DNA from: Ureibacillus sp.
Lineage (GTDB): Bacteria > Bacillota > Bacilli > Bacillales_A > Planococcaceae
DNA length: 44,861 nt
Direction of reading: 5' to 3'
Assembly (NCBI GenBank): GCA_031178355.1
Contig: JAPSJC010000014.1
Location: forward strand, 1 to 44,861
The notes under the pieces are model-generated. The model was not told the DNA's origin, did not search any database, and saw only the letters and a program-made list of their open reading frames with translations. The translations under genes and the position numbers were made by a program. Shown here one piece after another: positions 1 through 44,861 of the stretch (position 1 is its first letter; every line of letters starts with the position of its first letter).

Positions 1-66
1 GAATACTTTCTGTACCAGGTACACAAACAATTCTGAATATTTTCTGTACCTGGCACACAAACAATT
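1..66. repeat. Two tandem copies of a dispersed palindromic repeat
   Basis: Two direct copies, about 34 bases apart, of a unit reading roughly TGTACC(A/T)GG(T/C)ACACAAACAATT. The core of the first copy, TGTACCAGGTACA, is a perfect inverted repeat around a central A; the second is an imperfect version. Related copies lie at about 700-760 and 34871-34933. The element resembles REP-like or miniature palindromic repeats, but no transposase is visible in the window. It lies downstream of the uracil-DNA-glycosylase-like gene and continues to the window edge, so its left limit is unknown. Confidence 0.75.
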
Positions 67-68
67 AA

Positions 69-644
69 TTATGGGCCTTGTTGAAAATAACGATTGGCAA
101 CTAACTTCCAATCTTCTAAAAATAACAACCACAAGTTTGGTCGTCTTCTTACTGCTAATGGATGGTAGGCTACAGTCGTTTGATAACCTTGTACATCATG
201 CCAAAAACCTCTTAATGATTTCACATCTATTTCTTGATTTTGAAAAAATGTTTGAACAGCAACATTTCCAAGACAGAAAATATACTGAGGTTTATGTAGC
301 TGCAACTGCTGTTTAAAATGCATCATGCAAATTTCTCGCGTTTTATCTTTATCATATTTCTTTTTTGGTCTTCTTTTTAACACGTAAGTAACATATAAGT
401 CTTCAACTGTTAAACCAACCTCTATGGCTGCTTGCTGTAACGCTTGTCTTGTCCCGCACACGAAGGGGATATTTTCTTTATCTTCTCGGGCCCCAGGATT
501 GTCCAACAAAATATATATGGGTGCCCGTGGATTTCCTTCGCCCCATATTATTCGAGAGTTATGCTTGTCTAGACCACATTCACTACAATTCAAAAGGTGT
601 TCGGGAGTGGGATCTTCCGGCCATAATGTACAATATTCAGGCAA
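69..644 (-). CDS. Uracil-DNA glycosylase superfamily protein (family 4/5-like)
   Basis: A 191-residue protein of the uracil-DNA glycosylase fold, expected to remove uracil from DNA in base-excision repair. Visible features are the N-terminal C20-x2-C23 pair, a GEGNP stretch, motif A as DNPGARED (residues 48-55), a LGNVAVQ segment, and motif B as HPLAVRRRP near residue 160. Family 4 enzymes normally bind a 4Fe-4S cluster through four cysteines. Here the third ligand position (the VKCRP-like segment) reads LKRRP, so only three of the four are evident and cluster binding is doubtful. The start is TTG with a good AGGAGGG site 6 bases upstream. Repeats of the same dispersed family lie on both sides of the gene. 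The superfamily is fairly sure; the substrate is not. Confidence 0.78.
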   Translation of the reverse strand: MPEYCTLWPEDPTPEHLLNCSECGLDKHNSRIIWGEGNPRAPIYILLDNPGAREDKENIPFVCGTRQALQQAAIEVGLTVEDLYVTYVLKRRPKKKYDKDKTREICMMHFKQQLQLHKPQYIFCLGNVAVQTFFQNQEIDVKSLRGFWHDVQGYQTTVAYHPLAVRRRPNLWLLFLEDWKLVANRYFQQGP

Positions 645-699
645 ATCTGTTCCCTCCTAGGTTTAGTAATATACAGTATATCCATTTCTGTCTTTTCCG

Positions 700-760
700 T
701 AACAGATACATAACAATTCTGAATATTATCTGTACCAGGCACACAAACTATTCTGAAAAT
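700..760. repeat. Dispersed palindromic repeat, two degenerate copies
   Basis: Two degenerate direct copies of the repeat at 1-66. The AACAATTCTGAATAT segment (711-725) recurs as AACTATTCTGAAAAT (746-760), 35 bases apart, with TGTACCAGGCACAC (731-744) between them. It lies upstream of the uracil-DNA-glycosylase-like gene, so that gene is bracketed by the same repeat family. Confidence 0.7.
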
Positions 761-764
761 TACA

Positions 765-800
765 AAAGAACGAATGCCTCTAAATGGGTATTCGTTCTTA
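765..800 (-). terminator. Intrinsic terminator of the coat gene cluster
   Basis: AAGAACGAATGCC (766-778) pairs with GGTATTCGTTCTT (787-799) with one G-T pair. Read on the minus strand it is followed by a T-rich stretch, so it should end transcription coming from the CotW/CotX-like genes. Confidence 0.7.
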
Positions 801-823
801 TTAGCAGATAGGACTGCTCAGTA

Positions 824-1030
824 TTATCTTTTTTCATTGTTCGAGTTCATAAATGAATCTACTTGCGAGCTCAGTTCTTCTACTAATTCTTTAATTGCTG
901 TTTTTTGTTCATCAGATAATTTACTCTTTGCATTATTAAGGTTAACACCATTTTTACGGAAGATTTCACTAACTAGTAAATCAACGGCTATATTCGGGAT
1001 GCCTTTTTGATTTTTAGGTAAATTACTCAT
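824..1030 (-). CDS. CotW-like spore coat protein
   Basis: A small, lysine-rich, charged protein of 68 residues without a signal peptide or membrane segment. Its pattern, LLVSEIFRKNGVNL, then LSDEQKTAIKELVEEL, resembles CotW of the B. subtilis cotVWXYZ cluster, whose product belongs to the insoluble spore crust/coat fraction. The start at 1030 is chosen because AAAGGAG then sits 8 bases upstream; the ATG two codons earlier is only 2 bases from that site. It follows two CotX-type genes on the same strand, which supports a coat role. A 10-bp hairpin at 1165-1194 separates it from them. The identity rests on short similarity and context. Confidence 0.6.
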   Translation of the reverse strand: MSNLPKNQKGIPNIAVDLLVSEIFRKNGVNLNNAKSKLSDEQKTAIKELVEELSSQVDSFMNSNNEKR

Positions 1031-1164
1031 ACTCATCGCTCCTTTTCTCAAAATGTACTTATTGAAGAATATGCCAAAATCTGATTAGAGGGAACGAAAG
1101 TTTACTAAATTTAATGACGATGTATTAGGGGAAAAAGTACTTAAGAGTGATTATAAAACATATC

Positions 1165-1194
1165 CCACGCAGCAAATTTCCTAATGCTGCGTGG
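1165..1194 (-). other. Strong hairpin between coat genes
   Basis: CCACGCAGCA (1165-1174) and TGCTGCGTGG (1185-1194) form a perfect 10-bp stem with a 10-base loop. On the minus strand no immediate T-run follows, so it is a poor classical terminator. It could reduce read-through into, or protect the 3' end of messages from, the coat genes. Confidence 0.55.
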
Positions 1195-1287
1195 AAAAAA
1201 TTAATAGCTTTGTATTATTCAAAAAAATATATAAAATATTATTATCTCTAAGTCATTCATCGTATCTCAATTCTGTGAATTGGAATA

Positions 1288-1728
1288 TTATGCAATATCT
1301 ACTTTAGCAACGATAGCTACTAAAATTTGAAGCATTGCTTGAATGTTTACCGCAACATCTGTATCTGTAGTATGAACATAAACATGTTTACATCCTTCAA
1401 TAACTGTTTTTTGTGAGTTTCGTTGTTTCGTTTTCATAAATTGTTTTAAATCTTGAGAAACAGCTCTACCCTGATCGTTGTCTCCAATTGTAATGCTGAG
1501 AACAGCCGCAATTGCAGCTTGAATTGCTAGTTGTAAAGAAACTGCAACTTGCGTATCCGTTGTGTGTACTTTTACATCTTCGGAATCTCTAACAATGATC
1601 CATTCAAATGACTCTTGTTTTGTTCCTACTACTTGTGAAGCTTCCTGTACTTTATCCGCATCAATAGTGCTCCTATAATCATCACAATGATCTAACGCTC
1701 TCCAATTTCTACCTACCATTTTTTTCAC
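1288..1728 (-). CDS. CotX-type spore coat protein
   Basis: A 146-residue protein of the CotX family (outer coat/crust proteins of Bacillus spores). It shows two family-type repeats. Each pairs a VHTTDT segment with a hydrophobic helix: one is VHTTDTQVAVSLQ followed by an Ala/Ile-rich segment (about residues 53-82), the other VHTTDTDVAVNIQ followed by LQILVAIVAKVDIA at the C-terminus. It is encoded 15 bases downstream of another CotX-type gene on the same strand, so the two are probably co-transcribed in the mother cell. B. subtilis CotX/CotV share this organisation. The start has an AAGAGG-like site (minus strand) a few bases upstream. It is cysteine-poor, with C15 and C113 as possible cross-linking residues. 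Confidence 0.85.
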   Translation of the reverse strand: MKKMVGRNWRALDHCDDYRSTIDADKVQEASQVVGTKQESFEWIIVRDSEDVKVHTTDTQVAVSLQLAIQAAIAAVLSITIGDNDQGRAVSQDLKQFMKTKQRNSQKTVIEGCKHVYVHTTDTDVAVNIQAMLQILVAIVAKVDIA

Positions 1729-1743
1729 CTCTTCTTATTTAAA

Positions 1744-2271
1744 TTAAAAAATATCTAATCTAGCAACAAGTGTAACTAACACTTCTAACAATGCTTGAAT
1801 ATTTACAGAAAGGTCTGTATCTGTAGTGACAATTTCACAATCTTTTGAGTTCTCGATATAAATTTTCTGTACGTTAGTTTGTGTATCATCAAATTTTTGG
1901 AACATTTCCTGAGCTATTGCACGACCTTGATCTGAATCACCAAGGGAAATACTCAATACTAAAGCAATTGCAAGCTGTAAACCAACTTGTAATGAAACAG
2001 CTGCTTGTGTATCGTGTGACTTAACTGTGATGTTGCATGAATCTTTAATCCAGATACATTCATCAGACTCTTGATCTAAAATTGACACCTGACCAGCACC
2101 TTGCGATACTGTTGCATCATCAACACGTCTTCTTTTTTTACTCATACTTCTCTCCACCTCCATTTCATCGGCATTATCCAACATTAAAAAACCCATGGAA
2201 TCGCAGTTACTACAACTAAACTGAGCCTCTTTATTTGTTTGTTTACAATCCGAACATTTCCAACTAGCCAC
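1744..2271 (-). CDS. CotX-type coat protein with N-terminal RanBP2-type zinc finger
   Basis: A 175-residue protein. Residues about 73-175 are a CotX domain with the two family repeats (a KSHDTQAAVSLQ segment and a TTDTDLSVNIQ segment, each followed by a hydrophobic helix). The first 24 residues match W-x-C-x2-C-x3-N-x6-C-x2-C exactly (W4, C6, C9, N13, C20, C23), the RanBP2-type zinc finger pattern, which I do not know from characterised coat proteins. The GTG start at 2271 has GGGGGAG 5 bases upstream. A second in-frame ATG (residue 43, MSKKRRR) also has a very good site (GGAGGTGGAG), so a shorter, finger-less CotX may be made as well. A sigma-K-like promoter lies upstream. Confidence 0.82.
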   Translation of the reverse strand: MASWKCSDCKQTNKEAQFSCSNCDSMGFLMLDNADEMEVERSMSKKRRRVDDATVSQGAGQVSILDQESDECIWIKDSCNITVKSHDTQAAVSLQVGLQLAIALVLSISLGDSDQGRAIAQEMFQKFDDTQTNVQKIYIENSKDCEIVTTDTDLSVNIQALLEVLVTLVARLDIF

Positions 2272-2331
2272 TTATTCTCCCCCTTTCCTGTAAGTCACAC
2301 AAGCTGAGTCATCATATCAACTTGTCTGTAA

Positions 2332-2358
2332 TAGGATATGGACCTATAAATCTTTGGT
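2332..2358 (-). promoter_or_regulatory. Likely sigma-K promoter of the CotX-type genes
   Basis: On the minus strand the -10 element CATATCCTA (2340-2332) fits the sigma-K pattern CATAnnnTA exactly, with an AC -35 element (2358-2357) 16 bases upstream. The start of transcription would be about 50 bases before the first coat gene. Late mother-cell expression fits a CotX-type product. Confidence 0.55.
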
Positions 2359-2648
2359 ATAGGTTAAATAACCTTATTTTAAAAAAACTTTACTAATTAG
2401 TAAGATGAAGGCCTATTTTATATTGTGTTAAAATAACTTCTACTAGTGGGTGAAAACGTGGATTTTAGTATTTTTTGGTGAAAGCACCTATATAATGCTA
2501 GGTGTTAGACTATAAAGAATCTCATTCCCTCTAAGCCCGAATAAAAAATCTATATGTTCGTTTGGTTTTGTTGTAAATAACTATAGGAGTTAGCCTTTTA
2601 CGCTGGTATGAGCATGTAAGTAATCTAGATTTCTTCATTAAGGCAAAA
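2359..2648. other. Intergenic region between coat genes and tlp
   Basis: This AT-rich stretch between the divergent cotX-type and tlp promoters has no open reading frame with a ribosome binding site. The only structure I see is a weak inverted repeat, CACCTA ... TAGGTG, near 2487-2506. Confidence 0.5.
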
Positions 2649-2677
2649 GTATAAAAATGTAATAAGAAACCAGACTA
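2649..2677 (+). promoter_or_regulatory. Possible sigma-G promoter of tlp
   Basis: GTATA (2649-2653), a 17-base spacer and CAGACTA (2671-2677) resemble the forespore sigma-G pattern GnATR / CAtnnTA. The implied start is about 20 bases before tlp. Tlp-type proteins are made in the forespore, which fits. Confidence 0.42.
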
Positions 2678-2704
2678 TTACTAAAATTGTTTGGGGGATT
2701 AAAA

Positions 2705-2941
2705 ATGGACAATCAAAACATACCAAATCCAGATAATAGAACAAATAACGTTGAACGGTTACATGACATGATTGAAAATACGGAGAAAAAAGTTCAAGAG
2801 GCCGAAATTAGTGCAGAATTTGCAACTCCTGAGGAGCGTACATGGATTAGGGAGAAAAATGAACGTCGCAAACAGTCAATTGATGCAATGAAGGAAGAGA
2901 TGAAAGAAGAAATGGATGCGCGGAGAAGAGGAGAGGTTTAG
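2705..2941 (+). CDS. tlp: Small acid-soluble spore protein Tlp
   Basis: A 78-residue, highly charged helical protein of the Tlp (thioredoxin-like) SASP family, a minor forespore protein degraded at germination. The family layout is visible: an Asn/Pro-rich start (IPNPDNRTNNVERL), then a long Glu/Lys/Arg helix with EAEISAEFATPEE and KNERRKQSIDAMKEE. The ATG at 2705 follows GGGGGAT by 5 bases; an in-frame TTG six codons upstream overlaps the ribosome binding site and is unlikely. It is a single-gene unit between a sigma-G-like promoter and a terminator. Confidence 0.9.
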   Translation: MDNQNIPNPDNRTNNVERLHDMIENTEKKVQEAEISAEFATPEERTWIREKNERRKQSIDAMKEEMKEEMDARRRGEV

Positions 2942-3050
2942 AGAAAATTAAATATAAATTCCAATGGGTGTAAGAATTAATGATATATCCAGACTAAAAA
3001 AGACCAGTCCATTACCATTATTTAGCTATTATACAGTTTATAATTATATG

Positions 3051-3078
3051 AAAACGCTCCTAACGATAGGAGCGTTTT
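3051..3078 (+). terminator. Intrinsic terminator of tlp, bidirectional
   Basis: AAAACGCTCCTA (3051-3062) and TAGGAGCGTTTT (3067-3078) form a perfect 12-bp stem with a 4-base loop. The symmetrical A/T flanks suit termination of both tlp and the convergent regulator gene. Confidence 0.85.
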
Positions 3079-3133
3079 ATCAAGTAAAAATGAATTCAAA
3101 TCTTCGAATAATAATAAGTAATTGGAAGTCAAT

Positions 3134-3826
3134 TTAACCAATATTTTGCCCTATATAAATAGATACTGCATGTGTACGATTTTTTGCATCTAATTTTATC
3201 ATAATCGATTTGATATATTGTTTTATTGTTGCTTCACTTAAACCTAAAATGTGTGTCATCTCTTTTGTAGTAAGGCCATTTGCTAGCGCTTTTATAATTT
3301 CATTTTCTCTAGGGCTTAATTTATGATTCGATTGAATTTGAGGTTGAACAAGTAATTCTCCTGCAATTTTACCAAATTCCAACAATTCCTCTATTAGTTG
3401 AGTTTCAAAGTTTATAGTTTCCTCGATAAATTCATTCAAAATATAAGCAACGGTTAGTTTATTTACAATAATTGGTATGACCAATAATGCATATAACGGA
3501 TCTTTCCTTGTATATCTACTTGTAATTTTTGTAATGATGTCTTGCCCGTCATAGTAAATGGGCCTTTGTTTTTCAATAGCGTGTCTTATGACTGGTAATA
3601 CTCTGATATCATCACGAATATAATTGATAGATTGATAACGGCCATTTTCTAATAATGCTACTCCTTCTCCGACATAACCAACCGGACTAAACCGAAAGAA
3701 TGACAGTCTTTCCCCGTTATAAAGACGACCAAAAGTGTGAAGAATAAAGCAGATTTGCTCCTCTTGGGATTGTAAATGTAACGCACCCTTTAAGTTCTCC
3801 TTAATTGTCCATAAATTTATCTGCAT
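3134..3826 (-). CDS. LuxR-type transcription regulator with GAF-like N-terminus
   Basis: A 230-residue regulator. About residues 168-226 form a LuxR/GerE helix-turn-helix, with LSPRENEIIKALANGLTTKEM and then LSEATIKQYIKSIMIKLDAKNR. The first 160 residues look like a GAF-type sensor domain (FRFSPVGYVGEGVALLEN ... YALLVIPIIVNKLTVAYILNEF) with no phosphoacceptor receiver motif, so a small ligand is more likely than a kinase as the signal. The ATG follows AAAGGAGTGAT. It is divergent from the esterase-monooxygenase-hydrolase cluster, so control of that cluster by substrate or product is the natural inference. No operator could be assigned in the 185-base shared region. Confidence 0.82.
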   Translation of the reverse strand: MQINLWTIKENLKGALHLQSQEEQICFILHTFGRLYNGERLSFFRFSPVGYVGEGVALLENGRYQSINYIRDDIRVLPVIRHAIEKQRPIYYDGQDIITKITSRYTRKDPLYALLVIPIIVNKLTVAYILNEFIEETINFETQLIEELLEFGKIAGELLVQPQIQSNHKLSPRENEIIKALANGLTTKEMTHILGLSEATIKQYIKSIMIKLDAKNRTHAVSIYIGQNIG

Positions 3827-4011
3827 TCAATCACTCCTTTATAAAAAATATGCTGCAACATATACGAAAAGTAGTAATTCTAGTAACTTTTTACCCTTTT
3901 TAGGTAATAAAAAATAGCTAAAAGTAGGAATAGGGAGAAGATACATAGTTTGATAGGATAAAGTTGCATACAAGTCGTCATGCAATTTGGGGAAAGGGAT
4001 GATGAAACTAA

Positions 4012-4938
4012 ATGGGGTTAACAAATAACGCTAAGGCTTATCTTGAAGGTTTTTATAGTGGGCCAAAAAGAATTCAAGAACTTGAACCTGAAGTTGTCCG
4101 TGCAGCTTTGGGGGGCGCACCAGTTCCTGAAGGTATAGAGATTCCGCCTGTTAGTAAAGTAGAAGATTGCCTAATTCCTGTTGAGGGTGGAGAAATAGCT
4201 GTTCGAATTTACACACCTGAAGGAGAAGGTCCGTTCCCACTATTTGTTTATTATCATGGTGGTGGCTGGGTAATTGGAAATTTAGAAACATCCGATGCAG
4301 GATGTCGTTTACTAGCGGAGAAAACAGGACGAGTAGTTGTCTCAGTTGACTATAGACTTGCACCAGAATATAAGTTCCCAATACCTGTAGAAGATAGTTA
4401 TACAGCTCTTTGTTGGGCGCGCGACAACGCAGTATCTATCAATGCTAATGGGGAAGATATTGTGGTTGGCGGAGACTCAGCAGGAGGTAATCTTTCAACT
4501 GTAATGGCAATCATTAGCCAGGAAAAATCAGGTCCGAATATTACTGCACAAGCATTAATATATCCAGTAACCAATCTAGATTTTACAACTTCATCATATG
4601 AAAAGTTCCAAGACGGCTATGGTTTAGATAAAGATTTAATGATTTGGTTTGGGGAATATTATGTGAATAACGAAGATGACTATAAAAATGTATACGTCTC
4701 TCCTTTATTGCATAATAATGTAAGCGCTTTACCGCCGGCGATTATTGTGGCAGCTGAAAATGATGTACTACTTGATGAAGGTGCCCAATACCGCGATAAA
4801 TTAAGAGAAGCCGGAGTGAGGGTTGATTATACAATCGTACCAGGAAGTGTACACGGCTACTTTAGTAATATGGTCATTTTTGCTCATGAGACTAAAGCGA
4901 CTGTTGATGAAATTGCCAAGTTCTTAAAAAGTATATAA
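4012..4938 (+). CDS. Alpha/beta hydrolase, hormone-sensitive-lipase-type esterase
   Basis: A 308-residue carboxylesterase of the HSL (bacterial family IV) group. The oxyanion-hole motif HGGGW is at 82-86 and the nucleophile motif GDSAGG at 154-159 (S156). The acid is in the ENDVLLDEG segment (D251 or D255) and the His is H281 in GSVHGY. There is no signal peptide, so it is cytosolic. It is followed 67 bases later by a Baeyer-Villiger monooxygenase and is probably co-transcribed with it, so its likely job is to hydrolyse the ester or lactone made by that enzyme. The start fits the usual N-terminus of the family, although AAAGGG is 13 bases away, rather far. Confidence 0.9.
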   Translation: MGLTNNAKAYLEGFYSGPKRIQELEPEVVRAALGGAPVPEGIEIPPVSKVEDCLIPVEGGEIAVRIYTPEGEGPFPLFVYYHGGGWVIGNLETSDAGCRLLAEKTGRVVVSVDYRLAPEYKFPIPVEDSYTALCWARDNAVSINANGEDIVVGGDSAGGNLSTVMAIISQEKSGPNITAQALIYPVTNLDFTTSSYEKFQDGYGLDKDLMIWFGEYYVNNEDDYKNVYVSPLLHNNVSALPPAIIVAAENDVLLDEGAQYRDKLREAGVRVDYTIVPGSVHGYFSNMVIFAHETKATVDEIAKFLKSI

Positions 4939-5005
4939 ATAGCTTAAAAGATTGTGAGTTAAGGCTAAATGTAGTTTTCTTAAATTATAACTAAGGGGGT
5001 TTCCT

Positions 5006-6625
5006 ATGGGAACAAAACAATTTGATGCGGTTGTAGTTGGTGCAGGATTTGCAGGTCTTTATATGCTTCATAGATTAAGAGATCGTGGTTTGAATGTAAG
5101 AGTAATTGAAGCTGCGGATGGTGTTGGTGGTACGTGGTACTGGAGCCGTTATCCAGGAGCTCGATGTGATTCTGATTCAATCTATTATAATTTTACATTC
5201 TCTGAAGAATTATATAAAAAATGGCGTTGGCCAGAACGTTATTCAGCACAACCTGATATTTTAAGGTATTTAAATTTCGTTGCTGATGAACTTGATTTAA
5301 GAAAAGATATTCAATTTGAAACACGCGTAACGAAGGCAAGTTTTAATGAGGATACGAAAAGATGGGAAATAGAGACAGATTCAAATGAAAAGCTTGAAGC
5401 GAAATACTTTATCAGTGGTGTTGGATGCTTATCCACTACAAACATCCCTCCATTTGAAGGTGTAGAGACATTTAAAGGCGAAAAGTACCATACAGGACGT
5501 TGGCCACATGAAAAAGTAGACTTCACTGGCAAACGTGTTGTCATTATTGGAAACGGTTCCAGTGGCGTACAGGCGATGCCGATTATTGCTGAGGAAGCAA
5601 AAGAGCTGACTTTATTAATGCGTACTCCACACTATGTAGCGGAAGCTCGTAACTACCCTCTAACAAAAGAGCAACAAGATGAAGCGATTGCAAACTATGA
5701 AAATATACGCGATTCATTCTCTACAACTCCTGGTGGAATCCGTATGTATACTACTGGTAAATCTGCAACTGAATTTACACCTGAAGAACAGAGAAAAGAG
5801 TTAGAATACGTTTGGAAAACAGGTGGTTTAGCATTAGGTGGTGTATTCCCGGATGTAAGTGTAAATAAGGAATCGAACTTTGTAGTCTCTCAATTTGTGC
5901 GTGACAAAATTGATGAAATCATTGAAGATGAAGATACTGCAAAGGCTTTACACCCAGATTACTATATCAACACTAAACGTTTAATCATCGGAACGAACTA
6001 TTATGAAATCTTTAACAGAGATAATGTGAATCTTGTACCAATTAAGGACAATCCAATTGTCCGAATCGTCCCAAATGGTGTGGAACTACAAAACGGTATC
6101 ATCGAATGTGATGTAATTATATTTGCAACAGGATATGATTCAATGACTGGATCGATTTTAAGAATGGATATTAGAGGTAGAGATGGTCAGCCATTAAAAG
6201 AAAAATGGGAAGATGGTAAAGTTGTAAAAACATATTTAGGATTATCTGTTCAAAACTTCCCGAACTTCTTTATGGTAACAGGGCCACAAAGTCCATCTGT
6301 ATTAACGAATATGCCTTCAGCAATTGAACAACATGTCGATTGGATTGACAGATGTATTGAGTACATGGAGGACAATGGTATTCAATTAATCGAAGCGAAA
6401 GAAGAATCTGAAGTTGAATGGGCGAAACAATGTGATGATATAGCAAATCAAACATTATTCCCATATACAAATTCTTGGTATACAGGTGCAAACCTTGACG
6501 GTACAAAACGTAGTGGATTTGTTATCTATGTAGGTGGACTAAACAACTACAAAAAAATCTGTGATGACATCGCGGACAATAATTATGAAGGCTTTACTTT
6601 GGATAAGGTAAATATATTAAACTAA
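5006..6625 (+). CDS. Flavin-containing Baeyer-Villiger monooxygenase
   Basis: A 539-residue class B flavoprotein of the cyclohexanone/phenylacetone monooxygenase type, inserting oxygen next to a ketone using NADPH and O2. It has the FAD-binding GAGFAG (residues 12-17), the BVMO fingerprint F156-x-G158-x3-H162-x3-W166-P167, the NADPH-binding GNGSSG (182-187), and the ATG motif (FATGYDSMTG) near residue 373. Length is normal for the family. The ATG follows AAGGGGG with good spacing. It lies between two alpha/beta hydrolases, the classic arrangement for turning a ketone into an ester or lactone and hydrolysing it. The ketone (linear, cyclic or steroid-like) cannot be read from the sequence. Confidence 0.95.
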   Translation: MGTKQFDAVVVGAGFAGLYMLHRLRDRGLNVRVIEAADGVGGTWYWSRYPGARCDSDSIYYNFTFSEELYKKWRWPERYSAQPDILRYLNFVADELDLRKDIQFETRVTKASFNEDTKRWEIETDSNEKLEAKYFISGVGCLSTTNIPPFEGVETFKGEKYHTGRWPHEKVDFTGKRVVIIGNGSSGVQAMPIIAEEAKELTLLMRTPHYVAEARNYPLTKEQQDEAIANYENIRDSFSTTPGGIRMYTTGKSATEFTPEEQRKELEYVWKTGGLALGGVFPDVSVNKESNFVVSQFVRDKIDEIIEDEDTAKALHPDYYINTKRLIIGTNYYEIFNRDNVNLVPIKDNPIVRIVPNGVELQNGIIECDVIIFATGYDSMTGSILRMDIRGRDGQPLKEKWEDGKVVKTYLGLSVQNFPNFFMVTGPQSPSVLTNMPSAIEQHVDWIDRCIEYMEDNGIQLIEAKEESEVEWAKQCDDIANQTLFPYTNSWYTGANLDGTKRSGFVIYVGGLNNYKKICDDIADNNYEGFTLDKVNILN

Positions 6626-6709
6626 AAAATAGATGAACGAACAATCTCCTTCCTTTTGAATTACAAAATAATTAATTGGCAAAGTTAAGAGAAGAAGGGA
6701 GGAGTAGTT

Positions 6710-7447
6710 ATGCTTCATTATACAAGACAAGGAAAAGGTGAAGTTCTTGTATTAATACATGGTTTCTTAGGATCAAAGAATATTTTTAATGAAGTGTTCG
6801 ACGATTTTGTTTCGCATTATGATGTCATTGCAATAGATTTACCCGGACATCATAAAAGTGAGTTAGAACAAGAATTCTATTCTGTTTACGATTACGCATC
6901 TTCAATAGCACAAGTATTACAGCATGAAAAAATACCAAAAGCGACATGGTTAGGTCATTCAATGGGTGGCTATATTGTTTTAGCAGCTATGGAAAAAAAC
7001 ATTGCTACAGTCAATAAGGCAATATTAGCTTATTCAACAGAGGCATCCGATACAAATGAGCAAATTGAAAAACGTTCCAAGCAGCAAAAACAAATATTAG
7101 AAGCTGGTGTCCAAAGTTTCGTGGATGAAGTAATTGGTGGATTTTTCAGTAAAAATGCACAACAAGATAAGGTTGAATTTGCAAAACAAATTGCTTATAA
7201 AGCTTCTCCTGAAGGGCTAATAATTGCTCTCGATGCAATGAAATCTAGACCTAATCAATTTGCATTCATTGAACAAATAACAACTCCCATCTTGGTAATA
7301 GAAGGTACTGAGGATAAAGTTGTTAAGCCAGTTGAAACAAATAATCCTAATGTAATGAAAGTCTACACAGAGACTGGACATTTAGGTATGTTAGAGAATC
7401 CTAGAAGTTTTGCATCAGCAGTTCATAATTTCATGAAAAATGTGTGA
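6710..7447 (+). CDS. Alpha/beta hydrolase (MenH/esterase-like)
   Basis: A 245-residue alpha/beta hydrolase. The oxyanion segment is HGFLGS (17-22), followed by DLPGHHKS (43-50). The nucleophile elbow is GHSMGG (82-87, S84), the acid is D202 in GTEDKVV, and the histidine is H224 in TGHLGM. It lacks a signal peptide. The fold is shared by MenH-like enzymes and many esterases. Because it follows the Baeyer-Villiger monooxygenase gene by 84 bases and ends in its own terminator, a role in the same ester/lactone breakdown route is more likely than menaquinone synthesis. AGGGAGGAG precedes the ATG. Confidence 0.88.
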   Translation: MLHYTRQGKGEVLVLIHGFLGSKNIFNEVFDDFVSHYDVIAIDLPGHHKSELEQEFYSVYDYASSIAQVLQHEKIPKATWLGHSMGGYIVLAAMEKNIATVNKAILAYSTEASDTNEQIEKRSKQQKQILEAGVQSFVDEVIGGFFSKNAQQDKVEFAKQIAYKASPEGLIIALDAMKSRPNQFAFIEQITTPILVIEGTEDKVVKPVETNNPNVMKVYTETGHLGMLENPRSFASAVHNFMKNV

Positions 7448-7470
7448 GTCAAATACTCACACATTTTTTT
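7441..7470 (+). terminator. Terminator overlapping the hydrolase stop codon
   Basis: TGTGTGAGT (7441-7449) and ACTCACACA (7455-7463) pair perfectly around a 5-base loop and are followed by seven T. The stem includes the stop codon of the hydrolase. The reverse strand also ends in a T-run, so it can serve the convergent aminopeptidase gene. Confidence 0.88.
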
Positions 7471-7577
7471 ATAATAAATAATCGTGAATTTTGTAGCATA
7501 TTGTTGTATTAGGTTGAATGGCAGGTACAAATATCATTGTCACAAAGAAAGTGGAGAAATAATGGTGCTAATTTTAA

Positions 7578-8819
7578 CTAAATAGCCCAGTCTCCATTAC
7601 GGAACACTGGCACCACTGTACCGTCTTCTTTAATCCCATCAATATTCATTTCAGCAGAACCAATCATGAAGTCCACATGTACTGTTCCAGTATTTAATCC
7701 ATTTGCTCTTAACTCTTCAGCATTCATTTTTGTTCCGCCTTCAATCGTAGTTGGATAAGCGGAACCGATTGCTAAATGATTTGATGCATTTTCGTCAAAT
7801 AAAGTATTAAAGAACGTAATACCTGATTGTGAAATTGGAGATGGATCTGGAACTAGTGCGATTTCACCTAAACCTGTACCACCTTCATTATCGAATACTA
7901 ATTTTTCCATTGCCTCACCGCCCTTTTCGGCAGAGATACCAACGATTTTCCCATCTTTAAAGTGCACTTCAATACCTTCAATTAAGGTACCTGCGTAGCT
8001 TAATGGTTTTGTACTGCGGACGACACCATCCATTCTACGAGTATCAGGTGCAGTAAATACTTCTTCAGTCGGCATATTAGCGATAAATTCTTCACCTTTA
8101 GGATTATAACTTTCTGCACAAACCCAGATATGATTTTTAGGTAAACCTAATGTTAAATCAGTTCCAGGAGCTGTATAATGAAGGGCATCAAATTGTATGC
8201 TATTTAATTTTGCTGCTTTTTCATTTAATGTTTTCTTGTGCTCGTCCCATGCTGCGATTGGATCTTCTTCGTATACACGACATGTTTTGAAAATTTGATC
8301 CCAAAGAGCGGCAACTTGTTCTTCTGATGTTTCTAACTGAGGGAACACTGTTGCTGCCCATCCAGCACCAGCTGCAGCTGCTACAGTCCATTTTAGGTCA
8401 TCATTTTGTGTAGCGATTCGTTGTGCCTGGAACGCTTTTCCAGCAATTTGCTGATAGGCAGCTATTTTAGCAGGATCTGCTTCATTTAATAGACCAGGGT
8501 CACTTGAAACGATAGATAGACGACTTACACGTTTATTTAATACGTGGTCTTCTACTTCGTCAATTTCATATTGTGGAATATCTGTTAATACTTCAGTTGG
8601 TTGATGTAAATAATGAAGTTTGGAAATTTCATCGTCAGACCACTTGATAATGACTTTTTCAGCACCTAATGCGTAAGCCTCCTGCGTAACTAAACGAGCT
8701 AAGGGAGCTTGGTCAACAGTAATCGTCATTTTCACCCAATCTCCAGCCTGTACATTAATACCTTTAGATACAAGAAGTTTTGCGTACTTTTTTAAATTTT
8801 CATTAAAATTTGGTAGCAT
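7578..8819 (-). CDS. ampS: M29-family metallo-aminopeptidase (AmpS/AmpT type)
   Basis: A 413-residue cytosolic aminopeptidase of the thermophilic aminopeptidase family M29, removing N-terminal residues from peptides with two metal ions. Likely metal ligands are visible in the family context: E253 (MPTEEVFTAPD), E319 (GLGEIALVP), H348 (ENASNHLAIG), H381 and D383 (GTVHVDFMIG). Length and motif order are standard. It stands alone: the gene before it is separated by 150 bases and a convergent terminator lies after it. Peptide turnover is the expected role; substrate preference cannot be told. Confidence 0.92.
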   Translation of the reverse strand: MLPNFNENLKKYAKLLVSKGINVQAGDWVKMTITVDQAPLARLVTQEAYALGAEKVIIKWSDDEISKLHYLHQPTEVLTDIPQYEIDEVEDHVLNKRVSRLSIVSSDPGLLNEADPAKIAAYQQIAGKAFQAQRIATQNDDLKWTVAAAAGAGWAATVFPQLETSEEQVAALWDQIFKTCRVYEEDPIAAWDEHKKTLNEKAAKLNSIQFDALHYTAPGTDLTLGLPKNHIWVCAESYNPKGEEFIANMPTEEVFTAPDTRRMDGVVRSTKPLSYAGTLIEGIEVHFKDGKIVGISAEKGGEAMEKLVFDNEGGTGLGEIALVPDPSPISQSGITFFNTLFDENASNHLAIGSAYPTTIEGGTKMNAEELRANGLNTGTVHVDFMIGSAEMNIDGIKEDGTVVPVFRNGDWAI

Positions 8820-8971
8820 TTAGCAATCCCCCAATTTAGATTTATTTACCAATATTACCATAAACTTTACCTAAATGTTTAATAACGTTCTTTTGTTTAT
8901 TAACAATAAATTAAGCACAACTAACGAATAATGGCCTTTTTTCATAGGAAAGAACGGACCATGTATCTTGA

Positions 8972-9364
8972 TTAAGATAAAAAACGTTCTTTAACTTCAG
9001 GAGTAGGAATCATACAACTATCAACTTTTCCAAACCATTTATAACGATTTTTTGCTATAAGCTGATAAACTAAATTTCGAATGGGCTTTGGGATTATAAT
9101 GAAGGAATAAAGTAATTTATACACACCTTTTAAATGTTTACATACTCTAAGTGCGGCAGTTGACTGGAGGAAAATACCTCCACTATCAATTAGGACAAAA
9201 CTATCTAAATGTTCTGGGGCATTATGTTCTTTTAATAATTTTCGCCCAATATCGCTCTGTAAAGAGGCGAAGTAAAATCTTTTGTTGAAATCTCTTTTAA
9301 TAATAAATTGCACACTCGCACTACAAAAGTTACATTCCCCGTCAAATAAAACAATACTATTCAA
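8972..9364 (-). CDS. DCC-family thiol-disulfide oxidoreductase-like protein (DUF393)
   Basis: About 130 residues of the DUF393/DCC family, named for the FDGECNFC motif near its N-terminus, a CxxC-like redox pair in a thioredoxin-like fold. The family signature continues with IIKRDFNKRFYFASLQSDIG and a C-terminal YRLIAKNRYKWFGK-like segment. The start is uncertain. TTG at 9364 gives the usual family N-terminus with GGTGAGG 11 bases upstream. GTG three codons earlier lies too near that site, and a reading frame open to 9460 would add about 32 residues that do not look conserved. The cellular role of the family is poorly known. Confidence 0.85.
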   Translation of the reverse strand: MNSIVLFDGECNFCSASVQFIIKRDFNKRFYFASLQSDIGRKLLKEHNAPEHLDSFVLIDSGGIFLQSTAALRVCKHLKGVYKLLYSFIIIPKPIRNLVYQLIAKNRYKWFGKVDSCMIPTPEVKERFLS

Positions 9365-9672
9365 AGTCTTCACAACCTCACCATTTTTTGATGGATATCG
9401 TCCTCTAAATCTATTCTTATTATATGATAGTTCCAGCCTAGAGAGGAACGATAAAACCAAACTCAGTTGAAATTTAATAAATATATTTTTACCTTTATAT
9501 TCGGGTTCTTTTCATAATAGTAACCTCATATAATTTAAAGCTAAATGTAGTAATAAGTCGTTTACTATCAATTGATGTCGCCTGTTTTGTCAATGTTAAA
9601 TAAAAACACCCCTGTATTTATTTGGTTAGTATGAATTTGAGAAGGCAACTATTATAATGGGAGGAAATCTGG

Positions 9673-10455
9673 ATGGAAAATGATAACATCCAAAAAGAAG
9701 AAAAAAAAGTTGAAGAAAAAAAGAAAGAAAAGGACTTAGATCATATACTAGAAATTTTAGTGGTTGTCATGCTTGGTATAACAGCACTTTTAACAGCATG
9801 GGCAAGTTGGATTGGAGCATTACATGGTGGAAACCAAGCTACGAATTATACCGAAAGTAATAACTTTGCATCAGAAGGTAACTCTGAATACAATGCGGGT
9901 ATCCAAGGGATGATGCAAGATATGCTTTTGTGGAACGAAATCAGTGATTTGCAAATTGATATATTTTTTGCCCAAGAAAACAATGATCCTATAACCTTGG
10001 AACAAACTACTAATAAACTATACTTCAAATTGAATGATAACCTTTCAGATGACATGGCAGCTACTATTGGATGGAGTTTGGATCATGAATTGGGGGATCC
10101 AACAGAAATTATTCTTTCTTGGTTGGAAAAAGAAGAGGCGCTAGTTTCCCCATTTACAATTGATGGATTTATAGAAAAGTATTTTGAGAGTGCAAACACA
10201 CTATTAGCTGAATCGAGTGCTAAACTAGAAGAAGGACAAAAATCTAATGCATATAGTGATGCGTTTGGATTAGTGACAGTCATTTTTGGTGTAGTATTAT
10301 TCTTACTCGGTATTGCTGGTACAATTAAAAGTCAGAAAAACCGAATCGTTGTAATCTCTATTTCAACATTTAGTCTAGTTATCGCAACGATCTATATGTT
10401 TACGTTACCATTACCGGCAGGGTTTAATATTATGAGCTTCTTTGGTCAAGGATGA
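9673..10455 (+). CDS. Three-helix membrane protein, DUF4337-like layout
   Basis: A 260-residue protein with a lysine/glutamate-rich cytosolic N-terminus (residues 6-22), one membrane helix at about 26-50, a long polar helical middle part (51-195), and two closely spaced C-terminal helices at about 197-218 and 224-244. This layout and the ILVVVMLGITALLTAWASW start of the first helix recall DUF4337-type proteins, but I cannot confirm the family. GGGAGG precedes the ATG. It is a monocistronic gene ending in a bidirectional terminator shared with sstT. No function is proposed. Confidence 0.75.
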   Translation: MENDNIQKEEKKVEEKKKEKDLDHILEILVVVMLGITALLTAWASWIGALHGGNQATNYTESNNFASEGNSEYNAGIQGMMQDMLLWNEISDLQIDIFFAQENNDPITLEQTTNKLYFKLNDNLSDDMAATIGWSLDHELGDPTEIILSWLEKEEALVSPFTIDGFIEKYFESANTLLAESSAKLEEGQKSNAYSDAFGLVTVIFGVVLFLLGIAGTIKSQKNRIVVISISTFSLVIATIYMFTLPLPAGFNIMSFFGQG

Positions 10456-10488
10456 TAAAACATTATACTTATATGTTTTGAATGAACA

Positions 10489-10525
10489 AAAAAACTGTCC
10501 TCATCATGAATAAGGACAGTTTTTT
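10489..10525. terminator. Bidirectional terminator
   Basis: AAAAAACTGTCCT (10489-10501) and AGGACAGTTTTTT (10513-10525) form a perfect 13-bp stem with T-runs in both directions, between two convergent genes. Confidence 0.9.
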
Positions 10526-10547
10526 CAATATATTATGAAAGTGTGAT

Positions 10548-11768
10548 TTATTTTGCTCTGGCTTGTTTATTTTTTTTTGCTATATCTGCAACTGCAGTAA
10601 ATAAGACGTCAGATGATGAATTTAATGCTGTTTCAGAAGAGTCTTGCAAAACACTGATTACAAACCCTACACCAATTACTTGCATCGCTATATCATTTGG
10701 AATACCTAATAAACTACAAGCTAGAGGTATTAGTAACAATGATCCACCTGCAACTCCAGAAGCTCCGGCTGCTGACAGGGCAGAAACTACCATTAAAATA
10801 ATAGCTGTCCAAAAATCTACTTCTACATCAAGTGTGTTTGCTGCTGCAAGCGTTAATATAGAAATTGTAACTGCTGCACCTGCCATATTGATTGTTGCAC
10901 CTAATGGTATTGAAACAGAGTATGTGTCTTCATCCAAGCCTAATTTTTTACATAGCGTAAGATTTACTGGAATATTCGCAGCTGAACTTCGTGTGAAGAA
11001 GGCTGTAAGTCCACTTTCTTTAACCGTTCTCCAAACAAGTGGGTAAGGGTTTTTACGAATATAAATAAAGACAATAATTGGGTTGAGTACGAAAGCTACA
11101 AAGAAAATAGATCCTAAAAGTAATAGAAGAAGTTGACCATATTCAACTAATGCTTGTAATCCATTCGTTGTAATACTAGAGAATACAAGACCCATAATCC
11201 CGAAAGGAGCAATTTCAATAACCCATTTAACAAGAACTGTAATTGCTTCAGATACATTGGCGATTACAGTTTTTGTAGTGTCGGAAGATCTTTTTAATAT
11301 AATTCCTAGTAATATTGCCCATGTTAAAATTCCAAGATAGTTTGCATTTAAAAGTGCATTTACAGGGTTATCAACTATATTAAATAGTAGTGTTTGAAAA
11401 ACTTCAGAAATTCCACTTGGAGGAGCAACACCGCTAGCTCCTTCTGTTAGAGTTAAAGTTACAGGGAATAAGAAACTAGCAACAACTCCAACAACTCCTG
11501 CTAGTAATGTAGCAATTAAGTAAAGAACTATAATAGATTTCATATTAGTTTGTTTACCACTAGCGTGGTTAGAAATTGCATGCATGACCAAAAATAATAC
11601 AAGAATTGGTGCTACAGCCTTTAATGCACTGACAAATAATGACCCAAAGATAGAAACCCATTGTGTATAAGTAGGTATTGTAACTGCCAATAGTATTCCT
11701 AGAATGACTCCTCCAAGAATTCTTCCGACTAAGCTAAGTTCTGTCCATTTAACGATGATGTTTTTCAT
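10548..11768 (-). CDS. sstT: Sodium:serine/threonine symporter SstT
   Basis: A 406-residue integral membrane transporter of the dicarboxylate/amino acid:cation symporter (DAACS) family. It matches SstT in its N-terminus ([18 protein letters not shown]), the serine-rich [10 protein letters not shown] reentrant loop, the AINMAG-like [13 protein letters not shown] segment and the [16 protein letters not shown] and [13 protein letters not shown] regions. SstT imports serine and threonine with Na+. GGAGG is 5 bases before the ATG. It is a single gene; no T-box or other leader element was seen in the 400 bases upstream. Confidence 0.92.
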
Positions 11769-12191
11769 GACTGACCTCCGGAGATTAGTAGATAACTATT
11801 TTTGCCGTGAACAATTGTACTGCCCAAGTGGACAGTTTGATAAAAAATAGTTTATCATGTTTCTTCTAATAGGGAAACATGTAATTATTACAAAACGAAA
11901 AAAATGTCGAAATATATAAAATTATTAAACAATATTTGGCAAAAAAGTTAAGATGAGTTGAATAAAAGGATATGAGAATTTATATAGGAAGTTAGTAATT
12001 TTTAATAATTTGAAATATCATCTCAAAAAAGAACAAATGGAATAACTACTAAGTTAAACTGATTTAATCATTGAGGTGCTTCAGATCTAAATGCATTAGT
12101 ACGTTTCTTAATTGGTTCAATTTCCAAGCAAACATTCGAGACGGAAAAAGTAATGTGTAGTAGTTAGTCTTTCAAAAATGGGTGGGAGCAA
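11769..12191. other. Intergenic region upstream of sstT
   Basis: AT-rich sequence without a credible reading frame. A hairpin-forming TGATAAA ... TTTATCA pair lies near 11840-11858, upstream of sstT. I see no riboswitch, tRNA or repeat here. Confidence 0.5.
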
Positions 12192-12608
12192 CTAATTCAC
12201 TTTCCATAAACCCTTTTCATCAATAATATGCTGGATTCCTTCCTCACAAACACCATAAGATCTCCAATTGCAAGTTTCACATATTGTTTGTATATCTGAG
12301 GGAATAACAAAGTTGCGAACACGATTTTCAATTTCCTTCCACTCATATGTTTCATGAAGTTTAAGTCCCAGCTTCTCTAATATTACTTCATCTCTGACGT
12401 ATATATGATGATCCTTACAATGATACACACCTGAATTCGGATACATTGCACATAAATGATCTGGGCCTTCAATGATCTGAACTAATGATTTTGGATTTTT
12501 TCTTAAAGTTTGATGTAGTTTTGTCATATTTTCAACGTATTCCTTCGAGTAGCCCATACCACGATAGCCTAAAAGACAGAAGAGATGATGTCCACGTAAT
12601 TTAAACAA
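12192..12608 (-). CDS. DUF1284 family protein
   Basis: A 138-residue protein with the DUF1284 N-terminal signature RGHHLFCLLGYRGMGYS. Conserved cysteines and histidines (C11, C53, C64, C110, C113, C121 with H7, H8, H67, H68) look like a metal or iron-sulfur site, probably with the pair ICETC near the C-terminus. It is cytosolic with no known reaction. The start is TTG with AAGGGGGG 7 bases upstream. The gene stands alone and gives no context for its function. Confidence 0.82.
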   Translation of the reverse strand: MFKLRGHHLFCLLGYRGMGYSKEYVENMTKLHQTLRKNPKSLVQIIEGPDHLCAMYPNSGVYHCKDHHIYVRDEVILEKLGLKLHETYEWKEIENRVRNFVIPSDIQTICETCNWRSYGVCEEGIQHIIDEKGLWKVN

Positions 12609-12759
12609 TGAATTGCCCCCCTTAATATGTGTTAACCATGTCCATTATTAGGTTAACTAATAAAATAATATTAACATAATAGAAATGAAGTACAATTACA
12701 TTTTAATATACTATGATGAAAGAGAAACTCAGTTTGTTAATACAAAGTAAAATGAAAAA

Positions 12760-12781
12760 GCGAGTACTGGAAAGTACCCGC
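12760..12781 (-). terminator. Terminator of the ykuK-like gene
   Basis: On the minus strand GCGGGTACT and AGTACTCGC pair (with G-T pairs) around a 4-base loop and are followed by TTTTTCATTTT, just after the stop codon of the ykuK-like gene. Confidence 0.75.
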
Positions 12782-12803
12782 AAATTGTAATATTCAATTG
12801 TTA

Positions 12804-13340
12804 CTACTTCGTAAATCGATTTGCATAACTACTAGCTACAAAGGAATATGGTTTAATTTTTGCTTCAAGTCCAATAGAGTTCATTCGGGACATCATTTCG
12901 TTTACAAAGATACTTGTTTTATTTCTTTTACCGGAACCAATATCAATATGTCCCTCAATTGAGAAACTTGCACCCTTATAGATATGGGGTAACACTATTT
13001 CGATTAATCGTTCCCTCTTATCTTTTGTAAACATCGACACAACTTCTTCTGTTAAAGTCGTTTCATAAGAGATTCTTTCATGTAAGTTAGCCATTTTTCT
13101 AGGGACGATTACCTTTCGGAAACAAGCCCAAACCCCTTTTCTTTCCTGCTGGATCACTATACCAGTTATGAATTTTGTGAAATGGCCATGTACTTGTGAG
13201 TCTGTTCCAAACATTAATCGAAAATTACCACTTGGATCTTTTTCTATAAACAAGACGATGTTTTTAAATACTTGCTCAAACGACATACGTTTCTGACTAA
13301 GATTTTGAAATGTAGGATCAATATGAAATATATTCTTCAT
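12804..13340 (-). CDS. ykuK: YkuK-like RNase H-fold protein (DUF458)
   Basis: A 178-residue protein of the DUF458 family (B. subtilis YkuK), predicted to have an RNase H-like nuclease fold. Recognisable parts are FEQVFKNIVLFIEKDP, the acidic FGTDSQVHG strand (around residue 43-51), ITGIVIQQERKGVWACF and the GHIDIGS segment near residue 130, whose Asp residues could bind metal. AAGGGTAGG precedes the ATG. The biological role of YkuK is not settled; the family assignment is strong. Confidence 0.85.
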   Translation of the reverse strand: MKNIFHIDPTFQNLSQKRMSFEQVFKNIVLFIEKDPSGNFRLMFGTDSQVHGHFTKFITGIVIQQERKGVWACFRKVIVPRKMANLHERISYETTLTEEVVSMFTKDKRERLIEIVLPHIYKGASFSIEGHIDIGSGKRNKTSIFVNEMMSRMNSIGLEAKIKPYSFVASSYANRFTK

Positions 13341-13495
13341 TTTTTGCCTACCCTTCTTTGATTTAGTAAGCTTAGTAAAAGTTTATTCAAGAAATAAGTA
13401 GTATAATCAGCAATTTGTGTGAATTTTCCTTATATAAATTGTATGAGATAAGGAATAATAGACAGATAAACGAAAATTGAAATGGGGTTAAATAT

Positions 13496-14212
13496 ATGAT
13501 TGCGTCGAATTTATTCAAACTTTTTATTAGCTTTAATGCTTTCTTTTCTTTCTTAAATATTGATGAATCCACTAATATAATTGAAGTAAGCGAGCCAATT
13601 GAGGAGCCGATTTCTGTTGTCTCTAAAATCTATAAAGAGGATTTTTTAATTTATCCCCAAGTGAAAGATATGAAAGATCAAGCTGCTCAAAATAAAATCA
13701 ATGAAACTTTTATAGAGCATATGGAATCTTCTTATCAAGGTTACCTACAACTAAAAATGGAGATGGAAAAATTTAGAGAAGACGAAAAAGAGCTTTGTAA
13801 AGAGTACCCGTATTCTTGTGAATACAGTTATAACACGCGGTTCGATGTAAAATTTAATCAAAATGGAAAGTTAAGTTTCCTTTTATACGATGCAACTTAT
13901 TCAGGTGGGGCACATGGGCTAGAAGCGGTACAAACTTATAACTTTAATGTACAAACGGGTGAACTATATTCACTTAAGGACATCATTTCAAATGAATCCA
14001 AATTTGCAAGTTTAACTGACTTCGTAAAAAACTATATAAAAGAAAACCCAGAATACTTTTTTGACGAGGAAATTATAGGTGACTTTGAAGTGAATGAAAA
14101 AACACAATTTTATTTTACAGAAAGTGGCATTGATTTGATTTTTCAACAGTATGAAATAGCGCCATACGCTGCTGGACATCCAACTATTAGCATACCAAGT
14201 TCTGAATTATAA
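13496..14212 (+). CDS. Secreted or anchored DUF4163/DUF3298 protein
   Basis: A 238-residue protein with a short hydrophobic N-terminus (FKLFISFNAFFSFL, about 7-20) that could export or anchor it. Residues about 40-125 resemble DUF4163 (FLIYPQVKDM ... KINETFIEHM) and 125-238 resemble DUF3298 (SGGAHGLEAVQTYNFNVQTGE ... FQQYEIAPYAAGHPTISIP). These two domains form the outer part of RsiV anti-sigma factors and of PdaC-type deacetylases. Here they stand alone, with no catalytic or anti-sigma domain. RsiV uses this region to bind lysozyme, so a surface-binding role is possible, but this is inference. Confidence 0.82.
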   Translation: MIASNLFKLFISFNAFFSFLNIDESTNIIEVSEPIEEPISVVSKIYKEDFLIYPQVKDMKDQAAQNKINETFIEHMESSYQGYLQLKMEMEKFREDEKELCKEYPYSCEYSYNTRFDVKFNQNGKLSFLLYDATYSGGAHGLEAVQTYNFNVQTGELYSLKDIISNESKFASLTDFVKNYIKENPEYFFDEEIIGDFEVNEKTQFYFTESGIDLIFQQYEIAPYAAGHPTISIPSSEL

Positions 14213-14216
14213 TATA

Positions 14217-14251
14217 AACTTGATTCCAATTCATCGGAATCGAGTTTTTTT
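14217..14251 (+). terminator. Terminator of the DUF3298 gene
   Basis: AACTTGATTCC (14217-14227) pairs with GGAATCGAGTT (14236-14246, one G-T pair), followed by a T-run. Confidence 0.82.
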
Positions 14252-14421
14252 CGTGTAAATTTGGGATAACGATATGATAAAAGGGAGATAGGAGTTTAAT
14301 TCAAAAAACCTGGCGTGTTCCTCCAATAATTACGGAAAATTTTTGACTAATATCCGGCACTCTGTAATTATGTAAATGGATAAACTCAAAAAATACCTCA
14401 ATCACAACCCCGACGAAAAGA

Positions 14422-14442
14422 ACCTCTTTCCAAGAAAGAGGT
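14422..14442 (-). terminator. Terminator of the tartrate/malate dehydrogenase gene
   Basis: ACCTCTTTC and GAAAGAGGT pair perfectly around a 3-base loop. On the minus strand TCTTTTC follows, 15 bases after the stop codon. Confidence 0.75.
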
Positions 14443-14456
14443 CCATTTCATAAAAC

Positions 14457-15506
14457 CTATAAATGACTAAGTAGGGCATCTTTTACTTCTACAAGTGAAG
14501 AAGTACCGCCTAAATCCCCAGTTTTAATGCCTGAGGCAAGAGTTTTTTCAATAGCGTTAAGAACACGGTTTCCTGCTTCATAATGCCCTAAAAAATCTAA
14601 CATCATTTTTCCAGTCCAAATTTGACCAATAGGATTTGCAATTCCTTTCCCTGCAATATCGGGAGCTGAGCCATGCACAGGTTCAAACATTGAAGGACAA
14701 TCTCGTTCAATATTTAAGTTTGCTGCAGGGGCTATTCCGATACTTCCCATGATCGCTCCACCTAAATCTGTTAAAATATCACCGAATAAATTTGAAGCAA
14801 CAATGATATCTAACTTTTGTGGCTGCATAACCATATAAGCTGCTAATGCATCGATATGATTGGAAGTCGTTTCGATTTCAGGGTAGTCTTTTTTAACTTC
14901 TTCAAATACTTCATCCCAGAAAGGCATTGAGTAAGTTAGACCGTTTGATTTCGTTGCACTTGTTACATGGCCTTCCGTGCTTTTAGCTAATTCAAAAGCG
15001 TAGCGCATAGCTCTTTCCGTACCTTTTCGAGTAAATACAGCATTTTGAATTGCAATTTCATCAGTCCCACTATGGATACGGCCGCCACTATCTGAATATT
15101 CACCCTCCGAATTTTCTCGTACAACAGTAATATCAAAGTTTTGTGGGTTTTTAAGTGGTGATTCAAGGCCAGCAAGTAATTTCGCAGGTCTTACGTTAAT
15201 TGACTGCTTCATGCCACGTCTAATCTTAATTAGCAATCCCCAAAGTGAAATATGATCTGGTACAAGTTCAGGCATTCCAACTGCACCAAGGAAGATTTGA
15301 TCATATTTTTTTAATGTTTCAATACCATTTTCAGGCATCATCACACCATGCTCTAAGTAGTAGTCACACCCCCAAGGAAAATATGTCCACTCAAATTGAA
15401 AGCTTCCATCTAGTTGTGCAATTTTGTCTAAAACTTCAATCGCTGCTGGGACTACCTCTTTCCCAATGCCATCTCCCTCAATAACTGCAATTCTATAAGT
15501 ATTCAT
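14457..15506 (-). CDS. Tartrate/D-malate dehydrogenase (isocitrate/isopropylmalate dehydrogenase family)
   Basis: A 349-residue NAD(P)-dependent beta-decarboxylating dehydrogenase. Family marks include IEGDGIGKEVVPAAIEVL at the N-terminus, RPAKLL, the substrate-binding VRENSEGEYSDSGG segment, TKSNGL, the metal-binding SNLFGDILTDLGG, and EPVHGSAPDIAGKGIANPIG near the C-terminus. The NSEGEY variant and sequence type match tartrate dehydrogenase (B. subtilis YcsA, Pseudomonas TtuC) and D-malate dehydrogenase DmlA rather than LeuB. Many such enzymes act on D-malate, giving pyruvate and CO2. The ATG at 15506 follows AAAGGGTGAT; a GTG three codons upstream lies in that site. Confidence 0.88.
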   Translation of the reverse strand: MNTYRIAVIEGDGIGKEVVPAAIEVLDKIAQLDGSFQFEWTYFPWGCDYYLEHGVMMPENGIETLKKYDQIFLGAVGMPELVPDHISLWGLLIKIRRGMKQSINVRPAKLLAGLESPLKNPQNFDITVVRENSEGEYSDSGGRIHSGTDEIAIQNAVFTRKGTERAMRYAFELAKSTEGHVTSATKSNGLTYSMPFWDEVFEEVKKDYPEIETTSNHIDALAAYMVMQPQKLDIIVASNLFGDILTDLGGAIMGSIGIAPAANLNIERDCPSMFEPVHGSAPDIAGKGIANPIGQIWTGKMMLDFLGHYEAGNRVLNAIEKTLASGIKTGDLGGTSSLVEVKDALLSHL

Positions 15507-15592
15507 TACTATCACCCTTTGTTTTAATATAGTTGAATTTGGTTAATTATAGAAATAATAATATAGAAGAAATTTTATTTGTAAATAGTAAT

Positions 15593-15626
15593 AAAAAAAT
15601 GAGTGGATTTTTCATCGCCCACTCAT
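15593..15626 (-). terminator. Terminator of dapA
   Basis: On the minus strand ATGAGTGG and CCACTCAT pair and are followed by seven T, 22 bases after the dapA stop. Confidence 0.85.
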
Positions 15627-15647
15627 AGTAGTATATATATCAAAATC

Positions 15648-16538
15648 TTATGAAAGGATTTCATTTTGCAAGTAATTATCTAGAACGCTTCGTAATGATA
15701 TTAATTGTTCCTTATTTAGTGGTACCATTGGTAGTCTTACACCACCAACAGGAATGCCATTTAGATTTAAAGCCGCTTTAACCGAGGTTGGGTTAGGTGT
15801 TGCAAATAATATTTTCATAAGAGGTAAAAGACGACGGTGCTCTCTAGCAGCATCTTGAATCTGACCAAGTTGGAATTTTTTAATCATAGTTTGCATTTCA
15901 TTGCCGATAATGTGTGATGCTACTGAAATTACACCAGTTCCACCAATAGATAGAATCGGAATTGTTAAACCATCATCACCGCTGTATAAAGAAAAATCAT
16001 CGGGTGTTCTTTCAATCATTTCAGACATTTCATTTAAGTTGCCACTTGCTTCTTTAATGGCAACAATATTATTAATTTTAGATAGCTCTACTACTGTTTC
16101 AACAGAAAGACTTACAACACTTCTTCCTGGTATGTTATATAGGATAATTGGTAGTGTTGTTTCTGCCGCAATGGCTTTAAAGTGTTCATACATTCCTTCT
16201 TGAGACGGTTTGTTATAGTAAGGTACTACAAGCATAATACCATCAACACCAGCATTTTCAGCTTTTTTTGTTAACTCAATAGATGCTCTAGTGTTATATG
16301 AACCAGTACCTGCAATAACAGGTATTCTTCCATTAACAACTTTCACTGCAAATTGAAATAATTGAACTTTCTCTTCTTCAGATAATGTTGGAGATTCTCC
16401 TGTTGTACCAGATACAACTAAACCATCAGTACCGTTTGCAATTAGGTAGTTAATTAAATTTTCAGTAGCCTGCCAATCGATATCACCATTTTGATCAAAA
16501 GGGGTAACCATAGCTGTTAATATTCTTCCAAAATTCAT
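15648..16538 (-). CDS. dapA: 4-hydroxy-tetrahydrodipicolinate synthase
   Basis: A 296-residue class I aldolase joining pyruvate and aspartate semialdehyde, the first committed step of lysine, diaminopimelate and dipicolinate synthesis. Family marks are GRILTAMVTPF at the start, the GTTGESPTLS pyruvate-binding segment, the IILYNIPGR tyrosine, and the Schiff-base lysine in IVAIKEASGN. The start is ATG 16538, preceded by AGGATGTGGAG. The frame is open 25 codons further, but those would overlap the leader terminator region. A lysine riboswitch with its own terminator controls it. The gene stands alone rather than next to asd or dapG. In a spore former it also feeds the dipicolinate pool. Confidence 0.95.
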   Translation of the reverse strand: MNFGRILTAMVTPFDQNGDIDWQATENLINYLIANGTDGLVVSGTTGESPTLSEEEKVQLFQFAVKVVNGRIPVIAGTGSYNTRASIELTKKAENAGVDGIMLVVPYYNKPSQEGMYEHFKAIAAETTLPIILYNIPGRSVVSLSVETVVELSKINNIVAIKEASGNLNEMSEMIERTPDDFSLYSGDDGLTIPILSIGGTGVISVASHIIGNEMQTMIKKFQLGQIQDAAREHRRLLPLMKILFATPNPTSVKAALNLNGIPVGGVRLPMVPLNKEQLISLRSVLDNYLQNEILS

Positions 16539-16600
16539 TTCTTCTCCACATCCTTTTATTTTTTTAAAAAAATAGAGGGAGAAGGGCGTTAAGAAAACGC

Positions 16601-16631
16601 AAAAAAGCAACAACGAGGGCTCGTTGTTGCT
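16601..16631 (-). terminator. Riboswitch expression-platform terminator
   Basis: GCAACAACGA (16607-16616) and TCGTTGTTGC (16621-16630) form a perfect 10-bp stem with a 4-base loop, and on the minus strand six T follow. It lies between the lysine aptamer and dapA, as expected for ligand-induced transcription termination. Confidence 0.9.
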
Positions 16632-16656
16632 AAGAAATAAAAGTCATTTCTTTGCG

Positions 16657-16831
16657 TAAGATAGCCCTCCACATAGTTTCCTATATGACAATCCTGCACT
16701 TATTCAATGCAGAACCAGCTTCAAGATCAATGAGTATACTTGAAACTTCGGCAAATTCCCCTTTTCACAAATTTCAATGGGTCTCATTACCCTCAAAATG
16801 TGTACTAATGGTTTTTGCGCCTCTATCCTTA
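16657..16831 (-). ncRNA. Lysine riboswitch (L-box) upstream of dapA
   Basis: Read on the minus strand, the leader has the conserved L-box pieces in order: AGAGGCGC at the 5' side of the first stem, GAAAAGGGGAA followed by TTGCCGAAG, a GCTGGTTCTGCA segment, a GGATTGTCAT segment, and GTGGAGGGCTATC closing the first stem. The outer strands AAGGATAG and CTATCTT can pair. The L-box binds lysine and turns off downstream genes. With the terminator just after it and dapA next, lysine should stop transcription. The exact ends are estimated by eye. Confidence 0.9.
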
Positions 16832-16871
16832 CTTCAATATTTTTGAAATAAGTATGTATTTAATTATCAAA

Positions 16872-16900
16872 ATAATAAAGCTTTTTCGAACAAAAAGCAA
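16872..16900 (-). promoter_or_regulatory. Likely sigma-A promoter of the riboswitch-dapA unit
   Basis: On the minus strand TTGCTT (16900-16895), a 17-base spacer and TATTAT (16877-16872). Transcription would start about 35 bases before the lysine aptamer. Confidence 0.5.
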
Positions 16901-17054
16901 TAGAAATCCAAAAAGTCCCCAATAATATTTGTAAAATTATTTTCTACAAAAAATGAGTGCTGTTTGATTAGTAACCGTCCATTTATCACTACGCATGGAG
17001 AGCATATTAACGCTTTGTAAATTTAATTTATATTATGTTAATTATAGGTAAATT

Positions 17055-17642
17055 ATGAGCATATACGATAACTATAGGGATAGAAAGTATGCAAGGTTTA
17101 AAACCCTAATAAAGACGATTGTAGGTGAAAACGTGAAAAATATAAATAGAATACCTTTAAAACTTTATTTTTACGCATTTATTGGATTAATTATAATTAG
17201 TTTTTATTTCTATTTCCAAAATCACCCTGCAATATTAATTAGAACAGAAATTTCTCCAATCGATGATATGACCTATAACCAATTAGGTTTATATGACAAA
17301 GTAGAATTTTTAGATAGAAGTAAGCTCCAAGAGTTGACTTTCACTTTGAAAGTGAATTACTCAAATAATGTTGAAAATCTGGAAGTTAACATCCCTCAAT
17401 ACTTTACCGACTTGTTAGGTAGTGAGATTTACCTAGGTGCAAAATATAAGGAGCATAATGACGCTGAAACATATCAGTTTATCCATGAGGCGGAGATTAT
17501 ATTATTTACAGGTCAGGTAAGTAGAGAAGAGATAAAGAAACTGTTACAGGAAGGGAATATATTATTAACATGGGATCGAAAAGGGAAGAGAGAACAACAA
17601 ACATACAATATTGGTGAAACAGTTCTTTATACCAAACAGTAA
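17055..17642 (+). CDS. Unrecognised single-pass membrane protein
   Basis: A 195-residue protein I do not recognise. A basic N-terminus is followed by one membrane helix (YFYAFIGLIIISFYFYF, about residues 38-54), then about 140 polar residues, probably outside the cell, rich in beta-forming segments. No catalytic motif is seen. The ATG at 17055 has only a weak site. An in-frame GTG at 17133 (residue 27) follows AGGTGAAAAC and would put the helix closer to the N-terminus, so the real protein may be about 169 residues. It is a monocistronic gene with a terminator directly after the stop. Confidence 0.62.
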   Translation: MSIYDNYRDRKYARFKTLIKTIVGENVKNINRIPLKLYFYAFIGLIIISFYFYFQNHPAILIRTEISPIDDMTYNQLGLYDKVEFLDRSKLQELTFTLKVNYSNNVENLEVNIPQYFTDLLGSEIYLGAKYKEHNDAETYQFIHEAEIILFTGQVSREEIKKLLQEGNILLTWDRKGKREQQTYNIGETVLYTKQ

Positions 17643-17643
17643 T

Positions 17644-17676
17644 AACCCCCGATGTCTAAAAGATATCGGGGTTTTA
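17644..17676 (+). terminator. Terminator of the membrane-protein gene
   Basis: The CCCCGATGTCT arm and the AGATATCGGGG arm pair with one G-T pair around a short A-rich loop, followed by TTTT. Confidence 0.82.
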
Positions 17677-17702
17677 TAAGTGCACATTATTATGTATCAA
17701 CA

Positions 17703-18167
17703 TTATGTTCGTTGTTTTTTACCTTTTACAAAGTATTGAATAATCACACTTAAAATAAGTAGTAAAACGATTAAGACACCAATATATTGTAAATTTAGCA
17801 TTAGTAATTGCCATCCATTTTTAAATGCTAATATTAAATCAATCAGTATAACGTGAGCAATTAGAAGAAGAAAAAGTTTGTTGAATTTGGAGTCGTGTTT
17901 TGAAACAATCGCTTTTCCCATCTGCCATAACAATATTAGTAAGGTAAGGATACCTAGGAATAATAAAAAAGTTGGTAATAACAAATTCCATAGGAAACTA
18001 ATTTGGTCATTTCCATCAAAAACAAGATCTACTAGAGAAGTTCCTGTTTCAACCTCTAACATTAACGGACCAGATAACCATTTGGATAATAAAAACATAA
18101 GAAATGTTAAGGCTAGTCCAACTGAATATAGCATTAAATCTAGGCTTTCATGTACTTTTTTAGACAC
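17703..18167 (-). CDS. Small four-helix membrane protein, unknown
   Basis: A 154-residue hydrophobic protein with predicted membrane helices at about 11-32, 59-81, 97-115 and 125-147, and short polar loops. The end KGKKQRT is basic and probably cytosolic. I do not recognise a family. The start is GTG with GGGGAGAG 7 bases upstream, which supports translation. It is convergent with the preceding membrane-protein gene and has no functional neighbours. Confidence 0.68.
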   Translation of the reverse strand: MSKKVHESLDLMLYSVGLALTFLMFLLSKWLSGPLMLEVETGTSLVDLVFDGNDQISFLWNLLLPTFLLFLGILTLLILLWQMGKAIVSKHDSKFNKLFLLLIAHVILIDLILAFKNGWQLLMLNLQYIGVLIVLLLILSVIIQYFVKGKKQRT

Positions 18168-18437
18168 AAAGGTTCTCTCCCCTCAAAATACAATAAATAA
18201 TGGTAATTAAATGTATGTTGGAGAGAAAGAAATTAAAACGAAGAAATATATAACAGAGTACCTATAATTTTTATTATTTTAACAATTTATAAATTTAGAG
18301 GTTTAGACGAAATGGATGGATTGTATTTTTGTTCTAGTATCCCGTGTTGTTTGGTTGTATAGACGTCGCTTTGCAGACGACCATAAAAGCAAATAGTATT
18401 ATGTCTAACATGTAATAAAAGCTTTTGTACTAGCTTC
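18168..18437. other. Intergenic region upstream of the ssp gene, left part
   Basis: AT-rich and without a plausible gene. A GTCG ... CGAC inverted pair near 18364-18380 is the only structure I see, and it is short. Confidence 0.4.
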
Positions 18438-18465
18438 TTTTATCAATATTTTAATATTGATAAAA
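18438..18465. repeat. Perfect 28-base palindrome upstream of the ssp gene
   Basis: TTTTATCAATATT, TT, AATATTGATAAAA: a perfect 13-bp inverted repeat. A second palindrome (GGATAAT CT ATTATCC, 18475-18490) follows within 10 bases. It could be a terminator-like hairpin or protein-binding site; nothing in the window names the protein. Confidence 0.6.
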
Positions 18466-18467
18466 AT

Positions 18468-18496
18468 GAATGATGGATAATCTATTATCCATAACA
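18468..18496 (+). promoter_or_regulatory. Possible sigma-G promoter of the ssp gene
   Basis: GAATG (18468-18472), a 17-base spacer and CATAACA (18490-18496) resemble GnATR / CAtnnTA, with one mismatch in the -10 element. The transcript would carry about 65 bases of leader including the hairpin at 18529-18560. Confidence 0.4.
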
Positions 18497-18528
18497 ATTG
18501 TTAATTTTTTATAATGTATTAAAAAAAG

Positions 18529-18560
18529 CCTCCTTGTGCATTCTAAATGACACAAGGAGG
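18529..18560 (+). promoter_or_regulatory. Hairpin that pairs away the ssp ribosome binding site
   Basis: CCTCCTTGTG (18529-18538) pairs perfectly with CACAAGGAGG (18551-18560) around a 12-base loop. The 3' arm is the ribosome binding site of the ssp gene, which starts 9 bases later. Read on the minus strand the same hairpin is followed by seven T and would act as an intrinsic terminator. Either or both roles are possible. Confidence 0.7.
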
Positions 18561-18568
18561 TGATAGAA

Positions 18569-18784
18569 ATGGCATCTAACAACAACGGTAGTTCAAATAA
18601 GTTAGTATTTCCTGGGGCACAAGCAGCAGTGGATCAAATGAAATATGAAATTGCACAAGAGTTTGGTGTTCAGTTATCGGCAGATAATTCTTCACGCGCA
18701 AACGGTTCAGTAGGTGGAGAGATTACCAAACGCCTTGTGCAAATGGCTGAAGCACAATTAAGAGGTAGAACTCCTAACGAATAA
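18569..18784 (+). CDS. Alpha/beta-type small acid-soluble spore protein
   Basis: A 71-residue DNA-binding spore protein that coats and protects spore DNA and is degraded at germination. The family marks are present: [15 protein letters not shown], the GPR protease site EIAQEFGV, and the second DNA-binding segment [16 protein letters not shown]. The ATG at 18569 follows AAGGAGGTGAT; a GTG three codons earlier lies within that site. The gene is monocistronic with a terminator at 18798, and its ribosome binding site lies inside a perfect hairpin. Confidence 0.95.
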
Positions 18785-18797
18785 TATATGTGTTTAT

Positions 18798-18832
18798 AAG
18801 GTTGATTCAATTTATTGGATCAGCCTTTTTTA
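18798..18832 (+). terminator. Terminator of the ssp gene
   Basis: AAGGTTGATTCAA (18798-18810) and TTGGATCAGCCTT (18815-18827) pair with two G-T pairs and are followed by a T-run. Confidence 0.85.
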
Positions 18833-18961
18833 TTTTCTAACAATTTCGACTCTTTCTTATTCAAGTTATCGCCAGAAATTAATGAACATATACACTCTCA
18901 ATAGAAATAATTTTTACGTTATTCAATGAAACGTCATGAATGTTTCATAAGGAAATGAATA

Positions 18962-18992
18962 AAGGGATGTTCCAGAGCTTGGAACATCCCTT
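18962..18992 (-). terminator. Terminator of the Mrr-like gene
   Basis: AAGGGATGTTCCA and TGGAACATCCCTT form a near-perfect stem directly after the stop codon of the minus-strand gene; the tail on that strand is TTTATTCATTT. Confidence 0.75.
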
Positions 18993-18996
18993 CATT

Positions 18997-19662
18997 TTAT
19001 CTGTGTAAAATCAAAGAAAGTGCTGTAGCGAATCGATATTTCTTATTAGATGTTTTTAACATCGTTATTAATTCATCTCGATCAACAAGCTGGATATCTT
19101 TTGTATTTGCTAGTTTTTTTGCTGAAGAAGTAAAATATTGATTTGTTATAATGATTGCACCGTTAGCTTCATAGTTTCTTACTTCCCATAGAATTTCGTG
19201 AATTGCTTTTACCCCAATTTTATTTTCTTTACGTTTTGTTTGAATAATATATTTTTGAGGCCCTTTTTTTATGATTAAATAGGATGAAAATTCGTTAGAG
19301 TCTTTTGTTAACTCAGTTTCATACCCATACTTCTCAAAAAGAGATCTTAAGTATCGAACTATTTCTAAACAACTAAGTTCATCAATTTTTGTAGAACTAA
19401 TATTTTTACGTAAAGGTAACTTTTTAAGAGTGAATACAATTGACTTAAAAAGACGGTTCAACAAACTAAAGAAAAAAACACCAAATGGTTTATATAACAA
19501 TGCTAATGCAATTAATAGTAAGGCGTAGAAATATAAATTAGTTAGATTCGGCTTTATCGATAGTGAACTAAGGAATGTGATAACGATTCCAAAGCCAAAT
19601 ATACTTACTAACAGGAGTTGTGTTAGTTTATTTTCCTTTAATCTAGAAGTTTCTCGACTCAT
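18997..19662 (-). CDS. Membrane-anchored Mrr-like restriction-endonuclease-fold protein
   Basis: About 221 residues: two N-terminal membrane helices (about 14-34 and 43-68), then a cytosolic Mrr_cat-type domain (about 95-205). The domain begins with a helix SCLEIVRYLRSLFEKYGY, has the strand YIIQTKR carrying the Q-x-K half of the catalytic site (Q141, K143), and ends with GAIIITNQYFTSSAKKLANTKDIQLVDRDEL. The acidic residue of the first strand, usually in a G-x-D-L context, is replaced by SSYLII, so nuclease activity is doubtful. Related proteins are often annotated as restriction endonucleases, though many bacteria have them without methylases. AAGGGA sits 8 bases before the chosen ATG; another ATG three codons upstream overlaps that site. 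Confidence 0.78.
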   Translation of the reverse strand: MSRETSRLKENKLTQLLLVSIFGFGIVITFLSSLSIKPNLTNLYFYALLLIALALLYKPFGVFFFSLLNRLFKSIVFTLKKLPLRKNISSTKIDELSCLEIVRYLRSLFEKYGYETELTKDSNEFSSYLIIKKGPQKYIIQTKRKENKIGVKAIHEILWEVRNYEANGAIIITNQYFTSSAKKLANTKDIQLVDRDELITMLKTSNKKYRFATALSLILHR

Positions 19663-19847
19663 TGCTGTCATCCCTTAATATTTTTTTAATAGTATCGTCA
19701 ATAATTGCACAAATTATGAACGTTGAAGATGAATGTGAATTTAACTTAGTTCATTTAGGAAGAACTTCATAAAAGTTGTTGAGTAAGCAAATAAACATGG
19801 CAATTTCGATGAGGTTTACATTCAATATAAAATAAGGAGATGAGTTT

Positions 19848-21110
19848 ATGTCGAATAATCAAATACCGAGAGAAGATGGAATAGACCATACATTACCTCT
19901 TTTAAAAGAGGGATACGAGTTCATTATGAATAGAAAAAGAAGTTTCAATTCTCAAATTTTTGAAACACGAATAATGGGGAAAAAGTCAGTATGTATGAGT
20001 GGTAGAGATGCAGCTCAAGTTTTTTATGATACTGATATGTTTAAGAGGGAAGATGCTGCTCCTAACCGATTGGTTCAAACATTGTTTGGTAAAAATGGTG
20101 TTCAAACACTCGATGGTGAGGCACATAGACACCGTAAACAAATGCATATGTCGGTTATGCATGAACAGAATGTAGAGAAATTTAAAGAGATCTCAGTTCA
20201 ATATTGGGAAAAGGCACTTGATGAATGGAGTAAAAAAGAAGATATCATATTGTATGATGAAGTGAAGAAATTACTTTGTAAAGTGGCTTGTTTATGGGCA
20301 GGAGTACTTGTTGAAGAAGAGGAAATTAGCTGGTTAACCAAAGAATTAAGTGAAATGTATGAAGGTGCTGGAGCAATAGGACCAACACATTGGAAGGGAA
20401 GAAGTGCTCAAAATCAAGTAGAGAAGTGGATGTTGGCATTAGTTGAAAAAGTACGTGATGGTAGACTAATACCACCTGAAAATACAGCGTTACACCAATT
20501 TACTTGGCATAAAGATTTGGATGGCAATTTATTAGACCCATCAATCGTCGTAGTGGAAATGATGAATATTTATAGACCGATTGTGGCAATTTCGGTTTAT
20601 ATTAACTTTGTTGCGCTAGCATTAATTCAACATCCGGATGAAATAGATAAACTAAAAAATGGTGATGAGAAATACACTTACATGTTTATAGACGAAGTAC
20701 GAAGATATTATCCTTTTTTCCCATTTGTTGCGGCAAAAGTAAAAGAAGATTTTACTTGGAGAGATTATAAGATTGAAAAAGATACCTTGGCTTTCCTAGA
20801 CCTTTATGGGACGAATCATGACGAAAACTTATGGTTATATCCAGAAGAATTCAATCCTAACCGCTTTGCAGACCAAATGAACGATCGTTTTAGTTTTATA
20901 CCACAAGGCGGTGGTGAATATTTAACGGGACATCGTTGTTCTGGAGAACAGTTAACAATAGAAATGATGAAAGTAAGTTTAGATTACTTTGTTAACCATA
21001 TGGAGTATGAAGTACCAGAGCAAGATTTTTCATTCGAAATGAATGAGTTTCCTGCCATCCCACGTAGTAGAATCGTATTAAGAAATGTCGAAAGAAAATT
21101 AACCCATTAA
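19848..21110 (+). CDS. CYP152-family P450 fatty-acid peroxygenase
   Basis: A 420-residue P450 of the CYP152 family (P450 BS-beta, SP-alpha, OleT), which uses H2O2 to hydroxylate or decarboxylate fatty acids without a redox partner. The CYP152 marks are present: the carboxylate-binding R243-P244 (NIYRPIVA), E283-x-x-R286, and the glycine-rich haem loop QGGGEYLTGHRCSGE with C364. The residue matching BS-beta Q85 / OleT H85 is Q86 (GVQTLDG), so hydroxylation is expected to dominate over alkene formation. AAGGAG precedes the ATG. nrnB follows only 23 bases later and may be co-transcribed. Confidence 0.93.
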   Translation: MSNNQIPREDGIDHTLPLLKEGYEFIMNRKRSFNSQIFETRIMGKKSVCMSGRDAAQVFYDTDMFKREDAAPNRLVQTLFGKNGVQTLDGEAHRHRKQMHMSVMHEQNVEKFKEISVQYWEKALDEWSKKEDIILYDEVKKLLCKVACLWAGVLVEEEEISWLTKELSEMYEGAGAIGPTHWKGRSAQNQVEKWMLALVEKVRDGRLIPPENTALHQFTWHKDLDGNLLDPSIVVVEMMNIYRPIVAISVYINFVALALIQHPDEIDKLKNGDEKYTYMFIDEVRRYYPFFPFVAAKVKEDFTWRDYKIEKDTLAFLDLYGTNHDENLWLYPEEFNPNRFADQMNDRFSFIPQGGGEYLTGHRCSGEQLTIEMMKVSLDYFVNHMEYEVPEQDFSFEMNEFPAIPRSRIVLRNVERKLTH

Positions 21111-21133
21111 TCAATTCCGTTCGAGGTGAAAAA

Positions 21134-22321
21134 ATGTACAAATTGTTATCTCATAATGACTTAGATGGGGTTGGTTGTGGAATTTTAGCAAAATTAGCAT
21201 TCGGACAAGATGTTAAAGTTCGTTACAATTCAATAGCGTCCCTAAACCGTGAAATTCAATTCTTTTTGGAAAATGATAGTTCTGATATTTTTTTATTTAT
21301 TACAGACCTTTCACCAAATGAAGAAAATGAATTGAAGTTGCAAGAGTTTTATGAAGAGCATGGAAATGTACAGTTAATCGACCATCATAAGACAGCCATC
21401 CATTTAAATGATTATAAATGGGGATATGTTCTACTTGAAGATGCGATTGGGCGGTTAACGAGTGCAACTTCACTATTTTATGAATATCTAGTGTCCAATA
21501 AATATCTTGAAGAAACTAATGCAATTGTGGAGTTTGTTGAGCTTGTACGACAGTATGACACATGGGAATGGGAAAAAAATGAGAACCATAAAGCCCATTC
21601 ATTAAATTCTCTGTTTTATCTCGTCTCTATAGATGAATTTGAAGAAACCATGTTAGAACGTCTTCAATCAAGTGATCATTTTGATTTTGATGATTTTGAA
21701 AAGAGACTTCTTAATATGGAAGAGGATAAGATTGAACGATATATCCGACGTAAACGTAGAGAGATTGTACAAGCAAAAGTGGGTGATTATTTTGCTGGTA
21801 TAGTGTATGCGGAATCCTATCATTCAGAATTAGGAAATGAATTAGGCAAAGAACACCCACATCTAGATTATATAACGATATTAAATATGGGAGGAAAACG
21901 GATATCCTTCCGTACTATTCATGATCATGTAGATGTTTCAGAAGTAGCGAGTAAGTTTGGCGGTGGAGGCCATCAAAAAGCTTCTGGGTGCAATCTAGTT
22001 GATGAAGCGTATAAGTTATACGTTTTAGATACATTTAAGCTAGATCCTATTCAAGAGGATGCAAAACGTAATCGTTACAACTTAAAAGAGTCGACTTTTG
22101 GTGCGATGTACAAGGATCGAGAGGGTAATCAATTCCTTATTTATCCTAAAGCTGAAAAATGGCATATTAATCGAAATAAAAAATTGATGGATCAATCGTT
22201 TATTAGTTTCCAAGAGGCTGAGTTATTATTAAAGAGAAAATATGAAGCATGGTTAGTAAGAGATGAAGATTTTGTTGAATATTTAATGAATGAAGTGAAA
22301 AAGAATTCTCCAGAAAAATAA
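21134..22321 (+). CDS. nrnB: DHH-family oligoribonuclease NrnB
   Basis: A 395-residue DHH/DHHA1 phosphoesterase. The N-terminal domain has SHNDLDGVG (6-14) and the DHH motif LIDHHKTA (81-88); the C-terminal DHHA1 domain has the substrate-binding KFGGGGHQKASG (274-285). The length and the N-terminus, with an aspartate-rich start and AKLAFG, match B. subtilis NrnB (YngD), a nanoRNase degrading short RNA and possibly pAp-type nucleotides, rather than the shorter NrnA. GAGGTG precedes the ATG. It lies closely behind the P450 gene but has no evident functional link to it. Confidence 0.88.
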   Translation: MYKLLSHNDLDGVGCGILAKLAFGQDVKVRYNSIASLNREIQFFLENDSSDIFLFITDLSPNEENELKLQEFYEEHGNVQLIDHHKTAIHLNDYKWGYVLLEDAIGRLTSATSLFYEYLVSNKYLEETNAIVEFVELVRQYDTWEWEKNENHKAHSLNSLFYLVSIDEFEETMLERLQSSDHFDFDDFEKRLLNMEEDKIERYIRRKRREIVQAKVGDYFAGIVYAESYHSELGNELGKEHPHLDYITILNMGGKRISFRTIHDHVDVSEVASKFGGGGHQKASGCNLVDEAYKLYVLDTFKLDPIQEDAKRNRYNLKESTFGAMYKDREGNQFLIYPKAEKWHINRNKKLMDQSFISFQEAELLLKRKYEAWLVRDEDFVEYLMNEVKKNSPEK

Positions 22322-22351
22322 TTACTACCATATACATTGGTTGATGAATCC

Positions 22352-22392
22352 GAATCCGTAAATTGATAAGGTTTACGGATTTCTTCTTTCAT
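22352..22392 (+). terminator. Terminator of nrnB
   Basis: AATCCGTAAA (22353-22362) pairs with TTTACGGATT (22372-22381), followed by a T-rich stretch. Confidence 0.8.
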
Positions 22393-22411
22393 TTTGTAGA
22401 TAGCAGTCTGT

Positions 22412-22449
22412 AAAAAAGCTCCTAGATATATTCAATCTAAGAGCTTTTT
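22412..22449 (-). terminator. Terminator of the unknown 220-residue gene
   Basis: On the minus strand AAAAAGCTCTTAGAT and ATCTAGGAGCTTTTTT pair with one mismatch and end in a T-run, 15 bases after the stop codon. Confidence 0.82.
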
Positions 22450-22464
22450 AGTACGAATTCAATT

Positions 22465-23127
22465 TTATAAGTCATCTGCTTCGGGAATGTCTAGTAGGTT
22501 ATATTGGAACTCCCATTTACTTGGATCTAGTAAGACTTCTTGTGGTAATTGAAAACCTGCTCCTAAAAAAATGGTTGTTCCTTGAGTGGCGATTACCATA
22601 GTTTCTAATTGGTTGTCCGTTTTTCTATAGATATCACCAATGGCTATAGATAATTCATCCTGTAAGTTTGATTGGTCATCATCTAAGGTTTGTCCAAGTT
22701 GCGGATCCTTATATTCGATTGGTTTACTTTCCTCATGCCTACCGGGCACCATTAATAAGTACTCTGAATGCTTGATACCGTTTGAATGGTTCGTGATAAC
22801 GCCTTGTCTATCTACTGAAGCAACAATCTCAATCTCGTTTAGCGAATAATGATCTAAATAATCTGGATCTGGATTCGTTATTAAAATATAATCACCAACT
22901 TCTGCAACCTTTTTACTGAGGGTATATTTTTTATAGTTAAAGATGAAGCTATCATGCTCCTTTGGCTGATATCTTTCAATCTCTTTTGCACTACAAAGAT
23001 GTTGTGATAAATCCCTCAATCTCATTAAATGGATAGATAATTTATACACAGGTTTAACTGCATAAACTCTATGTAATTCATTATTAAAGTAAACAAATTG
23101 TCCTTTCCGGACTTGAAATAAATTCAC
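22465..23127 (-). CDS. Unrecognised cytosolic protein
   Basis: A 220-residue protein I do not recognise. There is no signal peptide or membrane segment. The first half is basic and beta-rich, with two SH3/KOW-like stretches (RKGQFVYFNNELHRVYAVKP at about 7-26 and EVGDYILITNPDPDYL at about 76-91). The second half is acidic (pI low at EADDL end) and has a helix around LQDELSIAIGDIYR. This looks like an adaptor or binding protein rather than an enzyme. The start is GTG with AGGTG 7 bases upstream, and it has its own terminator, so it is a real gene. Confidence 0.65.
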   Translation of the reverse strand: MNLFQVRKGQFVYFNNELHRVYAVKPVYKLSIHLMRLRDLSQHLCSAKEIERYQPKEHDSFIFNYKKYTLSKKVAEVGDYILITNPDPDYLDHYSLNEIEIVASVDRQGVITNHSNGIKHSEYLLMVPGRHEESKPIEYKDPQLGQTLDDDQSNLQDELSIAIGDIYRKTDNQLETMVIATQGTTIFLGAGFQLPQEVLLDPSKWEFQYNLLDIPEADDL

Positions 23128-23330
23128 CAGATCACACCTACCTAAAAATATTCTTATTATTGGTTAGTATTAGTAATTATTCTCTTTCTATAAGGAGAAA
23201 TTCATAGAAGTATGTATTTTTCACTTTGAAATCCCAAAAATTGAAAAGACTTAACTTTGTCATGTATGATGAATGCAATACATACCCAATTCTTAACATT
23301 AAAGAATGAGTAATAATAGGAGGAAAAAGA

Positions 23331-24389
23331 ATGGAATTAGGATTAACTACATTTGTTGAAACAACTCCTGACGTCAATACAGGAGAAGTGAAAAGTCACG
23401 CGGAACGTTTACGTGAGGTTTTAGAAGAGATTATTTTAGCTGATGAAGTTGGTTTAGATATTTTTGGAGTTGGAGAACATCATCGTAAAGATTATGCGTG
23501 TTCTACCCCGGCCGTTTTATTAGCGGCTGCAGCAGCGAGAACGAAAAATATTCGACTTTCTAGCGCTGTAACTGTTCTTTCGTCAGATGATCCTGTACGT
23601 GTATTCCAAGAATTTTCTACGGTTGATGCGATTTCAAATGGACGTGCTGAAATCATGGCAGGACGCGGTTCATTTATTGAGTCGTTTCCGCTTTTTGGAT
23701 ACGATTTAAAAGACTATGATGAATTATTTGATGAAAAATTAGATTTACTACTAAAAATTCGAGAGAACGAAATTGTGAATTGGGAAGGTAAACATCGCCC
23801 ATCTATACATAATCGAGGAGTTTACCCCCGACCAGTACAAGATCCGTTACCAGTTTGGATTGCTAGTGGCGGAACACCACAATCAGTAGTTCGGGCAGGT
23901 GCCCTAGGGTTACCGTTAGCATTAGCAATAATTGGAGGAAGTCCACTTCAATTTGCCCCGCTTGTTAACCTTTACTATAAAGCAGCACAACAAGCCGGAC
24001 ACGATAAGTCAAAATTAACTGTTGCAACACATTCACATGGCTTTATTGCTGATACAACAGAAATAGCAATAGATAAATTCTTCCCTCCTACCCAATATGC
24101 AATGTCCAAAATTGGACGAGAACGTGGATGGGGTGATTACACAAGAGCGACTTTTGATCATGCAAGAAGTTTAGAAGGTGCTTTATATGTAGGTGATGTG
24201 AAAACTGTCGCAGAGAAGATTATTTTCCTTCGTAAGAATGTCGGTGTGACACGTTTTATGCTTCACTGTCCTGTTGGATCAATGCCACATGAAGATGTCA
24301 TGAGAGCCATTGAGCTTTTAGGTAAAGAAGTTGCTCCTATTGTGCGTGAGGAAGTAGCAAAATGGGAATTGGAGAATTCAGAAAAATAA
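23331..24389 (+). CDS. LLM-class flavin-dependent oxidoreductase
   Basis: A 352-residue bacterial-luciferase-like protein, an FMN- or F420-dependent TIM-barrel oxidoreductase. Family marks are GLDIFGVGEHHRKDY (about 40-54), the RLSSAVTVLSSDDPVRVFQ segment, GRAEIMAGRGSF and the C-terminal GALYVGDVKTVAEKI. Members of this group are usually putative oxidoreductases of unknown substrate. AGGAGG precedes the ATG by 8 bases. It is monocistronic. It is only distantly similar to the two LLM proteins in the sulfur operon, so its function should not be assumed to be the same. Confidence 0.88.
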   Translation: MELGLTTFVETTPDVNTGEVKSHAERLREVLEEIILADEVGLDIFGVGEHHRKDYACSTPAVLLAAAAARTKNIRLSSAVTVLSSDDPVRVFQEFSTVDAISNGRAEIMAGRGSFIESFPLFGYDLKDYDELFDEKLDLLLKIRENEIVNWEGKHRPSIHNRGVYPRPVQDPLPVWIASGGTPQSVVRAGALGLPLALAIIGGSPLQFAPLVNLYYKAAQQAGHDKSKLTVATHSHGFIADTTEIAIDKFFPPTQYAMSKIGRERGWGDYTRATFDHARSLEGALYVGDVKTVAEKIIFLRKNVGVTRFMLHCPVGSMPHEDVMRAIELLGKEVAPIVREEVAKWELENSEK

Positions 24390-24403
24390 CTCCAAATATT
24401 AGT

Positions 24404-24447
24404 AAAGAGTTGTTTTGTGGACTTTGTCTGTGGAACAGCTCTTTTTT
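24404..24447 (+). terminator. Terminator of the LLM oxidoreductase gene
   Basis: AAAGAGTTGTT (24404-24414) pairs with AACAGCTCTTT (24434-24444, one G-T pair), then T-run. Confidence 0.72.
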
Positions 24448-24706
24448 ATTTGAAAAAAAGATAAAAATGATCAATATGAACAAATATTTACATTTTGTGC
24501 ATTTTTGTCCGATAATAAGGGTATAACTATTTACTGAATGAATAAAAATCAGGAAATCCATATAACCTACAAATTAAATTTAAAAATTTACAAAGTTTAC
24601 ATCTAAAATTGAAAACATTTTATTGATAAATTCGTCTAATATATTGTTTGCATTTTCCAATACAAGGCAATTGGAATTTCATTATGTTTTATGTGGAGGC
24701 ATAAAC
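24448..24706. other. AT-rich leader before the glycosyltransferase gene
   Basis: About 260 bases, very AT-rich, with no other gene. The reading frame of the glycosyltransferase is open back to 24623, but those extra codons have no ribosome binding site or good start. Confidence 0.5.
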
Positions 24707-26008
24707 TTGAACTCTCAAATGACAACTTTTATAGAAAACTTTAATCTCCTCATGTTTTTCCTATTTGCATTTATGTATTTGTATCAAATGATTTATATGT
24801 TCATTGCATTTAAAGCAAAGAAGAGTGGTAAACATGGGAAAAAGGAGGGGAAATTTAACAGAATAGGCGTTCTAATTGCTGCAAGGAACGAAGAAGTCGT
24901 TATAGGACAATTGATTAAAAGTATAAAAGCACAAAATTACCCGAAAGAATTAATTGATATTTTTGTTGTTGCAGATAACTGTACAGACCATACTGCGCAT
25001 GTTGCAAAAAAAGAAGGCGCAATCGTTATGGAAAGGTTCAACAAAGAACTAGTGGGTAAGGGGTATGCTTTAGATTATATGTTGAAATTTATCGAAAAAG
25101 AATATTCCCATAAAGGGTATGATGGTTATCTTGTATTAGACGCAGATAATTTACTCGATAAAAACTATATTGTAGAAATGAATAATACATTTAACGAAGG
25201 TTATAGAGTGATTACGAGTTATCGTAATTCAAAAAATTATGATCAAAATTGGATTTCTGCAGGTTATGGCCTTTGGTTTTTACATGAAGCGGAGTATTTA
25301 AACTTACCAAGAATGAAGCTGAAAAACAGTTGTGCAATTTCTGGTACTGGATTCTTAGTAAAAGCAGACATATTTAAAGAAAATGGCGGTTGGATTCATC
25401 ATTTATTGACAGAGGATATTGAGTTTTCTGTTTCCCAAATTTTGAAAGGGGAAAAAATAGGGTATTGTCGAAATGCAGTGCTTTATGATGAACAACCGAT
25501 TACTTTTAAGCAATCTTGGCATCAGAGGTTGCGTTGGGCAAAAGGCTTTTATCAAGTTTTTAGTACCTATGGAAAAAGGCTAATAAGTGGTATCCTATTC
25601 AATAGAGGCAATCGATTTTCTTGTTATGATATGACCATGACATTAATGCCAGCCATGTTAATAACATGTTTTAGTATAGTAGTGAACAGTAGCTTTTATT
25701 TAGCAGCAATTCTTGGATTTATTGTTGAAAAGGAAATTATTTTCGTTACTACTATTTCAATATTAAAATCGTTTATATGGTACTACAGTATTTTATTTAT
25801 AATTGGCTTCATAACGACGATATCAGAATGGAATAGAATCCATTGTTCTAATTGGAAAAAAGTGATGTATTCTTTCACATTCCCACTGTTTATGTTTACG
25901 TATATTCCAATTGCCATTGTGGCCTTATTTAAGAAAGTTGAATGGAAACCCATTGCACATACAGTTTCAAAATCTGTTGAAGAAGTATTAGAAAATGTAA
26001 AGAATTAG
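24707..26008 (+). CDS. Membrane family-2 glycosyltransferase
   Basis: A 433-residue processive-type GT2 enzyme. One membrane helix at about 13-36 is followed by the catalytic domain and three to four C-terminal helices (about 295-415). The catalytic motifs are in order: IAARNEEVVIGQLI, VVADNCTDHT, LDADN (DxD, 144-148), TED (235-237) and QRLRW (QxxRW, 273-277). This set is typical of enzymes making beta-linked polysaccharide such as poly-N-acetylglucosamine or hyaluronan-like chains. The sugar cannot be told. The start is TTG 24707 because GGAGG lies 7 bases upstream. No export or modifying partner genes are adjacent. Confidence 0.88.
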   Translation: MNSQMTTFIENFNLLMFFLFAFMYLYQMIYMFIAFKAKKSGKHGKKEGKFNRIGVLIAARNEEVVIGQLIKSIKAQNYPKELIDIFVVADNCTDHTAHVAKKEGAIVMERFNKELVGKGYALDYMLKFIEKEYSHKGYDGYLVLDADNLLDKNYIVEMNNTFNEGYRVITSYRNSKNYDQNWISAGYGLWFLHEAEYLNLPRMKLKNSCAISGTGFLVKADIFKENGGWIHHLLTEDIEFSVSQILKGEKIGYCRNAVLYDEQPITFKQSWHQRLRWAKGFYQVFSTYGKRLISGILFNRGNRFSCYDMTMTLMPAMLITCFSIVVNSSFYLAAILGFIVEKEIIFVTTISILKSFIWYYSILFIIGFITTISEWNRIHCSNWKKVMYSFTFPLFMFTYIPIAIVALFKKVEWKPIAHTVSKSVEEVLENVKN

Positions 26009-26016
26009 TCAAATTT

Positions 26017-26057
26017 AAAAAGCTACACTCGCTATGTAAGCAAGTGTAGCTTTTTAA
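26017..26057 (+). terminator. Terminator of the glycosyltransferase gene
   Basis: AAAAAGCTACACT (26017-26029) pairs with AGTGTAGCTTTTT (26043-26055), followed by TT. Confidence 0.88.
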
Positions 26058-26207
26058 TTTATTGGATTCATTTCATACCGGTACTGTGTACAGTAAAACA
26101 TCATTTCAACATAGAAAACTAGGTTGTGTGTAGTAACAAATCATACTTTTAGTTTAAATAAATACGACTTGAGACTTAGTCAAATTACATATGGAGGTCA
26201 TGTTGTA

Positions 26208-26261
26208 ATGAAGTACGTTCTACTATTATTTAATTACAGAAAGTATTTGAAAGGGAGATAA
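26208..26261 (+). CDS. Possible 17-residue leader peptide before the DUF4097 gene
   Basis: A short frame (MKYVLLLFNYRKYLKGR) with GGAGG 9 bases before its ATG. Its stop codon lies 2 bases before the TTG start of the DUF4097 gene and within the latter's ribosome binding region (GGGAGATAAAATTG), so translation could be coupled. It may equally be chance. Not recognised. Confidence 0.35.
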   Translation: MKYVLLLFNYRKYLKGR

Positions 26262-26263
26262 AA

Positions 26264-27037
26264 TTGAAAAAGTCTTATATCGTCATCCTACTTGTTATAC
26301 TTATTGGCATTAGTCTGGTTAATGTCGTTGCGGGGTTCTTTACTTACGGAGGGAAAGAAGAAATTGAAATTCGCAATGGCGGTTTTAGCCATGTTGAAAT
26401 CGATACAAAAAATGCCGAGATTAATTTACTTGTAACAAATGACAGACCATACGTAGAGCTATTAAACAAAGGTAGCTATGATTTAAAAGTAGAGGTTGAA
26501 GGAAATACACTTGATATCGAAGTAAACAAAAAATGGTTTAATTTGTTTTCTTTTAATCTATTCTTTCATTCTCCAACGTTAAATGTATACCTTCCTGAAA
26601 ATGTTTATGAAACGATTCAATCAGAAACAGACAATGGGTCAGTCTATGTAACAAATCTTAAGGTGAATGAGTTAAATGTGGAGACAAATAACGGAAAAGT
26701 TCTTGTAAGGGATGTGGAAAGTTCATATCTATATTTGAGTTCAAATAATGGTGATGTTAACTTAGAAAATGTTGAAGGAAAGATCATTGGTGAAACGAAT
26801 AATGGAGATGTTACCATTCAAAAAAGTATACTCAACCAGCCAATCGAACTTAAAACAGATAATGGGAATGTTTCTATAATTACTAACGAGGAACCAACAA
26901 ATGTCACGTATCAATTTAAAACTCATAATGGTGATATTACAGTATTTGGCTCGGAACATTTTGAAACAGTTGTAGGAGATGGTAAATATTTAATACAGCT
27001 AACGTCTCATAATGGAAATATTACAATAAAAAAGTAA
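26264..27037 (+). CDS. Anchored DUF4097 beta-solenoid protein
   Basis: A 257-residue protein with an N-terminal signal-anchor (SYIVILLVILIGISLVNVVAGFF, residues 3-25) and an extracellular right-handed beta-solenoid. The repeats show a short N-G-x-V motif: DNGSV, NNGKV, NNGDV, NNGDV, DNGNV, HNGDI, HNGNI (about 125-255), the DUF4097 pattern seen in LiaG-like proteins. This family often sits with envelope-stress genes, but none are adjacent here. The start is TTG with AAGGGAG 6 bases upstream. The function is unknown; an envelope role is inferred only from location and fold. Confidence 0.85.
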   Translation: MKKSYIVILLVILIGISLVNVVAGFFTYGGKEEIEIRNGGFSHVEIDTKNAEINLLVTNDRPYVELLNKGSYDLKVEVEGNTLDIEVNKKWFNLFSFNLFFHSPTLNVYLPENVYETIQSETDNGSVYVTNLKVNELNVETNNGKVLVRDVESSYLYLSSNNGDVNLENVEGKIIGETNNGDVTIQKSILNQPIELKTDNGNVSIITNEEPTNVTYQFKTHNGDITVFGSEHFETVVGDGKYLIQLTSHNGNITIKK

Positions 27038-27047
27038 TAATGAATTG

Positions 27048-27085
27048 AAAGGCTTAATCGGTTTTGCTGGTTAAGCCCTTTCTAA
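27048..27085 (+). terminator. Terminator of the DUF4097 gene
   Basis: AAAGGCTTAA (27048-27057) pairs with TTAAGCCCTTT (27071-27081, one bulge), then TCTAAT. Confidence 0.68.
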
Positions 27086-27179
27086 TAATTTTGTATTATT
27101 TGAATTATAGAATAATATATTTACATATGTAGTGTCTTAGTTTGGATGTTGTAAAGTAAACGGATAAAGGTGAGTTTTA

Positions 27180-29549
27180 ATGAATGATTTATATGTAATA
27201 GAAGTAAATAGGTGTTATACGGAAGCAGAGCAGAAGGCATTGCAGTATCTTCTTAATTTACAGGGACAAATTCGAGAACAATCTTATATCCAAACATTAA
27301 CAAAAGACATTCGGTCATGGAAAAAGAATCATGTTCGTACGAATATACTGTCATTAATACAGAGTCGAAATGATAAAACTTCGAGCTTAAATTACCATCA
27401 GTATATTGATTGGCTTGAAAATAAAGGGAAACTTAAGAACTATTTAGAGCGAAGTGTTTCGTATATTTTTTTACGTGACTTAGGTAAAAGCTTAGATTCT
27501 AAGGATACCGAACTAAGAATCCAGGAGATTGTTCATAATTTAATCGAACAAATGAAAAATCCATCTAAGAATGATGGTTTCACTGATTTATTCAGTTATA
27601 GAGGAATGTATCGTAAATCCCAAGAAGAACAAGTCGAATCAACGATGATTTGGTTATTCGAAAAACTTCAAATGGTAACGAGGAACCTTCCTGAGGAAAT
27701 GGATGCATTAAATGCAAGAAGGAAGCTTATTAAAATCATTGCTGGAGTTATGATGCATGTGAATGAAGAATTGGACGATTCTTATTCCGATAAGGAACGT
27801 GCCAAAAAATTCGAAGAAGCGATTCGTTTAGGTTATTCTTATGGTTTAACCTATCCATTTATAGATGATTTGCTAGACTCTAATGTACTAGATCCTGAAG
27901 AAAAAAAGCGTTATTCTAGCTTAATTCGAGACACGTTAACGACAGGTGTAGTGCCGGATTTTGGTAAGTGGGATGGCAAAAATGAATCCCTTATGCATTA
28001 TATTCATGCTGAATTGAAGGAAGCCTTTTTATATTTAAAAAGCTACCAACAAGAACAATCGAAATTTTATGAGCAGGCTTATGTGTTTTTCCAATCACAA
28101 GAAGTAGATCGAAACAAAAATCTAAACGTACCTCACTATACAAATGAAGATTTGTTTATCCCAGTTATTTTGAAATCATCATCATCAAGGCTGATTGCTC
28201 GAACGATGATCAATGCGGAACAAGATGAAGACTTTGAAGAAAGAACATTTTTATACGGTATCTACAATCAGTTAGCTGATGATTTTGCGGATATGTTTCA
28301 AGATGAAAAAGATGGTGCCGTTACACCTTATACGTATTTCTTAAAATATCATAAAAAGAGAGAGGATTTAATTAATCCCTTTGAAATGTATTGGACAGTC
28401 ATCTCGAACTTAATCCATCATGTATATCATGCTAACGATAAAACTCGCGAAGTAATATTGGATAGAGCGATTAACGGATTAAAACGCTTTAAGGAGAAGC
28501 ATGGGAAAGAAACCTTTAAAAATGTAATGACAATTTTTGCATTAAGTAATTCCAAGTTTCAAAAGCTTATAGAACAAATGGTTAATAAAGCAGATGATGT
28601 AGATTTTTATGATAAGCTCTTGCGAGACCAGATGTTAAATTCCTTTAAAAAAGAGAAACAGGAACAAGAAGAGTTCTCAAAAACAATTAAGGAAGTACAA
28701 AACAAAATTAATGCAAACTTAAAAATTCATTCAGATAATCAGCAAATGATTGTGAAAGAATCAGTGCTTGAGGCTGCTAATTATAGTTTGGAAACCGGTG
28801 GTAAACGATTACGTCCAATTATGACCTGGTTTATGGGTGTGAGAGTATATGGTTTAAATGAATCTCACTTATACCCACTTCTTAAATCACTAGAATATAT
28901 GCACACGGCATCATTAATTTTTGACGATTTACCTTCACAAGATAGTGCTTCAACACGTCGTGGCCATGCCACTGTTCATCAAATATATAATGTGGCTACT
29001 GCTGAATTAGCAGGGCTCTACTTAACCCAAAAGGCATTTGAAGAGCAAGCATCATTGGAGAATTTTGAGCCTAAGTCAGTATTAAAGCTAGTTCAATACT
29101 CAGCTAGAGTGACAGCTGAAATGTGTCAAGGTCAAGCAATGGACTTAGAATCTAAGGGGAAATCTCTTTCATTACATGAGTTAAATACGATTAGTTTTTA
29201 TAAGACTGGTTTAGGATTTGAAGCTTGTCTTGTGATGCCGGCGATCTTATCGAATGCTCAAGAAGAGGAAATAGACTCTTTGAAATTGTTTGCTAAACAT
29301 GCCGGAATTGCATTTCAGATTAAAGATGATTTATTGGATGTAGAGGGTGATTCCATGCAACTTGGAAAAATGGTGGGTATCGATGTGGAAAATAACAATT
29401 CGACTTTTGTTTCAATTTTAGGGTTAGATGGTGCGAAACAACAAATGTGGGATCACTATTGCCAAGCAATGGAATCATTAGATACTATCTCTCGAAATAC
29501 CTCCTTCCTTAAGCATTTTTTAAACTATATCGTGCATAGAGAAAAATGA
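27180..29549 (+). CDS. Two-domain isoprenoid-synthase-like protein with C-terminal polyprenyl diphosphate synthase
   Basis: A 789-residue protein, far longer than a normal polyprenyl synthase (about 300-350). Residues about 505-789 are a trans-polyprenyl diphosphate synthase: GGKRLRP (540-546), first Asp-rich motif DDLPSQD (582-588), RRGHATVH, and second motif FQIKDDLLD (712-720). The residues 4 and 5 before the first motif are small (S578, A577), which in this family allows longer products. The first 480 residues are all-helical and contain their own pair, FIDDLLD (D229, D230, D233) and QLADDFADMFQDE (D367, D368, D371). The spacing between pairs is 138 residues there and 134 in the C-terminal half, suggesting a second class I isoprenoid-synthase fold, perhaps a terpene synthase. 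AAAGGTGAG precedes the ATG. Confidence 0.85.
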   Translation: MNDLYVIEVNRCYTEAEQKALQYLLNLQGQIREQSYIQTLTKDIRSWKKNHVRTNILSLIQSRNDKTSSLNYHQYIDWLENKGKLKNYLERSVSYIFLRDLGKSLDSKDTELRIQEIVHNLIEQMKNPSKNDGFTDLFSYRGMYRKSQEEQVESTMIWLFEKLQMVTRNLPEEMDALNARRKLIKIIAGVMMHVNEELDDSYSDKERAKKFEEAIRLGYSYGLTYPFIDDLLDSNVLDPEEKKRYSSLIRDTLTTGVVPDFGKWDGKNESLMHYIHAELKEAFLYLKSYQQEQSKFYEQAYVFFQSQEVDRNKNLNVPHYTNEDLFIPVILKSSSSRLIARTMINAEQDEDFEERTFLYGIYNQLADDFADMFQDEKDGAVTPYTYFLKYHKKREDLINPFEMYWTVISNLIHHVYHANDKTREVILDRAINGLKRFKEKHGKETFKNVMTIFALSNSKFQKLIEQMVNKADDVDFYDKLLRDQMLNSFKKEKQEQEEFSKTIKEVQNKINANLKIHSDNQQMIVKESVLEAANYSLETGGKRLRPIMTWFMGVRVYGLNESHLYPLLKSLEYMHTASLIFDDLPSQDSASTRRGHATVHQIYNVATAELAGLYLTQKAFEEQASLENFEPKSVLKLVQYSARVTAEMCQGQAMDLESKGKSLSLHELNTISFYKTGLGFEACLVMPAILSNAQEEEIDSLKLFAKHAGIAFQIKDDLLDVEGDSMQLGKMVGIDVENNNSTFVSILGLDGAKQQMWDHYCQAMESLDTISRNTSFLKHFLNYIVHREK

Positions 29550-29550
29550 T

Positions 29551-29585
29551 AACAAACCCTTCCTAAAAGTTAGGAAGGGTTTGTT
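29551..29585. terminator. Bidirectional terminator
   Basis: AACAAACCCTTCCTAA (29551-29566) and its complement (29570-29585) form a perfect 16-bp stem with a 3-base loop. It lies 1 base after the upstream stop codon and overlaps the stop of the convergent transporter gene. Confidence 0.85.
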
Positions 29586-30495
29586 ATGTAACGGATGATT
29601 CTGTTGTCTTTCTTTCTATTAAAGAATGTCGTTTGCCAAAGTAATTTACGATAATGACTCCAGTAATAGCAATGACACCACCAGTAATGGAAAGCATAGA
29701 AGGTAGTTCGCTTATCCAGATCCAAGCCACAATGATTGCAATGACAGGCTCTAAGTACAATACACTCGATATGGAGCTAGCAGTAGTTAAAGATAAAGCG
29801 ATTGCCCAAGTTAAGTAAGCAATAGCAGTGGGGAAAATTCCAATATATACCGCGGTCATATTGGCTTCAATAGTTGCGTTTTGAATCGTTTCAAGCAAGC
29901 CAGGTGTGAAAATGAAAAATGGGATTGTTCCAGCCCAAGTAAAATACGCCGTTAATTCAATAGCTGTATATTTCTTAAATAAAGGCTTTTGAAAAACGAA
30001 AAATAAAGAAGTAGCAATTGCTGCGAAAATAATAAGTACAACGCCAGGAGAAATACCAAAGGAATCACCTGCGCCAATTGAGATAATGACAATCCCAATG
30101 AGCCCGAATCCAAGCCCCGCCCATCCAATTTTCCCCAATCGTTCTTTTAAGAACCACATGGCAAAAAGTGTTGTGAAAATCGGACCAGAACCTATTAATA
30201 ACCCAGCTGTACCAGCACTAACTGTTATTTGTCCAAAAGTGGCGCAAATATGATAGCCACTAATACCTAAAATACCTAGCAATAAAATTTTTAAGAGATC
30301 TTCTTTAGCAGGTAATCTAAATTTGACAACTGGTAAAAGTGCGATGAAGATAAAAATCATGGAGGCGATAACAAAACGAAATAAGATTAAATGTCCTGCA
30401 GAGTATCCCCCCTGCAAAGTAACGCTATTTGCTGCGAAGGTCGATCCCCATATAAATACAGTTAGGAGCGCTAACAGTAACGCTTTTGAATTCAT
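29584..30495 (-). CDS. EamA-family (DMT) transporter
   Basis: A 303-residue inner-membrane transporter with ten predicted helices in two EamA repeats. The first repeat starts with LLLALLTVFIWGSTFAANSV and the second around SFGISPGVVLIIFAAIATSLFFVFQKP, ending in YLEPVIAIIVAWIWISELPS. Such drug/metabolite transporters export amino acids or other small metabolites; the substrate cannot be told. The ATG at 30495 gives the standard N-terminus; a TTG seven codons upstream lacks a ribosome binding site. Confidence 0.88.
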   Translation of the reverse strand: MNSKALLLALLTVFIWGSTFAANSVTLQGGYSAGHLILFRFVIASMIFIFIALLPVVKFRLPAKEDLLKILLLGILGISGYHICATFGQITVSAGTAGLLIGSGPIFTTLFAMWFLKERLGKIGWAGLGFGLIGIVIISIGAGDSFGISPGVVLIIFAAIATSLFFVFQKPLFKKYTAIELTAYFTWAGTIPFFIFTPGLLETIQNATIEANMTAVYIGIFPTAIAYLTWAIALSLTTASSISSVLYLEPVIAIIVAWIWISELPSMLSITGGVIAITGVIIVNYFGKRHSLIERKTTESSVT

Positions 30496-30620
30496 TTTTC
30501 TACACCATTCTTTCAATAGTTCATAGACTACATCTTCTCATGACAGATATGTATTTTTCAAGACTTCATTTTGAGCCGTTGAAAAGGTTAATTTATATTC
30601 TTTAAATGAACATGAAAAAA

Positions 30621-30643
30621 TCCCTTCGCTTATAACGAAGGGA
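30621..30643 (-). terminator. Terminator of cotJABC
   Basis: TCCCTTCG and CGAAGGGA pair; on the minus strand TTTTTTC follows, 10 bases after cotJC. Confidence 0.82.
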
Positions 30644-30653
30644 AGCCACATTA

Positions 30654-31223
30654 TTAGTATACTTTCTTTTTACCTTGTTCATCTTTCAATATTTCAACAG
30701 CCTCTCTAAATCTTAAAGAATGAATTACTTCACGTTCACGTAAAAACTTCAATCCGTCATTTAAGTCCGGATCGTCTGACATATCAATAATCCACTGGTA
30801 TGTTGCGCGGGCTTTTTCCTCAGCGGCAATATCTTCATATAGATCTGCTATTGGGTCCCCTTTTGCTTGAATATAGGAAGCAGTCCATGGAACACCTGAA
30901 GCATTATGATAATATAACGCCCGATCATGATTGGCATAATGATCACCTAGACCGGCAGCTTTCATTTGTTCTGGTGTAGCATCTTTTGTGAGTTTGTAAA
31001 TCATCGTCGCAATCATTTCAAGATGTGAAAACTCTTCCATTGCGATGTCATTTAGAAGACCAATAACTTTATCTGGAATAGTATAACGCTGATTCATATA
31101 GCGTAGAGCGGCAGCAAGTTCTCCATCTGCCCCACCATATTGCTCTATTAGGAATTTTGCCAACATTGGATTACATGTACTAACCCTTACAGGATATTGG
31201 AGCTTTTTTTCATAATAAAACAT
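30654..31223 (-). CDS. cotJC: Spore coat protein CotJC (manganese-catalase-like)
   Basis: A 189-residue ferritin-like four-helix protein related to manganese catalases and a polypeptide of the spore coat. Family marks are MFYYEKKLQYPVRV at the start, GGADGELAAALRYMNQRY, the metal-binding EEFSHLE, DIAAEEKARATYQW and REREVIHSLRF, supplying the Glu/His ligands of the two-metal site. It is the last gene of cotJA-cotJB-cotJC, 77 bases after cotJB. In B. subtilis the operon is made in the mother cell under sigma-E. Confidence 0.95.
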   Translation of the reverse strand: MFYYEKKLQYPVRVSTCNPMLAKFLIEQYGGADGELAAALRYMNQRYTIPDKVIGLLNDIAMEEFSHLEMIATMIYKLTKDATPEQMKAAGLGDHYANHDRALYYHNASGVPWTASYIQAKGDPIADLYEDIAAEEKARATYQWIIDMSDDPDLNDGLKFLREREVIHSLRFREAVEILKDEQGKKKVY

Positions 31224-31300
31224 GAATTAATCACTTCCCTCACTTTTCAATTCACTACATCTTTAGGATTAATATGCAAAAGACCAATATGAAAACATTT

Positions 31301-31564
31301 TTACACTTGCCATGGCCAAGGTGAATCATCAAGGTCCCATGGATAATTAGAATAACTTTTTCCGAAATTCATTAAAGGTCCAAATTGCTTTTCAAATTCA
31401 ACTTTAAGATGCATAGAAATTTGGGTAGCTTCGTTATATTGTTTGATAGCTTCCATATCATGAGGGTGTGTGTCTAAATAAAGATTCAAGTCAACAATCA
31501 CAAAATCAATGGCTTGAATTTCTTCAAGTAGCTTGTAATACTCAGGTGGCATTTGTTTCGTCAC
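31301..31564 (-). CDS. cotJB: Spore coat protein CotJB
   Basis: An 87-residue coat protein. The family core, YKLLEEIQAIDFVIVDLNLYLDTHP and later the tyrosine/tryptophan-rich end YSNYPWDLDDSPWPWQV, is clear. The start is GTG overlapping the cotJA stop codon (GTGA), with AAGGAG 10 bases upstream, so translation is coupled to cotJA. It acts with CotJA and CotJC in coat assembly. Confidence 0.94.
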   Translation of the reverse strand: MTKQMPPEYYKLLEEIQAIDFVIVDLNLYLDTHPHDMEAIKQYNEATQISMHLKVEFEKQFGPLMNFGKSYSNYPWDLDDSPWPWQV

Positions 31565-31785
31565 GGTTTTTCCACTCCTTTATTCGGATCTGGATAAGGG
31601 CTATATAATTGTGGCCAAAGTGTACCGTGCATTAATGCTTGTTTGGGAGATTGGAATTGTGGTAATCCAGGTGGTTGAAAATTCATATATAAGTGCGGAG
31701 GTGTTGAGTAACTTTTTACACGTATTGGTTTACATGGATCATAGGGACTGACATAGGGACGCCAATACTTGAACTGAGAATGCAT
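31561..31785 (-). CDS. cotJA: Spore coat-associated protein CotJA
   Basis: A 74-residue proline- and tyrosine-rich protein of the CotJA family (KYWRPYVSPYDPCKPIRVKSY, then PPGLPQFQSPKQALMHGTLWP). It is needed for CotJC incorporation in B. subtilis. The start at 31785 is chosen because GAGGAGG lies 5 bases upstream; the frame is open ten codons further but without a site. It is the first gene of the cotJ operon. Confidence 0.93.
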   Translation of the reverse strand: MHSQFKYWRPYVSPYDPCKPIRVKSYSTPPHLYMNFQPPGLPQFQSPKQALMHGTLWPQLYSPYPDPNKGVEKP

Positions 31786-31818
31786 GTAATCCTCCTCTCG
31801 GTTTCTCAATACCAAGTT

Positions 31819-31848
31819 ATATATATGTTGGTTATAGTAAATCTATTC
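31819..31848 (-). promoter_or_regulatory. Possible sigma-E promoter of cotJ
   Basis: On the minus strand GAATAGA (31848-31842), a 14-base spacer and CATATATAT (31827-31819) resemble the sigma-E pattern, ending 34 bases before cotJA. B. subtilis cotJ is sigma-E dependent. Confidence 0.42.
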
Positions 31849-31983
31849 ATTTTATTTACTTTGAATTTTTAAGATAACGAAAGTTGAAATGAAATTTGGT
31901 TAAGAGCTGAATTGAAAACGACTTTTCATGTTGATATTGAGGATGTTTTAATTAGAACGATTAATGAAAATAAAAATAAAGTT

Positions 31984-32029
31984 AGGACTACATTTTCATG
32001 GGATGGCCATAGTAATGTAGTCCTTTTTA
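31984..32029 (-). terminator. Terminator of the double-CMD gene, possibly bidirectional
   Basis: AGGACTACATT (31984-31994) and AATGTAGTCCT (32014-32024) pair perfectly with a 19-base loop. T-rich tails follow on both strands. On the minus strand it lies just after the double-CMD gene. Confidence 0.72.
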
Positions 32030-32052
32030 TATTGTTAATGGAAATTAGTCAT

Positions 32053-32706
32053 CTATTCATTGTAGCTTTCAATCATATTAATCATATGGGCATATGCTCC
32101 ACCTGCGCATAATGCTGCTGATACTAATACAGCTTCTGCAAGTTCTTCATTTGTAGCACCTTTATTTATAGCATTGTTAGAGTGTACGTCAATACAATTA
32201 GGGCATTGTGTAACTGTAGCAACTGCTACTGCAATGATTTCTTTGAATTTTGTAGTAAGGTGGCCTTCTTTCATGGCAATCGCACTAAAGTTTGAGTATC
32301 CTTTAAATCCATCAGGTGCAAATTTACCAAGCTCTTCTAAATAACTTAAGTTTGCACGACTATATAATTCATCAGATGTATGTTTCTTCCTGGCATTGTG
32401 ACTATGGGTATTATGTGTTACGACTCCACCAGCTTCTATAGCCATTGCAACAAAAACCGCTTCAACTAACTCTGAAAGTGTCGCACCAACAACTTTAGCT
32501 TTTTTCGTATGGGTATCAATACAGTAAGGGCATTCAGTTACATGTGAAATAGCAACTGCAATAATTTCTTTTTCTTTTTTTGTAAGAGCGCCTGCCTTTA
32601 AGACAGCAGCATCAAATTGATAAAATGCTTTTAATTGTTCAGGAGCAAGATTTTTTAACTCGTAAATATTTTTAGATTTACTTTTGTCATAGTAGTTTTC
32701 CGACAT
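32053..32706 (-). CDS. Tandem carboxymuconolactone-decarboxylase/AhpD-like protein
   Basis: A 217-residue protein made of two CMD domains. Each has the AhpD-type redox motif: CPYCIDTHTKKA (about 57-68) and CPNCIDVHSNNA (about 171-182), each preceded by KEIIAVAI/V and a Glu. Single-domain relatives act as alkylhydroperoxidase partners or peroxide-sensing reductases using the CxxC pair. Here one chain holds two, probably replacing a dimer. AAGGAG precedes the ATG. Role in peroxide defence is likely but not shown; the neighbours are spore genes. Confidence 0.88.
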   Translation of the reverse strand: MSENYYDKSKSKNIYELKNLAPEQLKAFYQFDAAVLKAGALTKKEKEIIAVAISHVTECPYCIDTHTKKAKVVGATLSELVEAVFVAMAIEAGGVVTHNTHSHNARKKHTSDELYSRANLSYLEELGKFAPDGFKGYSNFSAIAMKEGHLTTKFKEIIAVAVATVTQCPNCIDVHSNNAINKGATNEELAEAVLVSAALCAGGAYAHMINMIESYNE

Positions 32707-32901
32707 GATTAAACTCCTTGGATTTTAAATGGATATTAAGGTTGGTGATTTTCCCTTATTATACATAATACTTTCTTATAATATTAAGTTTTTTACTTGT
32801 CCCTAGTTGTCAAGTAATTTAATAATAAAAACACAATGACACTTTAATCCTTTGAAATAAGCAAACCTACAATTATTCCGCAAGATTACAAGAATGTCTT
32901 G

Positions 32902-32930
32902 GAATCTTAACCGCTTAATCGACATAGTAT
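32902..32930 (+). promoter_or_regulatory. Possible sigma-E promoter of prkA
   Basis: GAATCTT (32902-32908), a 14-base spacer and CATAGTAT (32923-32930) resemble the sigma-E pattern. It ends 38 bases before the prkA reading frame; prkA is sigma-E dependent in B. subtilis. Confidence 0.45.
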
Positions 32931-32968
32931 GTTTAATAAACCATGCCATGTGAAATGGAGGGAATACT

Positions 32969-34864
32969 ATCGATATTTTAAATAAGGTAAGAAAATACCG
33001 TGACGATGAGGACAGGTTAAAGTGGGAAGGGACTTTCGCGCAATATTTAGAACTTATTAAGGAAAGACCAGAAATTGCTCAAACAGCTCACTCTCGTGTT
33101 TACAGTATGATTAAAACAGCTGGTGTAGAAGAGTTTGACAGCCAAAAGTCATATAATTTTTTTAATAGAGAAATGTATGGGTTAGAATCAGCACTAGAAC
33201 GCTTAGTAGAGGAATATTTCCATCCAGCAGCAAGAAGACTTGATGTTCGTAAACGTATATTGTTATTGATGGGTCCAGTTAGTGGTGGTAAATCTACCAT
33301 TGTTACGATGTTAAAAAGAGGTTTGGAACAGTTTTCTAGAACGGATGAAGGTGCTGTTTATGCGATAAAAGGGTGCCCGATGCATGAAGATCCGTTGCAT
33401 CTTATTCCGCATCATTTAAGAAATGACTTTTATGAAGAATATGGGATTCGTATCGAAGGAAGTTTGTCTCCATTAAATACGATGCGTCTTGAACAGGAGT
33501 ATGGTGGTCGTATTGAAGATGTGTTGATTGAACGTATATTCTTCTCAGAAGATAGACGAGTTGGTATTGGTACGTTTACACCATCTGATCCTAAATCACA
33601 AGATATTGCGGATTTAACAGGTAGTATTGATTTCTCAACAATTGCAGAGTATGGTTCAGAATCTGATCCACGTGCTTATCGTTTTGACGGGGAGCTTAAT
33701 AAGGCAAACCGAGGTATGATGGAGTTCCAGGAAATGCTGAAATTAGATGAGAAGTTCTTATGGCATCTATTATCTTTAACACAGGAAGGGAATTTCAAGG
33801 CTGGTCGTTTTGCCTTAATTTCAGCCGATGAACTGATTGTGGCGCATACGAATGAAACGGAGTACCGTAGCTTTATTTCAAATAAAAAGAACGAAGCGCT
33901 TCACTCTCGTATTATTGTAATACCAATTCCTTATAATTTAAAGGTCAGTGAGGAAGAACGAATTTATCAAAAGATGATACGTGAAAGTGATATGGCACAT
34001 GTTCATATTGCACCTCACGCTTTACGAGCAGCAGCAATCTTTTCGGTACTAACGAGGCTGGAAGTTCCGAAGAAACAAGGCATTGATTTACTGAAAAAGA
34101 TGCGCTTGTACGATGGTGAAAATGTAGAGGGCTTTAATGATGTAGATGTTCAAGAATTGAAAAAAGAGTTTCCGAACGAAGGGATGCATGGTATTGATCC
34201 AAGGTACATCATCAATAGAATTTCATCTGCAATCATTCGTAAGGAAGTACCATCAATCAATGCGTTAGATGTGTTACGTTCATTAAAAGATGGACTCGAT
34301 CAGCATCCATCCATCTCTCAAGAAGATCGAGAAAAGTATATCAATTATATAGCTGTTGCTAGACGTGAGTACGATGAAATAGCGAAAAATGAAGTTCAAA
34401 AAGCCTTTGTTTACTCCTATGAGGAATCTGCAAAACACCTAATGAATAACTATCTTGATAACGTAGAGGCATTTTGTAATAAAAATAAACTTCGCGATCA
34501 ATTAACAGGCGAGGAAATGAATCCAGATGAAAAATTAATGCGCTCCATTGAAGAACAAATTGGAGTTTCGGAAAATGCGAAAAAGGCATTCCGAGAAGAA
34601 ATCTTAATTCGCTTATCCGCCTATGCAAGAAAGGGACAACGTTTTGACTACAATTCTCATGAAAGATTACGAGAAGCGATTCAGAAGAAGTTATTTGCTG
34701 ACTTGAAAGATATCGTAAAAATTACAACGTCGTCAAAAACACCAGATGAATCACAACTTAAGAAAATTAACGAAGTTGTTGCCACGCTAGTTGACGAATA
34801 TGGTTACAACACAACAAGTGCCAATGAGTTGCTACGCTATGTAGGAAGTCTTTTAAACAGATAA
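32969..34864 (+). CDS. prkA: Serine protein kinase PrkA, apparent ATC start
   Basis: A 631-residue AAA+/kinase-like protein needed for sporulation and stress control in Bacillus; exactly the B. subtilis PrkA length if started at 32969. Marks are the conserved N-terminus (DILNKVRKYRDDEDRLKWEG), Walker A GPVSGGKST (about 102-110), the LTGSIDFSTIAEYGSESDPRAY segment, and the C-terminal PrkA domain ending LLRYVGSLLNR. There is no ATG, GTG or TTG in frame between the TGA at 32951 and the ATG at 33107. The conserved N-terminus begins at an ATC where others have ATG. GGAGGG lies 6 bases before that ATC. Starting at 33107 would lose 46 conserved residues. Either ATC is used or the start was mutated. 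Confidence 0.93.
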   Translation: MDILNKVRKYRDDEDRLKWEGTFAQYLELIKERPEIAQTAHSRVYSMIKTAGVEEFDSQKSYNFFNREMYGLESALERLVEEYFHPAARRLDVRKRILLLMGPVSGGKSTIVTMLKRGLEQFSRTDEGAVYAIKGCPMHEDPLHLIPHHLRNDFYEEYGIRIEGSLSPLNTMRLEQEYGGRIEDVLIERIFFSEDRRVGIGTFTPSDPKSQDIADLTGSIDFSTIAEYGSESDPRAYRFDGELNKANRGMMEFQEMLKLDEKFLWHLLSLTQEGNFKAGRFALISADELIVAHTNETEYRSFISNKKNEALHSRIIVIPIPYNLKVSEEERIYQKMIRESDMAHVHIAPHALRAAAIFSVLTRLEVPKKQGIDLLKKMRLYDGENVEGFNDVDVQELKKEFPNEGMHGIDPRYIINRISSAIIRKEVPSINALDVLRSLKDGLDQHPSISQEDREKYINYIAVARREYDEIAKNEVQKAFVYSYEESAKHLMNNYLDNVEAFCNKNKLRDQLTGEEMNPDEKLMRSIEEQIGVSENAKKAFREEILIRLSAYARKGQRFDYNSHERLREAIQKKLFADLKDIVKITTSSKTPDESQLKKINEVVATLVDEYGYNTTSANELLRYVGSLLNR

Positions 34865-34870
34865 AATTAG

Positions 34871-34933
34871 GGTGCCAGGTACAAGAACAATTCTGAATAT
34901 TCAAAATTGTTTGCGTGCCAGGTACACAAACAA
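34871..34933. repeat. Dispersed palindromic repeat after prkA
   Basis: Two copies of the same repeat as at 1-66 and 700-760 (GTGCCAGGTACA at 34872-34883 and GTGCCAGGTACACAAACAA at 34915-34933). Between them lies a near-perfect palindrome, AACAATT C TGAATATTCA A AATTGTT (34886-34911). It sits between the end of prkA and the foreign-looking sulfur operon. Confidence 0.75.
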
Positions 34934-34936
34934 CTA

Positions 34937-34974
34937 AAAGAGAGTGCTCGACGATGAGGTCGGGCACTCTCTTT
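34937..34974. terminator. Bidirectional terminator between prkA and the sulfur operon
   Basis: A 16-bp stem (34937-34952 with 34959-34974, one G-T pair) with a 6-base loop and A/T flanks on both sides, between two convergent units. Confidence 0.85.
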
Positions 34975-35000
34975 CATTTGGATTTGCAAATAGGGAAGCC

Positions 35001-35531
35001 TTAAGCTTTTACAGTCTCTAAAACAATCGCTTGTTTTACTGCATTTTCTAAACGGTTAACAACCTCGTTTTCAACCAGGTAAGTATCTTTGTCTTTTGTG
35101 ATTTGTTTATCAACTACATATACAGGGCTTGTAACATGTGACGCTCCTAAAATTGAAACAATTGGTTTTAATGCATATTCAATTGATAGTAAATGTGCAA
35201 TCGATCCACCGATTGCCACTGGAATTACTGATTTATTTTCAAGTCCTTTTTGTGGAAGTAAGTCTAAAAATGTTTTCAAAATGCCTGAATACGAACCTTT
35301 AAAGACAGGTGTTAAAATAATGACGATATCCGCTACTTCCACTTTTTTAACATGTTCAATAATTGAAGGGCTAGAGAAATTAGCTGTAATTAAATCTTGT
35401 GCTGGTAATTGATGTACCGTAATTGTTTCGTAAGTAATTTTGTTGGCATGTAGACGTTTCTCAATTTCAAGCTGAACCCCAGTTAGTCGAGAATTCACAC
35501 TATAACCACCATTTATAATAATCGCTTTCAA
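35001..35531 (-). CDS. SsuE-type NAD(P)H-dependent FMN reductase
   Basis: A 176-residue flavodoxin-fold FMN reductase (SsuE/MsuE type) giving reduced FMN to FMN-dependent monooxygenases. Marks are IIINGGYSVNSRLT at the N-terminus, ADIVIILTPVFKGSYSGILKTFLDLLP, and VIPVAIGGSIAHLLSIEYALKPI. The start is TTG 35531, with AAGGTGAT 4 bases upstream; an ATG seven codons earlier overlaps an AAGGAAAAGG stretch and is less likely. It is the last gene of an operon with two LLM monooxygenases, which fits a role as their reductant supplier. Confidence 0.88.
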   Translation of the reverse strand: MKAIIINGGYSVNSRLTGVQLEIEKRLHANKITYETITVHQLPAQDLITANFSSPSIIEHVKKVEVADIVIILTPVFKGSYSGILKTFLDLLPQKGLENKSVIPVAIGGSIAHLLSIEYALKPIVSILGASHVTSPVYVVDKQITKDKDTYLVENEVVNRLENAVKQAIVLETVKA

Positions 35532-35654
35532 ATGAATCACCTTTTCCTTCATTTAAGTTTACAAACTATTAAACTACCATCAAAGAACACTTCCACTTTA
35601 TCGACAAAGGTCCATTACCCTTTAGAACTTTCTATTCAAACGAATTAACCCTTC

Positions 35655-36359
35655 TTAATCCCTAGCAACTCCTGTATTACTGTAGGCCGTGATTTTCCGT
35701 TCAATCAAATGAGCAACCAATTCAATAATAATTGTGATACCCCAGTAAATAACCCCAGCTGCAATAAATGCTTCTAAAAATTTTAAATTACTTGATGCAA
35801 GGATATTAGCAGCGCCTGTAAGCTCCTTTACAGAAACAAGGAAAGCAATTGACGTCGCATGTAAGAAGCCTATTAAAATATTCGTTAAGTTTGGTAGTGC
35901 AGAAGCAAATGCTTGTGGTAGGACAATTCGTCTTAAAGTTTCGGTTGTTGTCATGCCAATGGAATAAGCAGCATCAATTTGACCTTTTGACACACTCAAA
36001 ATGCCAGATCTTATTATCTCTGATAAGTAAGCCCCTGCATTTAACGCGAGAGCAATAATAATAAATATAGCAATCGGTACAAAGTTCAGAGAAATACCAA
36101 AAGTAGACTCAACTAAAAGAGGTAGCCCAAAATAAATAATCATAATATGCATAATGACAGGTGTTCCTCGATAAAACGAAACATAAAAATTTGCAATAGG
36201 CGTAAGTACTTTAATAGGATTCATACGAAGGAACGCAACCGTAATGCCAATCAAAAGACCAATAATTATCGGTGTAAAAGCAATGACTAATGTTATCGGT
36301 AGAGCTTTAATGATTTCTGTAATAGCCGTCCATATAAATGGGATATCTAGTTGCATCAT
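35655..36359 (-). CDS. tcyM: Amino-acid ABC transporter permease (TcyM-like)
   Basis: A 234-residue permease of the polar amino acid type with about five membrane helices. The binding-protein-dependent motif is ISVSKGQIDAAYSIGMTTTETLRRIVLPQA (residues about 116-147; EAA-type loop). Together with the next gene upstream it forms the membrane channel of a cystine/S-substituted-cysteine importer. GGAGG precedes ATGATG. The two permease genes are 11 bases apart. Confidence 0.88.
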   Translation of the reverse strand: MMQLDIPFIWTAITEIIKALPITLVIAFTPIIIGLLIGITVAFLRMNPIKVLTPIANFYVSFYRGTPVIMHIMIIYFGLPLLVESTFGISLNFVPIAIFIIIALALNAGAYLSEIIRSGILSVSKGQIDAAYSIGMTTTETLRRIVLPQAFASALPNLTNILIGFLHATSIAFLVSVKELTGAANILASSNLKFLEAFIAAGVIYWGITIIIELVAHLIERKITAYSNTGVARD

Positions 36360-36370
36360 CGTTTCCTCCT

Positions 36371-37075
36371 TTACATCGATAGTTCATCTTTCACTAAGTA
36401 GCGATTTAAATAGTGTTCAATCCATTTAAAACCACGTTCAAAAATCAACACAACCACATAGTAAATAATCGCTAAAGAAATATAAATTTCTACAGCATGC
36501 GCAGTTGCCGTAATAAGTGTTTCACCACGGCCCATCATATCCATTACACCGATTGAAAAGGCAAGGGAAGTGTCTTTTAATGAACTAATCGATGTATTTG
36601 CGATATTTGGAAATGCAACACGAAAAGCTTGTGGAAATACAATTCGGTAGAAGTTTTGCCAAGGTGTAAACCCAACTGAATAAGCAGCTTCTGTTTGACC
36701 GTAGTCTACGGACGAAATAGCACCACGGAAAATTTCTGCGAATGAGGCAGCATTGCTTAGCGTGTAAGTAATAATAACAAAATAGAATGGGTCCATTCGT
36801 GTAATATCAATACCCAATTGACCAATGATCACAGGTAACCCATAAAATACTAAAAATAATTGAATTAATATCGGTGTCCCACGAATAAAAGAAATATAGA
36901 CTGTTACAATTTCCTTTAATATCGGAATATGATAAAGCTTTGGCATCGCTATTAGGATGCCGAGCAAAAGACCGATTCCTACAGATAACGCTAAAATTTC
37001 AATCGTTATATGCAAATAGGGTAAAAGCTTCGGAATAGAATTGAAAATTAAGGATGGGTCAAAAGAACCCCCCAT
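36371..37075 (-). CDS. tcyL: Amino-acid ABC transporter permease (TcyL-like)
   Basis: A 234-residue membrane protein with about five helices. It carries the EAA-type loop AISSVDYGQTEAAYSVGFTPWQNFYRIVFPQAF that contacts the ATPase. It is similar in length to its neighbour and probably forms a heterodimer with it. AAAGGAGG precedes the ATG. Gene order and partners match the tcyJKLMN importer of B. subtilis for L-cystine and related sulfur compounds. Confidence 0.88.
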   Translation of the reverse strand: MGGSFDPSLIFNSIPKLLPYLHITIEILALSVGIGLLLGILIAMPKLYHIPILKEIVTVYISFIRGTPILIQLFLVFYGLPVIIGQLGIDITRMDPFYFVIITYTLSNAASFAEIFRGAISSVDYGQTEAAYSVGFTPWQNFYRIVFPQAFRVAFPNIANTSISSLKDTSLAFSIGVMDMMGRGETLITATAHAVEIYISLAIIYYVVVLIFERGFKWIEHYLNRYLVKDELSM

Positions 37076-37135
37076 TACGGTGCCTCCTTTCTATAAAAAG
37101 TTATTGACTGTGTTATCTATTAAAGCTAAAAGAGT

Positions 37136-37939
37136 CTATAACTCTACTGAATAGTCAGCGCCTAACCATTTCGTGCTTAGTTCTTTTACAGTGCCATCTT
37201 GGATTAATTCTTTTAATACTTTGTCTACTGCATTTGCCAAATCAGTATCATCTTTATTGAACATGAAGAAGATATCCGTGAATAGAAGAGGGTCACCTAC
37301 AATCTTTTGCTCAGCATCTGCTGCTTTATTATTAATATCAACTGCAAATGGGAAGCTGAAAATAGCGTCAATTCTACCGGTTTTTAATTGGTTATTCATA
37401 TCTGTTGTTTGTGTAATATAAGAAACTTCCGTGTCAAAGTTATGATCTTTTATATATTGCTCAACAAATATAGAAGCATTACTTGTTGGCGTTACACCAA
37501 CTGTTTTCCCGTTAATGTCATCGATTGATCGAACTTCTGTATTCCCTTCATGTACAACAACATGCAAAGGCATTGCATTATAAGGCTGCTGGTTAAATAA
37601 AAACTTCGCTTCTCGTTCTTCATTTTTTGCCATGTTATGGGCTAAAAGATCAATTTTCTCTGTTTCTAGGCTTAATAGTAAGTTACTAAAGTCCATTGTT
37701 TGAAATTCGAATTCGTATTCTTCAAGACGGTTATCGATTGCTTTTAATAATTCGATATCGTAACCTGTTAAATTACCATTTTCATCATAGAAACAAATAT
37801 TAATAAATTGCGACCCTGTACCGATAATAATTTTCTCAACGTCAGCTGATGAAGCTAAAGTTGATGAATTACTGGAACTTCCACATGCTGATAACAGTAA
37901 AGTAGCGCCTATAGATATAGCTGCTAGTAGTTTTTTCAT
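37136..37939 (-). CDS. Amino-acid ABC transporter substrate-binding lipoprotein (TcyJ/TcyK-like)
   Basis: A 267-residue solute-binding protein of the polar amino acid group. A lipoprotein signal peptide ends in LLLSACG (cleavage before C19). The mature part has the family features CFYDENGNLTGYDIELLKAID, LETEKIDLLAHNMAKNEERE, GKTVGVTPTSNASIFVEQYI and GRIDAIFSFPF. B. subtilis has two such genes (tcyJ, tcyK); here there is one. Its ATG overlaps the stop of the glutaredoxin-like gene by 4 bases. It should bind cystine or S-substituted cysteines. Confidence 0.9.
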   Translation of the reverse strand: MKKLLAAISIGATLLLSACGSSSNSSTLASSADVEKIIIGTGSQFINICFYDENGNLTGYDIELLKAIDNRLEEYEFEFQTMDFSNLLLSLETEKIDLLAHNMAKNEEREAKFLFNQQPYNAMPLHVVVHEGNTEVRSIDDINGKTVGVTPTSNASIFVEQYIKDHNFDTEVSYITQTTDMNNQLKTGRIDAIFSFPFAVDINNKAADAEQKIVGDPLLFTDIFFMFNKDDTDLANAVDKVLKELIQDGTVKELSTKWLGADYSVEL

Positions 37940-38214
37940 GAAGTTTGAACTCCTTCGTTTTTAAATTGTTCAAGTGCATTTTGTAAATGCACGACCCCTA
38001 ACTCTGTGACAGCTGTAAATGTATTTCCTTCGCCAATTTCCACAACTGGTACATATCGGACACCATATTTTACTTCTAATATATCTCGAAATTCGTCGTT
38101 TTCAGTAACGTCAATTGTTTGATAGTCCATTCCTTCATTTTCTAAATAGCTTTTTACTTCTCCACAATATGAGCAACCTTGTTTAGCCCAAACGACTACT
38201 TTAAAATTTGCCAT
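37936..38214 (-). CDS. ytnI: Glutaredoxin-like protein (YtnI)
   Basis: A 92-residue glutaredoxin-like protein with the CSYC active-site pair (C14, C17), a cis-proline region VRYVPVVEIGEG, and a C-terminal helix. It is the equivalent of YtnI in the ytmI operon, where it accompanies the two LLM monooxygenases. Its likely role is to handle disulfide or sulfenic intermediates made during cysteine salvage. AGGAGG is 7 bases before the ATG. It overlaps the next gene by ATGA. Confidence 0.88.
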   Translation of the reverse strand: MANFKVVVWAKQGCSYCGEVKSYLENEGMDYQTIDVTENDEFRDILEVKYGVRYVPVVEIGEGNTFTAVTELGVVHLQNALEQFKNEGVQTS

Positions 38215-38226
38215 CGATTGTTCCTC

Positions 38227-39240
38227 CTAAATTTTCAAAGAGATTTCAATTTTTTCTAGATTTACTGGACTAATTAATTTAAATGATTCAATGCGAGCGT
38301 CAATATTTGGTACCGGAGTATGATAAATAAACTCATCGACCCCATATTTTTCATGAAGTTCATCAAGTTTATCTTTAATTTGAGATGGGACACCACTAAT
38401 TACATTTGGAAAGTGCTTTTCAATCGTAAATTCTTCTCCCGATTCTCTTCCTAACTTCACTGCTTGTTCCTCAGTAACTAAAGTTAATCTTTTTCCACTT
38501 GCAAGGTGTACTTTATAAAGCGTTTGACCTGTGGCGAATTCCTTTGCTACTTGTTCATTTAACGTTGCAATAACGTTAACACCTAAGATAAATCGACCAG
38601 TTGGGAAGTTTTCGCGATAAGCTTTTACTGCTGCTTCTAATTCTTCATCATTACTATTAAAGAATTGTGCATAAGCAAATGAAATACCAAGTTTAGCAGC
38701 TTCTTTTGCACTTCCTTGACTCGCACCAAGTAAAATGACTTCTGGTTTCACTAATGGAAGTGGGGAAGCTTTTAACTCTACAAATTCATGATCCTTTGGA
38801 ATGCTATGATTTATGAATTGGTTTAATAGACCAAGTCGTTCATAAAAATCGTTTTCAGTTGAAACTTTTTTGTATTGTAATGCTTTTGTTGATAAAGGGA
38901 GGCCACCGGGTGCTTTCCCAATTCCTAAGTCCACACGATCGCCTGCTAAACTAGCAAGTACATTGAAGTTTTCAGCAACTTTATAAGGACTATAGTGTTG
39001 TAGCATGACACCACCTGAGCCAACACGAATCTTCTCCGTTTTTGCTAGAAGATAAGAGACTAAAACTTCAGGTGAAGAACCTGCTACTTCAACAGAGTTG
39101 TGATGTTCTGAAACTAAAAAGCGATGGTAGCCAAGTTTTTCAGCTTCTTGAGCAAGTTCAACTGTGTGTTTTAATGTCTCTTCATTTGATTCCTGATTCA
39201 GAACAGGACTCTGATCCAATAAGGAGATTTTATATTTCAA
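38227..39240 (-). CDS. ytmO: LLM-class FMN-dependent monooxygenase (YtmO-like)
   Basis: A 337-residue luciferase-like monooxygenase. It starts with ISLLDQSPV and has GYHRFLVSEHHN, IRVGSGGVMLQHYSPYKVAENFNVL and VDLGIGKAPGG, the usual marks of the YtmO/YvbT branch. In B. subtilis it belongs to the S-substituted-cysteine breakdown operon and oxidises the substrate near sulfur using reduced FMN. The TTG start at 39240 is chosen since AAAGGAAG lies about 7 bases upstream. A frame open to 39270 would overlap tcyN and lacks a site. Confidence 0.88.
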   Translation of the reverse strand: MKYKISLLDQSPVLNQESNEETLKHTVELAQEAEKLGYHRFLVSEHHNSVEVAGSSPEVLVSYLLAKTEKIRVGSGGVMLQHYSPYKVAENFNVLASLAGDRVDLGIGKAPGGLPLSTKALQYKKVSTENDFYERLGLLNQFINHSIPKDHEFVELKASPLPLVKPEVILLGASQGSAKEAAKLGISFAYAQFFNSNDEELEAAVKAYRENFPTGRFILGVNVIATLNEQVAKEFATGQTLYKVHLASGKRLTLVTEEQAVKLGRESGEEFTIEKHFPNVISGVPSQIKDKLDELHEKYGVDEFIYHTPVPNIDARIESFKLISPVNLEKIEISLKI

Positions 39241-39259
39241 CTGACTCTTCCTTTCATTA

Positions 39260-40012
39260 TTAGATTTCATAAGTAAATTCAGGGACTAATCTCCGTAAAA
39301 ATTGCTTTGTGCGGTCGTTTTTTGGATTGTTGAAGATTTGTCTTGGAGTGCCTTCTTCGACCACGACACCACCATCCATAAACACTACTCGATTTGATAT
39401 ATCACGTGCGAAGTTCATTTCGTGTGTCACAATAATCATTGTGATCCCTTCTTTCGCAATTTTTCGAATAACATCTAGCACTTCGCCCACTAGTTCTGGG
39501 TCAAGTGCAGAAGTAGGCTCGTCAAATAAGATTACCTCTGGATTTAACGCAAGAGCACGTGCAATTCCAACTCGTTGCTGCTGTCCACCAGAGAGGGAAC
39601 TAGGGAAAGCATCAGCTTTATGTTCAAGTCCAATTTTGGCGAGCATTGTTTTAGCAATTTCATTTGCTTCTTTTTCGTTTTTCTTTTGAACAACGACTAA
39701 TCCCTCAGTAATGTTTTGGAGTACTGTTTTATGTTGGAAGAGGTTATAGCTTTGGAATACCATCGCCGTTTTTTTACGAAGGGCAACGATTTCCTTTTTC
39801 GTCGCATGTCTTACATCAAGAGCGATGTCATCGATTTCAATCGACCCTTCATTCGCCTTTTCCAAAAAGTTAATGCAGCGCAGTAAAGTTGTTTTACCAG
39901 AACCACTTGGTCCTAAGATTGAAATGATGTCTCCTTTATTCACCTGTAAATCGATTCCTTTTAACACGTCTGTTTTACCGAAGCTCTTATGAATATTTGT
40001 TAGCTGTATCAT
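39260..40012 (-). CDS. tcyN: Amino-acid ABC transporter ATP-binding protein (TcyN-like)
   Basis: A 250-residue ABC ATPase with Walker [10 protein letters not shown] (35-43), Q-loop [11 protein letters not shown], signature LSGGQQQR, Walker [15 protein letters not shown] and the switch histidine in IVTHEMNFA. It is the polar amino acid transporter type and energises the two permeases of this operon. AGAGGAT precedes the ATG. In B. subtilis tcyN follows tcyM; here it lies upstream, between the two monooxygenase genes, so gene order is changed. Confidence 0.93.
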
Positions 40013-40065
40013 ATAGAATCCTCTTTCATAGTATTTGTACTGAAATACTCGGATTAAACGGTCAA

Positions 40066-41400
40066 TTAGACAGTTTGTTTTGCTTTAGCTTGTGTATAGC
40101 GATTTTCTACAATTGGAATTCCTAAATTTTCACGCAGCGTATCAGCAGTGTACTCTGTACGATAACGACCTTCTTTTTGAAGTAGCGGTATTACTTTATC
40201 TACAAAGTCTTCTAACGTATGTGGAGCTGTTGTAGTAATGATGAACCCATCAGCACCTTCCTCATCAACCCAACGTATAATTTCATTTGCTATTCTTTCC
40301 GGTGTCCCAATAAATGGTGAACGCGGTGTAGCTTCGCGTAATGCAACTTCACGTAATGTTAAATTTTCTGCTTTAGCGTATTTTTTAATGTGATCTGTTG
40401 TACTTCTAAAGCTGTTTGCACCAATATTGCCTAATTCAGGGAACGGTGCATCGACATCATATTGAGAAAAATCATGGTGATCGAAGTAACGTCCTAAATA
40501 AGCAAGTGCTCTATCAATCGAAACTAGATTGGCAATTTCCCAATATTTACGTTCTGCTTCTTCCTCTGTGTCACCAATGATAGGGGAGATACCTGGGAAA
40601 ACAAGAACCTCATCTGGGTTTCGTCCTTCTTCACGAACGGCTGTTTTTAGTTTTTTATAATATTCTTGCGTTCCTTCAAGAGTGGCACCATGAGTAAATA
40701 CTGAATCGGCAGTTTTCGCTGCTAGACGAATACCTGCTTCGGAAGCCCCTGCTTGGAACACAACGGGCTGACCTTGTTTTGAGCGTGCAACATTTAATGG
40801 TCCACGAACAGAGAAATATTTCCCTTTGTGATTAAGAACATGTAATTTTGATGAGTCAAAGAATTGGTCTTTTTCAACATCATAGGTAAACGCATCGTCT
40901 TCCCATGAATCCCATAATCCTTTAACGACTTCTAAATATTCTTCAGCAATTTCATAACGAACAGGATGGCTTGGATGCTCCTCAATCGTTTTATTAAAGT
41001 TCAATGCTGTACTTTCTAATGGAGTTGTGACAACATTCCAACCTACACGACCTCCGCTAATTAGGTCAAGAGAGCCTAACTGACGTGCAACGTTAAAAGG
41101 TTCGCTATAGGAAGTTGATATTGTACCAACAAGGCCGATTTGTTTTGTTTGAGTAGCTAGCGCCGAAAGAATGGTTACTGGCTCAAAGCGGTTTAAAAAG
41201 TGAGGGATAGACTTTTCATTTATGAACAAACCATCTGCGATGAATACTAAATCAAATTTACCTTCTTCAGCTTTTTGTGCTTGTTGTGTATAAAACTCAA
41301 GGCTAACACTTTGATCCTTCTTTACTTCTGGATGACGCCATCCTGAAATATTTCCTCCTACACCATGAATGATTGCACCGAAATGAATTTGTTTTGCCAT
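40066..41400 (-). CDS. ytnJ: NtaA/SnaA/DszA-family FMN-dependent monooxygenase (YtnJ-like)
   Basis: A 444-residue two-component-type monooxygenase using reduced FMN supplied by a separate reductase. Marks are [19 protein letters not shown] at the N-terminus, [47 protein letters not shown] (long conserved core), and [14 protein letters not shown]. It is the equivalent of B. subtilis YtnJ, which cleaves N-acetylated S-alkyl cysteines. AAGGAGG is 7 bases before the ATG. It is the first gene of the seven following (operon to 35001). Confidence 0.93.
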
Positions 41401-41485
41401 AATGATTTCCTCCTTCTAGGATCTATTATTTTCCTTATAATTCTCAATTTCAACCAAACCACTAAGTATTGTTGGAATTTACTGA

Positions 41486-41515
41486 ATTCTAACATCAGCC
41501 GGATATTTTTGGCAA
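41486..41515 (-). promoter_or_regulatory. Likely sigma-A promoter of the sulfur operon
   Basis: On the minus strand TTGCCA (41515-41510), an 18-base spacer and TAGAAT (41491-41486). The implied start is about 80 bases before ytnJ. A GGAATTT element (plus strand, 41474-41480) overlaps the start point and resembles part of a CymR site, but the full CymR pattern is not present. Confidence 0.55.
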
Positions 41516-41661
41516 TACAGTTAGTGATAGAAAAAACCTATCAGGACAAATCACTTAAATAAAGAATAGTAATTTGATAGGAATTACCCATTTGGAAAGA
41601 AGCGAGCGTGGTTACAAAATGAAACGTTTAATTGGGGTGAATTAGTATAGAGAATCAAAAA

Positions 41662-41693
41662 GATGTCACACAAACGTTTCTTTGTGTGACATC
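41662..41693 (-). terminator. Hairpin directly after the short LysR gene
   Basis: GATGTCACACAAA and TTTGTGTGACATC form a perfect 13-bp stem with a 6-base loop, 3 bases after the LysR-type stop codon. On the minus strand TTTTTGATTC follows. It separates the regulator from the operon. Confidence 0.82.
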
Positions 41694-41696
41694 AAC

Positions 41697-41969
41697 TTAT
41701 GATTGATTATTTCTATTAAGATACTTTTTGCTTTCATAGAAGGACTCTACAATGTTTGTTGCAAATGGAATGAATTCCTTACCACTTTCTGTAAGAGTTA
41801 AACTACGACTTTCTCGATGAAACAGTGTTGTTCCTAGTGTTTCTTCTAGTGATTTAATACGAGCCGAAACAGTTGGTTGTGTTAAGTATAGTGCGTTAGC
41901 AGCTTTATGTATGCTTTTATACTTAACTACATAAAGAAACGACTCGATATGTTCAATATTCATTTCCAC
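41697..41969 (-). CDS. LysR-type DNA-binding domain only (YtmI-like position)
   Basis: A 90-residue protein equal to the N-terminal winged helix-turn-helix of LysR regulators. It has IEHIESFLYVVKYKSIHKAANALYLTQPTVSARIKSLEETLG, the wing FHRESRSLTLTESGKEF, and the start of the linker helix. The 200-residue effector domain is absent; the frame stops and a strong terminator follows 3 bases later. LysR proteins are about 300 residues, so this is either a degraded regulator or a small stand-alone one. It sits where ytmI sits in B. subtilis, at the head of the sulfur operon. It could still bind DNA but would not sense the usual ligand. Confidence 0.82.
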   Translation of the reverse strand: MEMNIEHIESFLYVVKYKSIHKAANALYLTQPTVSARIKSLEETLGTTLFHRESRSLTLTESGKEFIPFATNIVESFYESKKYLNRNNQS

Positions 41970-42124
41970 CCCTCTATTCCTATATTATTTAAAACCTACT
42001 TATCCAATTTGTTTTCTATTATATGCTGAATACAAGATGCAAATCAACAATTCTAAAAGTTTTAAAAGTGAGGGATATATTTTAAACGACTTTATTCCCC
42101 TTTTTTATTTTTTTGAAATTAAGT

Positions 42125-42152
42125 GAAATATGTCAGAAAATTCTCATATTAT
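42125..42152 (+). promoter_or_regulatory. Possible sigma-E promoter of yhbH
   Basis: GAAATATG (42125-42132), a 12-base spacer and CATATTAT (42145-42152) loosely resemble the sigma-E pattern, about 100 bases before yhbH. The spacer is short, so this is weak. Confidence 0.33.
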
Positions 42153-42249
42153 AAGAAAAGTGCTTTTCCTTTTCAAAAGAATAATTGCACTTTTTGACGA
42201 GTTGTTCACTTTTTGATGAAAATTAAAAATATAGATGGGTGAGGATAAT

Positions 42250-43407
42250 ATGAGCGAAATTCAAAAAAACTTTGTTATCTCAAAGGAAAACTGGTCCCTC
42301 CATCGTAAAGGGCATCAGGATCAACAACGTCATATGGAAAAGGTTAGAGATGCAATAAAAAATAATTTACCGGATATTGTAAGCGAAGAAAGTATTATCA
42401 TGTCGAATGGTCGTGAAGTTATTAAAGTACCAATTCGTTCTTTAGATGAATATAAAATTCGCTATAATTACGACAAGTCAAAGCACGTCGGTCAAGGAAA
42501 AGGTGATAGCAAAGTTGGAGATGTTATTGCCAAGGAACGAGGTACTGCAGAGAAGGGACCAGGTAAAGGGAACAAACCAGGCGATTCTCCAGGTGAAGAT
42601 TTCTATGAAGCTGAAGTAAGTTTAGAAGAAGTCCAGAATATATTATTCAATGAGCTGGAGCTTCCAAATTTACAGGAAAAAGAGAAGGAAAATATTACAA
42701 TAGAAAAAATTGAATTCAATGATATTCGTAAAAAAGGACTAATGGGAAATATCGATAAAAAGAGAACGATTTTAACGGCAATTAAACGTAATGCAATAAA
42801 GGGAGAAGCCAAAATAACGCCGATCCATAACGATGATTTAAGGTTTAAAACATGGGATGAAGTCATTAAACCAGAATCAAAAGCAGTCGTCCTAGCGATG
42901 ATGGATACAAGTGGATCCATGGGAACGTTTGAAAAGTATTGTGCTCGAAGTTTCTTCTTCTGGATGACTAGATTCTTAAGAACGAAATATGAGTATGTAG
43001 ACATTGAATTTATAGCTCACCATACTGAAGCGAAAGTAGTGACGGAGGAAGAATTCTTTACTAAGGGCGAAAGCGGAGGTACAGCCTGTTCTTCAGCATA
43101 TGCAAAAGCACTAGAATTGGTTTCAGGTAAATATAATCCAAAACGATATAATATTTATCCTGTACATTTTTCAGATGGCGATAATTTTTCAACGGATAAT
43201 GAGAAGTGTTTAAAACTGGTGAAAGAATTAATGGAAGTATCCAGTATGTTTGGTTATGGGGAAGTTAATGCACATAATCGTTATTCCACTTTAATGAGTG
43301 TCTATCGAAAAATTGATGATCCAAAATTTAGATACTATATACTGAAGCAAAAAAATGATGTTTACGAAGCATTGAAAAGGTTTTTCCAAAAGGCTGTGGA
43401 GGCATAA
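42250..43407 (+). CDS. yhbH: Sporulation protein YhbH (DUF444, YeaH-like)
   Basis: A 385-residue DUF444 protein with a von Willebrand factor A-like C-terminal half. The N-terminal part is charged and Gly-rich ([15 protein letters not shown], then [11 protein letters not shown]). The MIDAS-type metal site is [11 protein letters not shown] (D219, S221, S223). It works with PrkA (E. coli YeaG-YeaH) and SpoVR in sporulation or stress. In B. subtilis it is next to prkA; here prkA lies 7.4 kb upstream. GGTGAGGA precedes the ATG at 42250; an in-frame ATG five codons earlier overlaps that site. Confidence 0.93.
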
Positions 43408-43459
43408 GGAAATATAATGTGAATTTTCCCTATAAATCGGTACAAGGAGGGATCATTTT

Positions 43460-44861
43460 ATGGAAAAAGAGCTTCATAAAGCGATTGACGAAATTACAGA
43501 GATAGCGGTAGGGTTTGGCTTAGATTTCTTTCCAATGCGCTATGAAATATGCCCAGCAGATGTGATCTATACGATTGGAGCTTACGGCATGCCAACTCGT
43601 TTTACTCATTGGAGCTTCGGAAAACAATTTCATAAAATGAAGCTTCAATACGATTTCGGTTTAAGTCAGATTTATGAATTGGTTATTAATTCAGATCCTT
43701 GTTACGCATTTTTACTTGATACCAACACACTTACACAAAATAAATTAATTATTGCCCATGTGTTAGCACACTGTGATTTCTTCAAGAATAATGTGCGTTT
43801 TTCAAATACAAGAAGAGATATGGTTGAGAGTATGACAGCTACGGCTGAACGTATTGCACATTATGAAATGTTATATGGAAAAGATGAAGTTGAGCAGTTT
43901 TTAGATGCGGTTCTAGCTATACAAGAACATATCGATCCTTCCTTACTAAGGCCAAAACTTATGTATAGTAGCTACGAAGATGAAGAAGAGGATATGACTG
44001 TAAAATCAAAATCTCCTTATGATGATTTATGGAATATAGATAATCAAAGTAAGGAAGAAAGTACAGTACGTCAGAAGAAAAAGAAGTTTCCTCCTAGGCC
44101 GGAGAAGGATTTGTTGTTATTTATTGAGGAATACAGCCGTGAATTAGAAGAATGGCAACGTGATATTTTAACAATGATGCGGGAAGAGATGTTATACTTC
44201 TGGCCACAATTAGAAACTAAAATTATGAATGAAGGATGGGCTTCTTACTGGCACCAAAGAATCATGCGTGAACTAAACTTGACGACAAATGAAACAATTG
44301 AATATGCAAAGTTAAATGCTGGCGTTGTTCAACCATCCAAAACGACAATAAACCCATACTACTTAGGGTTAAAAATATTTGAAGATATCGAAAAGCGTTA
44401 CGATAACCCAACTGAAGAAATGAAACGATTTGGAGCAAAACCTGGTTTAGGAAGAGAGAAGATGTTTGAGGTGAGGGAAATTGAATCGGATATTTCCTTT
44501 ATCAGAAACTATTTAACGAAAGACTTGGTAGAACAAGAAGATTTGTATTTATTTGAAAAGAAGGGCCTAGAGTATCGGATTAGTGATAAAGACTATAAAA
44601 ATGTGAGAGATCAACTTGTTTCAATGCGAGTAAATGGTGGCTTCCCATATATTGTAGTTGAAAATGGAGATTATTTAAGAAATGGCGAGCTATATCTAAA
44701 ACATGGCTACGAAGGGATGGAATTAGACTCTCGTTATCTCGAACAAGTACTTCAATATATTTATAAATTATGGGGAAGACCTGTACACGTAGAAACCTTT
44801 GTCGAAGAAAAACCAATTCTTTACTCCTATGACGGGAAGAAAAACTCTAAACGATTTATGT
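43460..44861 (+). CDS. spoVR: SpoVR family protein, 3' end beyond the window
   Basis: The frame is open from ATG 43460 to the end of the window (467 codons seen). AAGGAGG lies 9 bases before the start, and it follows yhbH by 52 bases. The protein begins [25 protein letters not shown] and has the SpoVR marks [44 protein letters not shown] and, later, [15 protein letters not shown]-like and [12 protein letters not shown] segments. SpoVR is involved in spore cortex formation and, in other bacteria, in a stress-linked complex with PrkA and YeaH. A normal SpoVR is about 465-510 residues, so nearly all of it is present. Confidence 0.93.

Follow-up and report, generated by a model that had tools for sequence, protein, structure and literature searches.

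Fungal chimeric terpene synthases (PTTS) are described as forming GGPP or GFPP from IPP and DMAPP and converting it to di- or sesterterpenes, and in 2021 they were called unique to fungi (PMC8307374). In this published description an N-terminal class I synthase domain is followed in a single chain of about 700 amino acids by a C-terminal trans-prenyltransferase domain. Two further systems are close to the protein described here. Type II GGPP synthases such as CrtE, which resemble its C-domain only, are described as single prenyl synthases with a DDxxxxD and a DDxxD motif. The non-canonical terpene synthase classes IB to IF (PMC11234867, portions of the text) have a class I-like predicted fold, and their sequence similarity to canonical enzymes is unrecognisable. 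At least three of the six protein types picked in that work by their class I-like predicted structure were terpene synthases, and three types were inactive in the single test made.

The window, i.e. the whole stretch of 44,861 nucleotides of Ureibacillus DNA that was analyzed, contains one gene which combines such domains in a single polypeptide:

27180..29549, + strand, whole fusion gene; open reading frame of 789 amino acids with an N-terminal class I synthase-like and a C-terminal trans-prenyl diphosphate synthase domain
27180..28649, + strand, N-terminal domain, residues 1-490; predicted all-helical class I terpene/isoprenoid synthase-like fold, belonging to no named sequence family
28608..28718, + strand, interdomain linker, residues 477-513; predicted as one continuous helix in the model of the whole protein
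28671..29546, + strand, C-terminal trans-prenyl diphosphate synthase domain, about residues 498-789

With its 789 residues the fusion is comparable in length to fungal PTTS, and it has the same order of domains, for the N-domain by predicted fold only. It differs from them in its bacterial origin, in an N-domain without a Pfam terpene synthase match and in the predicted helical linker. The first motif of the N-domain, DDLLD, is present, whereas the second is of the DDxxDxxxD type in place of the NSE/DTE motif of the fungal enzymes. In outline the fusion would function in the manner of a PTTS, but with the NSE/DTE motif absent we do not class it as one. The original prediction had presented the protein as its best candidate for an undescribed system. 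Among the titles and beginnings of abstracts searched, which lay mostly outside subscription papers and preprints, we recognised no report of a bacterial fusion of such domains; the architecture itself is known from the fungal PTTS, and to this extent the claim has to be narrowed. A study of terpene genes in endospore formers, two Lysinibacillus among them, contains neither "polyprenyl synthetase" nor "domain" in the available part of its text (PMC12654598).

Properties of the two domains

The length of the open reading frame and every motif position named in the original prediction were correct when checked against the translation. The N-domain had been drawn to residue 480 and runs to about residue 490; the assignment of the C-terminal part to the trans-prenyl synthases was borne out by a match to PF00348 at residues 528-764 (E 3.7e-55; 187.3 bits compared to a Pfam gathering cut-off of 27). 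The motifs of both domains are as follows:

27864..27878, + strand, first Asp-rich motif of the N-domain, DDLLD, residues 229-233
28266..28304, + strand, second Asp-rich motif of the N-domain, NQLADDFADMFQD, residues 363-375, DDxxDxxxD type, which includes QLADDFAD at residues 364-371
28908..28913, + strand, chain-length residues A577 and S578, at positions -5 and -4 relative to the first Asp-rich motif of the C-domain
28923..28943, + strand, first Asp-rich motif of the C-domain, DDLPSQD, residues 582-588
29325..29339, + strand, second Asp-rich motif of the C-domain, DDLLD, residues 716-720

The two motifs are 138 residues apart in the N-domain (D229 to D367) and 134 in the C-domain (D582 to D716). 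Both C-domain motifs start where they had been predicted, at D582 and D716, but the first is a DDxxxxD and not a DDxxD motif. This two-residue insertion, together with the lack of an aromatic residue at positions -4 and -5, is the signature of type II GGPP synthases. The C-domain shares with these enzymes (CrtE, in the descriptions available) also the DDxxD motif, the IPP-binding residues and the fold. It is unlike them in being fused to a second domain and in its scores with GGPP synthase models, which are below the cut-off (NF045685 (CrtE), 178 compared to 460 bits; NF041003, 127 compared to 500). The best NCBIfam model was FPPsyn, whose 228 bits fall short of the 275 required; all 16 prenyl synthase models listed scored below their cut-offs. 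Identity to the nearest single-domain proteins of same-genus genomes is 35-41%.

In an alignment of 86 rows, which includes repeats of the same genome, D582, D583, D588, D716, D717 and D720 are identical in all rows. K542, R545, H575, R593 and R594 are likewise invariant and align with IspA-like proteins; we take them to be the basic residues and the histidine that bind IPP. A577 is found in 85 of 86 rows and S578 in 86 of 86, and the IspA-like protein of the same genome has Y and S at these positions. The proposal that small residues before the first motif allow a longer chain agrees with this tyrosine contrast and with the chain-length rule for residues at this site (PMC7261888, available portions). 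The product of the C-domain would thus be longer than C15 and is most likely GGPP.

The N-domain of the window protein has no significant match in Pfam, NCBIfam, PHROGs or the sequences of the PDB, i.e. among solved structures. At E values up to 1 it is not matched by the Pfam terpene synthase models, by PF10776 (DUF2600/YtpB, class IB) or by PF00494 (squalene/phytoene synthase). Terpene synthase models are also absent among the 25 of 33 families listed for 26 N-domains. A weak PF00348 signal was obtained for 11 of these 26 domains (best E 0.0016), and in the window protein it spans residues 345-377, over the second Asp-rich motif. The N-domain showed no similarity to the C-domain by hhalign and, by eye, has no copy of the IPP-binding motifs of the latter. 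When it was compared by hhalign with small profiles of three families, namely prenyl synthases, squalene/phytoene synthases and DUF2600 proteins, the probability did not exceed 12.6%. The same profiles reached at most 8.3% against each other; these low values therefore say little, since the small profiles fail to join even three known families.

The structure model of the N-domain (pLDDT 88, pTM 0.88) places DDLLD at the C-terminal end of a helix. By this model the domain is predicted to carry the class I alpha-domain fold of canonical terpene synthases, in line with the isoprenoid-synthase fold originally proposed for this half. The 50 VIA-align matches listed were terpene synthases; chain-elongating and squalene synthases were not among them, a statement that holds for the families within these 50. 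Foldseek placed these synthases first: most of its top matches were chain-elongating synthases, and human squalene synthase accounted for 5 of the 50 rows listed. The model of the whole protein (pLDDT 87.5, pTM 0.84) leaves the orientation of the two domains uncertain, its inter-domain error not being given.

As in classes IB to IF, a class I-like predicted fold is combined here with unrecognisable similarity to canonical sequences. The motifs compared, those of class IB (DYLDNLXD and DY(F,L,W)IDXXED) and of class ID (D(N/D), ND and RXXKD), are not those of the N-domain, and a fusion to a prenyl synthase is not mentioned for classes IB to IF in the available portions of PMC11234867. The success rate of that work raises the prior for the N-domain as a terpene synthase, though it is no proof.

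Within the 86 rows D229, D230 and D233 are identical throughout, as are N363 to D368 and D371; D375 is found in 85. D310, R311, K332, R337 and R341 of the N-domain are invariant as well. The conservation expected for DDLLD and DDFAD in homologues was hence observed for their Asp residues. The Asp positions of the motifs of both domains, N363 and Q364 are also invariant in the subset of 58 rows less than 93% identical to each other. The two-motif pattern of the N-domain is more than chance. Compared to two same-genus relatives, the N-part had dN/dS values of 0.063 and 0.095 and the C-part values of 0.052 and 0.073, numbers which are to be read with near-saturated synonymous sites and two relatives only.

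Occurrence and gene context

The fusion was found in 23 of 61 genomes (the own genome and 60 relatives). In the own genus 21 of 25 genomes carry it, a count that includes the own genome and one protein truncated by the end of its contig; the remaining genera of the family contribute 1 of 12 genomes, and the remaining families of the class 1 of 24. The named carriers (13 loci) are Ureibacillus, Psychrobacillus, Robertmurraya, Sporosarcina, Niallia, Bacillus, Paenibacillus and an uncultured Bacillaceae, and all 13 proteins have 784-794 amino acids. Two further genomes of the own genus probably belong to Ureibacillus acetophenoni and U. manganicus, as their proteins agree with those of named loci in their termini and in identity to the window protein. 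Of 398 genomes of the class, 43, from 12 of 145 genera, were matched by a profile of the N-domain; in the phylum it matched 9 of 398, a set overlapping the former. Each of the 43 matches in the class belongs to an open reading frame of 776-841 residues, and for 42 of them the alignment extends across both domains. The survey suggested at the outset thus revealed that many relatives of Bacillus carry the fusion.

Standalone relatives of the N-domain, proteins of approximately 400 amino acids, occur in other Bacillota. The first, L076 (at least 397 amino acids, up to a contig end), was matched by the N-domain profile with an E value of 7.6e-6, and L098 (419 amino acids) and L128 (411 amino acids) were found from it. 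In reverse, a profile of L076 and L098 matched fusion N-domains in 4 of 348 genomes (E 6e-9 to 3e-4). Kinship rests on these profile searches; the hhalign score between N-domain and standalone proteins is not independent, the standalone proteins being in both profiles. The three proteins resemble the N-domain in sequence and keep both Asp-rich motif sites with small changes, but they are not fused. They have no Pfam match at E values up to 1. A small profile of the three reached its highest hhalign probability, 36.6%, with squalene/phytoene synthases, in a stretch of 60 columns at the second motif. Near the standalone genes lie open reading frames (L098, 3508-4188; L128, 3-896 and 2976-4160) that resemble transposases. 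A plasmid collection contained no match to the N-domain or to L098.

No neighbouring gene was conserved across 33 fusion loci, which include same-genome repeats such as L036/L095 and L042/L096; the commonest neighbour cluster was present in 8 of the 33. The fusion gene is bordered by two hairpins:

27051..27077, + strand, terminator-like hairpin of 12 pairs between the DUF4097 gene and the fusion gene
29549..29587, - strand (listed for this strand only), terminator-like hairpin of 18 pairs between the convergent fusion and EamA genes

By eye the upstream hairpin can be made out in 5 of the 6 upstream regions from the same genus; in L005 it has diverged. Four terminator-like sites were counted in the region, compared to 1.7 ± 1.5 expected. 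The sequence AAAGGTGA before the start codon of the fusion gene is identical in all six upstream regions. A ATAATATA-like stretch at about 27108-27122 of the window and in the matching columns of L002-L006, approximately 60 bp before the start codon in the six same-genus regions, is a possible promoter -10 element. Judged from the sequence, the fusion gene is likely a lone transcription unit.

Three same-genus genomes without the fusion (L155, L156 and L157; 3.0-3.3 Mb) were compared with positions 24389-33107 of the window. All three have kept the luciferase-like and PrkA genes. To the genes that lie between these two in the window (glycosyltransferase, DUF4097, fusion, EamA, Mn-catalase-like and CMD) their 12-kb stretches contain no match, which gives the segment the appearance of an accessory block acquired or lost as one unit. 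We rejected a functional tie between the fusion and the luciferase-like gene, which lies upstream of it at 8 of 33 loci, as this gene is also found in 4 of 4 same-genus non-carriers with 82-84% identity. The idea that the fusion replaces YtpB/DUF2600 was likewise given up: 39 of 43 fusion-carrying genomes have a DUF2600 match too. The own genome, whose assembly is 76% complete, has none at E 0.001.

Several other genes were observed. A cytochrome P450 gene (PF00067) lies at 19848-21110 (+ strand), about 6 kb upstream of the fusion gene, and a P450 gene is also found upstream of the fusion in G002 (L158, 70% identity); the former may encode a tailoring enzyme, although conservation across the 33 loci was seen for no neighbour. 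At 30654-31223 (- strand) a short manganese-catalase-like protein of 189 amino acids (PF05067) is encoded, with an open reading frame of 87 amino acids beyond it. This protein resembles a spore-coat protein of the CotJC type, and the fusion gene may stand beside sporulation genes. A separate gene of the squalene/phytoene synthase family PF00494 is present in the own genome (G000:C124:15983-16570) and was found in 15 of 15 same-genus genomes searched.

Proposed reaction and alternative functions

We lean towards the view that the fusion is a bacterial chimeric terpene synthase, in which the C-domain makes a prenyl diphosphate, likely GGPP, and the N-domain cyclises or rearranges this product. 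GGPP (or GFPP) would arise in the C-domain by condensation of IPP with an allylic diphosphate, either DMAPP or a longer one. DDLLD and the DDxxDxxxD motif of the N-domain would then bind Mg2+ and the diphosphate of this product. Its ionisation by the N-domain would yield a cation to be cyclised or rearranged to a terpene hydrocarbon or alcohol. The predicted folds, the invariant motifs and the constant fusion are the computed basis of this mechanism, and from them we infer metal binding, catalysis, substrate hand-over and product of the N-domain. Since the N-domain lacks IPP-binding motifs by eye, it should use a single allylic diphosphate and perform no chain extension. With both domains in one polypeptide and no conserved partner genes, the fusion probably works alone.

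Enzymes of the squalene/phytoene synthase family use DxxxD motifs, and both motifs of the N-domain are of this form. An N-domain of this type would join two prenyl diphosphates of the C-domain head to head. Foldseek indeed placed human squalene synthase second among its matches (E 0.014), and the 37% hint obtained with the standalone proteins points to the same family. Nevertheless, the missing PF00494 match, the terpene synthases listed by VIA-align and the absence of a conserved neighbour gene speak against such a reaction, which we regard as unlikely. Class I folds also serve hydrolysis and prenyl transfer, and YisP is reported to hydrolyse a prenyl diphosphate to the prenol. The N-domain could therefore be non-cyclising and release the C-domain product as a prenol or transfer it to another acceptor. 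Prenyl transfer has been proposed for the terpene synthase-like GroH (PMC12105684, available portions), and terpene-tailoring neighbours are not conserved at the fusion loci. Nothing seen in the sequence points to an acceptor site, though, and the constant fusion to a GGPP synthase-like domain and the many invariant residues outside the Asp-rich motifs suggest a shaped pocket. This makes a non-cyclising N-domain rather unlikely.

The small subunits of heterodimeric prenyl synthases share the class I fold as well. Like them, the N-domain might be a non-catalytic partner which regulates the C-domain or sets its chain length, and the chain-elongating synthases that fill most of the top Foldseek ranks would fit this role. 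For a non-catalytic domain, however, loss of the Asp residues would be expected. In both motifs they are the same in every one of the 86 rows, and the motif sites persist, slightly changed, in the three standalone relatives. Consequently, a purely regulatory N-domain is very improbable.

Implications of the proposed terpene synthesis in Bacillus relatives

The chimeric terpene synthase we favour should need only IPP and DMAPP, and its product could therefore be sought by expression of a single gene in E. coli. With the models of Pfam and NCBIfam the fusion is recognised only as a prenyl synthetase, so searches that rely on them would miss a terpene synthase of this kind. More doubtful, yet quite conceivable, is the wider reading that these are the first bacterial chimeric terpene synthases. 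They would represent a new class I cyclase family that is found in Bacilli only as a fusion, extends over at least seven families of Bacillota, forms diterpenes or sesterterpenes outside gene clusters and has converged on the PTTS. The PTTS-like architecture of the bacterial protein would most simply be an independent invention. If the proposed function is correct, an architecture called unique to fungi in 2021, in the available text of PMC8307374, extends to bacteria, and many Bacillus-like bacteria would carry a self-sufficient terpene synthase.
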